Assembly: GCF_001956985.1 (NCBI RefSeq)
Contig: NZ_CP019082.1
Span: 1,674,001 to 1,738,000 of the forward strand
Length of the DNA: 64,000 bases
DNA from: Paludisphaera borealis
GTDB taxonomy: Bacteria; Planctomycetota; Planctomycetia; Isosphaerales; Isosphaeraceae
Direction: 5' to 3'
Of the stretch, positions 1 to 64,000 are shown piece after piece (within the stretch, counting starts at the first letter, position 1; the number at the start of each line of letters is the position of its first letter). The notes below the pieces were generated by a model. It ran no database searches. It was not told where the DNA came from and was given only the letters and a program-made list of their open reading frames with translations. Made by a program: the position numbers and the translations under genes.

Positions 1-2
1 TC

Positions 3-737
3 AGCGTTGAGCGCCTGGGACGCAGGCAGACGCTCCTCGATCAGATCAACCACCACCAGAACGAGGCCCTGACGCAGCCGTCGACCGGCGGCGATTCCAT
101 GAGCGACCAGCGCGCGCGGGCGATGTCGCTGCTGCTGTCGGGCAAGGTCTCGGGCGCGTTCGATCTGGACAAGGAAGACCCGAAGACCCGCGACCGCTAC
201 GGCCGGCACACGTTCGGTCAGTCGCTGTTGCTCGCCCGCCGGCTGGTCGAGGCCGGCGTGCCGATCGTCCAGGTGAACATGGGCCGTGTGCAGCAGTGGG
301 ACACCCACTCGCAGAACTTCAAGAACCTCAAGGAACACCTCCTACCCCCCACCGACCGCGGCGTCTCCGCCCTGCTCGACGACCTCAAGAGCCGGGGCCT
401 GCTCGACGAGACCCTGGTGGTCATGACCGGCGAGTTCGGCCGCACGCCTCGGATCGGGTCGAGCACCGGCAACAACAACACGCCCGACGGCCGCGACCAC
501 TGGGCGGCGGTCTTCTCCGCGCTCTTCGCCGGCGGAGGCGTCCAGGGGGGCCAGGTCGTCGGCGCCTCCGACCGGATCGGCGCGCACCCGGCGAGCCCGC
601 CGTACGCCCCCGCCGACCTCGCCGCGACCATCTACCAGTCGTTCGGCGTCGACCCCGCCTCGGAGATTCGCGACCGCTTCGGCCGTCCCATCCGCCTCTG
701 CGACGGCCAGCCCATCGCGCCGTTGTACTCGGCCTGA
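3..737 (+). CDS. DUF1501 family protein, C-terminal part (5' end outside window)
   Basis: The reading frame is open from base 3, so the gene begins before the window; an ATG at 99 is internal. The visible 244 residues match the C-terminal half of DUF1501 proteins, the secreted, sulfatase-like family expanded in planctomycetes. Hallmarks seen are FGQSLLLARRLVEAGVPIVQV, a WDTHS motif, a GEFGRTPRI motif followed by GRDHW, and a final block on a C-terminal 'IYQSFGVDP'. The family has an alkaline-phosphatase/sulfatase-like fold, but the substrate is not known. Such genes usually follow a DUF1549/DUF1553 gene, as happens at 4493-8228 here; the expected partner would lie left of the window. Family call is firm, function open. 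Confidence 0.9.
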   Translation, partial: SVERLGRRQTLLDQINHHQNEALTQPSTGGDSMSDQRARAMSLLLSGKVSGAFDLDKEDPKTRDRYGRHTFGQSLLLARRLVEAGVPIVQVNMGRVQQWDTHSQNFKNLKEHLLPPTDRGVSALLDDLKSRGLLDETLVVMTGEFGRTPRIGSSTGNNNTPDGRDHWAAVFSALFAGGGVQGGQVVGASDRIGAHPASPPYAPADLAATIYQSFGVDPASEIRDRFGRPIRLCDGQPIAPLYSA

Positions 738-844
738 AGTCCAATCGCGCCAGGGGCTACAGCCTGACGCGGCCGTTGGAAATTCGCCCGCTGCGCCCTT
801 GACCCGGGACGACCGCTCGCGGACCCTCGGATTGGAAGTATTTA

Positions 845-1855
845 ATGATCCAGGGCATAGAGGCGAAGGCGGCGGCGACCATGGATACATCAAAGATTCC
901 CGATCCGATTCTCGAGGTCTTCCGGGGCGTCGGCCAGGTGTTTTTCGAGGAGAACGCTCTGACGGGTGCTCTGATGAGTGCCGGCCTGGCGTTCAATTCA
1001 CCGCTGATGGCGACAGGCGCGGTCGTCGGTTCGGCGATCGGGACGGCCACGGCCCGGGCCATGAAATTCGACGAGGGGGAGATCAAGGCGGGGATCTACG
1101 GCTTCAACTCCACGCTCATCGGCATCGCCACGTTCTTCCACTTCCAACCTTCGGTGATGAGCGTCATTCTGCTGATCGCCGGTTGCGTCGCCGGGGCCTT
1201 CGTCACCCGGTTGATGCGGGGGCACGTTCCGTTCCCGACCTACACTGCGCCGTTCATCGTCACCACCTGGGCCGTGTACTTTCTGGGCTTGGCGCTGCAC
1301 GTGGCTCAGGTCCCCCCCTCGGACGAGCCGGCCGATACGTACCTCGCCGGGTCGATCCCGGGCATCGCGAGCGCCGAGGGTGAAACCACGGCCGAAGGCA
1401 AGCCGGCTCCGAGCGAGTCGAGAGGCAACATCGCCATCGACATCGTCGAGGCGGCGACCCGAGCCATCGGCGAAGTCAAGTTCCAGGGAAGCATCTGGAC
1501 CGGCATCCTGTTCCTGGTCGGGATCGGCCTGAACAACAAGGCGCACGCGGCCTGGGTGTTCGTCGCATCGCTGATCGCCACGTTCGTGGCCGTCTACCAC
1601 CACGACCCGTCCCACGACGTCGCCCTCGGACTGAGCCAGTACAGCGCCCCGTTGACGGCCGTCGCCCTCTACTTATGGCGTAAATCGCTGGTCGCGCCGC
1701 TTCTGGGCATCATGCTCTCGGTGCCGCTGACCGAGGTCTTCCCCCTCACCGGCCTCCCGACCTACACGGCCCCCTTCGTGCTGGCCGCCTGGATCGTCAT
1801 CCTTCTCGAACACTACGAGGACAAGCTGTTCGGCAAACCCAAGACAGCCGTCTGA
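845..1855 (+). CDS. Urea transporter (UT/SLC14 family)
   Basis: 336-residue polytopic membrane protein of the urea transporter family, which forms trimeric channels for passive urea uptake. The family's two-fold internal repeat is visible: PTYTAPFIVTTW near residues 131-142 and LPTYTAPFVLAAW near 306-318 are the paired urea-pore signatures, and GIYGFNSTLIGIA near 83-95 is the matching helix motif of the first half. A hydrophilic stretch (about 155-205) separates the halves and is longer than I would expect. Start at 845 is preceded by GGAAG with about 8 nt spacing; an ATG at 881 is an alternative. No urease or urea amidolyase gene is in the window, so how urea is used is unknown. Confidence 0.88.
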   Translation: MIQGIEAKAAATMDTSKIPDPILEVFRGVGQVFFEENALTGALMSAGLAFNSPLMATGAVVGSAIGTATARAMKFDEGEIKAGIYGFNSTLIGIATFFHFQPSVMSVILLIAGCVAGAFVTRLMRGHVPFPTYTAPFIVTTWAVYFLGLALHVAQVPPSDEPADTYLAGSIPGIASAEGETTAEGKPAPSESRGNIAIDIVEAATRAIGEVKFQGSIWTGILFLVGIGLNNKAHAAWVFVASLIATFVAVYHHDPSHDVALGLSQYSAPLTAVALYLWRKSLVAPLLGIMLSVPLTEVFPLTGLPTYTAPFVLAAWIVILLEHYEDKLFGKPKTAV

Positions 1856-1897
1856 CCGCGACCGGAAAGCCATCAAGAATTCAGGCTCGGTTTCGCT

Positions 1898-3208
1898 TCA
1901 CGACAAGCCTGACCCGCCAGCGAGTGAATTTCTTCGCCGACGGTTCGGGCTCGTATCCGGAACCTCGCGGGCCGAAGCGGGTCGGCCGCCGGCTGTCGGG
2001 CTCGGCGGATTGGGTTCGTTCGCGCCGATTTGGGGACTTCTTGAAGGCCGTTCCCCTGCCTCCAGGAGCTTGGCCAGGTAGTCGGTCATCCCTTCCGCGA
2101 CAAGGGTTTCGATCGAGTCGGAGCGATACGACGGACGCGGAGCGGGAGGCTTCCTCGGGGCCGGCGGCGGGACCGGCGGATTGGGTTCCTTCGGCGTTCT
2201 TTTCTCCGCTTTCCGGGGCTGGGTCTCGGCCTTGCGGAGCTTCGCCAGCAGGTCGATCGTCCGGAGCAGCTCGCGAGTCCGGGCGGTCTGGAACCGTCGG
2301 AGCCGCTCGGCGGCGTCGCTGGCCGAGAACGAGGCTTGCTCGGCCAACTCGACTGCGTCGTCCCCCTCGATCTCTTCGAGGTCGACGATCAGGTCTTGCA
2401 GCCGTTCGATCTCGCGCTCGGCGATGCTTCGGAGGAACTCGACGCCCGCCTCGGCGCTTTCGGGCCGGGGGACGATCTCGCGCCAGACCCGCCAGGCGCT
2501 GAACGCCGGATCTTCATACGGAGTCAGCTCCTGCATCTGAAGCCAGAACCGGGTGCCCCAGTGGTCCTCGATCGTTTCCCAGGCCAGGAAGATCTCGTTC
2601 AGCTCGGGGTCGTCGATCGCGGCGAGCGGCTGTTTGCCGAGCAGCCGGACGAATCGGAACTGGTCGAGGAACGTCCAGTTCTCGTTCGAGATGATCAGAC
2701 AGCGCATCTCAACCCAGCGATCGAGGAGCCACTGTGCGCCTTCCGGAGTTTCCTCCAGCCGGGCGACGAAGGCCGAGGGGTCGTCGGTCCAGGCCGGACC
2801 CGAGATCGGCAGCAGCCGTTTCCCCGCCATGTAGAACAGCTTGCGGCCGAGGTCGCAGACCTTCGCCACACGTTTGGCGCGCGACCGGAGCATCGCCTTG
2901 CGGACCTGCTTCGCGAGCAGCGCGGTCTCGTACCGCTCGGCCCGGTCGAGGCTCCAGGAGATTCGCGCGGCGCGGCTGACCAGCTCGCGCTCGATGGCGT
3001 TGGTCGGCTGGTAGTCGTCGATCCATTCCTGGATCTTGGACTCCAGCTCGGCGGGGTCCTCGTGCGGCAGGACGAAGTTCACGGTCGTGGCGCGCAGGCC
3101 GTGCTTGAGGGCGTTGAGTCGCGATCGGGCCTTGCCGTCGTCGGTCTTAGGTCCGGAGCTTCGTTTGGCGTTGGCGCGGTTGGCCTGGATCTGGGCGTCG
3201 GTGGCCAT
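1898..3208 (-). CDS. Conserved planctomycete protein of unknown function (ANR/NALKHGL N-terminus)
   Basis: 436 residues. The N-terminus (about 8-45) has the pattern ANRANA..S.GPKT.DGKARS..NALKHGL, which recurs in many planctomycete and some acidobacterial proteins of unknown function. The rest is charged, helical and Arg/Glu-rich, with a Pro/Lys-rich linker around 335-365 and a short conserved-looking helix 'TLVAEGMTDYLAKLLEAG' near 370-388. There is no signal peptide or membrane segment. Start is supported by a GAGGAG ribosome site about 9 nt upstream. The last ~20 codons run through a degenerate copy of the dispersed inverted repeat (1902-1960), so the C-terminal tail may be repeat-derived. 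It converges on the urea transporter. I cannot assign a function. Confidence 0.75.
   Translation of the reverse strand: MATDAQIQANRANAKRSSGPKTDDGKARSRLNALKHGLRATTVNFVLPHEDPAELESKIQEWIDDYQPTNAIERELVSRAARISWSLDRAERYETALLAKQVRKAMLRSRAKRVAKVCDLGRKLFYMAGKRLLPISGPAWTDDPSAFVARLEETPEGAQWLLDRWVEMRCLIISNENWTFLDQFRFVRLLGKQPLAAIDDPELNEIFLAWETIEDHWGTRFWLQMQELTPYEDPAFSAWRVWREIVPRPESAEAGVEFLRSIAEREIERLQDLIVDLEEIEGDDAVELAEQASFSASDAAERLRRFQTARTRELLRTIDLLAKLRKAETQPRKAEKRTPKEPNPPVPPPAPRKPPAPRPSYRSDSIETLVAEGMTDYLAKLLEAGERPSRSPQIGANEPNPPSPTAGGRPASAREVPDTSPNRRRRNSLAGGSGLS
1902..1960. repeat. Degenerate copy of dispersed inverted repeat
   Basis: The arms 'ACAAGCCTGACCCGCCAGCG' (1903-1922) and 'GGTTCGGGCTCGTATCCGG' resemble the left and right arms of the repeats at 3343-3433 and 18852-18940, with several substitutions and a shorter spacer. 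It overlaps the 3' end of the leftward gene. Assigned by eye only. Confidence 0.5.
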
Positions 3209-3532
3209 GGCGGGCGTCTCCTCGAGAGGGGCGATGCAAGGGCCTCTACCGAGAAGATGTCGCCTAAAGACGGTCTTCAGAAAAAATTCCGGATTATCCC
3301 GATTATTCCAGCAAGAAAGCGCGACAGGAGGGCGGCCGTGACTACAAGCCCAAAGCGCAAGCGAGTGAATTCCCAGCCCGCGTGCTGAATCCGCAAACGC
3401 AAAACCATGAACTCGCTTGCGCTTCGGGCTTGTACTCGGACCCGGACCTCCCCGAATCCCCTTTTCATGAGGTCGGGTGTCCCGCCGGCGCGAGGAAGGC
3501 GCGCCGGCGGGTCGGAAGCGGCTTGGGAAGGG
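3209..3532. other. Intergenic region with one repeat and no gene seen
   Basis: 324 nt between two leftward genes. Apart from the inverted repeat at 3343-3433 and the ribosome site of the 3208 start, I see no convincing coding sequence. Open frames across it show no ribosome site or recognisable motif. Confidence 0.6.
3343..3433. repeat. Dispersed inverted repeat, copy 2
   Basis: Left arm begins 'TACAAGCCCAAAGCGCAAGC' (3343) and the right arm ends 'GCGCTTCGGGCTTGTA' (3433). The arms are complementary over roughly 28 nt with a couple of mismatches, separated by about 35 nt. It would fold into a long hairpin in RNA. It belongs with the repeat at 18852-18940. Confidence 0.8.
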
Positions 3533-3835
3533 TCAGGCGACGGCTTTCTCGTCGGCTTCGGACTCTTCGTAGTGGTAGACCATCAGGTTGGCGCGATGGA
3601 ATTCCTCGTGGGTCACCTCGAACGGCTGGCCGTTGATCGCCCAGAGTTCCTCGATGACCTCGTCGATCTCGCCCTCGGGCTCGTCCCAGGTCGCGACCAG
3701 GGTGTCTTCGCCCCGAACCAGCACCTCGAGCCCCTGGTCTACCAGGTAGGCTTCGATTTCGGCCTTGTGGGCCGGGTCGACGGTGAAGGTCCAGCGAATC
3801 AGCTCGATCGAAAGCGTCTCATCGGCTTCGCTCAT
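3533..3835 (-). CDS. Small acidic protein of unknown function (100 aa)
   Basis: 100 residues, rich in Glu/Asp, beginning MSEADETLSIELIRW. It has no signal peptide, membrane span or cysteine motif. The pattern is alternating strand/helix ('IRWTFTVDP', 'YLVDQGLEVLVRGEDTLVATW', 'EEFHRANLMVYHYEES'), so it is probably a small soluble alpha/beta protein. The start is the ATG at 3835 with a strong GGAGG upstream; the frame stays open further upstream, but that extension lacks a ribosome site and reads antisense to the YqeY-like gene. It is divergent from the gene at 4002. I do not recognise the family. Confidence 0.7.
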   Translation of the reverse strand: MSEADETLSIELIRWTFTVDPAHKAEIEAYLVDQGLEVLVRGEDTLVATWDEPEGEIDEVIEELWAINGQPFEVTHEEFHRANLMVYHYEESEADEKAVA

Positions 3836-4001
3836 GGTATCGTCCTCCCTCCATGGAACGCGGAATCCATACTCCCTTACCCCAATCGGTTCGCTGACCG
3901 CCCGGCTTGATAAATCGGGCCTTCCCGAGCCATGATCGAAGAACCACGCCCCGGCCTCGAAAGCGATTCGTCCCGGGACGATCGCGAGGAGAACGCCAGT
4001 T

Positions 4002-4406
4002 ATGACGATCGTGCAGAAGATGCGGAGCCAGCTCGCCCCGGCCATGAAAGCCAGGGATACCGCCAAGCTTGCGTTCCTCCGATACTGGATCGCCCAGCTC
4101 ACCCTGGGTACCGGCGCCGAGATGGCGGACGCCGACGCCGTCAAGAAGATGCGGGGGGTGCTCAAGGAGGCCAGGAGCGGCGTCACCACCTTTACGCCCG
4201 AAGAAATCAACCAGCTCGTCGAATGGGTCCCCGCCAGCCTCGGCCTCGACCAGATCCGCGAGGCGCTCGGGCCGGTCGCCGACCAGATCCGCGCGGCTCC
4301 CAAGGACGGCATGGCCCTGGGCGTCGCCATGAAAGCCCTGGCCGGCCAGCCCGTCGAGAGCGAGGACGTGAAGGCCGTCGTCAACACCCTCCGGACCCCG
4401 GCTTGA
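4002..4406 (+). CDS. GatB/YqeY domain protein
   Basis: 134-residue all-helical protein of the YqeY family, related to the C-terminal tail domain of GatB, the tRNA-dependent amidotransferase subunit. Typical features are the N-terminal 'MRSQLAPAMKARDTAKLAFLRYW', the middle 'VLKEARSGVTTFTPEEI' and the Lys/Gly-rich end 'AAPKDGMALGVAMKAL'. Stand-alone YqeY proteins have no settled role, although binding to tRNA or synthetases has been proposed. The start has an AGGAGA site about 9 nt upstream. It is divergent from the acidic 100-residue protein; the 166-nt gap between them must hold promoters for both. Confidence 0.8.
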   Translation: MTIVQKMRSQLAPAMKARDTAKLAFLRYWIAQLTLGTGAEMADADAVKKMRGVLKEARSGVTTFTPEEINQLVEWVPASLGLDQIREALGPVADQIRAAPKDGMALGVAMKALAGQPVESEDVKAVVNTLRTPA

Positions 4407-4492
4407 CCCTGGTCGCGAGTATTGTTTAACCTCTATTGAACGTCAGGGACGAAGAACACTCCATGACGAACCTTGCGGAGGGGCCGAATCGC

Positions 4493-6721
4493 ATGGCGCA
4501 ACGGGGATTCATCCGCCTGTTCTGGGGACTGCTCGCGATCGGTTCGATTTCGACCGGCGCGACGCTGTCGGCCGGCGAACCGGCGAACCTGACGACGGAC
4601 GCGGAGAAGGCGACGTTCTTCAAGTCCCAGGTCGAGCCGATCCTGACCAGGCGCTGCCTCAAGTGCCACGGCGGCGAGGCCAAGATCAAGGGGGACCTCC
4701 GCGTCGACGACCGCGAGGCGTTGCTCAAGGGGGGCGAACTCGGGCCGGCCGTCGACCTGGACGAGCCGAAGGAAAGCCTGCTGCTCAAGGCGGTCCGCTA
4801 CGACGGCCTGGAGATGCCTCCCAAGGGCCGAATCCCCGACGCCGAGATCCTGGTTCTTGAGCGCTGGATCAAGGCGGGCCTGCCGTGGTCGGGCCAGACC
4901 GACGCCAAGCCCAAGATGGCGAAGGCCGCCGAGCCCGCCAAGGCCGAGGAGCCCGCCGCGCCCGTCTGGCCGTATCGCGAGGTCGTCCGTCCGCCCGTCC
5001 CGGTCGTGAAGAATCCAGGATGGGTCCGCAACCCGATCGACGCCTTCCTGCTTTCCAAGCTGGAAACCGAGAAGCTGTCGCCCGCCTCCGAAGCCGACCG
5101 CACGACGCTCATCCGTCGGGTGTCTTACGACCTGACCGGCCTGCCGCCGACGCCCGAGGAGGTCGCCGCGTTCGTCAACGACACGTCGCGCGACGCCTAC
5201 GAGCAACTGGTCGACCGGCTGCTCGCCTCGCCGCAATACGGCGAAGCCTGGGGGCGGCACTGGCTCGACCTCGTCCGCTACGCCGAGACCAACGGCTATG
5301 AGCGCGACGGCCTCAAGCCGCTGGCCTGGCGGTATCGCGACTACGTGATCGCCGCGTTCAACCAGGACAAGCCCTACGACCGCTTCCTCCACGAGCAGCT
5401 CGCCGGCGACGAAATCGCCCCCGACTCGGTCGAAGCCCAGACCGCCACCGGCTTCTACCGGCTGGGCCTCTGGGACGACGAGCCCGCCGACCGGCCCCAG
5501 GCCCGCTACGACATGCTCGACGGCCTGGTCTCGACCGCCGGCCAGGTCTTCCTCGGTATGACCGTCAACTGCGCCCGCTGCCACGATCACAAGAAGGACC
5601 CGATCCCCCAGACCGACTACTACCGGATGATGGCCTTCTTCGTCGACGTCACCGACCAGAACGGCAAGGATTCGCGGAAGGTCGGCGGCGAGAGCGGCGT
5701 CGAGGTCATGTGCGTGGCCGAGAAGGGCCAGGCCGAGGCTCACGTGCTGTTGCGAGGCAACCCGAACCTGATCGGACCCAAGGTCGAGCCCGGCGTGCCG
5801 GTTTCCATCGACGCCGGCCACGCGACGTTCGGCTCGGGCCCCGGCAAGCGCCGGGCGTTCGCCGAATGGCTCACCGATCGCCGCAACCCGATGACCGCCC
5901 GGGTGTTCGCCAACCGTCTCTGGCAGTTCCATTTCGGCCGGGGGATCGTCCCGTCGCCCAACGACTTCGGCCAGCTCGGCGAGCCTTCGACCCACCCCGA
6001 ACTGCTCGACTGGCTGGCCGCCGAGCTGATGGACGGCGGCTGGAAGGTCAAGCGGATGCACCGCCTGATCATGCTTTCGAACGCCTACCGGATGTCGTCG
6101 AAGGCGAGCGAGCAGGCGTTGGCCCGCGACCCCGCCAACCAGTGGTTCTGGCGGTTCCCGATGCGTCGGCTCACCGCCGAGGAAGTCCGCGATGCGATTT
6201 TGTCCGCCAGCGGCGTCCTCAACCCGAAGGCCGGCGGCCCGAGCGTCTGCCCGCCGATCTCGGCCGAGGTCCTCGCCGGCCAGTCGATCCCCGGCCAGGG
6301 CTGGACGGTCTCGCCCCCGATCGAGGCGGCCCGGCGGAGCGTTTACGTTCACGTCAAGCGGTCGCTGCTGGTGCCGATCCTGGCGACCCACGACGCCGCC
6401 GACACCGACTCAAGCTGCCCGGTCCGCTACACGACGACCGTCCCCACCCAGGCGCTCGGGTTCCTGAACGGTCAGTTCTCGAACGAGCAGGCGGCCAAGC
6501 TGGCCGAGCGGTTGGAGGCCAGCAAGCCGGGCGACCTGACCGCCCAGATCCACCAGGCGATCGTCTTGACCACCTGCCGCCAGCCGCAGGCCGACGAGGT
6601 GGCCCGTGACGCGGCTTTCATCGGGTCGTTGCGGTCGCAGTCGGGTCTGTCGGACCACGGGGCGCTCGTGCAATACTGTCTGCTGACGCTGAACGCGAAC
6701 GCATTCCTTTATCTCGACTGA
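4493..6721 (+). CDS. Planctomycete cytochrome C / DUF1549 / DUF1553 protein
   Basis: 742 residues with a signal peptide ('RLFWGLLAIGSISTGATLSAG'). Domain order is a planctomycete cytochrome domain with CLKCHGG near residue 55, then DUF1549 (about 165-370, with a second CxxCH in NCARCHDHKKDPIPQ), then DUF1553 (about 440-720, with NRLWQFHFGRGIV and PMRRLTAEEVRDAIL). The two CxxCH motifs predict covalent haem and periplasmic or surface electron transfer. Proteins of this layout pair with DUF1501 proteins, and the next gene is one, 16 nt downstream. ATG 4493 is chosen because GGAGGGG lies 9 nt upstream and a clean signal peptide follows; ATG 4463 and TTG 4436 are possible. The biological substrate is unknown. 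Confidence 0.92.
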   Translation: MAQRGFIRLFWGLLAIGSISTGATLSAGEPANLTTDAEKATFFKSQVEPILTRRCLKCHGGEAKIKGDLRVDDREALLKGGELGPAVDLDEPKESLLLKAVRYDGLEMPPKGRIPDAEILVLERWIKAGLPWSGQTDAKPKMAKAAEPAKAEEPAAPVWPYREVVRPPVPVVKNPGWVRNPIDAFLLSKLETEKLSPASEADRTTLIRRVSYDLTGLPPTPEEVAAFVNDTSRDAYEQLVDRLLASPQYGEAWGRHWLDLVRYAETNGYERDGLKPLAWRYRDYVIAAFNQDKPYDRFLHEQLAGDEIAPDSVEAQTATGFYRLGLWDDEPADRPQARYDMLDGLVSTAGQVFLGMTVNCARCHDHKKDPIPQTDYYRMMAFFVDVTDQNGKDSRKVGGESGVEVMCVAEKGQAEAHVLLRGNPNLIGPKVEPGVPVSIDAGHATFGSGPGKRRAFAEWLTDRRNPMTARVFANRLWQFHFGRGIVPSPNDFGQLGEPSTHPELLDWLAAELMDGGWKVKRMHRLIMLSNAYRMSSKASEQALARDPANQWFWRFPMRRLTAEEVRDAILSASGVLNPKAGGPSVCPPISAEVLAGQSIPGQGWTVSPPIEAARRSVYVHVKRSLLVPILATHDAADTDSSCPVRYTTTVPTQALGFLNGQFSNEQAAKLAERLEASKPGDLTAQIHQAIVLTTCRQPQADEVARDAAFIGSLRSQSGLSDHGALVQYCLLTLNANAFLYLD

Positions 6722-6737
6722 TCGAGGGAGAGCTCTC

Positions 6738-8228
6738 ATGTACGAACCGGAAGAGCCTCAGGCCCCTCGCGCGTCGGGCGGACAGTTCTGCGGTCGCACG
6801 CGCCGGGAGTTCCTGTGGGAGACCGGCGGCGGGTTCACGTCGACCGCCCTGGCGGCGATGCTGGCGCAGGACGGCTTCATGGCCAAGCAGGCCCACGCGG
6901 CCGACGGCGTGACGCCGTTCGTCAGCCCGCTCGCCGCGAAGCCGTCGCCGAAGCCGGCGAAGGCCAAAAGCGTCATCTTCCTGTTCATGTACGGAGGCCC
7001 CAGCCAGGTCGACACGTTCGACTACAAGCCCAAGCTCTACCCGCTCGACGGCAAGACGATCCAGGTCAAGACGTTCGGCCGCGGCGGCAAGAAGAACGAA
7101 GGCCGCGTCGTCGGCCCCAAATGGGCGTTCAAGCCGTACGGCGAGTCGGGAAAGATGGTCTCGGACCTGTTCCCCAACCTGGGGACCTGCGTCGACGACA
7201 TGGCGTTTATCCACTCGATGTACGCCGAGTCGCCGATCCACGGCTCGGCCATGCTGATGATGAACTCGGGCCGGCTGATCAGCGGCAACCCCTGCCTGGG
7301 CTCGTGGGCGACCTACGGCCTGGGGACCGTGAACCAGAACCTGCCGGGCTTCGTGGTGATGCTCGACAAGACCGGCGGACCGATCAGCGGGCCCAAGAAC
7401 TGGTCGAGCGGATACATGCCGGCCGTCTACCAGGGGACCGTCATCCGCGCCGACGGCGTGCCGATCCACGACCTCGGTTTGCCCGCGGGCGTCGACCGGG
7501 CGACCCGCCGTCGCATGCTCGACCGGCTCCGCGAGAAGAACGAGGAGCATCGCGCCTCGCGGGCCGACAACAGCGAGCTGGCCGCCCGGATCGCCAGCTA
7601 CGAGCTGGCCTTCCAGATGCAGCAGCACGCCCCCGAGGCCGTCGACTACGCGGGCGAGACCGACGAGACGAAATCGCTGTACGGCATCGACCGCCCCGAG
7701 ACCGCCGACTTCGGCCGCAAGTGCCTTCTGGCCCGGCGACTGGTCGAGCGCGGCGTGCGATTCATCCAGGTGTATTCCGGCGGCGCCCACAACGACGACA
7801 ACTGGGACGCCCACACCGACATGATGTCCAACCACACCAAGCACGCCGGCCGGACCGACCAGCCCATCGCCGGCCTGATCAAGGACCTCAAGCGCCGGGG
7901 GTTGCTCGACGACACCCTGATCGTCTGGGGAGGCGAGTTCGGCCGCCAGCCGACCGCCGAGTTCGCCAAGGGGACCGGCCGCGACCACAATTCGTTCGGC
8001 TTCACCGTCTGGCTCGCCGGCGGCGGGATCAAGGGGGGAACCTCCGTCGGCGCGACCGACGAGCTGGGCAGCACTGCCGTCGAGGACCGGTTCCACGTCA
8101 AGAACCTCCACGCCACGATTCTGAATCAGCTCGGCTTCGACCCCAACGCCCTCTCCTACTTCTACGGCGGCCTCGACCAGAAGCTCGTCGGCGTCGAGGG
8201 GGCCGAGCCGATCGAGCAGATCATCTAA
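6738..8228 (+). CDS. DUF1501 family protein, Tat-exported
   Basis: 496 residues, full-length DUF1501. The N-terminus holds a twin-arginine signal (RTRREFLWETGGGFTSTALA, about 19-38), so it is exported folded, suggesting a metal or cofactor centre. Family motifs are VIFLFMYGGPSQVDTFDYKP near 76-95, CLLARRLVERGVRFIQVYSG, GGEFGRQP and GRDHN. It starts 16 nt after the DUF1549/DUF1553 gene with a GAGGGAGAG ribosome site, so the two are a transcription unit and probably act together at the cell surface. A partial second member of the family is at 3-737. Reaction unknown. Confidence 0.93.
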   Translation: MYEPEEPQAPRASGGQFCGRTRREFLWETGGGFTSTALAAMLAQDGFMAKQAHAADGVTPFVSPLAAKPSPKPAKAKSVIFLFMYGGPSQVDTFDYKPKLYPLDGKTIQVKTFGRGGKKNEGRVVGPKWAFKPYGESGKMVSDLFPNLGTCVDDMAFIHSMYAESPIHGSAMLMMNSGRLISGNPCLGSWATYGLGTVNQNLPGFVVMLDKTGGPISGPKNWSSGYMPAVYQGTVIRADGVPIHDLGLPAGVDRATRRRMLDRLREKNEEHRASRADNSELAARIASYELAFQMQQHAPEAVDYAGETDETKSLYGIDRPETADFGRKCLLARRLVERGVRFIQVYSGGAHNDDNWDAHTDMMSNHTKHAGRTDQPIAGLIKDLKRRGLLDDTLIVWGGEFGRQPTAEFAKGTGRDHNSFGFTVWLAGGGIKGGTSVGATDELGSTAVEDRFHVKNLHATILNQLGFDPNALSYFYGGLDQKLVGVEGAEPIEQII

Positions 8229-8272
8229 ACCTCGCCCGTTCGTCCCAGCCTTGCCGTCCGGGAGCCTCTTCC

Positions 8273-9031
8273 ATGCACCTTCGGATTCGCAGGTCGGCCT
8301 TTCTCCTGATCCCCCTGGCGATCGCGGGTTACGCGATCGGCGGCCGCGCCGAGGTCAAGACGACCCGCGCGGCCGTTTGCCGATGGGCCGAGGCACCGCC
8401 GAAGCTCGACGGCAAGCTCGACGACCCCTGCTGGCGCGGCGCCGCGCCGATCGAGGATTTCGCCGCGAACTGGGCCGGCGCTCCCCGGTCCGGAACCCGC
8501 GCGTACCTGGCCTGGGACGACGACGCGCTGTATTACGCCGCCGAGATGACCGACGCCGAGTTGCGTGCCTTCGGCACGAAGCGCAACGACCACCTGTGGG
8601 AAGGCGACGTCTTCGAGGCGTTCTTCAAGCCGAGCAAGGACCGCCCGGAGTACTACGAGTTCCAGGCGAACCCCCGCGAGGTCGTCTTCGAGGTGGCTTT
8701 CCCGCGCCGGGGCGAGCTGGGGCACGCGTTCAATCAGGAACCCGTGCTCGGCAACAAGGCGGTGGTCGCTCTCGACGGCACGCTCGATCAGCCGGGCGAC
8801 AAGGACCGGGGCTGGATCGTCGAAGGCCGCATCCCCTGGACGGCCTTCGCGGCCTCGGGCGGCGCGCCGAAGCCCGGCGCAAAGTGGTCGTTCGCCCTCT
8901 GTCGATACGACTACGGACCGGCCGGAACCGAGCCCGTGCTGATGAGCTCGGCTCCGCTCACAGAGCCCAGCTTCCACCGCTACGAGGACTACGGGACCCT
9001 GACCTTCGAAGGCCCGAAGGCCGGTCGGTAG
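8273..9031 (+). CDS. Secreted carbohydrate-binding family 9-like protein
   Basis: 252 residues with an N-terminal signal peptide (MHLRIRRSAFLLIPLAIAGYAIGG). The body matches the CBM9-like family seen in secreted planctomycete and Bacteroidetes proteins: 'KLDGKLDDPCWRGAAPI' near 45-61, 'YLAWDDDALYYAAEM', a 'FEAFFKP...YYEFQANP' block and 'WIVEGRIPWTAF'. It is a beta-sandwich that usually binds sugars; no catalytic domain is attached. It lies 44 nt after the DUF1501 gene and may belong to the same transcript. The start is the ATG at 8273; the frame is open further upstream, but that part overlaps the DUF1501 gene. Confidence 0.8.
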   Translation: MHLRIRRSAFLLIPLAIAGYAIGGRAEVKTTRAAVCRWAEAPPKLDGKLDDPCWRGAAPIEDFAANWAGAPRSGTRAYLAWDDDALYYAAEMTDAELRAFGTKRNDHLWEGDVFEAFFKPSKDRPEYYEFQANPREVVFEVAFPRRGELGHAFNQEPVLGNKAVVALDGTLDQPGDKDRGWIVEGRIPWTAFAASGGAPKPGAKWSFALCRYDYGPAGTEPVLMSSAPLTEPSFHRYEDYGTLTFEGPKAGR

Positions 9032-9180
9032 TCTGTTTCTGGGATAAGTGTGTTTTTATCCAGGCTTCATGTTCCGTTAACGACCTCCTCGCTAGAGTGA
9101 TCCGTCGTCCGGCAAGCGGATTCGGCCCGCGCAAGGGTCGGCTTCGCCGGGCGCTTGGACATCCAGTCGAGGAGGAACCG

Positions 9181-9657
9181 ATGAAGATCCTGATGTTGGA
9201 AGCGGCGGGAGCACTCTTCATGTCGCTGGCCGCGACGGTGATCGCCGCCGATCAGGGCGTGGCGCTCGATCATGTTCCCGGGCCCGTTCTGGCCGCCGTC
9301 AAGGCGATCTACCCGGCTGGCGTGATCCTGGACGAGACCGAGAAGGACGTGGACCACGACGGAACGGCGTATGAAGTCGCCCTGATGAACCACGGCAAGC
9401 GATTCAAAGTCGAGGTCGATTCCGAGGGGACGCTCAAGGAGATCGAGGGCGAGGTCGATCCCGCCGACCTGACGAGGGCCGTGGCCGACTCGCTCGCCAA
9501 GCAGTATCTCGACGGTGCGCTGGCGACCGCCGAGGAGCACGTCGACATCGACCGAGGCCGGGAGACGAAGGTTTTCAAGGTGGTGGTCGTGGCCGGCGGC
9601 AAGACCCAGGAGGTCAAGATCCGACCCGACGGCGTGATCGAGGACGTGGACGACTGA
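9181..9657 (+). CDS. Exported PepSY-like protein
   Basis: 158 residues. A signal peptide (about 1-22, ending AAT.VIAA) is followed by two similar segments, 'PGPVLAAVKAIYPAGVILDETEKDVDHDGTAYEV' and 'VADSLAKQYLDGAL..AEEHVD..RGRETKVFKV', each with the helix-then-strands layout of PepSY and BLIP-like domains. Each segment ends in a strand pair with 'KEIEGEVD' or 'GVIEDVDD'. Such domains bind or inhibit partners in the periplasm; no partner is obvious here. The start has a GAGGAGGA site. The gene faces the helicase gene across a strong hairpin. Confidence 0.7.
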   Translation: MKILMLEAAGALFMSLAATVIAADQGVALDHVPGPVLAAVKAIYPAGVILDETEKDVDHDGTAYEVALMNHGKRFKVEVDSEGTLKEIEGEVDPADLTRAVADSLAKQYLDGALATAEEHVDIDRGRETKVFKVVVVAGGKTQEVKIRPDGVIEDVDD

Positions 9658-9671
9658 CTGCCGACGACGCT

Positions 9672-9702
9672 CCGGCGTCGGCCTTCCAGAGGCCGACGCC
9701 GG
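9672..9702. terminator. Hairpin between convergent genes
   Basis: Perfect 13-bp inverted repeat, CCGGCGTCGGCCT / AGGCCGACGCCGG, with a 5-nt loop. It lies 14 nt after the PepSY-like gene and 18 nt before the end of the facing helicase gene, so it could terminate both. There is no T-tract on either side. Confidence 0.65.
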
Positions 9703-9720
9703 CTGATCGCCGGTAGGGGT

Positions 9721-11457
9721 TCAGTCCTGCGCGCGTTCGCGGCGGACGGTCACGCTGCGGCCCTTGATCCGGGTGTTGCGGAGGGCGGTGATGACGGTTT
9801 CGGCAAGGTCTTCGGGGACTTCGACGAGCGAGAAGCGGTCGGCGATGTCGATGTCGCCGACTTGCCGGCCGGTGAGGCCCGCCTCGCCGGTGATCGCGCC
9901 GACAAGGTCTTGCGGACGGACGCCGGCGGCCCGGCCGGCGCCGACGAACAGGCGGGTCATCATGCCGCCGCCACGATCGCCCTGGCCGCGATCCTCGCCG
10001 CCAGGGGGGCGACGCTCACGCGGACCTCGGGCTGGGGCCTGGCGGCTTCCGCCTCCCCGAGAGTCGCGGAACGGCCGGTCGCGCTGAACTTCGACGTCCG
10101 GGATGTCCTCGGCGTCCTGATCCTCCGACCCGTTGGCCTGGTGCAGGAGCTTGACGGCCCCCATCGCGACGTCCATGACGTCGAACTCGCCGGCCAGCGA
10201 CTCGACGACGACCCGGTACCGTTCCAGGTCGCCGGCGACGATCGACTCGCGGATCGAAGCGCGGGTCAGTTCGAGGCGGCGAGCCCGGAGGTCGGCCACG
10301 GTGGGGATCTTCTCGATGAGGATCTTCTGGCCGGTCGCGTGCTCGATGCTCCGAAGCTGCCGGTGCTCGCGGGGCTCGGCCAGGGTGATGGCGATCCCCT
10401 CGCGGCCCGCGCGGCCGACCCGGCCGATCCGGTGGACGTACGACTCGGCCTCGACCGGGACGTCGAAGTTGATGACGTGCGACAACTGCTGGATGTCGAG
10501 CCCTCGGGCGGCGACGTCGGTGGCGATCAGGAGGTCGGCGGTCTCGCTCCGGAACTTCTTCATGACCCGATTGCGCTGCTCCTGGGTCATGCCGCCGTGC
10601 AGCCCCTCGGCTCGATAGCCCCTGGCGTTGAGGGTTTCGGCCAGCTCGTCGACCTCGTTGCGGCGGCGGCAGAAGACGATGGCCGAGGTCGGGTTCTCGA
10701 TGTCGAGGACGCGGCCGAGGGTCGCCAGTTTGTGTCCCCGGGGGACGATGTAGGCGGTCTGCCGGACGAGCGGGACGGTCCCCGCGGCGGACGGCTCGGG
10801 CTGGATTTGGATCTTGAGCGGGTCGGTGAGGTGCTTGCGGGCGATGGCCGCGATCCGGGGGGGCAGCGTCGCCGAGAAGAGGATCGTCTGCCGCTGCTTG
10901 GGGGTGTCGGAGAGGATCGACTCGATGTCCTCGGCGAAGCCCATGTCGAGCATCTCGTCGGCCTCGTCGAGGATCACGATCTGCACGCCCTCAAGCCGGA
11001 GCGTCTTCCGCTTGATGAGGTCGAGGGCTCGACCGGGCGTGGCGATCACCACGTCGGCGCCGCGGTCAAGGGCCCGGATCTGAGGGCCGTACGCCTGGCC
11101 GCCGTAAACCGGGATCACCACCGCGCCGATCGGCCGGCCGTAGCGGTGGACGGCTTCGGCCACCTGCATGGCCAGTTCGCGCGTGGGGACCAGCACCAGC
11201 GCGTACGGCTTGGCGTGCTTCTTGTCTTCCAAGGACAGCCGATGAAGGAGCGGCAGCGCGAAGGCGGCCGTCTTGCCGGTGCCGGTGGCGGCCTGGCCCA
11301 CGAGGTCCTTGCCCGTGAGCAACGGTGGAATCGCCTCGCGCTGGATCGGCGACGGCTCCTCGTAACCGAGTCCGGTCAACGCCTCGACGAGCCGGGCGTC
11401 CAGGCCCAACGACGAAAAGCCCGGAAGCGCCGCCTTCTTCGATCCTCGCTCTGCCAT
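9721..11457 (-). CDS. DEAD-box ATP-dependent RNA helicase with C-terminal RNA-binding domain
   Basis: 578 residues. All helicase motifs are present: a Q motif (GYEEPSPIQREAI), Walker A ATGTGKT near 47, PTRELAMQ, TPGR, DEAD in LDEADEMLDMGF, SATLP, then the second domain with IATDVAARGLDI and HRIGRVGRAG. A basic, Gly/Arg-rich linker (about 465-500) leads to a DbpA-type RNA-binding domain (about 505-578), as in CsdA/DeaD-like helicases that remodel rRNA or mRNA. Start is the ATG at 11457 because GAAGGGAAAGG lies upstream; a TTG at 11478 would include that site in the coding region. It stands alone, convergent with the PepSY-like gene. Confidence 0.93.
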   Translation of the reverse strand: MAERGSKKAALPGFSSLGLDARLVEALTGLGYEEPSPIQREAIPPLLTGKDLVGQAATGTGKTAAFALPLLHRLSLEDKKHAKPYALVLVPTRELAMQVAEAVHRYGRPIGAVVIPVYGGQAYGPQIRALDRGADVVIATPGRALDLIKRKTLRLEGVQIVILDEADEMLDMGFAEDIESILSDTPKQRQTILFSATLPPRIAAIARKHLTDPLKIQIQPEPSAAGTVPLVRQTAYIVPRGHKLATLGRVLDIENPTSAIVFCRRRNEVDELAETLNARGYRAEGLHGGMTQEQRNRVMKKFRSETADLLIATDVAARGLDIQQLSHVINFDVPVEAESYVHRIGRVGRAGREGIAITLAEPREHRQLRSIEHATGQKILIEKIPTVADLRARRLELTRASIRESIVAGDLERYRVVVESLAGEFDVMDVAMGAVKLLHQANGSEDQDAEDIPDVEVQRDRPFRDSRGGGSRQAPARGPRERRPPGGEDRGQGDRGGGMMTRLFVGAGRAAGVRPQDLVGAITGEAGLTGRQVGDIDIADRFSLVEVPEDLAETVITALRNTRIKGRSVTVRRERAQD

Positions 11458-11586
11458 CCCGTCAACCTTTCCCTTCAATTCTGGTCTCCACTTCGTGTCG
11501 ATTCACGGCCGACGCCGGCCGTCTATCAAGATCCCGGCCGCCCCGCCGACCAGCGGTCGAGGCGCCCGAGTCTCCGTCGATCGATC

Positions 11587-12531
11587 TCAGACGTCGCACA
11601 AGGCCACGGCCTCGCGCAGCCCTTCGAGCGGGTCGCGCGTGGGGATGAACTCGTGGCCGACGTGTCCCTCGTAGCCGATCTCCAGGAGCGCCTTCATGAG
11701 CGCGGGGTACTGGATTTCCTGGTTGGCGTCGAGTTCGCAACGGCCGGGGTTGCCGGCGGTGTGGATGTGGCCGATGTACCGCCGGTGCTGACGCAGCCGC
11801 TTGATGAGGTCGCCGTCCATGATCTGGACATGGTAGAAGTCGTACAGCAGCTTCAAATTCGGCGAGTCGACGCGCTTGATGATGTCGATGCAGTAATCGG
11901 TGTGGTCGCCCTGGTAGCCGGGGTGCCCCTTCATCGGGTGGTCGTCGACTCGCGAGTTGAGCATCTCCAGGCAGAGGACGACGTTCTTCTTCTCGGCGTG
12001 GCCGACGATCTTCTTGAAGCCCTCGACGCAGTTGGCGGCGCCCTGCTCGGCCGACAGGCCGTCGGCGTAGCCCGTGAAGCAGATCACGTTCTTGTAGCCG
12101 TATTCGGAACAGGCGTCGATCGCGTCGGTCGTCGCCTTGATGACCTTGTCCCAGTGCTTGGGGTTGTTGAACCCCCTCATGAACGGCGGGTCGGGGCTCA
12201 TGTCGATCTGGCCGATGGCGTTGGTCAGGCCGGCTTCCTTGAGCTTCGGGAAGTACTGCGGCGGGACCAGCTCGATGCTCGTGCAGCCGAGCGCCTTGGC
12301 CTGCTTGATGAACTCGTCGATGTTCCAGTAGGGTTCAAAACACCAGTGGACGATCGATTGCTTGATTCGGCCGTTCTTGATCGCGGACGCCTGTTCTGTC
12401 ATCGTCGCAGCCTTCACGGTTTGAGCGCCGCTTCCCAGTCCCAGAACGGCCGCGCCGGCGGCCGCTCGAAGCAGGTCGCGCCGAGAGGCCCGGTCGGGGG
12501 AGTCCGCGCGAGAGCCGTCGAATTCGTTCAT
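11587..12531 (-). CDS. Hydroxypyruvate isomerase-like TIM-barrel protein, Tat-exported
   Basis: 314 residues. The N-terminus has a twin-arginine signal (SRRDLLRAAAGAAVLGLGSG, about 19-38) followed by a xylose-isomerase-like TIM barrel of the AP-endonuclease-2/hydroxypyruvate isomerase group. Conserved stretches are 'CLEMLNSRVDDHPMKG', 'LKLLYDFYHVQIMDGDL', 'YIGHIHTAGNPGRCE' and a late 'GHVGHEF', which carry the metal-binding Glu, Asp and His residues. Exported members of this family are common in planctomycetes and probably act on unusual sugars; the substrate here is unknown. ATG 12531 fits the Tat signal and has GGAAGG upstream; the longer upstream frame is not supported. Confidence 0.85.
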   Translation of the reverse strand: MNEFDGSRADSPDRASRRDLLRAAAGAAVLGLGSGAQTVKAATMTEQASAIKNGRIKQSIVHWCFEPYWNIDEFIKQAKALGCTSIELVPPQYFPKLKEAGLTNAIGQIDMSPDPPFMRGFNNPKHWDKVIKATTDAIDACSEYGYKNVICFTGYADGLSAEQGAANCVEGFKKIVGHAEKKNVVLCLEMLNSRVDDHPMKGHPGYQGDHTDYCIDIIKRVDSPNLKLLYDFYHVQIMDGDLIKRLRQHRRYIGHIHTAGNPGRCELDANQEIQYPALMKALLEIGYEGHVGHEFIPTRDPLEGLREAVALCDV

Positions 12532-12800
12532 CAAAGTGGGAGGTCCTTCCACGAATCGGCCCGGGGAACGAGCCGTGATCATGAGGCGGTACACCCACGA
12601 TACGTTAGCTCGCCTGGATTTGCGAGATGCAACCGCCGCCGGGCGCGCGGAGATCCAGCCGGTTCTAACGAGCGTGAGGGCGGCTCCGCCAGATCGTTGC
12701 CCCCTCTCTGTCCCTTCCGTATAGTAGCCCCCTGCCCTGAATCCAACCGCCCCCGACCGGACCGAAGCCAACGGCCGGGTCGAGCCCCAATGCGAGGACG

Positions 12801-13841
12801 ATGATGCGAGCCGTCTGGAAAACCCTGATCGCCGGAGCCGCCCTCCTGGGCCTGCTGGGAGACGGCGCCGCCCCTGGGGCCGAACCCGTCGGCCTGATCT
12901 TCGACACCGACATCTGCGGCGACTGCGACGACGTCCTGGCGCTGGGGATGATCCACTCCCTCCAGTCGCGCGGGGCCTGCCGACTGCTCGCCGTGACGGT
13001 GACGGTCGACAACGACAAGGCGCCTCAGTTCGTCGACGCCGTTAACACGTTCTACGGTCGCGGCGAGATCCCGATCGGCGTCGTCGGCAAGGGGGGCGTC
13101 GTCGAGAACGGCAAGTACCTGGTCCTCGCCGACCAAAAAGACGACGGCCGCCCGCGCTATCCGCACGACCTGACCACCGCCCCGGCCGCCGTGACGGTCC
13201 TCCGCAAGGCGCTCGCGGCCCAGCCCGACCAATCGGTGGTGATCGCCCAGGTCGGGTTCTCGACCAACCTCGCGCAGCTCCTCGATTCGCCGCCGGACGC
13301 GATCTCGCCCCTCTCGGGCGTCGACCTCGTGAAGGCGAAGGTCCGGTTCCTGTCGCTGATGGCGGGGGCCTTCGAGCCGATCGAAGGCAACAAGCGGTAC
13401 CTCGAATACAACGTCGTCAAGGACGTGCCGAGCTGTGCGAAGCTGGTCGAGAAGTGGCCGACCGAGATGGTTTTCAGCGGTTTCGAGATCGGCATCTCGC
13501 TCCCCTACCCCGCGACCAGCATCGAGCGCGATTACGGCTACGTCGCTCACCACCCGCTGGCCGAGGCGTACATCCTCTACATCCCGCCGCCGCACAACCG
13601 GCCGACCTGGGACCTGACGAGTGTGCTCTATGCGATCCAGCCCGATCGCGGCTACTTCGACCTCTCGAAACCCGGAGACGTGACCGTCGAGAAAGACGGG
13701 TTCACGAAGTACGTCGAGAACCCCAAGGGCCGCTCGCGGTTCCTCGTCCTCCCCGACGACGCGCGGAGGGCCCGCGTTCTCGAAGCCCTCGTCCAGCTCT
13801 CCAGCCAGCCGCCTTGCCCTCGCGCGGAGGCGGGGAAATGA
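12801..13841 (+). CDS. Exported nucleoside hydrolase (IUNH family)
   Basis: 346 residues. A signal peptide (about 1-26) precedes a nucleoside hydrolase domain, the family that splits ribonucleosides into base and ribose. The calcium-binding signature is seen as IFDTDICGDCDDVLAL near 33-48, with aspartates at the expected places, and a late 'HHPLAEAY' resembles the region holding the active-site His/Asp. Export is unusual relative to the cytosolic enzymes of E. coli. Its stop overlaps the start of the substrate-binding lipoprotein gene (ATGA), so the two are translationally coupled. This context suggests the enzyme supplies ribose to the ABC importer. Specificity for purine or pyrimidine nucleosides cannot be read from the sequence. 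Confidence 0.87.
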   Translation: MMRAVWKTLIAGAALLGLLGDGAAPGAEPVGLIFDTDICGDCDDVLALGMIHSLQSRGACRLLAVTVTVDNDKAPQFVDAVNTFYGRGEIPIGVVGKGGVVENGKYLVLADQKDDGRPRYPHDLTTAPAAVTVLRKALAAQPDQSVVIAQVGFSTNLAQLLDSPPDAISPLSGVDLVKAKVRFLSLMAGAFEPIEGNKRYLEYNVVKDVPSCAKLVEKWPTEMVFSGFEIGISLPYPATSIERDYGYVAHHPLAEAYILYIPPPHNRPTWDLTSVLYAIQPDRGYFDLSKPGDVTVEKDGFTKYVENPKGRSRFLVLPDDARRARVLEALVQLSSQPPCPRAEAGK

Positions 13842-14812
13842 ACAAACAAATTCTGATGAGTACGAGGCTGGCGGTCGCGGTCGCAATCCTGGCGTCGGCG
13901 ACCGGCTGCGGGTCGAACGACGCCACGCCGGGCGCGGGGCCGAAGGCGGCGGAGAAGTCGGGCAAGCCTCGGATCGCACTGGTGATGAAGTCGCTGGCCA
14001 ACGAGTTCTTCGCCCTGATGGCCGAAGGCGCGAAGAAGCACCAGGCGGCCCACGCCGCCGACTTCGAGCTGATCGTCAACGGCATCAAGGACGAGCGCGA
14101 CCTCGCCCGCCAGGTGGCGATCGTCGACGACCTGATCGCCCAGGGGGTCTCGGCGATCGTGATCGCACCGGCCGATTCGAAGGCGCTGGTCTCAGCCTGC
14201 AAGCGGGCCCAGGAGGCCGGGATCGTCGTCGTCAACATCGACAACAAGCTTGAAGATCAGGTGCTGGCGGAGCAGCAGATCAAGGTTCCGTTCGTGGGGC
14301 CCGACAACCGCGCCGGGGCCAAGATGGTCGGCGACTTCGTGGCCGGCAAGCTCAAGGCCGGCGACCCGGTGGCGATCGTCGAGGGGCTCAAGACGGCCTT
14401 CAACGGCCAGCAGCGGCTCCTCGGTTTTCAGGACGCGGTGAAAGCCGCCGGCCTGACGATCGTCGACTCGCAGAGCGCCCAGTGGGAGATCGACCAGGCC
14501 AACCGTGTGGCGTCGGCCATGCTCAGCGAGCATCCTCAGATCAAGGCCCTCTTATGCTGCAACGACAGCATGGCCCTGGGGGCGCTCGCGGCCGTGAAGG
14601 CGGCAGGCCGGGCGGGACAGGTCCAGATCGTCGGCTACGACGGCATCACGGCGGTCCGCGCGGCGATCGAGGAAGGCTCGATCCTCGCCACGGCCGACCA
14701 GCACGCCGACCAGCTCGCGGTCTTCGGAATCGACTACGCCCTCCAGGCGCTCAAGTCGAAAGAGCCCCTGGTCGACAAGACGACCCCCGTCGATCTGGTC
14801 GTCAAGAAATGA
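13838..14812 (+). CDS. Sugar ABC transporter substrate-binding lipoprotein (RbsB-like)
   Basis: 324 residues. The N-terminus has a lipoprotein signal with a cysteine after 'ASATG' near residue 24 (ASATGCGSN). The mature part is a type I periplasmic binding protein of the ribose/galactose group (Peripla_BP_4): 'KPRIALVMKSLANEFFALMAEGAKK', 'DLIAQGVSAIVIAPADS', 'VPFVGPDNRAGAKMVGDF', 'ALLCCNDSMALGALAAVKAAG' and 'VQIVGYDG'. It binds a sugar and hands it to the permease encoded downstream. The start overlaps the nucleoside hydrolase stop, and its stop overlaps the ATPase start (ATGA at both). Ribose is the likeliest ligand given the operon, but that is inference. Confidence 0.9.
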   Translation: MNKQILMSTRLAVAVAILASATGCGSNDATPGAGPKAAEKSGKPRIALVMKSLANEFFALMAEGAKKHQAAHAADFELIVNGIKDERDLARQVAIVDDLIAQGVSAIVIAPADSKALVSACKRAQEAGIVVVNIDNKLEDQVLAEQQIKVPFVGPDNRAGAKMVGDFVAGKLKAGDPVAIVEGLKTAFNGQQRLLGFQDAVKAAGLTIVDSQSAQWEIDQANRVASAMLSEHPQIKALLCCNDSMALGALAAVKAAGRAGQVQIVGYDGITAVRAAIEEGSILATADQHADQLAVFGIDYALQALKSKEPLVDKTTPVDLVVKK

Positions 14813-16347
14813 CCGAGTCGGGGGAAGCCATCAAGCCGATGCTGACGATCCGCGGGATTTGCAAGAGTTACGCCACGCCCGTCCTCGACGCGATCGACCT
14901 CGACCTGATGCCAGGCGAGGTCCTCGCGCTGATGGGGGCGAACGGGGCGGGCAAGAGCACGCTCTCCCGGATCGTCGCCGGCCTCGTCGCGTCCGATCAA
15001 GGGACGCTGACGCTCGGAGGCCAGTCGTACCGGCCGGCGAACAAGCAGCAGGCCGAGGCGCTCGGCGTCCAGATCGTCCAGCAGGAGCTGACCCTCCTGC
15101 CGACCCTGACCGTCGCCGAGAACCTGTTCCTTGACCGCCTGCCGACCCGGCTCGGCCTCGTCCAGTTCGGTCCGCTCCGGCGGATGGCGGCCGAGGCCCT
15201 CGCCGACGTCGGCCTCGAACGGATCGACCCGGAGAGTCCCACGTCCCGGCTGGGCGTCGGCGAGCAGCAGCTTGTGGAGATCGCCCGCAGCCTGAGCCGG
15301 CCGTGCCGGGTCTTGATCCTCGACGAGCCGACCGCCGCGCTCACGTCCCCGCAGGTCGACCGCCTGTTCGAGCACATCGGCCGGCTGCGGTCGCAGGGAG
15401 TGGCGATCGTCTATGTGAGCCACCGCCTCGACGAGGTCCGCCGGATCGCCGATCGGATCGGCGTGCTCCGCGACGGCCGGCTGGTCGCCGTTCGTCCCGC
15501 CGCCGAACTCGACCTGACCGAGGCCGTCCGGCTGATGGTCGGCTCGAACCCGTCGCGCGACGACCTGCGGCACTCACGGACGCCCGGCGAGGTCGTTTTG
15601 AACGTCCGCAATCTGTCGCGCGGCGACCGGGTCCGCGACGTCAGCTTCGAGGTCCGTCGGGGCGAGGTTCTGGGGGTTTCCGGCCTGGTCGGAGCGGGCC
15701 GTACCGAGCTGTTGCGGGCGATCTTCGGCGCGGATCGGGCCGAGTCGGGCGACGTCTCGGTGGCCGGCTCGCCCCCGCGCCGGTTCCGCGAGCCCCGCGA
15801 GGCGGTTCGCGCGGGCGTGGGCATGGTGCCCGAGGATCGCAAGACCGAGGGGCTGTTGATCCCAAGGTCGATCCGGATGAACCTGACGCTCGGTCGGCTA
15901 GGGCCGTTCAAGTCGGCGCTGGGGTTGCTGAGCGGCCGTCGCGAGCGGGCTGAGGCGGTCGAGATCGGCCGTCGGGTGCATCTCAAATGCGACTCGATCG
16001 AGCAGTCCGTCGAGCAGTTGAGCGGCGGCAACCAGCAGAAGGTGGTGATCGGCCGCTGGCTCCTCCACGATCCCGAGGTGGTCTTGTTCGACGAGCCGAC
16101 GCGGGGGATCGACGTGGCGGCGAAGTTCGCCGTCTACCGCCTGATCGACGATCTCGCCGAGCGCGGCAAGGGGATCGTGATCGTCTCCAGCGAGGTCGAG
16201 GAACTGATGCTCGTCTGCGACCGGATCGCCGTGATCTCCGCCGGCCGGCTGGTCGAGACCTTCCGCCGGGGCGAGTGGACTCACGAAAACCTGCTGGCCG
16301 CCGCCTTCCGGGGCTACACGAACACGACCGAAGAAGTCGGAGCCTGA
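14809..16347 (+). CDS. Sugar ABC transporter ATP-binding protein, double domain (RbsA-like)
   Basis: 512 residues with two ABC domains in tandem, as in RbsA/MglA/XylG. The first has Walker A MGANGAGKST near 43, the signature 'LGVGEQQLVEIARSL' and Walker B VLILDEPTAAL. The second has the usual degenerate P-loop 'GLVGAGRTELLRAIFGA', a canonical LSGGNQQKVVIGRWL and Walker B VVLFDEPTRGIDV. It powers import through the permease encoded next. It overlaps the binding-protein stop by 4 nt and ends 4 nt before the permease start. Confidence 0.95.
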   Translation: MTESGEAIKPMLTIRGICKSYATPVLDAIDLDLMPGEVLALMGANGAGKSTLSRIVAGLVASDQGTLTLGGQSYRPANKQQAEALGVQIVQQELTLLPTLTVAENLFLDRLPTRLGLVQFGPLRRMAAEALADVGLERIDPESPTSRLGVGEQQLVEIARSLSRPCRVLILDEPTAALTSPQVDRLFEHIGRLRSQGVAIVYVSHRLDEVRRIADRIGVLRDGRLVAVRPAAELDLTEAVRLMVGSNPSRDDLRHSRTPGEVVLNVRNLSRGDRVRDVSFEVRRGEVLGVSGLVGAGRTELLRAIFGADRAESGDVSVAGSPPRRFREPREAVRAGVGMVPEDRKTEGLLIPRSIRMNLTLGRLGPFKSALGLLSGRRERAEAVEIGRRVHLKCDSIEQSVEQLSGGNQQKVVIGRWLLHDPEVVLFDEPTRGIDVAAKFAVYRLIDDLAERGKGIVIVSSEVEELMLVCDRIAVISAGRLVETFRRGEWTHENLLAAAFRGYTNTTEEVGA

Positions 16348-16351
16348 TTTG

Positions 16352-17389
16352 ATGACGACCGTTTTCCCAACGAACCCGGACCCCACGACCAAGGCCCCCG
16401 GCCTCGCCCGATGGAGGAGCGCGGGGGACGTTCTGAGCATGCTCGTGGTGCTCGGCGTCTTGATCCTGCTGTTCGGGTCGTTCAGCAACCATTTCTGGAC
16501 GCCGCAGACGGTCAAGACGATCGTCAACCAGTTCGCCGACCTGACGGTGGTCGCCGTGGGGATGACGCTGGTTCTGGTGATCGGCGGCATCGACCTCTCG
16601 GTCGGCTCGGTGATGGCCCTTTCCGGCGCGGTGCTGGGGATCGCGATGGCCGACTGGAACTTGCCGTTTCCCGTCGCCCTGCTCGCCTGCCTGGCGGTCG
16701 GGGCCGGCTGCGGGCTGATCAACGGCATGGTCTCGGTGATGTGGTCGATCCCCTCGTTCATCGTCACCCTGGGAATGCTTGAATCGGCCCGGGGGGCGAC
16801 GTACCTGATCACCCGGTCGGAGACCAAGTACCTCGGCCCTCGGGTCGAGTGGATCGCCCGGCCGCTCCCTGGCTTCGGGGCCTCGACCGGCTTCCTGGTC
16901 GCCCTGGTCATCGTCGCGCTCGGGCATATTTTGTTGACCCGGACGGTCATGGGCCGGTACATGATCGCGATCGGCACGAACGAGGAGGCGGTGCGGCTTT
17001 CGGGCGTCGATCCCCGGCCGACCAAGCTGGCGACGTTCGTGCTCTCGGGCCTGGCGGCGGCGGTCGCGGCGGTGTTCCAGGTGTCTCGGGTCTCGTCGGC
17101 CGACCCCAACGGCGGCATCGGCATGGAACTCGGGGCGATCGCCGCGGTCGTGATCGGCGGCACCAGCCTGATGGGCGGGCGCGGATCGGTGTTGCGAAGC
17201 TTTCTAGGCGTTCTGATCATCGCCGTTCTTCAGACGGGCCTCGATCACGTCGGGGCGAGCGAACCCGCCAAGCGGCTGATCAGCGGCGCGGTGATCGTGC
17301 TGGCTGTGATCGCCGACGTCCACCGCGGGCGCTGGGGCGAGTCGGCGTTCCGGGCGTTGCGCCGGTTCCAAAAAACCATCGATCAATGA
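16352..17389 (+). CDS. Sugar ABC transporter permease (RbsC-like)
   Basis: 345 residues, about nine to ten membrane spans, of the ribose/galactose-type permease family (BPD_transp_2). Signatures are 'VAVGMTLVLVIGGIDLSVGSVMALSG' near 66-91, 'IPSFIVTLGMLESARG' and 'GMELGAIAAVVIGGTSLMGGRGSVL'. It forms the membrane channel for the sugar bound by the upstream lipoprotein. The ATG at 16352 is preferred over a TTG directly before it. Last gene of the nucleoside hydrolase operon. Confidence 0.93.
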   Translation: MTTVFPTNPDPTTKAPGLARWRSAGDVLSMLVVLGVLILLFGSFSNHFWTPQTVKTIVNQFADLTVVAVGMTLVLVIGGIDLSVGSVMALSGAVLGIAMADWNLPFPVALLACLAVGAGCGLINGMVSVMWSIPSFIVTLGMLESARGATYLITRSETKYLGPRVEWIARPLPGFGASTGFLVALVIVALGHILLTRTVMGRYMIAIGTNEEAVRLSGVDPRPTKLATFVLSGLAAAVAAVFQVSRVSSADPNGGIGMELGAIAAVVIGGTSLMGGRGSVLRSFLGVLIIAVLQTGLDHVGASEPAKRLISGAVIVLAVIADVHRGRWGESAFRALRRFQKTIDQ

Positions 17390-18711
<1,322 letters not shown>

Positions 18712-18725
18712 GTCGACAAGGTCGA

Positions 18726-18759
18726 TCGCGCCTTCCTCCGCTCGCGGGGGAAGGCGCGA
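18726..18759 (+). terminator. Hairpin after gap
   Basis: Stem TCGCGCCTTCC / GGAAGGCGCGA (11 bp, extendable by about 3) starting 15 nt after the gap stop. GC-rich with no T-tract, so the efficiency of termination is uncertain. Confidence 0.6.
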
Positions 18760-18851
18760 GACCGGCCCAGCCGCGAAACAAGCCGAGGCCCGCATGCGCG
18801 GGCTGATGACCCGACTCCTATTCTGGGCGTCAAGTGGCCGTGATGCTTGAC

Positions 18852-18940
18852 TCCGAATACAAGCCCGAAGCGCCAGCGAGTGCATTCTCCGCCGGCCGTC
18901 CGAAACATGCACTCGCTGGCGCTTCGGGCTTGTATTCGGA
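18852..18940. repeat. Dispersed inverted repeat, best copy (34-bp perfect arms)
   Basis: Left arm 18852-18885 and right arm 18907-18940 are perfect reverse complements over 34 nt, with a 21-nt spacer. The arms contain 'AAGCCCGAAGCGCCAGCGAG' and its complement. Related copies are at 3343-3433 and, weaker, 1902-1960. It sits between gap and pgk and would form a very stable hairpin if transcribed. Confidence 0.9.
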
Positions 18941-19007
18941 GAGCTGCGACCTCATTCCAAGCCCCCGCTCCTCCCGCAACTCGACGCCTGATATTCAGGG
19001 ATAATCG

Positions 19008-20198
19008 ATGCCGAAACAGACGGTTCGCGATCTCGACGTGAAGGGCAAGAAAGTCCTCGTCCGGGTCGATTTCAACGTGCCCCAGACCAAGGACGGAGCG
19101 GTCGCCGACGATCGCCGGATCCGGTCGGCCTTGCCCACGCTCAAGGACGTCCTCGACCGCGGCGGCAGCCTGATCCTGGTCAGCCACCTCGGCCGCCCCA
19201 CCGGCGACCCGGCGGCCGACGCTCCGTTCAAGCTCGACACGGTCGCGGCCAAGCTCCAGGAGCTGATCGGCCGACCCGTCGAGAAGGCTGACGACACCGT
19301 CGGACCGAGCGCCAAGAAGCTCGCGGCCGACCTCAAGCCGGGCGGGATTCTGGTCCTTGAGAACGTCCGGTTCAACAAGGGCGAGAAGAAGGGCGACCCC
19401 GCGTTCGCCAAGGAGCTGGCGAGTCTCGCCGACGCCTACGTCAACGACGCGTTCGGCACCTGCCACCGCGACGAAGCCTCTATGGTCGCCGTCCCCGAGC
19501 AGTTCCCTTCCGAGAAGCGCGCGATCGGCTTCCTGGTCGAGAAAGAGCTGAAGATCCTCGACACCCTGCTCAAGAACCCCAAGAGCCCGTACGTCGCCGT
19601 CATGGGCGGGGCCAAGGTCTCCGACAAGATCCTGGTCATGGAGACCCTGCTCAAGAGCGTCGACAAGCTTCTCGTCGGCGGGGCCATGACCTACACGTTC
19701 TTGAAGGCCCAGGGCCACGGGATCGGCAAGAGCCGGGTCGAGGCCGACAAGCTCGACGTCGCCCGCAACCTGCTCGATTCGGCCGGCGGCAAGATCGTCC
19801 TGCCGGTCGACCACCTGATCGCCGACAAGCCCGAGGCCGGCGCCCAGACCAAGGTCGTCGACGGCCCCGAGATTCCCGACGGCTGGTTCGGCATGGACAT
19901 CGGCCCCAAGACGATCGCCCTCTACTCCCAGATCATCCTCGAAGCCGGCACCGTCGTGTGGAACGGCCCGATGGGCATGTTCGAGGTCGAAGCCTTCGCC
20001 AAGGGGACCAAGGCGGTCGCCCTGGCTCTCGCTGAGTCGCCGGGCGTCACCGCCGTCGGCGGCGGCGAATCGGCCGAGGCCGTCGAGAAGTTCGGCTACG
20101 CCGACAAGGTCAGCCACGTCTCCACCGGCGGCGGCGCGTTCCTCGAATCGCTCGAGGGCAAGCAGTTCAACTCCCTCAAGGTCATCCCGGACCGCTGA
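19008..20198 (+). CDS. pgk: Phosphoglycerate kinase
   Basis: 396 residues, the normal length. It transfers phosphate from 1,3-bisphosphoglycerate to ADP. Seen are the N-terminal VLVRVDFNVPQTKDG, the substrate-binding SLILVSHLGRPTG, LENVRFNKGEKKGD, 'DAYVNDAFGTCHRDEASM', 'VAVMGGAKVSDKILV' and the nucleotide-binding C-terminal 'AVGGGESAEAVEKFG...VSTGGGAFLE'. Upstream is gap, so this is a two-step glycolytic locus. A hairpin with a T-run follows the stop. Confidence 0.98.
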   Translation: MPKQTVRDLDVKGKKVLVRVDFNVPQTKDGAVADDRRIRSALPTLKDVLDRGGSLILVSHLGRPTGDPAADAPFKLDTVAAKLQELIGRPVEKADDTVGPSAKKLAADLKPGGILVLENVRFNKGEKKGDPAFAKELASLADAYVNDAFGTCHRDEASMVAVPEQFPSEKRAIGFLVEKELKILDTLLKNPKSPYVAVMGGAKVSDKILVMETLLKSVDKLLVGGAMTYTFLKAQGHGIGKSRVEADKLDVARNLLDSAGGKIVLPVDHLIADKPEAGAQTKVVDGPEIPDGWFGMDIGPKTIALYSQIILEAGTVVWNGPMGMFEVEAFAKGTKAVALALAESPGVTAVGGGESAEAVEKFGYADKVSHVSTGGGAFLESLEGKQFNSLKVIPDR

Positions 20199-20226
20199 GT
20201 CGCTGGGCTCCCCCTTCCGAACGCCA

Positions 20227-20265
20227 ACGCCCCGCCGCCGCCAGCCGGCCGCGGGGCGTGCTTTT
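20227..20265 (+). terminator. Rho-independent terminator after pgk
   Basis: Stem ACGCCCCGC / GCGGGGCGT (20227-20235 with 20251-20259) followed by GCTTTT. It lies 29 nt after pgk and touches the end of the facing lipoprotein gene. Confidence 0.8.
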
Positions 20266-20612
20266 CAACGCACGACGGGGGGAGGCGCGCCGACGAAGAT
20301 CTGCTTGACTTCGCTGTAGAAGCCGACCGGAACGCCGACGAAGGTCGCGGTCGCCGCCTTGACGATCGTGCTGTTGCTGGTTGAATTCTCGTAATATTCC
20401 CGAGGTTTCGAGAACAGCGGGTGGCGGTCGACGTAACTGACCGTCCGGGCCGGCGGCTCCTCGATGATCGTCCTGTCCTCGCCGCCGACGCTCGACGACA
20501 ACGACGGCTCCACCGGCGCCGCAGCCCGGCGCGAGCCGGAAGTCTGACAGCCGGCGACCGCGAGGATCAGGACGCAGCAGAACGCCAGACCCAACCTGTT
20601 TCGCGTGGCCAT
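20265..20612 (-). CDS. Small lipoprotein of unknown function
   Basis: 115 residues. The N-terminus is a lipoprotein signal with lipobox LAVAGC (Cys near residue 21). The mature part is about 94 residues, with an acidic linker, 'YVDRHPLFSKPREYYENSTSN' and a hydrophobic, Gly/Val-rich end 'TATFVGVPVGFYSEVKQIFVG' that could pack against the membrane. ATG 20612 has a GAGGAAA ribosome site; the much longer upstream frame overlaps the CAP-domain gene. It could share a transcript with that gene. Family not recognised. Confidence 0.72.
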   Translation of the reverse strand: MATRNRLGLAFCCVLILAVAGCQTSGSRRAAAPVEPSLSSSVGGEDRTIIEEPPARTVSYVDRHPLFSKPREYYENSTSNSTIVKAATATFVGVPVGFYSEVKQIFVGAPPPVVR

Positions 20613-20716
20613 TTTCCTCGATCCTTCCCACGAATAACTGCGCACCGTCGGGAGATGGCGGCAATGCTCCGTCATTGATCCGGTGAAGCATACACGACGA
20701 ATCGGAGCCGGGCGCG

Positions 20717-21271
20717 TCAGCGCGGCCGGGCGGGAAGTCCGAAATTGACGCACCAGTACGGCGTGCCGTTTTTGGCGGTCGCGTAGCCTATGCCGATCTG
20801 GGTGAAGCTGCCGAGGATGTTCTTCCGATGGGGCCGGCTGTCGAGCCAACCTCGCATGACGTGCTCGGGGGTATAATGACCGTAGGCAATGTTCTCGCCG
20901 CAACGCCGCAGACGATAGCCCTGGTCCTGGACCCGTTCCAGAACCGTCGAGCCGTCGGCACCGGCGTGGGTCATCTTCCGGCGTTCGGCCATCTCCACGG
21001 CGTGCGCCTGGGCGGCGGCCTGGAGCCTCAAGCTGACGGCGAGCGCCGGCAGCTTTTCGACGGCCCGGTGCTTGTTGTGGAGGGCGAGCAAGTCGTCGCG
21101 GACGTCGTCCAGATCAAGCTTCGCCGGTCGGTCGGGCGCGGGCCAATTGGGGTCGGAGGGGGGCGGCTGTTGCGGCGTCCAGAACCCGATCATGGCGCAG
21201 CCGTGGAACACGACCGACATCCCGAGGGACGACGCCAGGGCGGTCCGGCGATTGATCCGGCGTGCGAACAT
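20717..21271 (-). CDS. CAP/SCP-domain protein (YkwD-like)
   Basis: 184 residues. An N-terminal signal-like segment ('RTALASSLGMSVVFHGCAMIGFW') may be a lipoprotein signal with Cys near 25. A Pro-rich linker follows, then a CAP domain: 'LLALHNKHRAVEKLPAL', 'AAQAHAVEMAERRKMTHAG', 'GENIAYGHYTPEHVMRGWLDSRPHRKNILG' and 'YWCVNFG'. The CAP cavity His and Glu residues are present. Bacterial CAP proteins are secreted and their biochemical role is unsettled. ATG 21271 is chosen over a TTG at 21322, which would overlap the divergent exonuclease gene. Confidence 0.87.
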   Translation of the reverse strand: MFARRINRRTALASSLGMSVVFHGCAMIGFWTPQQPPPSDPNWPAPDRPAKLDLDDVRDDLLALHNKHRAVEKLPALAVSLRLQAAAQAHAVEMAERRKMTHAGADGSTVLERVQDQGYRLRRCGENIAYGHYTPEHVMRGWLDSRPHRKNILGSFTQIGIGYATAKNGTPYWCVNFGLPARPR

Positions 21272-21312
21272 GATCCTATCGTCGTCTCGCGGCTGCTGGA
21301 GAGATGAGACGG

Positions 21313-22119
21313 ATGCCGACAACCGACCAGTATATCGCGTTCGACCTGGAGACCACCGGCCTGAACGTGGAATTCGACCGAGTCATCGAGATCGGCGCCG
21401 TGCGGTTCGACGCCCAAGGCCGTGAGCTTGACCGCTTCGAGCAGTTGATCAACCCGCAACGCCCGACTTCGCCCGGCGCGCAGGCGGTCAACGGCATCCG
21501 CGATTCGGAACTCGCCCGGGCACCGATCGCCTCGGACGTCTTGCCCAGATTTCTTGCATTCGTCCTAACCGTGCCTGGAGCCCCGCTCGTCGCCCACAAC
21601 GCGGGCTTCGACGCCAAGTTTCTGGGACGGGAACTCGGCCGCGCGGGAATGCCGACGCCCGCCTGCCTGGTCCACGATACTCTGGCCCTCTCGCGACGCC
21701 GGTTGCCGGCGCTGCCCAGCCACCGCCTCGACCGCCTCATCGATCACTTCCGGCTCGGTTCGGAAGTCAGTCACCGAGCGCTCGGCGACGCCCTGGTCGT
21801 CAAGGACGTCTGGCTCCGACTCGACGGCCCGAACGCGCCGCCCGGAATGCTGGTCTCATATCCAGTCCACGATCCATCCGTTGCGGCCCAGCCGCCCCGA
21901 GGCTGGGAGAGCCTCGACCGGGTGGCCCGCGAGGGGGGACGGGTCTGGATCGTTTACGAAGGCGGGACGCGCGGCGCGGACCGTCGCGAGATCAGCCCCC
22001 GCCGGTTCACCCAGAAGGGGGGCGTGGCGTACGTCGTGGCGTTCTGCCATGTCGGCTCGCGCGAGAAGTTCTTCAGGCTCGATCGGATTCGCGAGTACGA
22101 GGCTGTCGCCGCGCCCTGA
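21313..22119 (+). CDS. DnaQ-like 3'-5' exonuclease
   Basis: 268 residues. The first ~175 form a DEDDh exonuclease domain like the epsilon subunit of DNA polymerase III: ExoI FDLETTGL (Asp11, Glu13), ExoII 'VAHNAGFDAKFLG' and ExoIII 'SHRALGDALV'. The C-terminal ~85 residues carry no polymerase or UvrC domain but read like a small WYL/ 'IVYEGG..GADRREISPRRF' beta domain that may bind nucleic acid or a ligand. ATG 21313 has GGAGAG 9 nt upstream; ATG 21304 directly abuts that site and is less likely. Substrate may be DNA or RNA. Confidence 0.85.
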   Translation: MPTTDQYIAFDLETTGLNVEFDRVIEIGAVRFDAQGRELDRFEQLINPQRPTSPGAQAVNGIRDSELARAPIASDVLPRFLAFVLTVPGAPLVAHNAGFDAKFLGRELGRAGMPTPACLVHDTLALSRRRLPALPSHRLDRLIDHFRLGSEVSHRALGDALVVKDVWLRLDGPNAPPGMLVSYPVHDPSVAAQPPRGWESLDRVAREGGRVWIVYEGGTRGADRREISPRRFTQKGGVAYVVAFCHVGSREKFFRLDRIREYEAVAAP

Positions 22120-22202
22120 ACGCTCGTCGGGATATTGCTGACGAACCCCTGAACCGATACATTGTAAGAACCCGCTCAGTCGACTTTTGCCGAGGTTGAA
22201 TC

Positions 22203-22796
22203 ATGCTCAAGGCCATCGCCCTCATTGCCGTCACGGTCGTTTACCGGCTTATCCCCCACCCGTGGAATCTCGTTCCCATGGGCGCGGTCTCGCTTTACGC
22301 CGGCGCCAAGCTTCCGCTGCGGTGGGCGTGGGCCGTGCCCATCTCCGCGCTCGTGATCTCCGATATGCTGATGGACTTCGGCGTAGGCGGCGCTTTTTTT
22401 GCGATCAACCGGGTCGCCGAGTACCATATCTACTCCCGCATCGCCGTTTACGGCGCGTTTGCGTTGACGACCCTGATCGGACCGCTGGCCAACCGCCCGA
22501 AGGTCGGCCCGGCGCTCTTGCCGGTCTTGTCGCTCGCGGCGTCCGGCCTGCTGTTCCTCACCAGCAACTTCGCGGTTTGGGCCGAGGGGCTGCTCTACCC
22601 GATGAACCTGTCGGGCCTGCTGGCCTGCTACGTCGCCGCCATCCCGTTCTTCGACAAGACCCTCCTGGCCGACTTGATCGGCACGGCGGTTCTGTTCAGC
22701 CTCGGCGCTCTGGTCAGCCACGTCTACACGCTCGTGGCGGCCCGCCGCTACAGCCTGGCCGACGTCGCGACCGTGGACGACTCGGTCCGCTCTTGA
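22203..22796 (+). CDS. DUF6580-type membrane protein
   Basis: 197 residues with about five to six membrane helices. It matches the DUF6580 family: 'RLIPHPWNLVPMGAVSLYAGA' near 15-35, a short 'SDMLMDFG' acidic turn, and 'LLFLTSNFAVWAEGLLYP' near 120-137. The architecture resembles small-molecule uptake S-components, but no substrate is known. It ends about 20 nt before the likely start of mfnB, so the two are probably co-transcribed. Confidence 0.78.
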   Translation: MLKAIALIAVTVVYRLIPHPWNLVPMGAVSLYAGAKLPLRWAWAVPISALVISDMLMDFGVGGAFFAINRVAEYHIYSRIAVYGAFALTTLIGPLANRPKVGPALLPVLSLAASGLLFLTSNFAVWAEGLLYPMNLSGLLACYVAAIPFFDKTLLADLIGTAVLFSLGALVSHVYTLVAARRYSLADVATVDDSVRS

Positions 22797-22816
22797 ATTC
22801 CCTGGCGAGAGAGCGA

Positions 22817-23536
22817 GTGTCGATCCCCGTGGCGGAATTGCTGGTAAGCGTCCGGTCGGCCGATGAAGCGAAAAAAGCCGCGGCCGCCGGCGCCTTGGTG
22901 ATCGACGTCAAGGAGCCCGACGAGGGCTCGCTGGGCCGGGCCGCCGTGGCGATCTGGCGCGACGTGCGCCGGTTCGTTCCCGCTCACATCCCCATGAGCG
23001 TCGCGCTCGGGGAGTTGACCGAGTGGCAAGTCGGCCAAGGCCCGGCGCTCCCTCTCGGAGCGTTCGACGGCGTGGCCTATTGCAAGCTCGGCCTGGCTCA
23101 CGCCGGGCCGGACTGGCGCGACGACTGGCGGGCGCTTCGGGATCGCATCCCGACGCGTCGATGCCGCTGGATCGCCGTGGTCTACGCCGACTGGGAGACG
23201 GCCGGGGCGCCCAGCCCCGACGAGATTCTGGACCTCGCCATCGCCACGCCCGCCATCGTCGGCGTTCTGGTCGACACGTTCGACAAGTCGCAATCGGCGC
23301 GGCTTGACGACTCCGGTTGGCTGCCGTGGGCGCAGCGCGTGAGGGCGGCGCACCTGAAGCTCGCGATCGCGGGGGGACTGACTCCCGAGACGATCAAGAA
23401 TCTCGCCGCGCTCGAACCGGACCTGATCGCGGTGCGGGGCGCGGCGTGCGAGTACGGGGATCGTCGTGGGGATATCGACGAGCGTCGAGTCTCGGAACTC
23501 GCCGCGATCGTGCGAGGGTTGTTCGTGCCGTCATGA
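22817..23536 (+). CDS. mfnB: (5-formylfuran-3-yl)methyl phosphate synthase (MfnB family)
   Basis: 239 residues. TIM-barrel lyase of the MfnB (DUF556) family, which makes a furan phosphate from two glyceraldehyde-3-phosphate molecules in the route to methanofuran-type C1 carriers. Seen are 'ELLVSVRSADEAKKAAAAGA' at the start, 'VIDVKEPDEGSLGR' with the first catalytic Lys, and 'HLKLAIAGGLTPETIKN' with the second Lys. Planctomycetes carry tetrahydromethanopterin-linked C1 genes, which fits. The start is uncertain: GTG 22817 matches the family length; GTG 22829 and TTG 22793 are alternatives. Its stop overlaps that of the convergent ALDH gene by 6 nt. Confidence 0.82.
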   Translation: MSIPVAELLVSVRSADEAKKAAAAGALVIDVKEPDEGSLGRAAVAIWRDVRRFVPAHIPMSVALGELTEWQVGQGPALPLGAFDGVAYCKLGLAHAGPDWRDDWRALRDRIPTRRCRWIAVVYADWETAGAPSPDEILDLAIATPAIVGVLVDTFDKSQSARLDDSGWLPWAQRVRAAHLKLAIAGGLTPETIKNLAALEPDLIAVRGAACEYGDRRGDIDERRVSELAAIVRGLFVPS

Positions 23537-25057
23537 GGATTCGACGTCGAACCGGACCCCCTGGGCGAGCGGGATCTGGTCGCCGTAGTTGATCGTGCAG
23601 GTCTGCCGCCGCATGTAGGCCTTCCACGAGTCGGACCCGGCCTCGCGACCGCCGCCGGTGGCCTTCTCGCCGCCGAACGCGCCGCCGATCTCGGCGCCCG
23701 AGGTGCCGATGTTGACGTTGGCGATGCCGCAGTCGGACCCAGCGGCCGACAGGAACCGCTCGGCTTCGACGAGGTCGCGCGTGAATATCGCCGACGTCAG
23801 CCCCTGCTCGACCTCGTTCTGGATCGCAACCGCCTCCTCGAACTCGCGGTAAGTGATCACGTAAAGGATCGGTGCGAAGGTCTCCTCGCCGACGATCGGC
23901 ATGCCGCGCAGCACTCGCACCAATGCGGGCTCGATGAAGCACCCCGGCCGATCGAGCCGCTTGCCGCCGCAAACGACCGTGCCTCCCTGAGCCTCGGCTT
24001 GCCGGAGCGCCGATTGCATCGCCTCCACGGCTTGCTCGTGGATCAGCGGGCCGACGAGGACGCCGCCTTGCCAGGGGTCGCCGATCGACAGCGACCTGTA
24101 GGCTTTCGCGAGCCGTTCGATCACCTGTTCATGGAGCGACTCGTGGACGATCAGCCGGCGGGCCGTCGTGCAGCGCTGGCCGGCGGTGCCGACGGCTGCG
24201 AAGACGACGCCGCGGATCGCCATGTCCAGGTCAGCGCTTGGGGCGACGATCACGGAGTTGTTGCCGCCGAGTTCCAGGATCGTCCGTCCCAGCCGCCTCC
24301 CGACGACCTCGGCGACGTGGTAGCCCATCCGACAGCTTCCCGTGGCCGAGATCAGTGGCAGTCGGGCGTCGGTCAGCATCCGCTCGCCGACCTCCTCCGT
24401 CGACCCGATGCAGAGCCCGAAGACGCCGGGGAAGCCCTCCGCCTCGGCGGTCCGGCCGACGATTCGTTGGACGGCCAGGGCGGTCAGGGGGGCGAGCGGC
24501 GACGGCTTCCAGACGACGGTGTCGCCGCAGACGGCCGCGACCATTGCGTTCCAGGCCCAGACGGCGGCGGGGAAGTTGAAGGCGGTGATGACGCCGATCG
24601 GCCCCAGCGGGTGCCATTGCTCGATCATCCGGTGCCGGGGCCGCTCGCTGGCGATCGTCAGGCCGTAAAGCTGACGCGACAACCCGACGGCGAAGTCGCA
24701 CATGTCGATCATTTCCTGGACCTCGCCCTCCCCCTCCGAGCGGATCTTCCCCGTCTCAAGGGTGATGAGCAGGCCCAGGTCGGGCTTGTGCTCGCGGAGC
24801 GCCTGGCCGATCCGCCGGACGACTTCGCCGCGTCTCGGCGCCGGGGTCGTCCGCCAGTTCGCGAACGCGGCGACGGCGTGGTCGACGACTTCGTCGTAAT
24901 CGGCCCGTCCCGCGAGCTTCACCCGCGCCAGCGGCCGGCCGGTCGCCGGGTTGATCGATTCCTGCTCCTCGGTCCCCGGGTGATCGATCCAGCGCTCGTG
25001 ACAGGCGCCCGGGTTCACCGGCTCGACGCCGAGTCGCTTCAGGAGGTCGTCGAACAT
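23531..25057 (-). CDS. Aldehyde dehydrogenase, ALDH7 family (probable alpha-aminoadipic semialdehyde dehydrogenase)
   Basis: 508 residues, the length of ALDH7 enzymes. Full ALDH motifs: ITAFNFPAAVWAWN, LELGGNN (Glu262), GQRCTTARR (catalytic Cys296) and GEETFAPILYV. The C-terminal 'GGGREAGSDSWKAYMRRQT' block with 'CTINYGD' after it is diagnostic of the antiquitin/AASADH subfamily, which oxidises alpha-aminoadipic semialdehyde (or piperideine-6-carboxylate) in lysine breakdown. No other lysine-catabolic gene is nearby, so it may act as a general aldehyde detoxifier. It is convergent with mfnB. Confidence 0.92.
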   Translation of the reverse strand: MFDDLLKRLGVEPVNPGACHERWIDHPGTEEQESINPATGRPLARVKLAGRADYDEVVDHAVAAFANWRTTPAPRRGEVVRRIGQALREHKPDLGLLITLETGKIRSEGEGEVQEMIDMCDFAVGLSRQLYGLTIASERPRHRMIEQWHPLGPIGVITAFNFPAAVWAWNAMVAAVCGDTVVWKPSPLAPLTALAVQRIVGRTAEAEGFPGVFGLCIGSTEEVGERMLTDARLPLISATGSCRMGYHVAEVVGRRLGRTILELGGNNSVIVAPSADLDMAIRGVVFAAVGTAGQRCTTARRLIVHESLHEQVIERLAKAYRSLSIGDPWQGGVLVGPLIHEQAVEAMQSALRQAEAQGGTVVCGGKRLDRPGCFIEPALVRVLRGMPIVGEETFAPILYVITYREFEEAVAIQNEVEQGLTSAIFTRDLVEAERFLSAAGSDCGIANVNIGTSGAEIGGAFGGEKATGGGREAGSDSWKAYMRRQTCTINYGDQIPLAQGVRFDVESS

Positions 25058-25192
25058 CGTGCGTCACTCCTCGTTCCTGGGGCGGGACGGATACCTCTCT
25101 CTCCATTTTAATGCGAGACGGCCGCCGAGCGGATAAAATGCGTCGGCAGGCTCTTTGCGAAACAGCCGAACGACTCGCGATAAGGTTCCCTC

Positions 25193-26470
25193 GTGCCACA
25201 TCCTCGCAGCAGCGTCCTCCCGAACGAACGACGGCTTCGGCTGGCCCGCCGGTTCAAGCTGGCGATCTTGACGATCACCGCTTCCATCGTCGTCGGCTTG
25301 CTGAGCGGCACGACCGTCGGCCGGCACGCTGCGCACTGGGCGTGGACGCGGCCGAGATGGGCGCTCCTTCACGCCGTCGGACGATCGATCGACCGATCGG
25401 AGATCGACGCCGACTGGCGGCACAGGCGGCTCTACGACATCAAGCAGGCGCGCGGCAAGCTGAAAGACGCCTACGACCAGTACGACCCGAAGATGAAGGG
25501 CCTACTCGACTACGCGGGACTCGACCCCGCGCACGCCCTGCTCCGCTGGGGGAATTTCGACAAGACGCTGCTGCTCCCCTCGACCGTCTTCGAGCCCGAC
25601 GATTCGGGCCGGTCGTACCGCTTCCGGCCGTCGTTGCGGTCGATCTGGGTTCGCAACCTGAAGCTGAAGGGGGGCATCCTGGCATACTTCGCGATCCCCG
25701 ACGGCCCGCGGTTCGACGAGGTCGTCGAAGGCACCGGCGCGGTGGTCGTGAAGGAGTCGTTGCAGACGACGAACTCGTGGGGTCTGCGCGGCGGCGAGCC
25801 CGACGTCGGGGCCGCGATGCGCGGGATCGTGCTCGGCGATTCGTACATGCAGGGCCTGTTCGTCGGCGACGACGAGACCCCCAGCGAGTGCCTCAAGCGG
25901 TTTCTCAAGGAACGCTTCAAGACGACCATCGAGGTTCTTAACACGGGGCACCTCGGCTACTCGCCCGAGCAGGAGTATTACACGCTGATTGAGTACGCCG
26001 ATCGGATCAAGCCGCAATTCGTGATCCTGAGCCTGTTCGCCAACGATTTCGGCGACCTGTTCGAGGTCCTCGAAGGACGTGGCGACTGGGAGGAGAACCG
26101 CTACTGGATCGGCATGATCGACGCCTTCTGCAAGGCGCGTGGCATCCCCTGCCTCGCCGTCCCCGCCCCCTGGGTCAACCAGATCGAAGGCCCGCGCCAC
26201 GCTGGACATTATCCCGGCGGGATCTCGAACATCCTCGAAGCCGGCGGCATGTCCTACTTCGATCCCATCGAAGAGTTTTCCGAAGAGACCGACAAGCTCG
26301 CCCTCAAGGCCGCCGCCGCAGGCAACCCCACCACCCCAAACCCTCTCTTCAACGGCCACCTCGGCGACGGCCACTTCTCCCCCCCCGGCTGCCGCCTCTG
26401 GGGCGACAGCGTCGGCCGCCGCCTGGCTCTGATCCTCGAACGACGGCGGGTTGAGGGCGGTTCTCGCTAA
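25193..26470 (+). CDS. SGNH/GDSL hydrolase-like protein, membrane-anchored
   Basis: 425 residues. An N-terminal membrane anchor (about 22-42) is followed by a ~165-residue helical region with no motif I know, then an SGNH fold: block I VLGDSYMQG (Ser217), block II 'NTGHLGYSPEQEYYTL', block III 'SLFANDFGD' (Asn284) and block V 'DGHFSPPGC' (Asp392, His394). The catalytic Ser and His are present, so it is a plausible esterase or O-acetyl-modifying enzyme acting outside the cytoplasm, like SGNH partners of polysaccharide acetylation. GTG 25193 has AAGG upstream. No acyltransferase lies next to it. Confidence 0.8.
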   Translation: MPHPRSSVLPNERRLRLARRFKLAILTITASIVVGLLSGTTVGRHAAHWAWTRPRWALLHAVGRSIDRSEIDADWRHRRLYDIKQARGKLKDAYDQYDPKMKGLLDYAGLDPAHALLRWGNFDKTLLLPSTVFEPDDSGRSYRFRPSLRSIWVRNLKLKGGILAYFAIPDGPRFDEVVEGTGAVVVKESLQTTNSWGLRGGEPDVGAAMRGIVLGDSYMQGLFVGDDETPSECLKRFLKERFKTTIEVLNTGHLGYSPEQEYYTLIEYADRIKPQFVILSLFANDFGDLFEVLEGRGDWEENRYWIGMIDAFCKARGIPCLAVPAPWVNQIEGPRHAGHYPGGISNILEAGGMSYFDPIEEFSEETDKLALKAAAAGNPTTPNPLFNGHLGDGHFSPPGCRLWGDSVGRRLALILERRRVEGGSR

Positions 26471-26699
26471 CGCGGTTTTCCTTTGAGTTGCAGGCAATAA
26501 TCGAAATAGGCTGTTGCGAACATGCCTTCTCCCCTTGCGGGAGAAGGTGGCCGAAGGCCGGATGAGGGGGGAGTCATAGGGATTCGTCGGACGCCGCGGC
26601 GATCGAACACCCCTCATCCGCCCCTGCGGGGCACCTTCTCCCGCAAGGGGAGAAGGGAATTCGGACACGGCGTGTGTACAACTCAAACGCAAACCGCTC
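26470..26699. mobile_element. MITE-like element, non-coding
   Basis: About 230 nt. The outer ends are imperfect terminal inverted repeats: 'GCGGTTTTCCTTTGAGTTG' near 26473-26491 and the complement of 'CAACTCAAACGCAAACCGC' near 26676-26694. Inside lies a second inverted repeat whose 24-nt perfect arms (26526-26549 and 26632-26655) read CTTCTCCCCTTGCGGGAGAA onward, with a nested 'CCGGATGAGGGG / CCCCTCATCCG' pair. The inner motif resembles REP-type sequences seen in many bacteria. It holds no transposase. A related end is at about 41150-41182. Confidence 0.65.
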
Positions 26700-27055
26700 T
26701 ATATCCCACGACCACCCATTATTTGCCAGCAATACTTTGATTCTTCGGCGTCGACCGCATCGAAGTAGCCTTTGCCGGTCGTAGGCGTCCCTCCTGTGTT
26801 CCTGGCCTCTTCTTGGTTCAAGGGTCGCCAGTCGACACAGCGATGAAAGCCATCATGAACGACTATATGAAGCGGTAACTTTTGAAGAACCTCCTTCTGC
26901 AACTCAAAAAGGCTCTCCCTGTTCGCCCCGCCTTGCATCGCCGGAAACCGCAGTTGAACCGGATCATCTTCCCAGCCGCAAACAGGGCAAATTTCGTAAC
27001 ACCCTGATGGTTCATCGAAGACCTCGAACCCGCAGGCAGGACACGGATGCGGCAT
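26699..27055 (-). CDS. CPCC-family cysteine-rich protein
   Basis: 118 residues. The N-terminus has two cysteine pairs, 'CPACGFEVFDEPSGCYEICPVCGWEDD', in the layout of the small CPCC zinc-ribbon family, followed by the family's 'VQLRFPAMQGGANRESL' segment. It probably binds one zinc ion; the role of the family is unknown. ATG 27055 is chosen over a TTG at 27070 and has GAGGAAAG upstream. It starts 15 nt after the YjbQ stop, so the two form an operon. The MITE-like element abuts its 3' end. Confidence 0.82.
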   Translation of the reverse strand: MPHPCPACGFEVFDEPSGCYEICPVCGWEDDPVQLRFPAMQGGANRESLFELQKEVLQKLPLHIVVHDGFHRCVDWRPLNQEEARNTGGTPTTGKGYFDAVDAEESKYCWQIMGGRGI

Positions 27056-27070
27056 GTACGCTTTCCTCAA

Positions 27071-27493
<423 letters not shown>

Positions 27494-28166
27494 GGAGCGG
27501 CTTTCCTCGAAGAAATGGAGACGGGGACGACCTCCATGTCGTCCACCGGCGAACCTCGGCATGAGGTCGCGCCGGTCCCCTCTCCTGATCAACGACCCCA
27601 GGATCAGGAGAGAAGGGCCGTACTCGGGTACGCATCAATGTTCGCTAGTCTTTGGTGCTCGCGTTCGCTCCTTGCCTGAACGGGTGAGTCGTCACTTCGA
27701 CTTGTGAAAATCAAGCCAAAGCGTGCGTCGTGTTCGGGGCTGGAATCGACAGTCGCCGTATCAATGATACGACGGGGCGCGACGCCCGAACCGGATCGAA
27801 TCGATCCTGGCGCGGGAATCTCAACGTGCGAGTCGGGCTGTGTCGGTCGATGCGGATTTCGGGGTGGGCGAAGGGGCCGGCGCGCCGCGCCTGATCGAAG
27901 TCGGCGCGGGGGTCGCTTCGCCTACGAGAGCAACAGATGACCCGGGAGTAAGGCTGTTGTCAAGGATGCAGCGACTCGAGGGCGGTCCCACGTAATGAAC
28001 ACGCCGACACGACTTCAGCGGGTAAATGAGGTTCGTCCAAGACGTTGTGATCCGGGCGGAAAAAATGCAAAGAACGAAGAATCCGTGAAACGTGTGCCGG
28101 CCCGGCCCGGGAACGAATCCCCGGACGCGGGCCGGTCGGTTGGTCAGTCGGACCAAAGCGGTCGCG
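27494..28166. other. Long intergenic region, no gene seen
   Basis: 673 nt between the YjbQ gene and the 3' end of the SbtA-like gene, both leftward. Apart from the hairpin at 28097-28135 and a palindromic GTATCAATGATAC near 27758-27770, I find nothing coding: open frames on both strands are short, Arg-rich and without ribosome sites. Confidence 0.5.
28097..28135 (-). terminator. Hairpin after the SbtA-like gene
   Basis: Read leftward, CCGGCCCGCGTCCGGGG pairs imperfectly with CCCGGGCCGGGCCGG across a 7-nt loop, about 30 nt after the stop codon. Very GC-rich, no T-tract. Confidence 0.5.
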
Positions 28167-29714
28167 TCAGGCGAGTGGGAAGCTTCTCGTCACGGCCTTG
28201 GCGATCTCCATGTAGACCGGGATGCCGATGGTGACGTTATACGAGAAAGTCAGACCGAGCGAGGCGGCCAGGGGCAACGTCGGGCTCGCTTCGGGGATGG
28301 CCAACCGCTGCACGGCGGGCACCGCGATGTACGACGACGACCCGCAAAGCACGGCGAAGAGAACGTAGGTGCCGGGCTCGAAGTGGGTGCCGGTCGCCCA
28401 GGCGTAGGTGTGGGCGACGAGGATGCCGATGGTCGCGAACAGGTTGGGCGCGAGGATGCCGTAGGCCACGAAGGCCCATCCGGCGGTCTTCAGGTCCTTC
28501 AGCTTGCGGCTGGCCGTCATGCCCATTTCGAGCAGGAAGAGGCAGAGGATGCCCTGGAAGAGGGTGACGAAGAAGCTGTCGTCGGCGCGCGTCACTTCGG
28601 GGCCCTGGATGCCGCTGATCAGGCCGATGACGATGCCGCCGAAGAGGAGGTACAACCCGGTGTTGAGGAACACCTCGTGGAGCAGTTTGCCGGTGAAGAT
28701 CGGGGTCTTCTTGTTCGGGTGCCCGCCGTTGGCGTCGGGGTGCTCCATTTTCTCGAGCGACATTTCTTCCTCGGGACGACTCTCGACATCGTGGCCGCCG
28801 CCTTCGCCGTGTCCCGTGTCAACCACATGCTTGATCGGCCGGGCATTGGGCTCGTAGCCGGCCTCCTCGGGCATGTTGCCGAGCGGGTCCATACCCGAGT
28901 GCCGCAGCCGGGCGACGAGGTACAGGGCCACGAGGCAGCCGGGGATTTCCATGACGGCCAGCATGACCGGCATGTACGCGTCGTAGACGACGTGGGCCGT
29001 CGCCAGGACGCCGAGCGTGGTGACGAACGTGCCGGCCGAGTCCGAGCCGTAATACCCCGCCACGGTCGCCTTGTCGATCCGCCGCATCCGGGTCGTCGCC
29101 GAGAGGATCATGTAGGCGAGGATGCCGATGACCGTGTTCGTGAGGAAGCCCACGCCTATAAAGCCGACGATCGACTTGATCTGACCTGGGTCGAGGTGCG
29201 CCAGCTCCTCGCCGCCGTGCCAGCCGATGGCGATCAGCAGGTAGATCGTGAGCGCCTGGTACATCACGTACGGGAATTCGAAGTGGACCTTCAGGATCGG
29301 GACCAGGAACCCGAGGTAGAAGAACAGCAGCAGAGGCTTGAACAGGTTGTGCTTGAAGTTGTGCCAGAAGTCTTCGAGGATCGACTTGCCCCCGGCCTCG
29401 GGGGACGCCGTGGCGGTCGGCTCGGCGACCGTGATCGCCGCGGCCGTGATCGAGTCGGCGATCGTGACCTCGGACCCCACCTTGAGGTCGCGGATATTCG
29501 GCGCAGCGCTCTTGGAGCTGCCCAGCGACGTCGACTTGGTGTAGTTCACCACCACGTCGCGATCGTTCTTCGCGTCATGGACGATGATCCGAGAATTGGC
29601 CGCGTCGACGGATTTGACCGTCCCACGCAGGTCGTCCGCCAGCGCCGGCAGCCCCACGATCGTGAGGGCGACCAGGGTTGTCGCCAGGATCTTGGGTGAA
29701 AGCACGAATTTCAT
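28167..29714 (-). CDS. sbtA: SbtA-type sodium-dependent bicarbonate transporter with extra N-terminal domain
   Basis: 515 residues, longer than the ~370 of cyanobacterial SbtA. Residues 1-26 are a signal peptide (ending LPALA). Residues 27-95 form a small beta domain ('LRGTVKSVDAANSRIIVHD', 'VVVNYTKST', 'LKVGSEVTIADS') like DUF5666-type OB folds. From about 113 on comes the SbtA membrane core: 'FKPLLLFFYLGFLVPIL', 'GYYGSDSAGTFVTTLGVL' and 'VLCGSSSYIAVPAVQRLAIPEA', with the ion-site GSDSAG and GSSSY motifs. A His/Glu-rich hydrophilic loop (about 300-355) links the halves. ATG 29714 has AAGGAG. No sbtB-like PII gene or carbonic anhydrase is adjacent. The fused domain is the odd point. Confidence 0.88.
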   Translation of the reverse strand: MKFVLSPKILATTLVALTIVGLPALADDLRGTVKSVDAANSRIIVHDAKNDRDVVVNYTKSTSLGSSKSAAPNIRDLKVGSEVTIADSITAAAITVAEPTATASPEAGGKSILEDFWHNFKHNLFKPLLLFFYLGFLVPILKVHFEFPYVMYQALTIYLLIAIGWHGGEELAHLDPGQIKSIVGFIGVGFLTNTVIGILAYMILSATTRMRRIDKATVAGYYGSDSAGTFVTTLGVLATAHVVYDAYMPVMLAVMEIPGCLVALYLVARLRHSGMDPLGNMPEEAGYEPNARPIKHVVDTGHGEGGGHDVESRPEEEMSLEKMEHPDANGGHPNKKTPIFTGKLLHEVFLNTGLYLLFGGIVIGLISGIQGPEVTRADDSFFVTLFQGILCLFLLEMGMTASRKLKDLKTAGWAFVAYGILAPNLFATIGILVAHTYAWATGTHFEPGTYVLFAVLCGSSSYIAVPAVQRLAIPEASPTLPLAASLGLTFSYNVTIGIPVYMEIAKAVTRSFPLA

Positions 29715-30793
29715 GAAAGACGGCTCCTTGTGTGGAAAACTTGCTCCGTGACGACTGCAATATTCACTCGTCGCGAAGTCAATCCTTGACGTGACAGGTA
29801 CGGGTGAGCCGGGCCTCGATCGCCGAGCCTGGCCAGAGGGGTTTGTGGTGGTCGAGCCGACGCCGCAGGCGCCGTGCTTGCCGATCGGTGGGGGTTCCAG
29901 TCTCCCCCGTGCGTACGGACGACGTACCGCGGCCGAGCCGTCGATGGGACTCGACATCGCCGCAAACTACCCGCGGGCACAATCGAAGCTCAAAAGGTTT
30001 TTCGAAATCCGTAGCCGCCGGTGGACGCTCCGAGACCTCGGGCCGATCGACGATCGGACCATCGACGCTACGGAAAAACCTAGCCGACACGGACTTGCCG
30101 AATCGAACGAGTGGTGTTGGACCGCTCGTGGTCATGCCCGAACCTCTCCATTCGACCGGAAGCAGAACGTCGAGAGAGGCCGGCGGAGGTTGTCGTGGGA
30201 GGGAGGGGACGTCTGCGGCTGGTCCGGAGCGGATCAGCGCGGAGCGGCGCGTCTCAACATCTCAGCGAGGCGCTGACCAGCAAGCGAGGGAATGGGGGAG
30301 TAGACTCGCGACGGCCACGCGGCGGACTCCACGCGAGGCGGTCGACGCCTGCTCGATCGGAGACGCATACCAGGCGGAATTCCGGGTCCGTTACGTCGTC
30401 GTCGTCTTTTTCAAACGCGACGCCGTGCGACAGCATCCCGCGGGATGAGCGACAGGGGGACGAGTGCCGGTGTTCCGGGTCGATGAGGCGGCACGGCGAA
30501 CTTGCCACGCGCTGAAGCTCGCGCGAAGTTCGCTTTTCAGGCGCGTGCGGAGCGGCCCGTTCGAGTTGGCACGCCAGAAAAGCAAAGACGAAGGCCAGCG
30601 TGATTTTCATGGTTGCGATGGAGATCGTTCACCAGCAAAACACGAGGAGGCGAGACAATAGCTTCATCAGCCCGCGTGGATTCTGAACGAGTTTTAGTCT
30701 AAGGCGTGTCGTCTTTCAGGTCAATCGCACAGCGCAAACAACCGACATGGACGCTCCCTCGCATCACCGCGATTCAGCCTTTCGGAGGGCCGT
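29715..30793. other. 1.1-kb region without a convincing gene
   Basis: Between two leftward genes. Several overlapping frames exist on both strands, none with a ribosome site plus recognisable motif. The best is 30254-30610 on the minus strand (118 aa), which begins with a signal-like 'MKITLAFVFAFLACQ', but its upstream sequence has no ribosome site and the rest is low-complexity Arg/Ser. It may be a remnant. The SbtA promoter should lie near the left edge. Confidence 0.45.
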
Positions 30794-32695
30794 TCAAGGG
30801 TTTCCCGCGAGCGGGGGCCGGCCGAGTCGGTGGCTGTCGCCCGCGTGGTCGAGCTCCGCCCAGGCAGCGACCCGGCGCCCCTCGGCGTCGACTCCGATCA
30901 ATTTCAGGACGAGGGGACCCGAGTAGGCGCTGATTCCCGGCAGTCGGATGGGGCGCGAGTGCTTCACCGCGCCGGCGTCGAGAGCCGAGCCGTCGAAACC
31001 GGCCGCGACGCCTGACTCGTCGAGCCGGCCGGGAAGCGGGCCCGAGCGACGCGGGTCCGGCGGCGGCGACAACAGTTCCCACGCCAGTGTCGACAGACGG
31101 ACTGGGCGGCCGTTGTCCTCGCGCACCGTGGCCCGCAAGAAGACTTCGCCGTCGCCGCCGACGTAGCTTCGAGCAGTCAGCGACAGCCGCGGCACGTCGC
31201 GGGGCATGAGCATCGCGGTTACCTGTAACTCCGCGGCCGCCGGACCGTCGACGCGGATCTCGACGGCCTTGCCATGACCGCCTCGCACCAAGGTGTAATG
31301 GCTGCTGGTGCCGACGGCGTCCCACGAATCAGCCGCCGCGTCCGGGCCGACGCGCGTGCAACGCGGCCCGGCGAGCGTCCACTCGTCGAGCGGCGCCCGG
31401 ACGTCGACCGACCGGAAGCCGGCGAAATCGCCGGTCGCGCCGGGGGCCCGGGGATCGAGGCCGGACAGGTACAAAGCCACCGACCAGCGGCGGTAGAGGT
31501 CGGCGAATCGCCGCCCCGTCGCCGCCTCCAGATTCGCCGTTCCGCGCAGCTTCGAGCCGATCAGCGTCGGCAAGAGGTCCGGGCCGTATCGGTCGGCGCA
31601 CCACCTCAGAAACAGGTATGTGCCGCCGCGGTTGCCGTGGCTGCGGAACAGATCGGCCGCGTAATAGTCCTCCACGACGAGCTGATACCGCTCGGGCTGG
31701 GACAGGAACGCGCTGACGCGGTAGTCGAGGTTCGACTTCGCGAACCCGTGCAGATCCTCGCAGAGATGCGCCGCGGCCTCGTCGAGCCAGCCTTCCTCCT
31801 CGGGACCGGATCGGTCCGTCCCTGTTCCGTGAAGTGATTTACGCGTGAAGACAACCGCATGCGTGTACTCGTGAGCCATCACGGTCCGCAGATGAGGCCC
31901 GGGGCGGAGCGACGTGCTCAGGTACATCATGTCGCAGCGGTTGCCGAAGGGCGTTGGATAGGTCGCGTCCAGATCGGTCACGCGGACGTAGCCGTCGACC
32001 GCGTGGCGGCCGCCGCCGAGACGCGTCAGCCAGCTCGAAAGCAGGATCGTGAACCGGCCGTCGCCGTCGACGTCCTCGGCCAGGCCGATCGACCGCGCGG
32101 CCATCGGTTGGATGTGGTCGTCGAACGTCGTCACCAGGTCGGCGAGCAACTCGCGGTCGACGCCCGCCGCGTCCTCGGCCGCGACGTACACCTGGACGCG
32201 CCGGCCGACCGCCTGGAGGATTCCCTTCACCGCCAGGTAGTTGCTCGCGCTGCTGACGTCGCCGTCGCGAACCAGCATATGGAACGTCCGCTCCGCGACC
32301 GGAATCTTCGAGGCCTCGGCCGACGCCGGACTGCCGGGAAACGGCGCGAGCGCCGGGGCCCGGACCGGGCCGTCGTCGGCGCGATCGGGCGGGGCGGCGG
32401 TAGCGTCGGACCGGGCTTCCAGCCGGATCGGGAACGGGCCCGGCGTCCTCGCGAGCGATGACACGACGACCAGAACCTCGGCCGACGGGTCGTTCAAGGG
32501 AGGCCGGAACGTCACGGACCCGTCTCGGACGACCAGCGGCGTGGGCTCGCCGATCTTCCAGCCGGCCGCGGCGTCCAGCGCCGGCCGGGGCTCGGCGCCG
32601 CCGGCGGGCGGCCTGGCCGTCGAGGTCGCCGACGGCCAGGCCGCGAGCGTCGCGACGACCGCGAGCAAGGTTCGAAGTCGGGACCGAGCTGTCAT
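30794..32695 (-). CDS. Exported HEXXH metallopeptidase-like protein (M30-like)
   Basis: 633 residues with a signal peptide (about 1-26). The middle carries a gluzincin zinc site: VMAHEYTHAVVF (His275, Glu276, His279) and 'EEEGWLDEAAAHLCEDL', where Glu306 fits the third ligand. An upstream 'DVDGDGRFTILLSSWL' and the layout recall peptidase family M30 (hyicolysin). The last ~210 residues are beta-rich ('YTLVRGGHGKAVEIRVDGP', 'ELQVTAMLMPRDVPRLSLTARSY') and may form a binding domain. It is likely secreted or surface-bound and may degrade protein outside the cell. It stands alone. Peptidase family assignment is tentative. Confidence 0.75.
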   Translation of the reverse strand: MTARSRLRTLLAVVATLAAWPSATSTARPPAGGAEPRPALDAAAGWKIGEPTPLVVRDGSVTFRPPLNDPSAEVLVVVSSLARTPGPFPIRLEARSDATAAPPDRADDGPVRAPALAPFPGSPASAEASKIPVAERTFHMLVRDGDVSSASNYLAVKGILQAVGRRVQVYVAAEDAAGVDRELLADLVTTFDDHIQPMAARSIGLAEDVDGDGRFTILLSSWLTRLGGGRHAVDGYVRVTDLDATYPTPFGNRCDMMYLSTSLRPGPHLRTVMAHEYTHAVVFTRKSLHGTGTDRSGPEEEGWLDEAAAHLCEDLHGFAKSNLDYRVSAFLSQPERYQLVVEDYYAADLFRSHGNRGGTYLFLRWCADRYGPDLLPTLIGSKLRGTANLEAATGRRFADLYRRWSVALYLSGLDPRAPGATGDFAGFRSVDVRAPLDEWTLAGPRCTRVGPDAAADSWDAVGTSSHYTLVRGGHGKAVEIRVDGPAAAELQVTAMLMPRDVPRLSLTARSYVGGDGEVFLRATVREDNGRPVRLSTLAWELLSPPPDPRRSGPLPGRLDESGVAAGFDGSALDAGAVKHSRPIRLPGISAYSGPLVLKLIGVDAEGRRVAAWAELDHAGDSHRLGRPPLAGNP

Positions 32696-33054
32696 CCGAA
32701 ACCCTTCCGCCCGAAGACCCTACAGCCGACACGCGATCCCCGGTCGGATCGCCCTTCCGAGCTGCGACAGGCTTTCGATCGGTTGTGCTTATCGCCCGGC
32801 TTGAATGGATTGCGATGGGAATGCCGGATCGTGGATCGCCGTCGAAACTTGAGACATTCTCGGTCCGGCGGGCCCCTCTCCCCATTCCCAGCTCGCCTGA
32901 ACCGCTTCGACGCGCGGCCGTTGGCGTTTCCTGGTGAGGAGAAGGGAAGAAATCGCCGTTCGCTCGCCGATAATGAACTGAGCAGAGGGAATTTGTTGAG
33001 ATCCCGCGCCGCGATCGATAGGCGCAAGGCCGCCCGTCAAGAAAAGGTCCAATC
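32696..33054. other. Intergenic region between divergent genes
   Basis: 359 nt between the leftward peptidase gene and the rightward small lipoprotein. It should hold both promoters. Overlapping short frames on both strands are not supported. An AAAGG ribosome site precedes the gene at 33055. Confidence 0.45.
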
Positions 33055-33291
33055 ATGAACCAACGCGCGGGTCGCCCCGTCCGCCTGGCCCTGGCCGCCG
33101 GCGTCATGTTTCTTTGGTCGGCGACCGCTGCCGGATGCGCCGGGAGAGATCGTTATTACTCGTCGACCCCCGAATCCGGCGTCTCGCGCATCGCGCAACG
33201 GCCGGTTCTGGACGAGCCCGGCTCGAAATCCATGTTTGTGGGCGGTTACGCGGGCGCCGACTACAGCCGGGCGGCGCGTGGGCGTCCTTGA
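33055..33291 (+). CDS. Very small lipoprotein of unknown function
   Basis: 78 residues. The signal segment 'VRLALAAGVMFLWSATAAGC' ends in a lipobox-like AAGC (Cys near 28). The mature part is about 50 residues, with 'RDRYYSSTPESGVSRI' and 'GSKSMFVGGYAGADYSR', and is too short for a globular enzyme. AAAGG lies about 7 nt upstream of the ATG. Small lipoproteins like this are common in planctomycetes. Family not recognised. Confidence 0.6.
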   Translation: MNQRAGRPVRLALAAGVMFLWSATAAGCAGRDRYYSSTPESGVSRIAQRPVLDEPGSKSMFVGGYAGADYSRAARGRP

Positions 33292-33449
33292 TCGGACCGC
33301 CGTCTTCGAATTTCGCCGGCCGCCGGTCGCTTGGCCTGCTTCGCGCCCGACCGTAGAATTCGTTCATGGCGGCGACCCGCCGCACGCCGGGACCTGACGG
33401 CCGTCCTCGGAACATCTCGATCGGGCATCGCCACGAAGAGAGGTCGACC

Positions 33450-34514
33450 ATGTCGCAGGGAAGCTTGCGAATTGGAATCGTGGGCGCGGGGCAGGTGACG
33501 CGGACGCGGCACATCCCCGGGTTCCAGGCGATTCCCGGGGTCGAATTGGTCGCCGTGTGCAACAGTCGACGCGAGACGACGGTCCGCGTCGCCCGCGAGT
33601 TCGGCATTCCCAAGCCGTACGGCAACTGGGAAGAACTCGTGCACGATCCGGAGATCGACGCGGTCGTCATCGGCGCGTGGCCGTACCTTCACTGCCCTTT
33701 GACCCTCGCCGCCCTCGACGCCGGCAAGCACGTCCTGACCCAGGCGCGGATGGCGATGAACGCGCGCGAAGCCCAGCGCATGCTCGATCGTTCGCGCGAG
33801 GCCGCCGGCCAGGTCGCCATGATCGTTCCCAGCCCGTACGGCCTGACCGGCGAATCGTTCGTGCGCTCGTTGATCGCCGACGGCTACCTCGGCACGCTCC
33901 GCGAAATGCACGTCGACAGTCTCAACGGCGACCTCGCCGACCCCGACACGCCGATGTCCTGGCGCCAGAAGACGCGGTTTTCGGGCTTTAACATGCTGAC
34001 CGTGGGGATAGTCTACGAGACGGTCCTGCGCTGGATCGCGCCGGCGAGCCGGGTGCTGGCGTACGCGTCCAAGGCGATCGGCGAGCGGTTCGACCCCGTG
34101 AGCGGCAAAACCACGCGCGTGGGGACTCCCGACAGCGTCCAGGTGCTGACGACGCAGCAAGACGGCTCGCAGGGCGTCTACCGCTTCAGCGGGGTCCTCT
34201 GGCACGAGCGGTCGATGTCGGTCGCCATGTACGGCGCGGACGGGACGCTGATCTACGACTTGCTCCGCGACGAGATCCGGGGCGCGAGGCGCGGCGAGGC
34301 CCTGCACCGCCTTCCGATCCCGGACGAACTCCGGGGAGGCTGGAACGTCGAGGCCGATTTCGTGGCGTCGATCCGCGGCGAACGTCCCGTGACCCACACC
34401 GATTTCGAGACCGGCGTTCATTACATGCAGTTCACCGAAGCCGTCGCCCGCAGCTCGCGCCATCAAACTCCGGTCACCCTGCCGCTTCAGGAATTCTCCA
34501 ATCCCAGCTTGTGA
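33450..34514 (+). CDS. Gfo/Idh/MocA family oxidoreductase
   Basis: 354 residues. The N-terminus is a Rossmann domain, 'LRIGIVGAGQVTRTRHIPGF' near 6-25, then 'VELVAVCNSRRETTVRVAREFGIPKPYGNWEELVHDPEIDAVVIG' and 'ALDAGKHVLTQ'. In many family members the last block reads GKHVLCEKP with a catalytic Lys; here it reads GKHVLTQAR, so the Lys is missing and the activity may differ. The C-terminal alpha/beta domain is normal in length. Start ATG 33450 has AGAGAGG upstream. NAD(P)-dependent sugar or inositol oxidoreduction is typical; the substrate is unknown. Confidence 0.88.
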   Translation: MSQGSLRIGIVGAGQVTRTRHIPGFQAIPGVELVAVCNSRRETTVRVAREFGIPKPYGNWEELVHDPEIDAVVIGAWPYLHCPLTLAALDAGKHVLTQARMAMNAREAQRMLDRSREAAGQVAMIVPSPYGLTGESFVRSLIADGYLGTLREMHVDSLNGDLADPDTPMSWRQKTRFSGFNMLTVGIVYETVLRWIAPASRVLAYASKAIGERFDPVSGKTTRVGTPDSVQVLTTQQDGSQGVYRFSGVLWHERSMSVAMYGADGTLIYDLLRDEIRGARRGEALHRLPIPDELRGGWNVEADFVASIRGERPVTHTDFETGVHYMQFTEAVARSSRHQTPVTLPLQEFSNPSL

Positions 34515-34579
34515 ACGCTCGTAGCCATAGCCCCCGCCCTTCCCTATTTTGACTTTTTGCGACCTCCCCCGAGCCGATC

Positions 34580-34608
34580 TTGCAACCTTCGCCCGAACTC
34601 TTTACTAT
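34580..34608 (+). promoter_or_regulatory. Sigma-70 promoter of tRNA-Gln
   Basis: TTGCAA (34580-34585) and TACTAT (34603-34608) are separated by 17 nt, close to the sigma-70 consensus. Transcription would start near 34615, about 30 nt before the tRNA. Confidence 0.75.
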
Positions 34609-34644
34609 GCCTTGTGTGTGACGAACACCGTCACGACGAGCCTT

Positions 34645-34715
34645 TGGGGATTAGTGTAACGGTAGCACGACTGCCTCTGGAGCAGTTAGTCTAGGTTCGA
34701 ATCCTAGATCCCCAG
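34645..34715 (+). tRNA. tRNA-Gln (anticodon CUG)
   Basis: 71-nt tRNA. The acceptor stem TGGGGAT pairs with ATCCCCA, followed by discriminator G. The anticodon stem CTGC/GCAG holds the 7-nt loop CTCTGGA, giving anticodon CUG (reads CAG, Gln). The T arm CTAGG/CCTAG holds TTCGAAT. The U1-A72 end pair is typical of tRNA-Gln. The 3' CCA is not encoded. Confidence 0.96.
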
Positions 34716-34833
34716 CTTACCAAGATTCACCTATAAGCTGAATCAAGGCAGAGGTTTACGACAAGACGGATGAAGTGGTTCTCGAGTCGCTTTTCGGTGC
34801 CGTCGACCTCCTGCTCCACCACCTGAGAAAATG

Positions 34834-34863
34834 AAAAGACCCCGGCATCAACCGGGGTCTTTT
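34834..34863. terminator. Bidirectional rho-independent terminator
   Basis: AAAAGACCCCGG pairs perfectly with CCGGGGTCTTTT across a 6-nt loop. A-run and T-run flank the stem, so it works on both strands: for the tRNA-Gln transcript from the left and the decayed dehydrogenase gene from the right. Confidence 0.92.
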
Positions 34864-34879
34864 CGCGCGCCTGGACTTC

Positions 34880-35596
34880 GTGACGAAACTGGAAACCGCG
34901 AGCACTCAGGCCTCACGATTCTCGCCCGGGGCTCCGTGACGCCCTTCAAGGCGTTCCGCGTGTCGACGATCAGTTTGGCTGCTGGGCGATCGACGACCAG
35001 TCGCACTCGGAATGGTCCGTCGAGACCAAGAGGCAATCACGTGAGCCCAGGAAATCCGGAGTCAGCCCCCGGCTGGCCTCCGCAGGTCGGGATAATGCCG
35101 CATCGAGGGCAAGACTCGGGATCGCCGGCGCTGAGAACTGGGGATTTCCAGGATCTTCGCGCTCGGGGCTGAACGCCAGAAAGAAGTCCCGGCCCGGCTT
35201 TAGTCCCCGAGCCTCCAGGAGCGGAAGGACCACCTGACGGATCGTCCCCGGATACGTTGTGCTCTCCAGGATGACGAGCTTGCCCGGCCGCAGCGTTCAG
35301 GCGATCGACGTCGTGGAATTGACGATGTAGGTCAGGTCGGATTCGCGCGCGTCGGTGAGCGGCGTCGGGACGCAGATGATGATGACGTCCGGCTCATCGA
35401 GCCGGTGGAAAGCGGACGTCGCCTGGACCCGCTGGATCATCTGGTCCGAGATGTGGCCGATGTAGCTCTCCCCCCGATTGAGCTTCTCAATCTTGACGGG
35501 GTCCAGATCGAAGCCCAGCACCGTGATCCCCCGCTCCGCGAACGCTCGCGCCAGCGAAAGGCCCACGTACCCGAGACCGATGATCCCCACCTGCAC
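34880..35596 (-). pseudogene. Decayed nucleotide-sugar (UDP-GlcNAc/ManNAc-type) dehydrogenase
   Basis: Read leftward, the first part is a clean N-terminus: MQVGIIGLGYVGLSLARAFA (Rossmann), then 'GFDLDPVKIEKLNRGESYI' and 'VIIICVPTPLTD'. An in-frame TGA at 35297-35299 interrupts it, but the same frame continues with 'LRPGKLVILESTTYPGT' and 'FFLAFSPEREDPGN'. Soon after, about 40 residues replace the roughly 200 normally found before the C-terminal 'LLVSTDHSECDW', so the catalytic-Cys region is deleted. A frameshift then leads to 'LIVDTRNALKGV', the usual C-terminus. At least three lesions, so it is not functional. The family makes uronic or 2-acetamido-uronic acids for surface glycans, consistent with the glycan cluster to the right. 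Confidence 0.88.
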
Positions 35597-36918
35597 GGTC
35601 CTCGATTCGATCTAGGACAGAAGCTCGAACTGCCGAGAGCCGGATTCCGTGGATTTCGCGTTGCTCGTCGATGTTCCTCTTGGGTGTCCCGCTCATTGTG
35701 GCAGGCGGACGAGAAGAAGTGTTTCCTTGAGCCGCCGTCCCGCCTCGATCCGACCTGATTCGTCGGAGAGAGTCTTGGCGGTCCCTCCGGGCGCTCGATC
35801 AGCGTGGTGGCGAGGTCGACGTCCCGGATGACGTGGCGTTGATGATTCGCCGTGCCGCGCTTCAGCCGGATGAACTATTCTTGTTGACGAAAAGACAACA
35901 GTGACCTACTAGATTCACGAAGATCCTTTCATGAATGATCTTCATGAGAATTCGGTCTTTGATCGATCGCAGTGAAGGTGAATACTGACAATCGTCGACG
36001 CTAGTCCGTATTGGCGTGGAGGATCAAGTCGCCGCCATAGTGTCATGACTGTGGCATGCTTGATCGACGTTCGGACCAAATCATTAAGGGGTGGTCCAAG
36101 AACAACATCCAGCCTGAAGTGTGAAGTCGATACGTTGGGTCGAAGAACTTCGCCACGGACACAGAGGTCTCGGAGGACGAACGGCTCGTCGAAGGATCAT
36201 GAGGATGAGGCCGTTGCTCAGGCCCGTCGCTTTCCCGTTTCTTGTTGTGAATCGTCCCGTGTAGGCGTTGAAAGCTGCTCCTGGGCGGCCCATGGTCGGC
36301 CTTGGAGAGGCGGCCGATCGCGTTGATGTATTCGTTGGCGTCCATGAAATCGGAGTGATTCGAGTCCATGGACTATAAGCCTGCGACGCGTTCCCGACGG
36401 CGGCTTTTACGTGGGCGGACCGTGTGGCGAGCCGGCGGGGGCGGAGTGTTCAGGAAGTTCATGTTGAATTAATGAGTGCGCCGTCGATGACGTGGTTTTC
36501 GAATTGAATTCAGGCAGTCATTTCTTGGGTCGCAGTCTTGAAAACAATGAACTTATATGTGATGACGTGTAAGTAAGACGAAATGTGAAAAGTGATAAAC
36601 AATGCTTGAAGTGCGGGTCGCTCGATTCGTGCATTCATCGAGTGCTGTCGTCAACGTGTTTGTGAATAATGCTTTAAAGCAGTGAGGTGAAGATTTGCTT
36701 GTTATTATCTTGGTACGTCGACTTGGTACTTGCCGGATGCTCCTTCGAGCGGTAATCTTGGATTCCTTGTCATCCAAGGTCGGAGGTGGCGTGCGGCGCT
36801 AGCACCTCCCCGACCGATTTCTCCGCATCAGCAAATATTGGGGAACCGGGAACGGCTTGCACCCGTCCCCGGTTCGAGGGTCGTCTACTCCCCCGCATTA
36901 TCAAGAGAGTTTAGACCG
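35597..36918. other. 1.3-kb region, partly AT-rich, without a convincing gene
   Basis: Between the decayed dehydrogenase and the beta-helix gene. GC falls well below that of the surrounding genes (about 30% in 36541-36600 and about 37% in 36661-36720). Short frames (for example 36043-36369 minus) have no ribosome site or motif; some may be debris of inactivated genes. The right end holds two hairpins and probably the promoter and leader of the next gene. Confidence 0.5.
36782..36874 (+). promoter_or_regulatory. Structured leader upstream of the beta-helix gene
   Basis: Two hairpins: GGAGGTG/CACCTCC (36782-36788 with 36803-36809) and AACCGGGAACGG/CCGTCCCCGGTT (36844-36855 with 36863-36874, one mismatch). 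The second ends 44 nt before the start codon. They may affect transcript stability or be remnants; no known riboswitch was recognised. Confidence 0.4.
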
Positions 36919-39900
36919 ATGACCATTCTATCAAGATTCACATCATCAAACCGTATCTTTTTTCCGGGCCGAAGACGGCCCGCACGGCGACACGCGAGAC
37001 TGCTTGGTCGCTCTCCGATCGAACTGCTCGAGACTCGGCTGGTGCTGAGCAACTTCTTCGTCTCCCCGACGGGGAGCGATACGGGCGCCGGCACGGCCGC
37101 CGCCCCGTGGAAGACGCTCCAGCACGCTGCCGACACCGTCCAGGCCGGCGACGTGGTCGACGTTAAAGCCGGCTCTTACGCCGGCTTCATCATGGGCTGG
37201 AACGGCCCCCAGAGCGGGACCGCCGCCGCTCCCATCACCTTCAAGGCCGAGCCCGGCGCGACCATCAATGCGCGGAACAGCAAGACGCCCGATGCGATCG
37301 ACCTCGAAAATGTGAGCTACATCACCATCACCGGTTTCACCATCGCCCCGGCTCCTAGCGAGGGCAACTGGAGAACTGGAGTCCGCGCCGCCGGCGGCGG
37401 CACCGGCGTCGTGATCAGCAACAACACCATCCAGCTTCGTTCGATTGACCAGTGCGGCGTCATGACCAGCTTCACCACGGACCTGCTGGTTCAGGGCAAC
37501 ACGACCTCTGGGGGCTGGGACACCGGCATCTACGTCGCCAACAGCGCCGTCCGCCCGGTGGTCGTGGGCAATACGATCTCCAACGTTCTGGGCAACGGCA
37601 TCCTCCTCAACGGCGACGTCAGCAACGGCGGCGTCGGCGTCATCCCGAACGCCGTGGTCCAGAACAACGTCATCCATGACGTCGGGATGGGGGGCTCGCT
37701 CGCCAAATATGGAGCGGGCTCGGCGATCGACCTTGGCGGCGTGCAGAATTCGGTCATCAGCAACAACCTGATCTACAACGCCCACGCCAAGGGGATCACC
37801 CTGGCTCAGCTCCAGGCTTCCCAGAGCTCCACGAATAATCTCGTGATCAACAACACGGTCATGGTCGCGGCCGACGGCCAAGGGGCCTTGCGGCTCGCCG
37901 ATGCGAGCACCGGCAACACGATCCTCAACAACGTCTTGTATTCCGCGAACGTCAACGGCACGCTCACCGGCTCCGCCGCCAGCCTGACCGGGCTGACCAT
38001 GGATTACAACGCGGTCTCCTCGAATTTCTCCGTCAACGACGGCGACTCATTCCTGTCACTGGCCGCCTGGCAAAGCCAGTACAAGCAGGATGTTCACTCG
38101 TTCTTGCTCGATCCGGCCAAGGCATTCGTCAATACGACGCTCAACGACTACCATCCTTCCGCCACCAGTCCGCTGATCGACGTGGGCACCTCGCAGAAAG
38201 CGCCTACGACCGACCTGGACGGAAAACCACGACCCAGCGGAAAAGGCGTTGACATCGGCGCCTACGAACTTCAATCAGGCCCCGATACGACGCCCCCAAC
38301 GGTTTCGTCGACGACGCCGGCCGCGAACGCCATCAACGTGGGCCTTTCCACAAGCGTGACGGCCACCTTCAGCGAGGCGGTCCAGTCGGGGACCATCAGC
38401 TTCGTGCTCAGGGACGCCGCCAACAACATCGTGCCGACGACGCTCACCTACGACGCCGGCAGCAAGACGGCGACGCTCAAGCCCACGTCGCCACTGGCCC
38501 AGACGACGACCTATACGGTCACGATCAGCGGCGTCAAGGACACCGCCGGCAACACCATGGTCGGAACCTCCACCTGGTCGTTCACCACCGATGTTCCTTC
38601 TTCAACGACGTCGTCCGCCCTCTGGGACACCTCGGTCCAGCCGACCGTGGCGTCGGATCCGGACACGAGCGCCGTCGAGTTGGGGGTGAAGTTCAGCTCC
38701 AACGCGGCCGGCTCGATCACCGGCATCCGGTTCTACAAGGGGAGCGGCAACACCGGCACCCACGTCGGCCATCTCTGGAGCAGCACCGGCCAGCTCCTGG
38801 CCACGGCGACTTTCACGGGGGAGACGGCCTCGGGGTGGCAGCAGGTGAACTTCTCCACGCCGGTGGCGATCGCCGCCAACACCGTCTACGTGGTCTCTTA
38901 CCTCGCTCCGGGAGGACGCTACGCGGCGGACGGCGGTTACTTCGCCTCGGCTTACACGAGCGGCCCGCTCAGCGTGCCGGCCAACGGCGGCGTGTACAAG
39001 TACGGCTCGGCGGGAGGCTTCCCGTCGCAGAGCTGGAACGCGACCAATTACTGGGTCACTCCCGTGTTTTCCACTGGCACGACGACCGCACCGCCTGTCG
39101 TCGACACGACGCCTCCGACGGTTTCGTCGACGACGCCGGCCGCGAACGCCACCGGCGTGGCCACTTCTACCAGCGTGACGGCCACCTTCAGCGAGGCGGT
39201 CCAGTCGGGGACCATCAGCTTCGTGCTTAGGGACGCCGCCAAGAACATCGTGCCGACGACGCTCACCTACGACGCCGGCAGCAAGACGGCGACGCTCAAG
39301 CCCACGTCGTTGTTGGCCTCGTCGGCGGTTTACACCGTCACCGTCAGCGGGGTCAAGGACACCGCCGGCAACACCATGGTCGGGTCCTCCACCTGGTCGT
39401 TCACCACCGTCGCTGCTCCCGCGACGTCGTCCGCCCTCTGGAGCACCTCGACCCAGCCGACCGTGGCGTCGGATCCGGACACGAGCGCCGTCGAGTTGGG
39501 GGTGAAGTTCAGCTCCAACGCGGCCGGCTCGATCACCGGCATCCGGTTCTACAAGGGGAGCGGCAACACCGGCACCCACGTCGGCCATCTCTGGAGCAGC
39601 ACCGGCCAGCTCCTGGCCACGGCGACTTTCACGGGGGAGACGGCCTCGGGGTGGCAGCAGGTGAACTTCTCCACGCCGGTGGCGATCGCCGCCAACACCG
39701 TCTACGTGGTCTCTTACCTCGCTCCGGGAGGACGCTACGCGGCGGACGGCGGTTACTTCGCCTCGGCTTACACGAGCGGCCCGCTCAGCGTGCCGGCCAA
39801 CGGCGGCGTGTACAAGTACGGCTCGGCGGGAGGCTTCCCGACGCAGACCTGGAACGCGTCCAATTACTGGGTGACTCCCGTGTTTGCCGCCAAAACGTCT

Positions 39901-40116
39901 TCCAATGCGACCGCCTCGACGACCCCGGCTGTCGCGACCAGCGCGATCGCGCCATTGAACGTCATCGCGACGTCGGCGACAGTTCTATCTTCGTCAACAA
40001 CTCCGACCAGCGTGACGACTCCTTCTCCGGCAGGCGTGGATCAGGTTTTCGCTGATGACGGCGGACTTGATTTCTCACGGATCGGGGGAATTCGTCGCAA
40101 GAACAAGTGGGCCTGA
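36919..40116 (+). CDS. Exported beta-helix protein with tandem Big_5 and DUF4082 domains
   Basis: 1065 residues. The basic N-terminus is followed by 'IELLETRLVLS' (about 34-44), a variant of the LEPR-XLL motif of large planctomycete surface proteins. Residues ~45-454 form a parallel beta-helix of the DUF1565 type (FFVSPTGSDTGAGTAAAPW; repeated 'VVISNNTI', 'NSVISNNLIYN'). Then come Big_5 (about 455-560), DUF4082 (560-715), Big_5 (730-833), DUF4082 (834-990) and a Ser/Thr-rich tail. Such proteins are secreted or surface-attached and often bind or cleave glycans; no catalytic motif is clear. ATG 36919 is used, since the upstream frame is not supported. It borders the glycan cluster. Confidence 0.85.
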   Translation: MTILSRFTSSNRIFFPGRRRPARRHARLLGRSPIELLETRLVLSNFFVSPTGSDTGAGTAAAPWKTLQHAADTVQAGDVVDVKAGSYAGFIMGWNGPQSGTAAAPITFKAEPGATINARNSKTPDAIDLENVSYITITGFTIAPAPSEGNWRTGVRAAGGGTGVVISNNTIQLRSIDQCGVMTSFTTDLLVQGNTTSGGWDTGIYVANSAVRPVVVGNTISNVLGNGILLNGDVSNGGVGVIPNAVVQNNVIHDVGMGGSLAKYGAGSAIDLGGVQNSVISNNLIYNAHAKGITLAQLQASQSSTNNLVINNTVMVAADGQGALRLADASTGNTILNNVLYSANVNGTLTGSAASLTGLTMDYNAVSSNFSVNDGDSFLSLAAWQSQYKQDVHSFLLDPAKAFVNTTLNDYHPSATSPLIDVGTSQKAPTTDLDGKPRPSGKGVDIGAYELQSGPDTTPPTVSSTTPAANAINVGLSTSVTATFSEAVQSGTISFVLRDAANNIVPTTLTYDAGSKTATLKPTSPLAQTTTYTVTISGVKDTAGNTMVGTSTWSFTTDVPSSTTSSALWDTSVQPTVASDPDTSAVELGVKFSSNAAGSITGIRFYKGSGNTGTHVGHLWSSTGQLLATATFTGETASGWQQVNFSTPVAIAANTVYVVSYLAPGGRYAADGGYFASAYTSGPLSVPANGGVYKYGSAGGFPSQSWNATNYWVTPVFSTGTTTAPPVVDTTPPTVSSTTPAANATGVATSTSVTATFSEAVQSGTISFVLRDAAKNIVPTTLTYDAGSKTATLKPTSLLASSAVYTVTVSGVKDTAGNTMVGSSTWSFTTVAAPATSSALWSTSTQPTVASDPDTSAVELGVKFSSNAAGSITGIRFYKGSGNTGTHVGHLWSSTGQLLATATFTGETASGWQQVNFSTPVAIAANTVYVVSYLAPGGRYAADGGYFASAYTSGPLSVPANGGVYKYGSAGGFPTQTWNASNYWVTPVFAAKTSSNATASTTPAVATSAIAPLNVIATSATVLSSSTTPTSVTTPSPAGVDQVFADDGGLDFSRIGGIRRKNKWA
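38302..39891 (+). repeat. Tandem Big_5-DUF4082 coding repeat, two units
   Basis: The second unit starts about 819 nt after the first. Blocks 38641-39024 and 39457-39840 (384 nt) look identical by eye, and the Big_5 parts differ at scattered positions. The offset is a multiple of 3, so the frame is kept. This points to recent duplication or gene conversion. Confidence 0.85.
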
Positions 40117-40168
40117 CGAATCGTCATCGCCCCAGGCGTGCTGATCGATTAGAATGATCGACATAAAG

Positions 40169-40223
40169 ACGAGCTTCCTGCCGGACTCTGGCTCACGCGG
40201 AGGTCCGGCGGGACGCTCGTTTT
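40169..40223 (+). terminator. Terminator-like hairpin after the beta-helix gene
   Basis: ACGAGCTTCCTGCCGGA pairs imperfectly with TCCGGCGGGACGCTCGT, followed by TTTTC. It lies about 50 nt after the stop, also between the convergent methyltransferase gene and this gene. Confidence 0.6.
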
Positions 40224-40273
40224 CGATTACGGTTTCACTGTTGCTTCACGACCGTTGCTTGGGACGGCCTCCA

Positions 40274-41110
40274 TCACTTCGTCGCCACGAGCCGGATACC
40301 CAGGACATTTGCGACCGGGCGGAATTGGGCGATGGCCCGACGCGAGGCATGCGGCAGTATACCCAAGAGGGCCTCGACTGACGCCATGACGAAATTGGGC
40401 GCCGGAGCGAACCGCCCCTTGAGGCCGGCATAGGCTTTCACCTTTGCGAACCCCGACCGAAGCATCAGGCGCGAGAGGTCGGTATTGGTGTATTCCTTCA
40501 TGTGGAAACCGGTGGGAGTCTCGTCGAAGTACATCGAGATGTCGGACGGACCGTACAGCCGATTCGGCGTAAGGCAGACGTACTTGCCCCCGGGCGCCAG
40601 CGCGTCGTAAATGCTCCGAAGTTGGGCCTGGGCGTCATCTTGGTGCAGGTGCTCCATCACTTGATGACTGTAGGCGATGTCGACCGACTCGCCCGGCAGA
40701 GGAACGTTGATTCCATCGAACGTCATAATAGCGACGTTGTCTGGACATGATGCGTTTCTGGTGGCCACGGCGGAGACGTCGACGGCGTACACCTTCCGGA
40801 CGTACTTGGCCACCTCGAAGGACAGGCCGCAATCCCCGGGTCCAACTTCCAGGAAGACGGATTCCGGTCGCAGAAAGCGTCGCAGGAACAGCATTTGTCC
40901 CCGGACGGCCCTGTCGTTGTCCTTGGACGACAGCCTTCGCGTGTTGCGAGGATGATGCGACACCCGCCGATACAGTTCGTCGTAGAGGGCGGAGTACAGG
41001 TGTTGCCGTTCATCACTTGTGGCGTTGCGCAACCTGCTCGCCAGATCTTTTTCAATCTCGTAGTGCTCTCTGAGCTGTTCCTGGGTCCTGGAGTCTTTCT
41101 GATCCGTCAC
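40274..41110 (-). CDS. SAM-dependent methyltransferase (type 11-like)
   Basis: 278 residues. Class I methyltransferase: motif I 'VFLEVGPGDCGLSFEVA' near 87-103, then 'VYAVDVSA', 'DIAYSHQVMEHLHQDD' and 'LAPGGKYVCLTPN'. An N-terminal helical region (1-80) precedes it. GTG 41110 is chosen because GGAGGGAAAGG lies just upstream; the frame extends to a TTG at 41173 that falls within the dispersed repeat end. It is the last gene of the leftward glycan cluster and may methylate a sugar or lipid-linked glycan. Acceptor unknown. Confidence 0.83.
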   Translation of the reverse strand: MTDQKDSRTQEQLREHYEIEKDLASRLRNATSDERQHLYSALYDELYRRVSHHPRNTRRLSSKDNDRAVRGQMLFLRRFLRPESVFLEVGPGDCGLSFEVAKYVRKVYAVDVSAVATRNASCPDNVAIMTFDGINVPLPGESVDIAYSHQVMEHLHQDDAQAQLRSIYDALAPGGKYVCLTPNRLYGPSDISMYFDETPTGFHMKEYTNTDLSRLMLRSGFAKVKAYAGLKGRFAPAPNFVMASVEALLGILPHASRRAIAQFRPVANVLGIRLVATK

Positions 41111-41149
41111 GTCCTTTCCCTCCAAAATACCGCCAGGGAGTTCAGCCTC

Positions 41150-41182
41150 GGCCCGTGTGCAACTCAGGTGCAAACCGCGCTA
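41150..41182. repeat. Isolated end of the MITE-like repeat
   Basis: GTGTGCAACTCAGGTGCAAACCGC here resembles the right end of the element at 26470-26699 (GTGTACAACTCAAACGCAAACCGC). No second end was found nearby, so this is a fragment or a solo motif. It lies between the methyltransferase start and the GT39-like stop. Confidence 0.6.
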
Positions 41183-41186
41183 GCTC

Positions 41187-42983
41187 TCACCGACCTCGCG
41201 ACGGGAGTTCAAAGATCTGGAAGGCCCGCCCGCGGAGCTTCTTTCCATCGCCCTCGATCGTGGCGACGAGCTTCCCACGAGCCTCGAGATCTCGGTAGAA
41301 CCAGAGACGCTCCTCGGTGTTCGGGGACGGCCGATTGCGACGGAACATCGAGAGCACCGCTTCGGAACGGATGAAGTACCTGACGCCTTCAGCCTGGAGG
41401 AATTCCAGATAACCGCCCGCAGCGTCCGAGGCGTGCAGCCTGTAAAGATCATAATGAGGATGATCCTCGTCCCGCTCGATCAAGCGTTTGAGGTTCGTAT
41501 AGTAATCGACTCTTCCGGAATAATCTCCCGCATTCGCGTCGGCGATGCTTCGATCCAGCGAAGCCGTGGTCGGAAGGAAATTCAAGTCCTCCTCATCGTC
41601 CAGCGCGAGTTTCATTCCCGGCTCGCAGTTGGAATGGACCCAGGCCATGGTTGCGGTCCCCGTATGTGGGAGGCCGAGCGCCAGCACGGACGAGAGCTGG
41701 GGAGGCATCGTCGTGATGAGGATCGCCGCGAGCAGCGAAGCCGCCAGGAGGCTCTTTTTCACCTCGGATTCGGCCAGGCGATCGGTGATCGAGCGGACCG
41801 CGATCGCGGCCAGAGCACTCAGGCACGGAGTGGCTGGTATCAAGTAGTGAGGAAACTTGACTCGGCTCATCAGGAACGCGGAGAGGTTGAGGATCAGCAA
41901 CGGCGTCAGCATCACCGCGGCAAGCCCGAAGCGTCGGTGATCAACCATCACGATGACGAACCCCAGGACGCTCAAGAGCAGGATGGGCCAGCCGACGACC
42001 GCTGGGAGGATCGCCGTCGCGAGTTCTCGAATCGGCGAACTCGGCGATACGATGCCGATGTGCTCGACGATGCCACGCTGATGGGCGATCTGGAACGACA
42101 GATCCGCGAGGAAGGTGCGGTGATCGAGAACCGCGAAGGGAGTCGTCACGACGAACGCCAGGAGCGATGCGGCGCCCGCCGCGATCAAGCGCGGTTGAGT
42201 GGGAAGGTCTAGGACGGCCCGCCACTTCGACTTAGGAAATCTTCGATACAAGTCCGCGGAGATCACGAAGCTCGCCGAAAGGACTCCATGGTATTTCATG
42301 GCGGTGGCGAGGCCGACCATGACGCCCGCCAGTAGATAATCCCGGAGAGAGGCCTCTGGTGAGATCGCGATCCGAAGCGCCAGGCAGAGCGCCGCGACCG
42401 TAAAGAACGCCATCGGTACGTCGGCGATGCCTGTCCGGCTCATCTGGAGGTGGAGCGGGCCGAGCAGCAGCAGAAGTCCGGCAAGCCGTCCGGTCGGCCG
42501 GTCGACCATCCGACTCGTCGCCTTCATCAATAGGAACGCCGTCCCGAGCCCAAAGGCCGCGGAGATCGCCCTCGGGATGAAGTAGTAAGCCCGAGGATTG
42601 GTGAGATATTCGAGGACGAAGGCCGTGGGGGTCCGGAACCATCCCAAAAGATATCCGCCGACGAAATAGCAGCCGTCGATGAAGAACGTCAAATAATAGA
42701 ACGGAGACGCCGGCCAATCAAAGTGCCTCGGGTTGAGGTCCCCCGTGCCGAACTTCAGAGCATGGAGGACGACGTATCGCTCGTCTCCGCCATATGGCGC
42801 CGCGTCCAGGTGAATTAACCTGACCGCGAGAGTTGAGAGTACGGCGAGGGCGGCGACGGCCACATCGAAACGCATCCACGCCCATCGTGGCACGGCAGCC
42901 GCGGTCGCGAAGTCCCCAGGCGGCGGTTCGATCACCGCCTGTGATCCTGATCTCGAACACAATTCCAGATCCTCTGAATTCAT
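41187..42983 (-). CDS. GT39-like membrane glycosyltransferase
   Basis: 598 residues with about 10-12 membrane spans. It has the ArnT/PMT-type (GT-C fold) layout: an N-terminal span, then a first periplasmic loop with the acidic pair 'YGGDERYVVLHALKFGTGDLNP', later 'SRTGIADVPMAFFTVA', 'LATAMKYHGVL', 'RVKFPHYLIPATPCLSALA', and a C-terminal soluble domain of about 170 residues. GT-C enzymes use lipid-linked sugar donors and act on the outer face of the membrane. Donor and acceptor cannot be read. It sits 69 nt downstream of the deacetylase-like gene, in the same direction. Confidence 0.8.
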   Translation of the reverse strand: MNSEDLELCSRSGSQAVIEPPPGDFATAAAVPRWAWMRFDVAVAALAVLSTLAVRLIHLDAAPYGGDERYVVLHALKFGTGDLNPRHFDWPASPFYYLTFFIDGCYFVGGYLLGWFRTPTAFVLEYLTNPRAYYFIPRAISAAFGLGTAFLLMKATSRMVDRPTGRLAGLLLLLGPLHLQMSRTGIADVPMAFFTVAALCLALRIAISPEASLRDYLLAGVMVGLATAMKYHGVLSASFVISADLYRRFPKSKWRAVLDLPTQPRLIAAGAASLLAFVVTTPFAVLDHRTFLADLSFQIAHQRGIVEHIGIVSPSSPIRELATAILPAVVGWPILLLSVLGFVIVMVDHRRFGLAAVMLTPLLILNLSAFLMSRVKFPHYLIPATPCLSALAAIAVRSITDRLAESEVKKSLLAASLLAAILITTMPPQLSSVLALGLPHTGTATMAWVHSNCEPGMKLALDDEEDLNFLPTTASLDRSIADANAGDYSGRVDYYTNLKRLIERDEDHPHYDLYRLHASDAAGGYLEFLQAEGVRYFIRSEAVLSMFRRNRPSPNTEERLWFYRDLEARGKLVATIEGDGKKLRGRAFQIFELPSRGR

Positions 42984-43052
42984 CGCTTCGTCCGATTTTG
43001 GATCGAGGTTGCGAGCGACTTGGATGAAACTTCGCTTTCACGACCTGGAGAC

Positions 43053-44294
43053 TCATGACAGCGCTCGGCCGCGACGTTCTCCAGACGCGGATGGGCCGCG
43101 CGTCGAGGTCGAGGAATGTCCGTCCCAGACCATCTCGTAGTCACGCGCTTCGGAGATCGATCCCGTCCAGCCCGCTTCCGCTGCGCGGGCCAGGTTGAAC
43201 ATCTCGCGGGCGGTCACGTAGTGGAAATGGAACCGAGGGTCATCTTGCGACCTCAGCGCCAACGTCCGATGAAATTCGACCATCGGATCGCCGAGGAGGA
43301 CGCGCTGATTCGACTCCGGAGCGCCGTGAGTATGGAGCTTGATGAAATACCAGTCGGGTCGACGGGGGACTTGAACTTTCGCTCGTAGCCACAGGTCAAG
43401 TCGCTCCGAGGTCGGCGGTTGATTGCTTTGAAGGCAGCCATTCTCAATTCGCGGCGCCAGCCCCCACTTTCGACGCCGCCAGTCCAGCACGAGAGGCCCT
43501 TGGATCAGCATGAGCGCGTCGGGAGGGGCCGGCCCGACGCCGACGTCGATCCCCCAGTCATGGGACCGGGGTCGGTGCGGGTCGTCGCGCGCGTAGTAGA
43601 TACTGTTGATCTTTCGGGTCTGCGTCGAGCTTGGGGCTGAGGGCAGCGTGAAATCGGCGTAGCAACCCGTCTCGCGAAGCACGTTGAGTTCGTTATTGAC
43701 CCCGCACCACCGACCGTCGGATCGGGAATTATCCAGGGCCCAGTTGCCGTGCACGAATCCATAGGCCAACTCGCCCGAGTCCTTCTGTCTCGGCAAGAGT
43801 CCATGGCGGCGTGACAGGGATTCTTTAGCTTTCAGAAGCGTCGCGCGCAGACTTTCGGCAGTATCGTCGTCGTGGTGCAGATGCACTTCGACTTCGCCGA
43901 ACCCCGCGCTGCAAAGCTCGGACAGGAGATCGAGGTGTTCCGGGTTGTACTGCTCGATCGGGTAGAAGAATGAGTGACGCGGCGGCATTCCGTCGCTGTC
44001 GCGAAACTGGCCGAGGAGCCGGGGGTACATCTCGACCCATCGCCGCACCCGGTCCATTGCGATCTCGGGCGATGCGCCCTCGTTGCCCGGCTCAAAGTGG
44101 TCGGCGATGCAGATCAGCGCGTGGATGTGATCGGTGTGTCGCCTTGTCCGCCGCTTTCGGGTCTGGAGGATGTACGAGACCAGGCATCGGTTGAACCCCC
44201 TCCTGCTCGCGAACGCGTAGATGATCCCGGCCCCGGTGCCGAGAGTCGCCAGCAGAAAGAGGATCAGCGTCAGTGAGCCCATCAAGATGGTCAT
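43053..44294 (-). CDS. Polysaccharide deacetylase-like membrane-anchored protein
   Basis: 413 residues. Residues 1-28 are an N-terminal membrane anchor, then a soluble domain. It has features of NodB-like deacetylases: 'ALICIADHFEPGNEG', 'PPRHSFFYPIEQYNPEHLDLLSELCSAGFGEVEVHLHHDDD', 'YGFVHGNWALDNS' and 'FIKLHTHGA', with acidic and His residues placed as in the metal site. The pattern is divergent, so deacetylase activity is likely but not certain. It lies between a GT2 and a GT39 gene, fitting removal of acetyl groups from a growing glycan. Confidence 0.7.
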   Translation of the reverse strand: MTILMGSLTLILFLLATLGTGAGIIYAFASRRGFNRCLVSYILQTRKRRTRRHTDHIHALICIADHFEPGNEGASPEIAMDRVRRWVEMYPRLLGQFRDSDGMPPRHSFFYPIEQYNPEHLDLLSELCSAGFGEVEVHLHHDDDTAESLRATLLKAKESLSRRHGLLPRQKDSGELAYGFVHGNWALDNSRSDGRWCGVNNELNVLRETGCYADFTLPSAPSSTQTRKINSIYYARDDPHRPRSHDWGIDVGVGPAPPDALMLIQGPLVLDWRRRKWGLAPRIENGCLQSNQPPTSERLDLWLRAKVQVPRRPDWYFIKLHTHGAPESNQRVLLGDPMVEFHRTLALRSQDDPRFHFHYVTAREMFNLARAAEAGWTGSISEARDYEMVWDGHSSTSTRGPSASGERRGRALS

Positions 44295-44329
44295 CGTGCC
44301 GTTGCCCCATTGGTGTCCGATTGGCTATG

Positions 44330-45508
44330 TCATGCGCGCTGTCCGTGTCGTCCGGTGGGCCGCCACGTCCCCTTCTGGGTGCCCCAGATCCACCGCCAAA
44401 ACCCCACCATCAGAGCCAGATTCATGCCGACGAACATGGTAGTGAGTCGAAGGAACTTGAACGCCCTGGGGCGGGGAGGCAGGCGTCCTGCTAGGAGGGA
44501 GACGAGATAGAAGCCGACCTGGCCAATCAGGGCCGCTTGGTACAGCGGATGATCGCGTAAGAGCAAGCTGCTTCCCAGCAAGATGAGCAGGAGGAACGGG
44601 CAGGCCAGGCGAAGGACCTTGTGCGAGAAAAACGTGAAAGCGGTCCAGCCCCAGATCGGGTTGAGGAGTGGCCAGAGGATTTCCAGGCTCCGGAGATCGC
44701 CCGTTCCGTTCCGGGCGCGGCGGCGGAATTCACCGTTGATGTCCGGCGCGGTCTCCTCGCGAGCGATCGCTTCGGCCTCGTAGACGATCCGACACCCGGT
44801 CTTCAATTTGGCTCGAAGCGGGATGACGAGGTCGTCGACGGTCGTCGTGGCAGGGATCGGATAGTAGAGGGCTTTGCGTGTCGCGTAGATGCCGCCGTTG
44901 GCGCCCAGGAGCGCTCCCAGCCGGTTCTCGCACTGCTTGATGAACGTTTCGTATTTCCAATAGAGTCCATCAACGTTGCGGCCCTCCGCCGGGTCGATCA
45001 GCAGCAACCGGCCGCAGACGGTGCCGACGGTCGGATCTCGGAACCATCGGACCAGCTTGCGGAGCGCCGCCGGATCGAGCAACGTGTTCGCGTCGGACAT
45101 GAGGACGATCTCGCCGCTCAGTTCGGGCATCGATTCGTTCAGGATGGTCGCCTTACCCCGACGGAGATCATATTCCATGAGCCGGACGCCGCGGCCGGCG
45201 TATGCCCGCGCGATCGCCGCCGTCGCGTCGGTGCTCCCGTCGGAGCCGACGACGATCTCCAGCTTGCCGACCGGGTAGTCCATCGCCAAAGCGTTTTGAA
45301 GTCGATCGCTGAGCACCACCTCCTCGTTGAAGGCGGGAATCAGCAGGGAGACGAGCGGCCACTCCCCGTCGTCTCCGGCCGGTGGGGTCGGCGGACGTCC
45401 GAAGACCCGAGACAGGGCCCAGATCACGATGGGATAGCCGAGGTACGCATAGAAAATCAAGGCCGCGCAGGCCCAGAAGAGGAGAACGGCGATCGTGAGC
45501 GCTTCCAT
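44330..45508 (-). CDS. GT2 family membrane glycosyltransferase
   Basis: 392 residues. A first membrane span (about 5-30) is followed by a GT2 catalytic domain: 'VSLLIPAFNEEVVLSDRLQNAL', 'EIVVGSDGSTDAT', 'VLMSDANTLLDP' and 'GANGGIYATRKALY', then 'TTTVDDLVIPLRAK'. Three to four spans follow (about 285-380). The layout resembles cellulose-synthase or hyaluronan-synthase-like polymerising enzymes, although the usual QxxRW motif is not evident ('RRARNGTGDL' lies in its place). GTG 45520 is an alternative start to ATG 45508. Confidence 0.85.
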   Translation of the reverse strand: MEALTIAVLLFWACAALIFYAYLGYPIVIWALSRVFGRPPTPPAGDDGEWPLVSLLIPAFNEEVVLSDRLQNALAMDYPVGKLEIVVGSDGSTDATAAIARAYAGRGVRLMEYDLRRGKATILNESMPELSGEIVLMSDANTLLDPAALRKLVRWFRDPTVGTVCGRLLLIDPAEGRNVDGLYWKYETFIKQCENRLGALLGANGGIYATRKALYYPIPATTTVDDLVIPLRAKLKTGCRIVYEAEAIAREETAPDINGEFRRRARNGTGDLRSLEILWPLLNPIWGWTAFTFFSHKVLRLACPFLLLILLGSSLLLRDHPLYQAALIGQVGFYLVSLLAGRLPPRPRAFKFLRLTTMFVGMNLALMVGFWRWIWGTQKGTWRPTGRHGQRA

Positions 45509-45641
45509 AGATGATCTCACGTCAAGGAGCTGATTCTCGGATGGCTCGCGTTCCGGTGCTCGGCAGCCGCGGCCCCGTCGATTACGAAGCCCGCTTCCCC
45601 AAAATGGGCCCTTCTCGATCGCCCGCGATTCGTGAGGGAGG

Positions 45642-46511
45642 CTAAATGCGTATCTTGAACTGTTCGGGCGAACCGAGGATTTCGCCTTCGCCCACGACGC
45701 AGAGCCCCACCAATCCCAAGTCGACGGCGAACAGGATGCGTTTATCCGTGGAAATCGTACGCCAGGCCCGTTTCATGCCGGCGGACCAGGCGATGTCGTC
45801 GAACACGAGGACCGTGTCCTTGCGCGCGAACGGGATGATCTTCCTGAAGTAGTCCACGGTCGCGTGTTCATCATGGTGCCCGTCGATGAACGCAAAATCG
45901 ATCCTGTCTTGCCGCGTCAGGACCTCGTCAAGCTTGTCCTGAAATCGGCCGACCACCACGCTGACTCGTGAAAGGCCGAGTCTGAGGAAATTCCGCGCGG
46001 CAAGATCCGCCTTGGATCTGGCCCCTTCGAGCGTCACCAGCTCTCCGGACCCGTTCAATTGCAGAGCGGCTGAGAGGTAAGCTGCCGAGACGCCAAGATT
46101 GGTCCCCAATTCCAGGCAGTGGGCGGGCCTCATCTTCCGGATCAACATGAACAGGAGGAGACACCAGAGGGGCGGCTTACTCGCGGCGCACGCCTCGGCA
46201 ATACCGATGGTCACCTCTTTCCCTTCGTACATTTCCTCCGCGTTTCGATTTTCCGCGGGGGAGCCGGCGCCGTAGTCCATGAACTGGAGAGGTTGGGTGG
46301 AGGCCCGCAACTCTCTCCTGATCGCTTCAATTCGATCAATCCATCGTCTCTCTTCGGAAGAAACGGTCTTGGTCAGCACAGCGTGCAGCGCATCGGCGAT
46401 CGCCGACGACGCCGGGGTGTCTCGTGTCCGCAGACGCGACAACTCGCGCTGGTTTCGGAACCGCATCCCCAGCCGGCGGGTGACATCGAGTCGGTGGAGA
46501 ATGTTGAGCAT
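45642..46511 (-). CDS. Class I SAM-dependent methyltransferase (Methyltransf_24-like)
   Basis: 289 residues. Motif I is 'CLELGTNLGVSAAYLSAAL' near 134-152, followed by 'VTLEGARSKADLAARNFLRLGL', 'IDFAFIDGHHDEHATVDYF' and 'TVLVFDDIAWSAGMKRAW'. The 'FIDGHHDE' stretch is typical of the group related to cephalosporin hydroxylase and macrocin O-methyltransferase. Located within the glycan cluster, it may methylate a sugar hydroxyl. Start ATG 46511 has no strong ribosome site. Confidence 0.82.
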   Translation of the reverse strand: MLNILHRLDVTRRLGMRFRNQRELSRLRTRDTPASSAIADALHAVLTKTVSSEERRWIDRIEAIRRELRASTQPLQFMDYGAGSPAENRNAEEMYEGKEVTIGIAEACAASKPPLWCLLLFMLIRKMRPAHCLELGTNLGVSAAYLSAALQLNGSGELVTLEGARSKADLAARNFLRLGLSRVSVVVGRFQDKLDEVLTRQDRIDFAFIDGHHDEHATVDYFRKIIPFARKDTVLVFDDIAWSAGMKRAWRTISTDKRILFAVDLGLVGLCVVGEGEILGSPEQFKIRI

Positions 46512-46665
46512 GGTCCGCTTCTCCTTGGTTAGAGCCAGGATCTCCTGGATGAACGTCGTTCACGCCATGAGCAGAGCTGTCGCACTTCAAGTTGAGCCCG
46601 CGGTACGGATTTGGAGCATGAGCCAATCATTCCAGTCGGCGGTGCGGCTCTTGCCTCGCCGGGTT

Positions 46666-47901
46666 TCAGAACGATGCGACGACCTTTTCCTCGTCGCGCC
46701 GTGCATCCAGGTGGTTCTCGACGACGTCGAGGATCTCGCGCCGCCGCGCCTCCCAGCTCGACGATGCGACGCGATCCATCCGCCGCCGCGCCTCGTCGGC
46801 CGACGACGGCCGCGCCAGGACCTCGTCGAGACGTGCAAGGAATTCCTCGCGCGAGTGGGCGATCTTCACAACATCGGCGAATTTGTCGATCTCAGGGGTG
46901 CTGACCGCGACGATCGGCTTGCCCATCGCCAGATATTCTCGAAGCTTGAGCGGGTTGGCGTAGAGGGCGAATTGGGAAGGGCGATACGGAATGATGGCGG
47001 CGTCGAACCGTTTGCCGTAGGCGGGCAGGTCCTGGTACGGGCGTTTGCCGACCATGTGGATGTTGGGCCTTCGGGGTATCTGTTCCGCGGGGACGGAGAC
47101 CCTCCCAATCAGCAGGAACGTCCAAGACGGCCGTTTCTCGGCCAGATAGTCGATCAGGTCGAGGTCGATCTGTCGCCCGATCAGGCCGAAGAATCCGACG
47201 ATCGGTCGGGGCAGTCCGGCGACGTCGGCTGGGATCGCGAGCTGCTCGTTCTGGGCCCGGGCGAAGTGCTCGACGTCGACGCCATGCGGGCTGACGTAGG
47301 TCCGGGGATTGAGGAGCTGCTTCGGCCCGAACAGGGCGTCGGATGTGACGAAGACCAGATCGGCCCGTCGCGTCAGGTCTTCGTCCATGGCTCGGACCGC
47401 CTCGACGTCCACGTTGGGGAGCGATGCGTAATCGTCAGTACAATAATAGACGGAGAGTCGCTCTCCCAGCCGACCGACGATCGGTGACAAGTGAGGGATC
47501 ACGAACCAGGAGATCGGGCGATTGATCCCTTCTCGTCGCATCATGCCGTTCACGGTGGCCAAGATCAGGGCGCGGTTGAGCCTCCTCACCAGGCCGAAGC
47601 GATGAAACGGGATCTGCAAGAGAGTGCGGATCTTCAATCGAGGTGCAACGGGCGTAGCGCCTTGGAGGAATCGAAAGAGTTTGGCCCCGATCTTCTTGAG
47701 ATCACGGCCGGTCCCCTTGGGAATGTGCAATCCAGGGCATTCGATGTAGTAAACTTCGTAGCCCTCGTCGGCCAGTTGGCGGGCGATGTGGTGGCTCGAG
47801 GTTCGGTTCTCCGCGAACCAGTCGTTGCCGAAGTAGAGAATCGCGGGCGGACGAGCTTCGTTGCCCAAGGGTGGACCTCCGTCAAATGGGAACGGCGACA
47901 C
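46666..47901 (-). CDS. Glycosyltransferase (GT1/GT4-like, GT-B fold)
   Basis: 411 residues. Early 'ILYFGNDWFAENRTSSHHIA' and 'CTDDY' are followed by a GT-B C-terminal half: 'LVFVTSDALFGPKQ', 'YVSPHGVDVEHFARA', 'IVGFFGLIGRQIDLDLIDYLA', 'AIIPYRPSQFALYANPLKLREYLAMGKPIVAVSTPEI'. The last block resembles the donor-binding region of GT4 enzymes. GTG 47901 is used as start; it lies 3 nt after the stop of the upstream gene. Sugar specificity unknown. Confidence 0.85.
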   Translation of the reverse strand: MSPFPFDGGPPLGNEARPPAILYFGNDWFAENRTSSHHIARQLADEGYEVYYIECPGLHIPKGTGRDLKKIGAKLFRFLQGATPVAPRLKIRTLLQIPFHRFGLVRRLNRALILATVNGMMRREGINRPISWFVIPHLSPIVGRLGERLSVYYCTDDYASLPNVDVEAVRAMDEDLTRRADLVFVTSDALFGPKQLLNPRTYVSPHGVDVEHFARAQNEQLAIPADVAGLPRPIVGFFGLIGRQIDLDLIDYLAEKRPSWTFLLIGRVSVPAEQIPRRPNIHMVGKRPYQDLPAYGKRFDAAIIPYRPSQFALYANPLKLREYLAMGKPIVAVSTPEIDKFADVVKIAHSREEFLARLDEVLARPSSADEARRRMDRVASSSWEARRREILDVVENHLDARRDEEKVVASF

Positions 47902-47904
47902 GAT

Positions 47905-49134
47905 TCACCGGTCGCAGCGCTGTTCGACCGCCGATGTTGCGGCCGATCGGCGGGAGGTTGCTTTGGCCGCCGCAAGTGGGCGGAGGATGTCGGCGAGTCT
48001 CGCCGAGGACACTTCCCAACTGATCGGCCGGTGGCGGGATGTGTCGGGCGCCTCCCGCAGCGACTGGTCGATCTGCTCGGCCAGGGCCGTCGAGTCGCCG
48101 GCCGGAACGAGGCGGCCGACGCGCCCCTCGGCGATCTCAGAGACGCCGCCGACGTCGCTGGCCACGAACGGCGTGCCGCAGGCCAGCGATTCTCGGAGGA
48201 CGTTGGGCAAGCCCTCCGACCGGCTCGGAAGGAGCGTCAGGTCGGCAGCCCGATACCAATCCGGGAGCTGTTTGTTCTCACGAGAACCGACGAAATGGAC
48301 GTGCTCGGACAACCCGATCGCTCGGCTTCTGGCCTCCAAGGGGGCCCGTGGGGGGCCGTCGCCCACGAGGTACAAGTGGAAATCGGCCCTGTTCCGCAGT
48401 AACTCGGAGCTGGCTTCAATGAGCACGTCGAGCCCCTTGACCGGATCGATCCGGCCGACCCAGAGCAGCACCTTGCCGGCGACGGGAATCCCGAGTCGGC
48501 CCCGCGCTTCGGCTCGATTTCCGGGTGAAAACAACGCCCTGTCGACGCCCTGCTCCTGGACGTGCACCTTGCTCGGGTCGATCCCCAGGTCGACGACCTT
48601 GGCCGCCAGGTCTTGACTTACCGCGAGGACCGCGTCGGCCCGTCGAAGCGCGTCGATGGTCCTCCGTCTCCGAGTCGGATCACACGCGAGTCCGCGTCCC
48701 GCGTTGAGCACGTCGCAACCGTGGACCTGGATCGCGACCGGCAGGCCCGCGCGTTTCCCGAGATCCACGGCGGCCCACCCATCGGGATAGGCCCAACTAC
48801 CGAGCACGACGTCGGGGACGAATTCGGCGAGGGCTCGCTCGAACGTTCGTCGTATCGAGAACCGAAAGTACCGTCCGTAAAAGCCCCTCAAGACCCGAGG
48901 CGTGTGCAGATAGCGGGGGTGATCGACGACGATTCCATCGCGGACGATCCTCCGGCCTTGCGGCAGGGGCGGGGCTCCGCGAAGGCGACCGGCCAGTTCG
49001 TCAGTCCAGGCGATCGGCGCGATGATCGTCGTGGGGTGCCGAAGAACCAGGGCCTGGAACTGGGAACTGTTGAACGGGGCGAGGCTGGGTTGATAAGGAT
49101 TGGGGAACAGACTCGTCACAACCAAGATCCGCAT
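47905..49134 (-). CDS. GT4 family glycosyltransferase
   Basis: 409 residues with standard GT4 signatures: 'RILVVTSLFPNPYQPSLAPFN' at the start, 'VAIQVHGCDVLNAGRG', 'VLAVSQDLAAKVVDLGIDPSKVHV', 'VLLWVGRIDPVKGLDVLIEA' and 'LPSRSEGLPNVLRESLACGTPFVASDVGGVSEI', which holds the EX7E motif. Start ATG 49134 has GAGGTG at the right distance; the frame upstream is not needed. It lies 10 nt downstream of the asparagine synthetase gene. A retaining enzyme using a nucleotide-sugar donor is likely. Confidence 0.92.
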   Translation of the reverse strand: MRILVVTSLFPNPYQPSLAPFNSSQFQALVLRHPTTIIAPIAWTDELAGRLRGAPPLPQGRRIVRDGIVVDHPRYLHTPRVLRGFYGRYFRFSIRRTFERALAEFVPDVVLGSWAYPDGWAAVDLGKRAGLPVAIQVHGCDVLNAGRGLACDPTRRRRTIDALRRADAVLAVSQDLAAKVVDLGIDPSKVHVQEQGVDRALFSPGNRAEARGRLGIPVAGKVLLWVGRIDPVKGLDVLIEASSELLRNRADFHLYLVGDGPPRAPLEARSRAIGLSEHVHFVGSRENKQLPDWYRAADLTLLPSRSEGLPNVLRESLACGTPFVASDVGGVSEIAEGRVGRLVPAGDSTALAEQIDQSLREAPDTSRHRPISWEVSSARLADILRPLAAAKATSRRSAATSAVEQRCDR

Positions 49135-49144
49135 GGACGGCACC

Positions 49145-51103
49145 TCAACAGGCTTCAAGCCAGGTCTCGAACATCAACACCCGCCAGAGCTCGTGCTGCC
49201 AGTTCCTCTTTCCGGAGAGATGCTCTTCCCATTTCCGACGGATGGGAACGGGATCGAAGAACCCCTCGGAACGAAGGCGGTCTTCGTCAAGCAGCGCCTC
49301 GGCCCACTCCCTCAGCGGTCCCCTCAGCCAGGAGTCGATGGGTACGACGAAGCCCATCTTCGGTCGGTCGATCAGCTCGGCCGGGACGTGACGATAGAGC
49401 ACCTGACGCAGTAGCCACTTGCCTCGCCCATCGCGAATTCTCATGGATTTCGGCAACCGCCAGGCGAACTCTACGATCCGGTGGTCCAGCAGGGGCGCCC
49501 GCGACTCCAGGCTCACGGCCATGCTCGATCGGTCCACCTTCGTCATGATGTCGTCCGGCAGGTAATCCACGAGGTCGATGTACATCAGAAGGCCGAGTAC
49601 ATCGTCGCGATCCGGTTCCAGGTCTCCATTCACCCAGCTCTCCCGGGGCTTGGCTTCGCCCAGAAGTGGGGGGGCCCCGCCCCACTGGCCGAGGAGATTC
49701 CGACAGCCGTCCTCCGGGCCGTTCGACTTCGCGACGAGCAGAGCGAGCTTATGCATTCTGTCGCCCGAGGCGAAGCGGCCGACCTCGCTGGGCAGGAGGC
49801 GCCCGACGCCGCCGAAGATCCGGTCCCATGTCGAGGTGGGGAGCCCGATCAAGGCGCGAGCCGTCGCGAGTCTCAGTGCCCGAGGCATCCATCCGATGCA
49901 CTTCCAGACGTCGGGCGACCAGCGATACCACGGGTACCCGGCGAACAATTCGTCGCCGCCGTCGCCGGAGAGGCTGACGGTCACGTCCCGCCTGGCCAGG
50001 CGGGAGACCAGGAGTGTGGGAATCTGCGACGCATCGGCGAAGGGTTCGTCGTAGATCGCCGGCAACTCAGGAACCACGGCCATCGCCTCTTCGGGCGTGA
50101 CGTACAATTCCGTGTGCTCGGTGCCCAGGTGGTCGGCCACCAGGCGCGCGTGCAGGGCCTCGTTGAATTCCTTCTCATGGAATCCGATGGTGAACGTCTT
50201 CACCGGTCGATCACTCTGCGCTTGCATCAAGGCGACCACGACCGACGAGTCGATTCCCCCGGAGAGGAAGGCGCCCAGCGGCACGTCCGCGACCATTTGC
50301 TGACCGACCGCGTCGCGCAGCAGACATTCGAGTTGATCGACGGCTCCTAGTTCGTCCATTTGATCGAGGCGATCCGCCCGACCGGCTTCGACGACGCGCG
50401 CCGCGGACCAGTACGGGATGGGCGTCGGCTCCCCGTCCGCCCGATCCGCGGTGACGGTGAGGATCGTGCCCGGGATGAGCTTGAGGATCCCTTTGTAGAT
50501 CGAGAAGGGCGCGGGGATGTAGCCGAATTGCAGATAGGGCGCCAAGATTTCGCGATCGACCTCGGCGTTGAAGCCGGGATAGGCCCGGAGGGCCTTGAGC
50601 TCCGAACCGAACAGGAAGGCGCTGCCGGACCGTCCGTAGTAGAGCGGCTTTTCACCGACCCGATCGCGGACCAGGTGGAGCCGTCGCTCGCGGCGGTCCC
50701 AGAGGGCGAAGGCGAACATTCCGACGAATCGCCGGACCGCATCCTCGAGCCCCCAAAGCTCGATGGCCTGGAGCAGGACCTCCGTGTCGGAGTTCCCACG
50801 GAACCCGCCGCGGCCTCGTGCCTCCAGGTCTCGTCGCAAGGATCGATGATTGTAGATTTCGCCGTTGAAGGCCAACACGTAGCGACCGCCGACCGACTCC
50901 ATCGGCTGGTGGCCGAGGGGGGAGAGATCCACGATCGAAAGGCGACGGAAGCCCACGCCGAAGCCCGCCTCCGGATCGGACCAGGTTCCCTCGTCGTCGG
51001 GGCCTCGATGGCGGAGCGTTCTCACCATTCGTTGCGCGACGTCGACCGGCGCTTCGCCTTGAGCGCTTTGGGAGGAATCGAGGAGGCCCGCAAATCCGCA
51101 CAT
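49145..51103 (-). CDS. asnB: Asparagine synthetase, glutamine-hydrolysing
   Basis: 652 residues. The N-terminal glutaminase domain begins MCGFAGLLD with the nucleophilic Cys2 and includes LRHRGPDDEG and FNGEIYNH. The synthetase domain has the PPi loop AFLSGGIDSSVVV and 'SLSGDGGDELFAGYP'. It makes Asn from Asp, Gln and ATP. AsnB-like proteins are common inside surface-glycan clusters, where they are thought to amidate sugar acids (as in WbpS-type enzymes), so a glycan role is plausible here. An uninterrupted gene; C-terminal 'KMGFVVPIDSWLRGPLREW' is typical. Confidence 0.93.
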   Translation of the reverse strand: MCGFAGLLDSSQSAQGEAPVDVAQRMVRTLRHRGPDDEGTWSDPEAGFGVGFRRLSIVDLSPLGHQPMESVGGRYVLAFNGEIYNHRSLRRDLEARGRGGFRGNSDTEVLLQAIELWGLEDAVRRFVGMFAFALWDRRERRLHLVRDRVGEKPLYYGRSGSAFLFGSELKALRAYPGFNAEVDREILAPYLQFGYIPAPFSIYKGILKLIPGTILTVTADRADGEPTPIPYWSAARVVEAGRADRLDQMDELGAVDQLECLLRDAVGQQMVADVPLGAFLSGGIDSSVVVALMQAQSDRPVKTFTIGFHEKEFNEALHARLVADHLGTEHTELYVTPEEAMAVVPELPAIYDEPFADASQIPTLLVSRLARRDVTVSLSGDGGDELFAGYPWYRWSPDVWKCIGWMPRALRLATARALIGLPTSTWDRIFGGVGRLLPSEVGRFASGDRMHKLALLVAKSNGPEDGCRNLLGQWGGAPPLLGEAKPRESWVNGDLEPDRDDVLGLLMYIDLVDYLPDDIMTKVDRSSMAVSLESRAPLLDHRIVEFAWRLPKSMRIRDGRGKWLLRQVLYRHVPAELIDRPKMGFVVPIDSWLRGPLREWAEALLDEDRLRSEGFFDPVPIRRKWEEHLSGKRNWQHELWRVLMFETWLEAC

Positions 51104-51216
51104 GAGGATGGTTCTCTCAAGGAGGTGGGGAGCCGATCGTCGCGAAGATCGCCTGGGCCGCAGAATCCGAGGGCCGTTCCCCTCCGGCCCCTTCGAATTC
51201 GATCCGTCTTCGCCGA

Positions 51217-52377
51217 TTAATGCGTCGCCTCAAGCAGATCAAGATAATGGTGGTGGTACTCGTCGGCCATCCGACCGATATCGTATCGCGATTCGACTTC
51301 CCGACGGCCCGCTTCGCTCATCTGCCGGCGACGTTCTGGATCGGACAGGAGGCTCAGCAAGGACTCGGCGAGTTCCAGTTCATTCCCGGGCTCGACGAGG
51401 AGGCCGGTCCGACCGTGGTCGATCAGTTCCGGGAGTCCGCCGACCCGGTTCACAACGACGGGGACTCCCACGATCTGGGCCTCCAGAACGGCCTGCGGCA
51501 TCCCTTCTGAGCGGCTCGTCAGCGCGAAGACGTCCATCGCTCTCAGGTACGGGGCGGAGTGCGGGCGAAAGCCGACGAAATGCACACCGTCGCCCAGACC
51601 GAGCGCGACGGCCAATTCGCCCAGGGACTGCCTCAGGGGCCCATCGCCCACCAGGATCAAGTGGGCGCTCGGCACTCGCTGTCGAATCCGCGCAAAGGCC
51701 TGGATCAGGACGTCCTGTCTCTTGATCTCGCTCAGGCGTCCGACCGTGCCGATGACGGGTGATTCGGGAGAGATCCCTAGTTCACTGCGAACCGCATCCG
51801 GGACGCAAGGTTCACGGAAGCGAGCCATGTCGATCCCGTTGAAGATCAGGCGGATTTTACGACGCGGGACGATTCGGTGAGACGTCACCCAGGCGGCCAT
51901 GTCTTCCGTCAGGCAGTAGAAGGGCCGAGCGTACAATCCGGCCAGACGACCGAGTAGACGCTTCCGAAAGTGATGATAGTCTCCCCGACCGTGCTCGGTG
52001 TGCACGACCAGGGGGACGCCCGCTCGGCGCGCGGCAGGACCGGTGTAAAAGAGCGTGGTCACGTCATGTGTGTGGACGACCTGCGGGCCGAGTTCGCGCA
52101 AGACCGTCGCGATCCGATGGATCAGCCCGAGCCGAATACCTGGGGGCTTGTCCAGGCAGATGATCCGGGCTCCCAGAGCCTCCGCCTGCGAGGCCAGGTC
52201 CCCCGGCCGCTCCAGGCAAACCACCGTTACGTCCTGCCCCAGGCTCGGTGCCAGGCGCACCTGATTGACGACGTTTCGCTCCAGGCCGCCGACGTCGAGC
52301 GACAGCAGGGCGTGGACCACCCTGAGAGGGCCCGCCTTCGACTCGGGTGGCAAGCCGTCGCGTTGGATTGAGATCAT
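51217..52377 (-). CDS. GT4 family glycosyltransferase
   Basis: 386 residues. Signatures are 'RVVHALLSLDVGGLERNVVN' (N-terminal GT-B domain), 'PQVVHTHDVTTLFYTGPAARRAG', 'IRLIFNGIDMARFREP', 'VIGTVGRLSEIKRQDVLIQAFARI' and 'LTSRSEGMPQAVLEAQIVGVPVVVNRVGGLPELI'. Its start overlaps the stop of the upstream GT2 gene by 4 nt (ATGA), so the two are translationally coupled. Donor and linkage unknown. Confidence 0.93.
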   Translation of the reverse strand: MISIQRDGLPPESKAGPLRVVHALLSLDVGGLERNVVNQVRLAPSLGQDVTVVCLERPGDLASQAEALGARIICLDKPPGIRLGLIHRIATVLRELGPQVVHTHDVTTLFYTGPAARRAGVPLVVHTEHGRGDYHHFRKRLLGRLAGLYARPFYCLTEDMAAWVTSHRIVPRRKIRLIFNGIDMARFREPCVPDAVRSELGISPESPVIGTVGRLSEIKRQDVLIQAFARIRQRVPSAHLILVGDGPLRQSLGELAVALGLGDGVHFVGFRPHSAPYLRAMDVFALTSRSEGMPQAVLEAQIVGVPVVVNRVGGLPELIDHGRTGLLVEPGNELELAESLLSLLSDPERRRQMSEAGRREVESRYDIGRMADEYHHHYLDLLEATH

Positions 52378-53387
52378 TGCACTACTTCCAGTGAGTGTGA
52401 CGGCTCATCGACGTTCATCGCCGCCAGGATGTCCGGCGAGCCGTCTGCGAGAGACTGGCCCGGCGCTGGTTCCGGAGGCTTGAGCCGCAGCATGCGGAGG
52501 AAGATGACGGCCGCTCGCCGCGGCCGCTCGCACGGCGTCAACTCGCCGCGGCGGAAAGGGATGGGATACCAGACGAGAGACTTCAGGGCGAAGGCCAGCG
52601 CCGTGGGGTATCGCTTCTGAAGAGAGTGTAAATAGCTGCATGCGTGGTAAACGTAACTGTAGGCTTTACGGCGGACCAGCCATCGACCTCGCCAGGACCG
52701 GCGATCGTCGAGCTTCTGGAGGATACGGAGCATGCCGGCCTGGCAGACTTGCGCCTGCTGACTGACGCTCCCCGGTACGATCCGATAACCTGTCAACGGC
52801 CGGTTCAGATAAGCGATCGGGGCGACTTCCGCCACCCGCAGCCAGAGGTCTCGGTCCTCGGGCCCCTGCATTTTCGTGTCGAAGTCGCCCGCGAGGTCCA
52901 GAACGCGCCGACGTGCGACGACCGAGGAGGTGGTGAGGTAGTTCTTGACGGCGAGTTGCCACCACGTCACGGGGATCAACGGACCGGAATCGTTCGGGTC
53001 GACCTCCGGGAACGCCGTCGTCGGCCAGTCGAACTGCCCGGTCCCCAGCAGCCCCAGGTCGGGCCGGCCGTCGAAGACCGCCAGCTGCATCTCGAGTTTC
53101 CGCGGATGCCAAACGTCATCGGCGTCCAGGAAGGCGATCAACTGCCCCGACGCTTTGCGGAGGCCGCGATTCCTCGCAGCGGAAACCCCCTGATTGTCCT
53201 GGCGGATGTAATGAATCCGGCCGGCGTAGGGCACCAGCCTCGCCTCCGTGTCGTCAGTGGAACCGTCGTCGACGACGATGATCTCCGAGGGAACGACCGT
53301 CTGCCTCAGTACGCTATCGATCGTTTGCGTCAAGAGACGGCCCCGGTTGTACGAGGGGATGACGACGCTCACCGGTGGGAATCCCAT
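52374..53387 (-). CDS. GT2 family glycosyltransferase
   Basis: 337 residues. N-terminal GT2 domain: 'VSVVIPSYNRGRLLTQTIDSVL', 'IIVVDDGSTDDTEARL', 'QDNQGVSAARNRGLRKASG' and the DxD 'LIAFLDADDVWHPRKLE' near 85-101. 'MQGPEDRDLWLRVAEVAPIAYLNRPLTGYR' follows. The C-terminal ~100 residues are helical. No membrane spans. It ends within the start of the GT4 gene (4-nt overlap). Confidence 0.93.
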   Translation of the reverse strand: MGFPPVSVVIPSYNRGRLLTQTIDSVLRQTVVPSEIIVVDDGSTDDTEARLVPYAGRIHYIRQDNQGVSAARNRGLRKASGQLIAFLDADDVWHPRKLEMQLAVFDGRPDLGLLGTGQFDWPTTAFPEVDPNDSGPLIPVTWWQLAVKNYLTTSSVVARRRVLDLAGDFDTKMQGPEDRDLWLRVAEVAPIAYLNRPLTGYRIVPGSVSQQAQVCQAGMLRILQKLDDRRSWRGRWLVRRKAYSYVYHACSYLHSLQKRYPTALAFALKSLVWYPIPFRRGELTPCERPRRAAVIFLRMLRLKPPEPAPGQSLADGSPDILAAMNVDEPSHSLEVVQ

Positions 53388-53456
53388 GGAACATCCTCCA
53401 AGTCGTCGCCTTCGCCGTCGACCCGACGGAGCGAATATCCAAATCGACGGAACGTT

Positions 53457-54815
53457 TTAGAGTTTCATGAGCATATAGAGGAATAACAGCAGAGCCAGGC
53501 TGACCGATGAAACCTGGGCGACGAGGCTGAAGCCCAACCTCGGGCCCGATGCGGACGGTTGGAGGTCCAAGAGGATGGTCATCAACCGGGTCATTCGCGA
53601 GTAGCTCAACCTCGGGATCGACGCGGACGGTTGGCTGGCAGCCAATCGCAAATAGACGGCCGCCAGTCCGATGAGCAGGTACGTCGGCACTTCGTAGCTG
53701 CGCGTGATCGAGAGTTGGCCCACGGCTTCGCCCGCGATGATCGCCGCCAGGTAACGGCCCACCCTCCGAAATTCGGGGTCGCGGATCGGCGACCCGGCGC
53801 AGCCAAGTTTCAGGGGCCACCTGATCGCGAGATAGAACATCCCGACGTAGAACGAGCCGCCGACGAACCCCAACTCGGCGAAACAGTGGAAGAAGGAATT
53901 ATGAGCGACGTAATGGATTTCTTCGACGAACTGGTCCATGCCGATGCCGAAGATCGGGGAGCCTCGGAAGAGCCTCCACCCCTCCGCCCAGATTTCGAGG
54001 CGTTGGTGACCGGTCCCCCCGCTCAGCGAGATGTCGGCCTGACGGCCCTTCAAGGCGAGGGCGACCGGCACGGCGAGGATGCTCAAGAAGAAAGCCTTCT
54101 TCGCGCCGAAGCGTGCGTAAAGTAAGCAGAGGAGCGACGCCATTAGGCCCATGAAACCGCCGCGCGACTGTGTCAGCGTCAGGGCATAGCCTTCGAGGAC
54201 CAGGGGCGCCGTCCAGATCCACCGGAGGAGCCCCGACCGGCGGTCGCTCAACCAGTAGAGGCTGAGGATCAAGCCCGTCACGAGGATGCGCGAGAGCGAA
54301 TTGGGATTGTTGTAGATCCCCGTGCTACAGAGCCTGACGATCTCGGTCAGCTCGACTCCGTCCTCGCCGTATTGCTCCTCCGCATAAGACTGTAGGGCCG
54401 GTACGTTGATCATCCCGTGATATTGCAGGAGGGCCAAGGCGGTCAGCACGAAGATCATCCAACCCAGCCAGTAGAGGAATCGACGCAGTCGATCCGTTGA
54501 ATCGACGAGACCGACGAGGAGCAGGTAGTACATGACGACCTTGGCGAACAGGAATCCGAACGTCAGGGTGTCGGAGAGATGGAGGTGCGACAGATGCGAC
54601 AGTACGACCGAACCGAGCAGCCCCACGACGCACGCGGTGATCGGGTTCTCGACCAGGCTCTCGCCACTCAATTGCCGGAGGACGACGGGATACGAGTACG
54701 CGAAGCATCCGAGGATCAGCACATTATAGATGGGTAGTTCCATGAGCTCGGGGACGACCTCCGCCGGCCTGACGAAGAGCGTCGCATTGACCAGGAGGAA
54801 CAGGAGAAAACCCAT
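53457..54815 (-). CDS. O-antigen ligase/polymerase-like membrane protein
   Basis: 452 residues with about 11-12 membrane spans and one large loop. Wzy_C-type signatures are 'GIYNNPNSLSRIL', 'LTLTQSRGGFMGLMASLLCLL', 'SPIFGIGMDQFVEEIHYVAHNSFFHCFAELGFVGG', with the Arg and His residues used by WaaL/Wzy enzymes. It may polymerise glycan repeat units or transfer them to an acceptor. ATG 54815 with GGAGGA upstream is preferred to a TTG at 54845. Confidence 0.87.
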   Translation of the reverse strand: MGFLLFLLVNATLFVRPAEVVPELMELPIYNVLILGCFAYSYPVVLRQLSGESLVENPITACVVGLLGSVVLSHLSHLHLSDTLTFGFLFAKVVMYYLLLVGLVDSTDRLRRFLYWLGWMIFVLTALALLQYHGMINVPALQSYAEEQYGEDGVELTEIVRLCSTGIYNNPNSLSRILVTGLILSLYWLSDRRSGLLRWIWTAPLVLEGYALTLTQSRGGFMGLMASLLCLLYARFGAKKAFFLSILAVPVALALKGRQADISLSGGTGHQRLEIWAEGWRLFRGSPIFGIGMDQFVEEIHYVAHNSFFHCFAELGFVGGSFYVGMFYLAIRWPLKLGCAGSPIRDPEFRRVGRYLAAIIAGEAVGQLSITRSYEVPTYLLIGLAAVYLRLAASQPSASIPRLSYSRMTRLMTILLDLQPSASGPRLGFSLVAQVSSVSLALLLFLYMLMKL

Positions 54816-54900
54816 GCCGATCCTCCACGACCCAATCCTACGCAAGGCGATCGACCGATGGACGTGTCGAGCAGGTCGGCCCGACCGTTCGTCGGTCGGC

Positions 54901-55836
54901 TCATACCGCCGATGATCGGCCCGAGGGGAGGCGTTCGGCGAGACCGGTCCACGTCCCGAGCCTCGCGGCGAGAACCAAGGTCTGATGGAAGAATTCCTCG
55001 CTCCTCAGTCCGTGGACGACGGCGGCGAGCGTCGCGTTGCCGCCGGCCAGAGCGACGTGCCAGGAACGCCGCGCGAGTTGATATGCGGAGATCTCCCAGG
55101 CCGGGAACATCCGCGCTTCACCACGATGGCCCCAGTAGGATCGCGACCAGAACCAGCGACGCCTCAGCCGTTCGGGAGAGACTCGATGCCCGACGACCGC
55201 CGATGGCTCGTAGAGCAGCCTGCCGCCGGCGAGAGCGACGCGGCCGAGCAGTTCCGTCTCTTCGCTTCCTATCAGGCGGTCGCCCATTCGTCCTAGATCG
55301 CACCGAAAGCCGCCGACCCGCAGGAGGCTCGACTTCCTGATGCTGAGATTCACCCCGTACAGTTCATCAGGGGTCGCCGCCCTGCGTTCCGGGCCGTGGT
55401 CGACCTTGGTCAGGAAGCCTTCATCGCGGTCGCCGAGCCAACCGGGCCTGGGCCGGGGATAACTCAAAAGGGCCCGGCCGCCGACGACGTCGTAATCCCC
55501 GCCCTCGCACGCGGCGGCGAGGCGGTCCAACCAGAAGGCGTCGACGTCCACGTCGTCGTCGATGAACGCGACGACGTCGAAACGCGACTCCTCCACTGCC
55601 CTGTTGCGGGCGCGGCTCAAGCCCTGGCGACCTTCCCAGATATAGCGCAACCGTCCCCCGAACCGACCCGAGAACGATTCGACCACGGCCCGCGTGTCGT
55701 CGGACGAGTTGTTGTCGATGACGAGGACCTCATACTCCAGCGAATCAACGGGCTTCATTCCGATCAGGCCTTCGAGGGTGCGTCTCAGCTCCCCCGACCG
55801 GTTGAACGTGGCGATGGCGATCGAGATGGACGTCAT
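54901..55836 (-). CDS. GT2 family glycosyltransferase
   Basis: 311 residues. 'ISIAIATFNRSGELRRTLEGL', 'YEVLVIDNNSSDDTRAVVESF', 'GRQGLSRARNRAVEES', and the double DxD 'VVAFIDDDVDVDAFWLDRL' near 88-106 place it in GT2. 'IGSEETELLGRVALAGGRLLYEPSAVVGHRV' is the usual C-terminal substrate block with the acidic base. Start ATG 55836. Donor unknown. Confidence 0.92.
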   Translation of the reverse strand: MTSISIAIATFNRSGELRRTLEGLIGMKPVDSLEYEVLVIDNNSSDDTRAVVESFSGRFGGRLRYIWEGRQGLSRARNRAVEESRFDVVAFIDDDVDVDAFWLDRLAAACEGGDYDVVGGRALLSYPRPRPGWLGDRDEGFLTKVDHGPERRAATPDELYGVNLSIRKSSLLRVGGFRCDLGRMGDRLIGSEETELLGRVALAGGRLLYEPSAVVGHRVSPERLRRRWFWSRSYWGHRGEARMFPAWEISAYQLARRSWHVALAGGNATLAAVVHGLRSEEFFHQTLVLAARLGTWTGLAERLPSGRSSAV

Positions 55837-55891
55837 CGGAGAGCACCTCCCCTTTCTCTACGGAGTCGCTACGAGCCGACGCAAGGGCCGC

Positions 55892-57145
55892 TCAGGTCGC
55901 CCACGACCACCGGGCGGCTTCGTGGAAGACGCCGAACTCGCTGCTCAGCACGGGGTGGGTGACGTGGAAATTCTTGCCGGCCTGCGCGCAATAGAGCCGC
56001 TGGAACTTGCCGTCCCAGACGAGGACGTGGATCGAATAGAGGTCGGCGGACAGTTTGATCGGCGGCGTGAGCAACTCGATGGCGCCGCTGCCGGAGACCG
56101 CGTCGGTTCGGAATTCGTCCATCAAGGTGTTGTAATTGCAGCATGAGGTGTCGTCGGAGCGGATCACGGCCACGCTGAAGGTCGGATTCATGACGACCTC
56201 CTGGGCTTCGTAGTGCAGCCGCATCCGCATGCTCTCGCCATGCTTGAAGAGGGTTCGCGGTCGGCCGTCCTCGCCCATGACTTCGAAGTCCGTGATGTAG
56301 ATCGGGCACTTCGTCGGGTCGGAGCCGACCATGCCCGAGGCCCAGGTCAGCATGTCGAGCCTTCCCGCTTGGTCGTAGGCCCGGATGACGTCTTCGGTCG
56401 GCCCTTCGAGCGCGACCCGGCCTTTGGATAGGAGGACCGCTCGGTCGCATATGGCCTTGATCGCGAACATGTTGTGCGAGACCAGGAGGAGCGTCGCGTC
56501 TCGGCTCAGCAGGGACCTGGCGTGATCCATGCATTTTCGCTGAAAGGCCAGGTCTCCCACCGACAGCACCTCGTCGATCAGGAAGATGTCAGGTTCCATG
56601 TGGGCGGCGACGGCGAACGCCAGGCGGACGTACATCCCGCTGGAATAGCGTTTGACGGGCGTATCGATGAATTGTCCGATCTCCGCGAAATCGACGATCG
56701 CGTCGAACTTGCGGGCCACCTCTCGGCGACCCATGCCGATGATCGCGCCGTTGAGGAAGACGTTCTCGCGACCGGTGAGTTCGGGGTGGAACCCCGTGCC
56801 CACCTCGAGCAAGCTCCCCACTCGGCCTTCAATCTCCACTCGGCCCTCGGTCGGCTCGGTGATCCGGCTGAGGACCTTGAGGAGGGTCGACTTCCCCGCT
56901 CCGTTGCCGCCCACGATCCCGACGGCCTCGCCTCGCCGGATCTCCAGATCCACGCCCTTCAGCGCCCAGAATTCCTCCGAGACCGGAAGGGGGGCCGGGG
57001 AAGTTCCAAACGACCGCTTGACGCGATCCAACGTCCCCGAAGCCGCATCCATGATCGATTCCCGCAGGGTGGAGTATTCACCGCCCCTGCGGAGGCCGAT
57101 GCGATAGCGTTTGGAGACGTTCTCGGCTGTGATCACGGCTGACAT
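55892..57145 (-). CDS. ABC transporter ATPase for polysaccharide export (Wzt-like)
   Basis: 417 residues. An ABC domain of the Wzt/KpsT/TagH type: Walker A GIVGGNGAGKSTLLKVL near 76-92, 'VGTGFHPELTGRENVFLNGAI', 'KRYSSGMYVRLAFAVAAHME', Walker B 'DIFLIDEVLSVGD' and 'LLLVSHNM'. The C-terminal ~150 residues form a Wzt_C-like beta domain ('YITDFEVMGEDG', 'MRMRLHYEAQEVVMNPTFSVAVIR') that in Wzt binds the non-reducing end of the finished glycan. The partner permease (Wzm) should be present but is not in the window; in many clusters it lies next to this gene. Confidence 0.92.
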   Translation of the reverse strand: MSAVITAENVSKRYRIGLRRGGEYSTLRESIMDAASGTLDRVKRSFGTSPAPLPVSEEFWALKGVDLEIRRGEAVGIVGGNGAGKSTLLKVLSRITEPTEGRVEIEGRVGSLLEVGTGFHPELTGRENVFLNGAIIGMGRREVARKFDAIVDFAEIGQFIDTPVKRYSSGMYVRLAFAVAAHMEPDIFLIDEVLSVGDLAFQRKCMDHARSLLSRDATLLLVSHNMFAIKAICDRAVLLSKGRVALEGPTEDVIRAYDQAGRLDMLTWASGMVGSDPTKCPIYITDFEVMGEDGRPRTLFKHGESMRMRLHYEAQEVVMNPTFSVAVIRSDDTSCCNYNTLMDEFRTDAVSGSGAIELLTPPIKLSADLYSIHVLVWDGKFQRLYCAQAGKNFHVTHPVLSSEFGVFHEAARWSWAT

Positions 57146-57235
57146 GAGGTTCTAACCGCTTTCGTGTGCTTACGCATCCAGGCTGCAAATCGCCGTGACG
57201 ACGAAATTGTGTTGTTCAAGGTTGGCAACCGCCGC

Positions 57236-58489
57236 TCAAACAAGGCACTTGATCAAGTGGGCCAGCCTTCTCCACCTGAGGTAGAGCGTCGGGCAGGTCG
57301 ACAGCGACTCGGACGCCGCGAGCATGGCCAGTCGACCCTCGCCGGCCAGGTCCAGATCGAGCGAGGTCTGATACTGACGATGGCCGGCCGCCCAGCAGGT
57401 CTCCACGTATTTGCGGTAATTGACCAGCGGCGAGCATCGGTGTCGCCGGATGAACCCCGACATCCCCCCGAGTCGAGGGTAGGGAGCCGCTCCGTACACG
57501 AGCAGGTAGTCTCGCGCCGTTTTCGAGAAACTGAAGCTGGACTCGACGAATCGGCGGCAGGCTCGCCTCCTTCGATCCATCCCTGCCTCGTCGTGGAGGG
57601 TCGCCTGGACCAGTTGCACGAGCGAGTCGGGAGCCAAGGTTTCCGGGTAGAGGACGCCGCCGTGCTCGGGCCGCACGCCTTCGTTGACGCCGATGACGTC
57701 CGGCCCCACGACCGGACATCCGCAAGCCTGGGCTTCGATGTAGGCCAGGGACAGTCCCTCATAACGCGAGGTTGAGAGCAGACAGCCGCCGCTCGCGGCG
57801 ACGTCCCGGAAGAACGACGGCATCCGCTCCGGCTCCAGGCCGCCCCAGAACTCGGCCTCGGCCCGCAGCACGCGAGCGACGTTCGGCGCGACCTTGCCCG
57901 GGCCGTCCGGGTCGGCGATCCACAAGCGGAGCCCCAGGCGTCGCAGCCCGGGGGCCACGGCGGCCAACCTGTCGATCTGTTTCTGTCGGAGGTCGGACCC
58001 TCTCCCGACCCAGGCCACGATCGGCGGGCCGTCTCCGACGGCTTCCGGGGGACGAAATCGATCGACGTCCACGGCGTTAGGGATCATCTGCACGGGGAGG
58101 TCGGTGCTGGCTTGCTGCGCCACCGCGTTCCAGTTCGAGCAGCCGACGAGGGCGTCGCAGTTCGAGGAGTTCCAGGCGGGGTCGCTCCATCCGTTCCCCG
58201 TGAGGACCAACTTCGGCCCCAGGGCGCGGACGGCGGACAGCCCGAGTTCCCAGTCGATGGTCGCCCCATGAACGACCTCATAGCGCCGCGCGTAAACGAG
58301 TTTCAACATCGCCGACAGGTCACCGAAATGCGTGACCTGGGCGTCGGGTACGCTGTCTTCGAAGGGCCCTCGGGAGAAGAAGAACAGCTCCACTTCGTGA
58401 CCCAACTCCCGGAGCGCTTGGGAAAGGCCGAGCATCCAGGTCTCGACCCCCCCGATATCGCAGACCCTCCACGCGAGTAATATTTTCAT
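57236..58489 (-). CDS. GT4-like glycosyltransferase
   Basis: 417 residues. 'MKILLAWRVCDIGGVETWMLGLSQAL' at the start, then 'MIPNAVDVDRFRPPE', 'PPIVAWVGRGSDLRQKQIDRLAAVAPGL' and 'LLSTSRYEGLSLAYIEAQACGCPVVGPDVIGVNEGV' give the GT-B fold and EX7E motif. Start ATG 58489 overlaps the upstream GT2 stop by 4 nt; the longer frame upstream is antisense-like noise. Part of the chain of coupled genes. Confidence 0.9.
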   Translation of the reverse strand: MKILLAWRVCDIGGVETWMLGLSQALRELGHEVELFFFSRGPFEDSVPDAQVTHFGDLSAMLKLVYARRYEVVHGATIDWELGLSAVRALGPKLVLTGNGWSDPAWNSSNCDALVGCSNWNAVAQQASTDLPVQMIPNAVDVDRFRPPEAVGDGPPIVAWVGRGSDLRQKQIDRLAAVAPGLRRLGLRLWIADPDGPGKVAPNVARVLRAEAEFWGGLEPERMPSFFRDVAASGGCLLSTSRYEGLSLAYIEAQACGCPVVGPDVIGVNEGVRPEHGGVLYPETLAPDSLVQLVQATLHDEAGMDRRRRACRRFVESSFSFSKTARDYLLVYGAAPYPRLGGMSGFIRRHRCSPLVNYRKYVETCWAAGHRQYQTSLDLDLAGEGRLAMLAASESLSTCPTLYLRWRRLAHLIKCLV

Positions 58490-59502
58490 GGCAGACCGAC
58501 TCCTCGCATTGCAGACGCGATCGGATCGCGTCGAGAGAGCCTGCGCAAGTGGGACCATACCGTCGGGCCGATCCTGATCTTCCATTTCATCCTCGAGTAG
58601 ATCTTCGTCCCAACGACCCCCGGGTCGGTCGACTTCGCGAAGCGTAACAACTTCTCGGAGGCGCCGAGATCGCCCCCGAGGAATGCCTCGTGGGAGCACC
58701 CCAGCGCCTCGCGCGCCAATACTTCGAAAGCCGAGCGCCGGAGCGCGTCGCCGTCGCTCAGGTGGTCCGCGCAGCGGCGAAAGAACTGGTCGTAGGCCGC
58801 CTTGTGGTGGAGGAGCTGGCTCAAAGTTTCGGCCGCCAACGCCTTGTGCATATTATGCTGATGTGACCTGTAGAATGCCTGATCGGCGTCGACGTAGCCC
58901 ACGGAGGAGTGGGCGGCGAGACGCAGCCACATTTCCAGGTCTCCGGTGTGGGGGAGTTCGACGAGGTAGCCTCCCAAGCGATGCTGGAGTTCCGTACGTA
59001 CGACGACCTCCGGGGACGCGATCCGATTGAATCCGTACGCGCATTGCTGCGCCAGCCATTCGGAACCTCCGATCACCTTCCATCCGAACGGCTCGAGATC
59101 CGAATCGGGCGCGATCGGGGCCCGATCGGTCTCGAACCGGACGACCCGTCCGTAGACGAATCCGACTTCCGGGTATGCGTCCATGAGTCCGACGGCGCGA
59201 GCGAGGGCGCCGGGCGCCAACAGGTCGTCAGCTGACAGGAGGAGGGTGTAGTCCCCCTCGGACCAATTCAGACCCTCGTTAAACGTCGCGATGTGACCCT
59301 TGTTGTTCTCGTGGCGACGGAACTCGACGCGCCCGTCTTCCGCAGCGAGCCCGGCGGCGAGCTCGAACGTGTGGTCCGGCGAGAAATCGTCGATGATGAG
59401 GATTCGGACGTCCGGACCCGATTGACTCAGGACGCTCTCGACGCAACCGCGCAGGAAGTGGGCGTATCGATAGCAAGGGATGATCACATCGACTCGACTC
59501 AT
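58486..59502 (-). CDS. GT2 family glycosyltransferase
   Basis: 338 residues. 'VDVIIPCYRYAHFLRGCVESVL', 'ILIIDDFSPDHTFELAAG', 'HENNKGHIATFNEGLNW', 'YTLLLSADDLLAPGALARAV' and 'HTGDLEMWLRLAAHSSVGYVD' are GT2 hallmarks, with SADD in place of the usual DxD. Soluble, with a helical C-terminus. It overlaps the acetyltransferase stop and the next GT start by 4 nt each. Confidence 0.92.
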   Translation of the reverse strand: MSRVDVIIPCYRYAHFLRGCVESVLSQSGPDVRILIIDDFSPDHTFELAAGLAAEDGRVEFRRHENNKGHIATFNEGLNWSEGDYTLLLSADDLLAPGALARAVGLMDAYPEVGFVYGRVVRFETDRAPIAPDSDLEPFGWKVIGGSEWLAQQCAYGFNRIASPEVVVRTELQHRLGGYLVELPHTGDLEMWLRLAAHSSVGYVDADQAFYRSHQHNMHKALAAETLSQLLHHKAAYDQFFRRCADHLSDGDALRRSAFEVLAREALGCSHEAFLGGDLGASEKLLRFAKSTDPGVVGTKIYSRMKWKIRIGPTVWSHLRRLSRRDPIASAMRGVGLP

Positions 59503-60188
59503 CGAAGGACTTCCTCCTCGTCCCGCGAGCGAACTCGCTCGCCGGAAGGCGCCAAGGGGCGTGCGGGATTCCCCGCGACCGTCGCGCCCGGGGCGACCTC
59601 TCGGACGACGACGGAGCCCGTCCCGACGAGCGAGTGTTCACCGATCCGGAGGTTTTGGCGGATCACGGAGGCGGCCCCGATATAGCAATTCGGGTCGATA
59701 TGCACGAAACCGCTCACGACGGCCCGAGGCGCGAGGATCGTGTAGTCGCCGATGCATGTGTCGTGTCCCACCGTGCATGCGGGGCAGAGGGTGACGAAGT
59801 CGCCCACGACGGTTCCGCCTCCCACGGTGACCCCCTGCTGGACGACGACGCCTCGGCCCAAGCGGGCGCGAGAGGAGACCGATGCGGACGGATGCACGAG
59901 CGTCGCGAACCTCTCCGCCGCCAGGCCGGTCGACGCCAGAATTTGTGGGAGGCGCCGGAAGCTCTTGTCGCTGCCGATCGAATTGACGAACGCGTGGTCG
60001 GGGAAGTTTCCCGCGTCGTGCAACGGGCCGAGCACATCCAGGCCCAAGTGGCGGGTCCCTGGCGGTCGGGCGTCGTCGAGGAAGCCAGCCACGTCCCAGG
60101 TTGGCGTCGTCGTATTGAGGGCTTCGACCAAGTCGAGGACGTCGTGGGCGTTGCCACCAGTACCCAGTATTAGAATCGGTCTGCTCAT
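59499..60188 (-). CDS. NeuD/PglD-like sugar O- or N-acyltransferase
   Basis: 229 residues. An N-terminal PglD-type domain ('ILILGTGGNAHDVLDLVEAL', 'VAGFLDDARPPGTRHLGLDVLG') precedes a left-handed beta-helix of hexapeptide repeats ('SVSSRARLGRGVVVQQGVTVGGGTVVGDFV', 'IGDYTILAPRAVVSGFVHIDPNCYIGAASVI'), ending 'VAPGATVAGNPARPL'. Such enzymes acetylate amino sugars using acetyl-CoA. It fits the aminotransferases encoded upstream. The catalytic His is plausible in 'TVGHDTCIG'. Confidence 0.9.
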   Translation of the reverse strand: MSRPILILGTGGNAHDVLDLVEALNTTTPTWDVAGFLDDARPPGTRHLGLDVLGPLHDAGNFPDHAFVNSIGSDKSFRRLPQILASTGLAAERFATLVHPSASVSSRARLGRGVVVQQGVTVGGGTVVGDFVTLCPACTVGHDTCIGDYTILAPRAVVSGFVHIDPNCYIGAASVIRQNLRIGEHSLVGTGSVVVREVAPGATVAGNPARPLAPSGERVRSRDEEEVLR

Positions 60189-60265
60189 GGATCCTCCAGC
60201 CAGACAGCGGCGGAACTTGTGAAGTCATGCAACGACGCGATGACAATGGGTCGATCCGTACTAAC

Positions 60266-61483
60266 CTAAGAGTTGGGGTGCCAGGACCGGGGGCCGTCCG
60301 TTCCTGTCGCCTCCCGTCGACAAGGGGCTTCCGCGGCCTCACGCAGGGCCGTGATCACCCAGAGTTGGTCGTTTGCGCTCATCGAGTCGTAGAGCGGCAG
60401 GAAGACGACGCCGTCCCGGGCCGCTTCGGAGTGGGGCAGGCGTCGCATCGACTCGTCCGCGTACGCTCCTTCCTGATGCGCGTTCATGACGCCTCGGCGG
60501 GTGCTGATTCCTTGTTCCAGGAGCGACTGCATCAGTTCGTCCCGCGAGAGGGGGAATTCGGATGTCACGCGGACCGCGTAGGATTGATGGTTGGGCCGCG
60601 CGAAGGGCGGGATCTGGTGCGTCTCCAGGCCAGGGATCTCTTCGAGGGCTCGCGAATACCGCTCGGCCAGATCGATGCGCCGGGCCAGCATCTCAGGCAA
60701 TCGGCGGAGTTGCACGCGTCCGACCGCCGCCTGGATGTCCGTCATCCGGTAGTTGAATCCCAGGATCGGGTATTCCTCGAAGACCACGGCCCGGGCCACA
60801 TGCCGTGCGGTGTCCGAGATGCTCATCCCATGCTGCCGGAGCAGCCGGAACTTGCGGTCGAGCTCGGGATCGTGCGTGGTGATCATCCCCCCTTCGCCAG
60901 TGGTCAGGACCTTGCGCGGATGGAACGAAAAGCAAGCTACGGCACCGTGGGGCCGGCCTATCCGCTCCCAGCGTCCGTCGATGCGCAGCTCGCTCCCGAT
61001 GGCGCAAGCGGCGTCCTCCACCACGGGCAGGCCGTGCCGCCTGGCGACGTCCAGGACGCTCGCCATGTCGCACGGCAGGCCGATCTGATGGACCGGCAGG
61101 ATCGCCCGGGTCCTCGGAGTGATCGCGGACTCGATGAGGCCGGTATCAATGTTGTAAGTCCTCGGGTCGATGTCCACGAACACGGGGCGCGCCCCGCAAT
61201 GGCGGACGGCGTTCGCGGTAGCGATGAACGAGTGGCTGACCGTGACGACCTCGTCGCCCGGGCCGACGCCGAGGGCGAGGAGCGCCAGGTGCAGGGCCGT
61301 CGTGCAGTTCGAGACGGCGCAGGCATGGGACGCACCGACGTAGTCGGCGAACTCCTCTTCGAAGGCCGCGACCTCGGGGCCCTGAGTGATCCAGCCCGAG
61401 AGGATCGCCCGGCGGCCCGCCTCGGCCTCTTCCTCGCCCAGGCTGGGGCGGGCGATCGGGATCTTCCGAATGACTAAACTCAA
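60266..61483 (-). CDS. DegT/DnrJ/EryC1/StrS sugar aminotransferase
   Basis: 405 residues. PLP enzyme of the sugar aminotransferase family: 'ILSGWITQGPEVAAFEEEFADYVGA', 'VSNCTTALHLALLALGVGPGDEV', 'PVVEDAACAIGS', 'AVACFSFHPRKVLTTGEGGMI' with the PLP Lys, and 'LGFNYRMTDIQAAVG'. It puts an amino group on a keto-sugar nucleotide. The start is a TTG at 61483: no ATG fits, and AAAGGAG lies about 9 nt upstream. That TTG overlaps the epimerase stop (TTGA), a coupled arrangement. Confidence 0.93.
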   Translation of the reverse strand: MSLVIRKIPIARPSLGEEEAEAGRRAILSGWITQGPEVAAFEEEFADYVGASHACAVSNCTTALHLALLALGVGPGDEVVTVSHSFIATANAVRHCGARPVFVDIDPRTYNIDTGLIESAITPRTRAILPVHQIGLPCDMASVLDVARRHGLPVVEDAACAIGSELRIDGRWERIGRPHGAVACFSFHPRKVLTTGEGGMITTHDPELDRKFRLLRQHGMSISDTARHVARAVVFEEYPILGFNYRMTDIQAAVGRVQLRRLPEMLARRIDLAERYSRALEEIPGLETHQIPPFARPNHQSYAVRVTSEFPLSRDELMQSLLEQGISTRRGVMNAHQEGAYADESMRRLPHSEAARDGVVFLPLYDSMSANDQLWVITALREAAEAPCRREATGTDGPRSWHPNS

Positions 61484-62469
61484 CGGGCCATCTCCTTTCT
61501 ACCCGGCGCCAATTCACGTTGCCAGGCGACCAGGCGTCGGAGGCCCTCCTCAAGGGAGACCTCGGCGGCGAAGCCCAGATCGCGGCGGGCCCGCGTCGTG
61601 TCGGCCAGTCGTCTGGGCACCGGGTTGACCTTGCGAGCGGGGTGGAATTCGGGCGATAGATGATGAGCGCCCGTCACGTCCTGCATCGCTCGCCAGAGTC
61701 CCAGGAGCGTCGTCTCGGTCCCGCTGGCGACGTTGTAGATGTCGTCGGTGCGATCCGAACGCATCGCCAGAATGTTGGCCCGCGCGATATCCTCGGCGTA
61801 GACGAAGTCCATCGAGGCGGAGCCGTCGCCATGGATCAACGGCGGCCGTCCGTCGTCGATGCATTCGAGCCAGCGGATGAAGACCTCGGTGTATGCTCCG
61901 GTGACGTCCATGCGAGGGCCGTAGACGTTGAAGTAGCGGAGGCCCACGCTCGCCAGCCCGTACATTTCGCGAAAGCCGCGGGCGACGCCCTCGTTCATCT
62001 GCTTGGCGGCGCCGTAGAGGGTCCGGTTGTTGTAGGGATGGTGCCGCTCGTCGGTGGGGAACACCTCCGCCGCGCCGTAGACTGAAGCCGAGGATGCGTA
62101 GACGACCTTCTTCACGCTCGAGGCGACGGCGGCCTCGAAGACGTTGAAGGCGCCCATGACCAGAACGTCCATGCACTCGCGGGGCTGCTCGGCGCAGAGC
62201 GTGATCCTTATCGCCGCCTGGTGAAAGACGAAGTCGCAGCCGTCGACCGCCCGCGCGACCGTCTCACGGTCGCGGACGTCGCCTTCGATCATGGCGATCG
62301 GCCGGCGCGCCCGTGCCGCCGCCAGGTTGTCGCGGGAGCCGCGAACCAGGTTGTCGAGCACTCGGATTTCCCCCACGCCCTCGTCGATCAAGCGGTCGAC
62401 GATGTGGGAGCCGATCAGGCCGGCTCCCCCCGTGACAAGCACCGTGGCCCCTTCCAGCGACTGACTCAT
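61480..62469 (-). CDS. NAD-dependent nucleotide-sugar epimerase/dehydratase
   Basis: 329 residues. Extended SDR family: 'ATVLVTGGAGLIGSHIVDRLI' (GxxGxxG), 'VRVLDNLVRGSRDNLAAAR'-type second strand, 'GDVRDRETVARAVDGCDFVFHQAA', the active-site 'YASSASVYG' with 'LYGAAKQMNE' (YxxxK) and 'GLRYFNVYGPRMD'. It is close to UDP-glucose 4-epimerase-like enzymes. Start ATG 62469 overlaps the preceding aminotransferase stop (ATGA). It gives an activated sugar for the cluster. Confidence 0.93.
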   Translation of the reverse strand: MSQSLEGATVLVTGGAGLIGSHIVDRLIDEGVGEIRVLDNLVRGSRDNLAAARARRPIAMIEGDVRDRETVARAVDGCDFVFHQAAIRITLCAEQPRECMDVLVMGAFNVFEAAVASSVKKVVYASSASVYGAAEVFPTDERHHPYNNRTLYGAAKQMNEGVARGFREMYGLASVGLRYFNVYGPRMDVTGAYTEVFIRWLECIDDGRPPLIHGDGSASMDFVYAEDIARANILAMRSDRTDDIYNVASGTETTLLGLWRAMQDVTGAHHLSPEFHPARKVNPVPRRLADTTRARRDLGFAAEVSLEEGLRRLVAWQRELAPGRKEMAR

Positions 62470-63635
62470 GCGTATTCCACCTCGAGGAGGATCTCGGTCA
62501 GGGTCTCGATCACCCGATCCTGTTGTCGATTCGTCATCTCGGGGAAGATCGGCAGCGAGAAGCATTCGCGGGCGATGCGCTCCGAGACGGGGAAGTCGCC
62601 GGTCTGGTGGCCCAGGTGCTCGTAGGCCCCCTGAAGGTGGACGGGGATCGGGTAATGTAGGCCGGTCTGCACGCCCCGCTCCTCCAGAGCCTGACGGATT
62701 CTGTCGCGCTGGGGATGAAGAGCGACGAAGAGGTGCCAGACGTGGCGTCGGTCCGTGGCCTCGGTCGGGAGCAACAGGGGGAGGTCGGCGAGCCCTGCTT
62801 GATAACGCTCGGCGAGCCGACGGCGAGCCTCGGTCCACCCCTCCAGGTATTTCAGCTTGATCCCCAGGACGGCCCCCTGGAACGCTTCCATTCGATAATT
62901 GAACCCGAGCTCTCCGTGGTGGTACCGTCGGCCCTGGGCATGATCTCTCAGGGTCCGCAGCCGCGCCGCCACGTCGGCGTCGTTGGTGACCACCGCCCCC
63001 GCCTCGCCGCAGGCGCCGAGATTCTTGCCGGGGTAGAAGCTGAAGCAGCCGCAAAGCCCCATCGTCCCGGCCGCCCGCTCTTGACAGCGGGCGCCGTGCG
63101 CCTGCGCGGCGTCCTCGACGACCGGGATGCCATGTCGGCGGCCGATCTCCAGGAGTGGTCCCATGTCGGCCGACTGCCCGTAGAGATGAACTGGCAAGAT
63201 CGCCCGGGTCCGGTTGGTGATCCGCCGCTCGACCTGCCGGACGTCCATCGTGAGAGTGGCCAGGTCGACGTCGACGAACACGGGGGTGGCCCCGACGTAA
63301 CTTACGGCCCAGGAGGTGGCGACGAAGGTCATCGGGACGGTGATGACCTCATCCCCCGGTCCGACCCCCGCGCAGATCAGGGCCAGGTGGAGCGCCGAGG
63401 TCCCGCTGTTGACGCCGACGCAATGCCTGGCTCCGACGAAGGCGGCGAAAGCTTCCTCGAATCCCGCCACCCGAGGACCCAGCACGTAGGTCGCGCCGTC
63501 GGCGACCTCCTCCAAGGCCTGCAAAATCTCGGCCCGAATCCCGGCGTACTGGGTCTTCAGGTCGAGGAAAGGCACCGGGCCCTCGTCGGGGCGAGCCTCC
63601 AGCGTCGCACTTGCGCTATCACGGCTGATCATCAT
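62466..63635 (-). CDS. DegT/DnrJ/EryC1/StrS sugar aminotransferase (WbpE-like)
   Basis: 389 residues. 'PVPFLDLKTQYAGIRAEILQAL', 'GTSALHLALICAGVGPGDEVITVPMTFVATSWAVSYVGATPVFVDVD', 'PVVEDAAQAHGA', 'GCFSFYPGKNLGACGEAGAVV' (PLP Lys) and 'LGFNYRMEAFQGAVLGIKL'. The sequence style matches the WbpE/VioA/FdtB group. With the adjacent WbpD-like acetyltransferase, this suggests synthesis of a 3-amino or 2,3-diamino sugar acid. Either of two adjacent ATGs (63635 or 63632) may start it; 63635 overlaps the acetyltransferase stop. Confidence 0.93.
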   Translation of the reverse strand: MMISRDSASATLEARPDEGPVPFLDLKTQYAGIRAEILQALEEVADGATYVLGPRVAGFEEAFAAFVGARHCVGVNSGTSALHLALICAGVGPGDEVITVPMTFVATSWAVSYVGATPVFVDVDLATLTMDVRQVERRITNRTRAILPVHLYGQSADMGPLLEIGRRHGIPVVEDAAQAHGARCQERAAGTMGLCGCFSFYPGKNLGACGEAGAVVTNDADVAARLRTLRDHAQGRRYHHGELGFNYRMEAFQGAVLGIKLKYLEGWTEARRRLAERYQAGLADLPLLLPTEATDRRHVWHLFVALHPQRDRIRQALEERGVQTGLHYPIPVHLQGAYEHLGHQTGDFPVSERIARECFSLPIFPEMTNRQQDRVIETLTEILLEVEYA

Positions 63636-64000
63636 CGGTCTCCTGGCTCTTCGCGCATCCGGAGAAATCGAGCGGGGACGCCCGCCATCACCGCCCCCGG
63701 GGCCACGTCCCGGGTCACGACGGCCCCTGCTCCGATCAGGGCTCCGCGACCGATCGTCACTCCGCCCAACACCACCGCCCCACTGCCGATTGAAGCCCCC
63801 CGGCAGACGCGGATCGGCACCACCTGCCAGTCGTCGTCCGTCGAGGGGCGGCCGTCGACCGTCGCCCGAGGGTCGAGGTCATTGATGAAGATGACGCCGT
63901 GCCCGATGAAGACCTCGTCGTCGATCGTGACCCCCTCGCAGATGAACGTGTGGCTGGAGATCTTGCAACGAGCCCCGATCGAGGCGTTCTTTTGGATCTC
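63632..64000 (-). CDS. Hexapeptide acetyltransferase, WbpD-like (N-terminus outside window)
   Basis: The frame is open to the right edge, so the gene starts beyond base 64000. The visible 122 residues are a left-handed beta-helix: 'EIQKNASIGARCKISSHTFICEGVTIDDEVFIGHGVIFINDLDPRA', then 'SIGSGAVVLGGVTIGRGALIGAGAVVTRDVAPGAVMAGVPARFLR'. This is close to WbpD/WlbB-type 3-N-acetyltransferases, which acetylate UDP-2-acetamido-3-amino-glucuronate. Its stop overlaps the DegT start. The missing N-terminus should be short. Confidence 0.9.
   Translation of the reverse strand, partial: EIQKNASIGARCKISSHTFICEGVTIDDEVFIGHGVIFINDLDPRATVDGRPSTDDDWQVVPIRVCRGASIGSGAVVLGGVTIGRGALIGAGAVVTRDVAPGAVMAGVPARFLRMREEPGDR

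Follow-up and report, generated by a model that had tools for sequence, protein, structure and literature searches.

An SbtA-type transporter core fused to a predicted, probably periplasmic OB domain in Paludisphaera borealis and other Isosphaeraceae

Results

A single gene encodes an N-terminal extension and a transporter core

The window analyzed here, a 64,000-nucleotide stretch of the Paludisphaera borealis genome, contains an sbtA-like gene at positions 28167–29714 on the minus strand. The gene encodes 515 amino acids plus a stop codon, with no inner stops in the translation, and its reading frame, a match to the Sbt_1 family, and structural models point to an OB domain fused to an Sbt_1 core. 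No second Sbt_1 copy is present in the P. borealis genome; an NCBIfam search of the 515-residue protein returned no match. A ribosome-binding site, AAGGAG (29724–29729, minus strand), is located 9 nt 5' of the ATG at 29714. The original prediction, that a signal peptide and a β domain of ∼70 residues stand ahead of a full SbtA-type core, was confirmed as one gene.

A misread start, or two separate genes of which the first would specify residues 1–110 as a free secreted protein, was evaluated as an alternative. Stand-alone relatives of the domain with signal-like starts occur in the Isosphaeraceae, and one such relative (L190, E = 9.4e-16) is present in the P. borealis genome, as this alternative would have it. 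However, the sbtA-like frame contains no further ATG upstream of residue 151, nor any GTG or TTG in that region preceded by at least four bases of ribosome-binding consensus, and a missed internal start is therefore unsupported. The frame is also continuous in 18 Isosphaeraceae copies, which rules out a sequencing artefact. The split gene was rejected after this survey of start codons and ribosome-binding sites, and we regard it as extremely improbable.

A YjbQ/UPF0047 gene (window 27071–27517, minus strand) lies downstream of the sbtA-like gene. Such a gene was present in the stretch around sbtA at 7 of 41 loci (the window, L062–L065, L068, and L088), the carriers including genomes G001–G004, G021, and G289; we know of no functional link between the two genes. 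The opposite strand carries an open frame of 535 codons (window 28092–29699, plus strand), which is typical for GC-rich DNA and improbable as coding sequence.

The core has the fold of SbtA

Residues 127–505 match Sbt_1 (PF05982) with an E value of 1.6e-99 and 333.6 bits, against a curated cut-off of 27. The nearest solved protein by sequence is Synechocystis SbtA (E = 2e-19), whose start aligns to residue 109–112 of the window protein; the first ∼110 residues are therefore extra. An AlphaFold2 model of the full-length protein (31 sequences, pLDDT 72, pTM 0.69) contains ten membrane helices in two inverted five-helix repeats, with TM4 and TM9 broken as in SbtA. When the full model was compared with the PDB using Foldseek, five SbtA entries were the only matches at E ≤0.001. 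VIA-align gave Z scores of 34.4–37.7 for SbtA entries and 21.7 for the next fold, the best superposition being with 8zor (Synechocystis SbtA; Z 37.7, 2.5 Å over 324 residues), and identity to SbtA in the structural alignments is 20–22%. The profile match and the superposition both back the original assignment, and we conclude that the window protein contains an SbtA-type core.

The first half of the core (residues 112–275; 28890–29381, minus strand) comprises an amphipathic helix and TM1–5, with the broken TM4 at residues 212–239 and Ser226 equivalent to SbtA Ser114. The second half (residues 341–515; 28170–28694, minus strand) comprises TM6–10, with the broken TM9 at residues 447–472; Ser461 and Ala464 are equivalent to SbtA Ser324 and Ser327, respectively. 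The halves are joined by a central loop (about residues 276–341; 28695–28889, minus strand) that is mostly disordered, with pLDDT values below 50 at residues 295–335 of the model. As originally described, this loop is long and rich in His and Glu (5 His and 10 Glu in 66 residues). It is longer than that of SbtA; the Synechocystis loop, Ser166–Trp212, is likewise missing from the structure (PMC8352866). The His/Glu content probably reflects ordinary loop composition. Table 1 of PMC8396727, the part of that source relied on here, lists the Sbt_1 family as N-out, with eight helices and two broken helices. This topology would make the central loop cytoplasmic, and positive charges are found in loops that it places inside (three Lys/Arg in TM3-4 and four in TM7-8).

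The N-terminal part is a probable signal peptide followed by a predicted OB barrel

The putative signal peptide (residues 1–26; 29637–29714, minus strand) ends PALA/DD, with the cleavage site placed by eye, and contains a helix at residues 7–21 in the AlphaFold2 model. Signal-like starts, again judged by eye, are kept in many relatives. It is followed by the predicted OB-fold domain (residues 27–98; 29421–29636, minus strand), which is probably exported, and by a variable linker (residues 99–111; 29382–29420, minus strand) with pLDDT values below 50 at residues 99–110 of the model. An external, periplasmic location of the domain, as first proposed, is probable given the signal peptide and the N-out topology tabulated for Sbt_1 (PMC8396727, Table 1), with which the positively charged loops agree.

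The VIA comparison of the full model bore little on the N-terminal part, which was therefore also folded alone. The resulting model of a 76-residue piece (pLDDT 84) shows residues 27–98 as a barrel of five or six strands (model positions 5–13, 18–23, 28–33, 39–42, 58–62, and 69–73). Four CusF entries ranked first in Foldseek (E 2.5e-4 to 8.6e-4), and VIA gave Z scores of 8.7–9.1 for CusF, the best over 63 residues at 1.7 Å, versus ≤8.2 for other OB folds. By sequence, the domain has a weak match to SilF (E = 0.023). CusF_Ec was matched in Pfam by 4 of 15 domain members (best E = 0.0034) and DUF5666 by 1 of 15 (E = 2.4e-4), whereas the window domain itself had no Pfam match, including to DUF5666, CusF_Ec, and DUF1344, at E ≤0.1. 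Structure prediction of the two parts of the protein, which the original prediction had called for, thus returned an SbtA-type fold for the core and, for the N-terminal domain as modelled, an OB fold closest to CusF/SilF.

The metal ligands of CusF and SilF are a His, a Trp, and two Met residues, and the aligned SilF sequence shows a W-x-x-M-x-M segment. Residues 27–98 of the window protein contain no Met, Trp, or Cys, and their single His varies among relatives; the domain therefore has no CusF-type metal site, and copper or silver binding was rejected. The only invariant residues in the domain alignment A4 are Gly31, Asp37, and Gly80 (protein numbering), which by their kind are likely structural, and no conserved pocket or metal ligands were seen in that alignment.

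Divergence was compared along the protein. Between the window copy and six relatives (four genus members, G011, and Aquisphaera insulae), identity is 17–23% in the linker and 19–43% in the signal peptide. Among 13 pairs in all, eight same-genus pairs gave pN/pS values of 0.46–0.86 for the domain versus 0.09–0.44 for the core halves; values were 0.12 for the domain versus 0.06–0.07 for the core in the closer G014/Singulisphaera acidiphila pair, and 0.44 for the domain in the G021/L114 pair. The domain is constrained yet lax in its evolution.

The fused form is common in the Isosphaeraceae

A nearly complete core of the window branch was found in 27 of 45 Isosphaeraceae genomes, as 28 copies. 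The OB domain is present in 18 of these, in tandem in two (G013 and G440). Five copies (G007, G018, G023, G425, and G434) have a signal-like start followed by a low-complexity segment, and five consist of the core alone, G435 being counted here from its match range of 121–509 and its frame of 390 amino acids. The count leaves out contig-end fragments (G015, 26 residues; G008:C189, 55 residues) and, in G008 and G426, copies of the short type. G024 gave no match. The A4 profile itself includes rows from the scored copies G000, G003, G004, G011, G013, and G016 and from G424, G438, G430, G431, and G426 (L110, L112, L114, L115, and L113, respectively); G001, G002, G014, G021, G423, G429, and G440 lie outside its rows, some with near relatives in it. 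The homologue search thus corrects the idea of a one-off fusion: the arrangement is common in the Isosphaeraceae, and the extension is a common SbtA variant to the extent that it is the usual form inside this family. We found no description of the fused form in the literature searched, which covers few subscription papers.

Sbt_1 matches above the cut-off occur in 66 of 392 planctomycete genomes. In another planctomycete family, G365 (L077) and G371 (L078) encode a different signal-bearing domain ahead of SbtA, which resembles RcpC/CpaB with E values of 2.1e-4 and 5.1e-5, both below the Pfam cut-off; at both loci the fusion adjoins an SbtB-like gene. A tandem exported barrel-like pair precedes SbtA in the SZAS MAGs L121 and L183, and hhalign gave a probability of 26% between the OB domain and this pair. 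Long frames ahead of sbtA in G222 and G372, the two judged, look like fusions, but were read as chance frames in GC-rich DNA; a motif search of the G188 stretch returned no frame. At L097 (G412), what is apparently a decayed sbtA copy spans ∼100 codons and is interrupted by an in-frame stop.

A mycobacterial clade is nested among the Isosphaeraceae-type proteins

The tree used has 51 rows and is midpoint-rooted; a preceding 66-row tree had truncated and very long rows. Duplicates (L064, L065, L066, L116, and L127) and a fragment (L097) were dropped. L117, L126, and G010 were also left out, as were 14 short-type rows, and the 59 mycobacterial loci were reduced by 48. Forty-six rows were untrimmed, and columns filled to less than 70% were removed, hence most of the N-terminal part.

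The mycobacterial loci account for 59 of the 80 kept (323 found in a GTDB-based collection) and lie within L119–L188. Their proteins, from Mycobacterium and Mycolicibacter, have 55–68% identity in the best segment and are apparently core-only; no SbtB or carbonic anhydrase was found in the DNA flanking the 59 loci. The 11 mycobacterial tree rows form one clade (100/98) within the Isosphaeraceae-type clade (100/98), joined to the OB carriers (100/95). This pattern is most simply explained by a single transfer to mycobacteria, from a donor resembling the Isosphaeraceae, in which the domain was lost; the direction of the transfer is taken from nesting in a midpoint-rooted tree. At L140 and L146, the mycobacterial sbtA adjoins a hemN-like gene followed by sulfite reductase and cysH-like genes (read by eye).

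No SbtB match in P. borealis, and SbtB-like genes in the sister clade

No SbtB was found near the window gene, as had been stated originally, and the SbtB-type profile A1 had no match in the whole P. borealis genome. The two P-II matches in that genome (L107 and L108) we take to be of the canonical GlnB type, by eye and from a distinguishing loop motif. The profile does detect an SbtB-type gene beside a short-type sbtA in G008, another member of the Isosphaeraceae. In a search of 40 genomes, it had no match in the ten that carry the OB domain (G000–G004, G011, G013, G014, G016, and G021), and no PII-like gene was seen at OB carriers whose flanks were read. In the sister clade (support 77/59), a PII-like gene is close by in 11 of 11 tree rows. 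Searched against the PDB, the sister-lineage PII profile scored best with TTHA0516, SbtB, and other PII-like structures, with GlnB/GlnK ranking far lower. PII-profile matches inside the SbtA frames of L076, L088, and L098 were excluded from the SbtB count as spurious overlaps, because some of the seed frames crossed sbtA in the wrong reading frame.

These data do not support a simple swap of SbtB for an exported domain. The two occur together in G365, G371, and L183, where a tandem domain and an SbtB-like gene are adjacent, and both are missing within about 7.7 kb at L074, L079, and L080; the genome of L074 (G027) gave one weak match to A1. On the tree, SbtB adjacency changes three times and the N-terminal type eight times. 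The originally implied connection, that the domain is there because SbtB is not, is weakened accordingly.

The substrate pocket differs at two of four positions

The Na+ site of SbtA is formed by backbone atoms of Phe110, Gly111, Ala112, Ala320, and Ser322, and bicarbonate was docked to Ser114, Tyr140, Ser324, and Ser327; alanine at any of these four contact positions leaves about 10–40% activity (PMC8352866). Two of the four contact residues are kept in the window protein. The Ser114 and Ser324 equivalents, Ser226 and Ser461, are invariant in 24/24 rows of A2 and 31/31 rows of A3, two overlapping sequence sets, and so is the Na+-site Gly. Leu252 and Ala464 take the places of Tyr140 and Ser327 in every row of both sets, so the pocket is unlike the cyanobacterial one. 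Ala also occupies the Ser327 position in 13 of 14 short-type planctomycete copies, including two in SbtA-PII-carbonic anhydrase clusters. The sole exception, L091 (G388), retains Tyr and Ser as in cyanobacteria and lies beside a PII-like gene; a second copy in G388 has the variant pocket. By sequence, the variant pocket is thus the usual one in the planctomycete copies examined, among them some that adjoin carbonic anhydrase. The contacts were assigned by docking in a single paper, and the Ala is shared by 13 of the 14 short-type copies. We therefore classify the protein as Sbt_1 from its profile match and fold and claim no more than SbtA-like function; with two of the four contacts changed, bicarbonate is a putative substrate.

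Inorganic-carbon genes in P. borealis and near other sbtA copies

The original prediction had taken a bicarbonate transporter in a heterotroph as a hint at carboxylation needs. That hint is supported in part. The P. borealis genome has no RuBisCO match, but it contains five Pro_CA matches (two partial) and three biotin carboxylase matches, one of them within a pyruvate carboxylase (1,733 bits versus a cut-off of 965). This pyruvate carboxylase gene is divergent from, and at most about 0.4 kb away from, a carbonic anhydrase gene whose start resembles a signal peptide (G000:C1:4009369-4013945, L201). One DabA homologue (G000:C1:6026464-6029307, L195) is a second possible inorganic-carbon system. 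With pyruvate carboxylase, carbonic anhydrase, and DabA present and no RuBisCO match, an anaplerotic bicarbonate supply would be a sensible role. A role of sbtA in anaplerotic inorganic-carbon fixation has been proposed for heterotrophic marine flavobacteria (PMC5932025, in the accessible part of that source).

A search up to 8 kb from the window sbtA-like gene revealed no carbonic anhydrase. One is close to sbtA at 4 of 41 loci (G011, G315, G353, and G371) and in two Gimesia MAGs. Inside the OB clade the link is confined to one genome, G011 (L179), where a co-directional β-carbonic anhydrase follows the OB-fused sbtA by ∼0.2 kb if it starts at its first or second ATG. The gene order is SbtA-CA-SbtB in the two Gimesia MAGs and SbtA-PII-CA in G371 and the same-genus pair G315 and G353. 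In that pair (L089 and L090), the carbonic anhydrase has a twin-arginine-like start (by eye), which suggests an exported enzyme coupled to the symporter.

Discussion

A probable bicarbonate symporter with a putative periplasmic adaptor

Taken together, we favor with moderate confidence a Na+-coupled bicarbonate symporter that would serve anaplerotic carboxylation and carry its barrel as a structural or adaptor module, not as a ligand sensor. Judging from its fold, the protein would most likely be a trimer working by the elevator mechanism described for SbtA, and the bicarbonate brought into the cytosol would be delivered to carboxylases such as pyruvate carboxylase. The signal peptide is predicted, from the sequence and from the N-out orientation tabulated for Sbt_1, to export the OB domain, which would put one small barrel per subunit on the periplasmic face. 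Each barrel would be tethered by the flexible linker just ahead of TM1 of the gate domain, where it may aid folding and insertion, cap the trimer, or provide a docking point for a periplasmic partner. Control by SbtB, apparently present in the sister lineages, would be absent in P. borealis. The best reading of the domain is a fast-evolving, dispensable periplasmic adaptor.

The evidence against bicarbonate itself is the invariance of Leu252 and Ala464 in A2 and A3, together with the missing carbonic anhydrase around the window gene and the restriction of that link to a single genome inside the OB clade. Bicarbonate is scarce in acidic wetlands, and the origin of P. borealis from such a habitat, given in the accessible part of PMC5352709, is likewise counted against the symporter. 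The protein could instead be an SbtA by fold only that moves another small anion, for instance formate or a carboxylate akin to it, or that exports its substrate; this would account for the two altered contact positions, and it has a precedent in Shewanella SO_3758, an Sbt_1 protein of a heterotroph linked to formate tolerance, for which the authors' modelling favors efflux (PMC12093963, accessible part). However, the same Ala at the Ser327 position in nearly all short-type copies, including those clustered with carbonic anhydrase, and the presence of carbonic anhydrase near sbtA in six distinct genomes argue the other way, and we consider a different substrate rather unlikely. Two Sbt proteins of Thiomicrospira pelophila rescue an E. 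coli strain lacking carbonic anhydrase (PMC12628692, accessible part).

Two other roles for the N-terminal part were weighed against an adaptor. The OB domain could be a periplasmic sensor or regulator that replaces the lost cytosolic SbtB and sets the transport rate upon binding an ion, bicarbonate, or a protein. Its CusF/SilF-type barrel is a fold used in periplasmic ligand binding, A1 matches are missing from the ten OB-carrying genomes while an SbtB-like gene accompanies every row of the sister clade, and other exported domains occupy the same place (RcpC-like in G365 and G371, tandem barrel-like in L121 and L183). Against this stand the few invariant residues, which are probably structural, the missing metal site, the coexistence of an exported domain with SbtB in G365, G371, and L183, and the several branch members that have neither. 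Ligand sensing, one of the roles first proposed, is further weakened by the lack of a conserved pocket, by the faster evolution of the domain relative to the core, and by its replacement or absence in 10 of 28 family copies; we regard a sensor as improbable. Alternatively, the signal peptide might be what matters, forcing N-out insertion of TM1, with the exported stretch acting as filler that could take the form of a barrel or a disordered run or be missing altogether. The five copies with a low-complexity segment in place of the barrel and the poorly conserved linker and signal peptide would fit such a role, but five family copies have no signal-like start, and mycobacterial and most sister-lineage copies appear to begin at the core. 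The barrel is also in tandem in G013 and G440 and under purifying selection in the Singulisphaera pair, which is unexpected for filler, and this explanation too is doubtful. On a broader view, planctomycetes may have repeatedly fronted SbtA with exported globular domains, giving regulation from the periplasmic side that replaced SbtB in the Isosphaeraceae, and mycobacteria would have received the transporter and dropped the domain; we hold this to be quite unlikely. An adaptor remains our preferred role for the barrel.

Relation to known systems

The fused protein is a variant of a known transporter and not a new kind of system. It shares with SbtA (slr1512 of Synechocystis PCC 6803; 7cye, 7cyf, 7egl, 8zor; TC 2.A.83) the ten-helix 5+5 fold with broken TM4 and TM9, the backbone positions of the Na+ site, the equivalents of Ser114 and Ser324, and a disordered central loop. 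It differs in its added signal peptide and OB domain, in a longer central loop, in having Leu and Ala for Tyr140 and Ser327, and in that no SbtB was found in the P. borealis genome. In sister planctomycetes, PII-like regulators of the SbtB type lie near members of this transporter branch. The OB barrel is common to the CusF/SilF chaperones and DUF5666-type small domains, to which the sequence match is weak; unlike CusF and SilF, the window domain has no metal-binding Trp or Met and is fused to a transporter. The Sbt of Thiomicrospira pelophila (PMC12628692), Shewanella SO_3758 (PMC12093963), and flavobacterial sbtA (PMC5932025) are all SbtA-type proteins outside cyanobacteria, and the accessible parts of these three sources mention no exported N-terminal domain, a distinction drawn from the descriptions and not from the sequences.

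In the papers found, SbtA has been studied mainly in cyanobacteria and together with SbtB. The planctomycete and mycobacterial branch, often without SbtB, with a changed pocket and often with an exported domain, offers a natural comparison for the contributions of SbtB, of the pocket residues, and of the periplasmic face, and it points to bicarbonate import as part of anaplerosis in heterotrophs.
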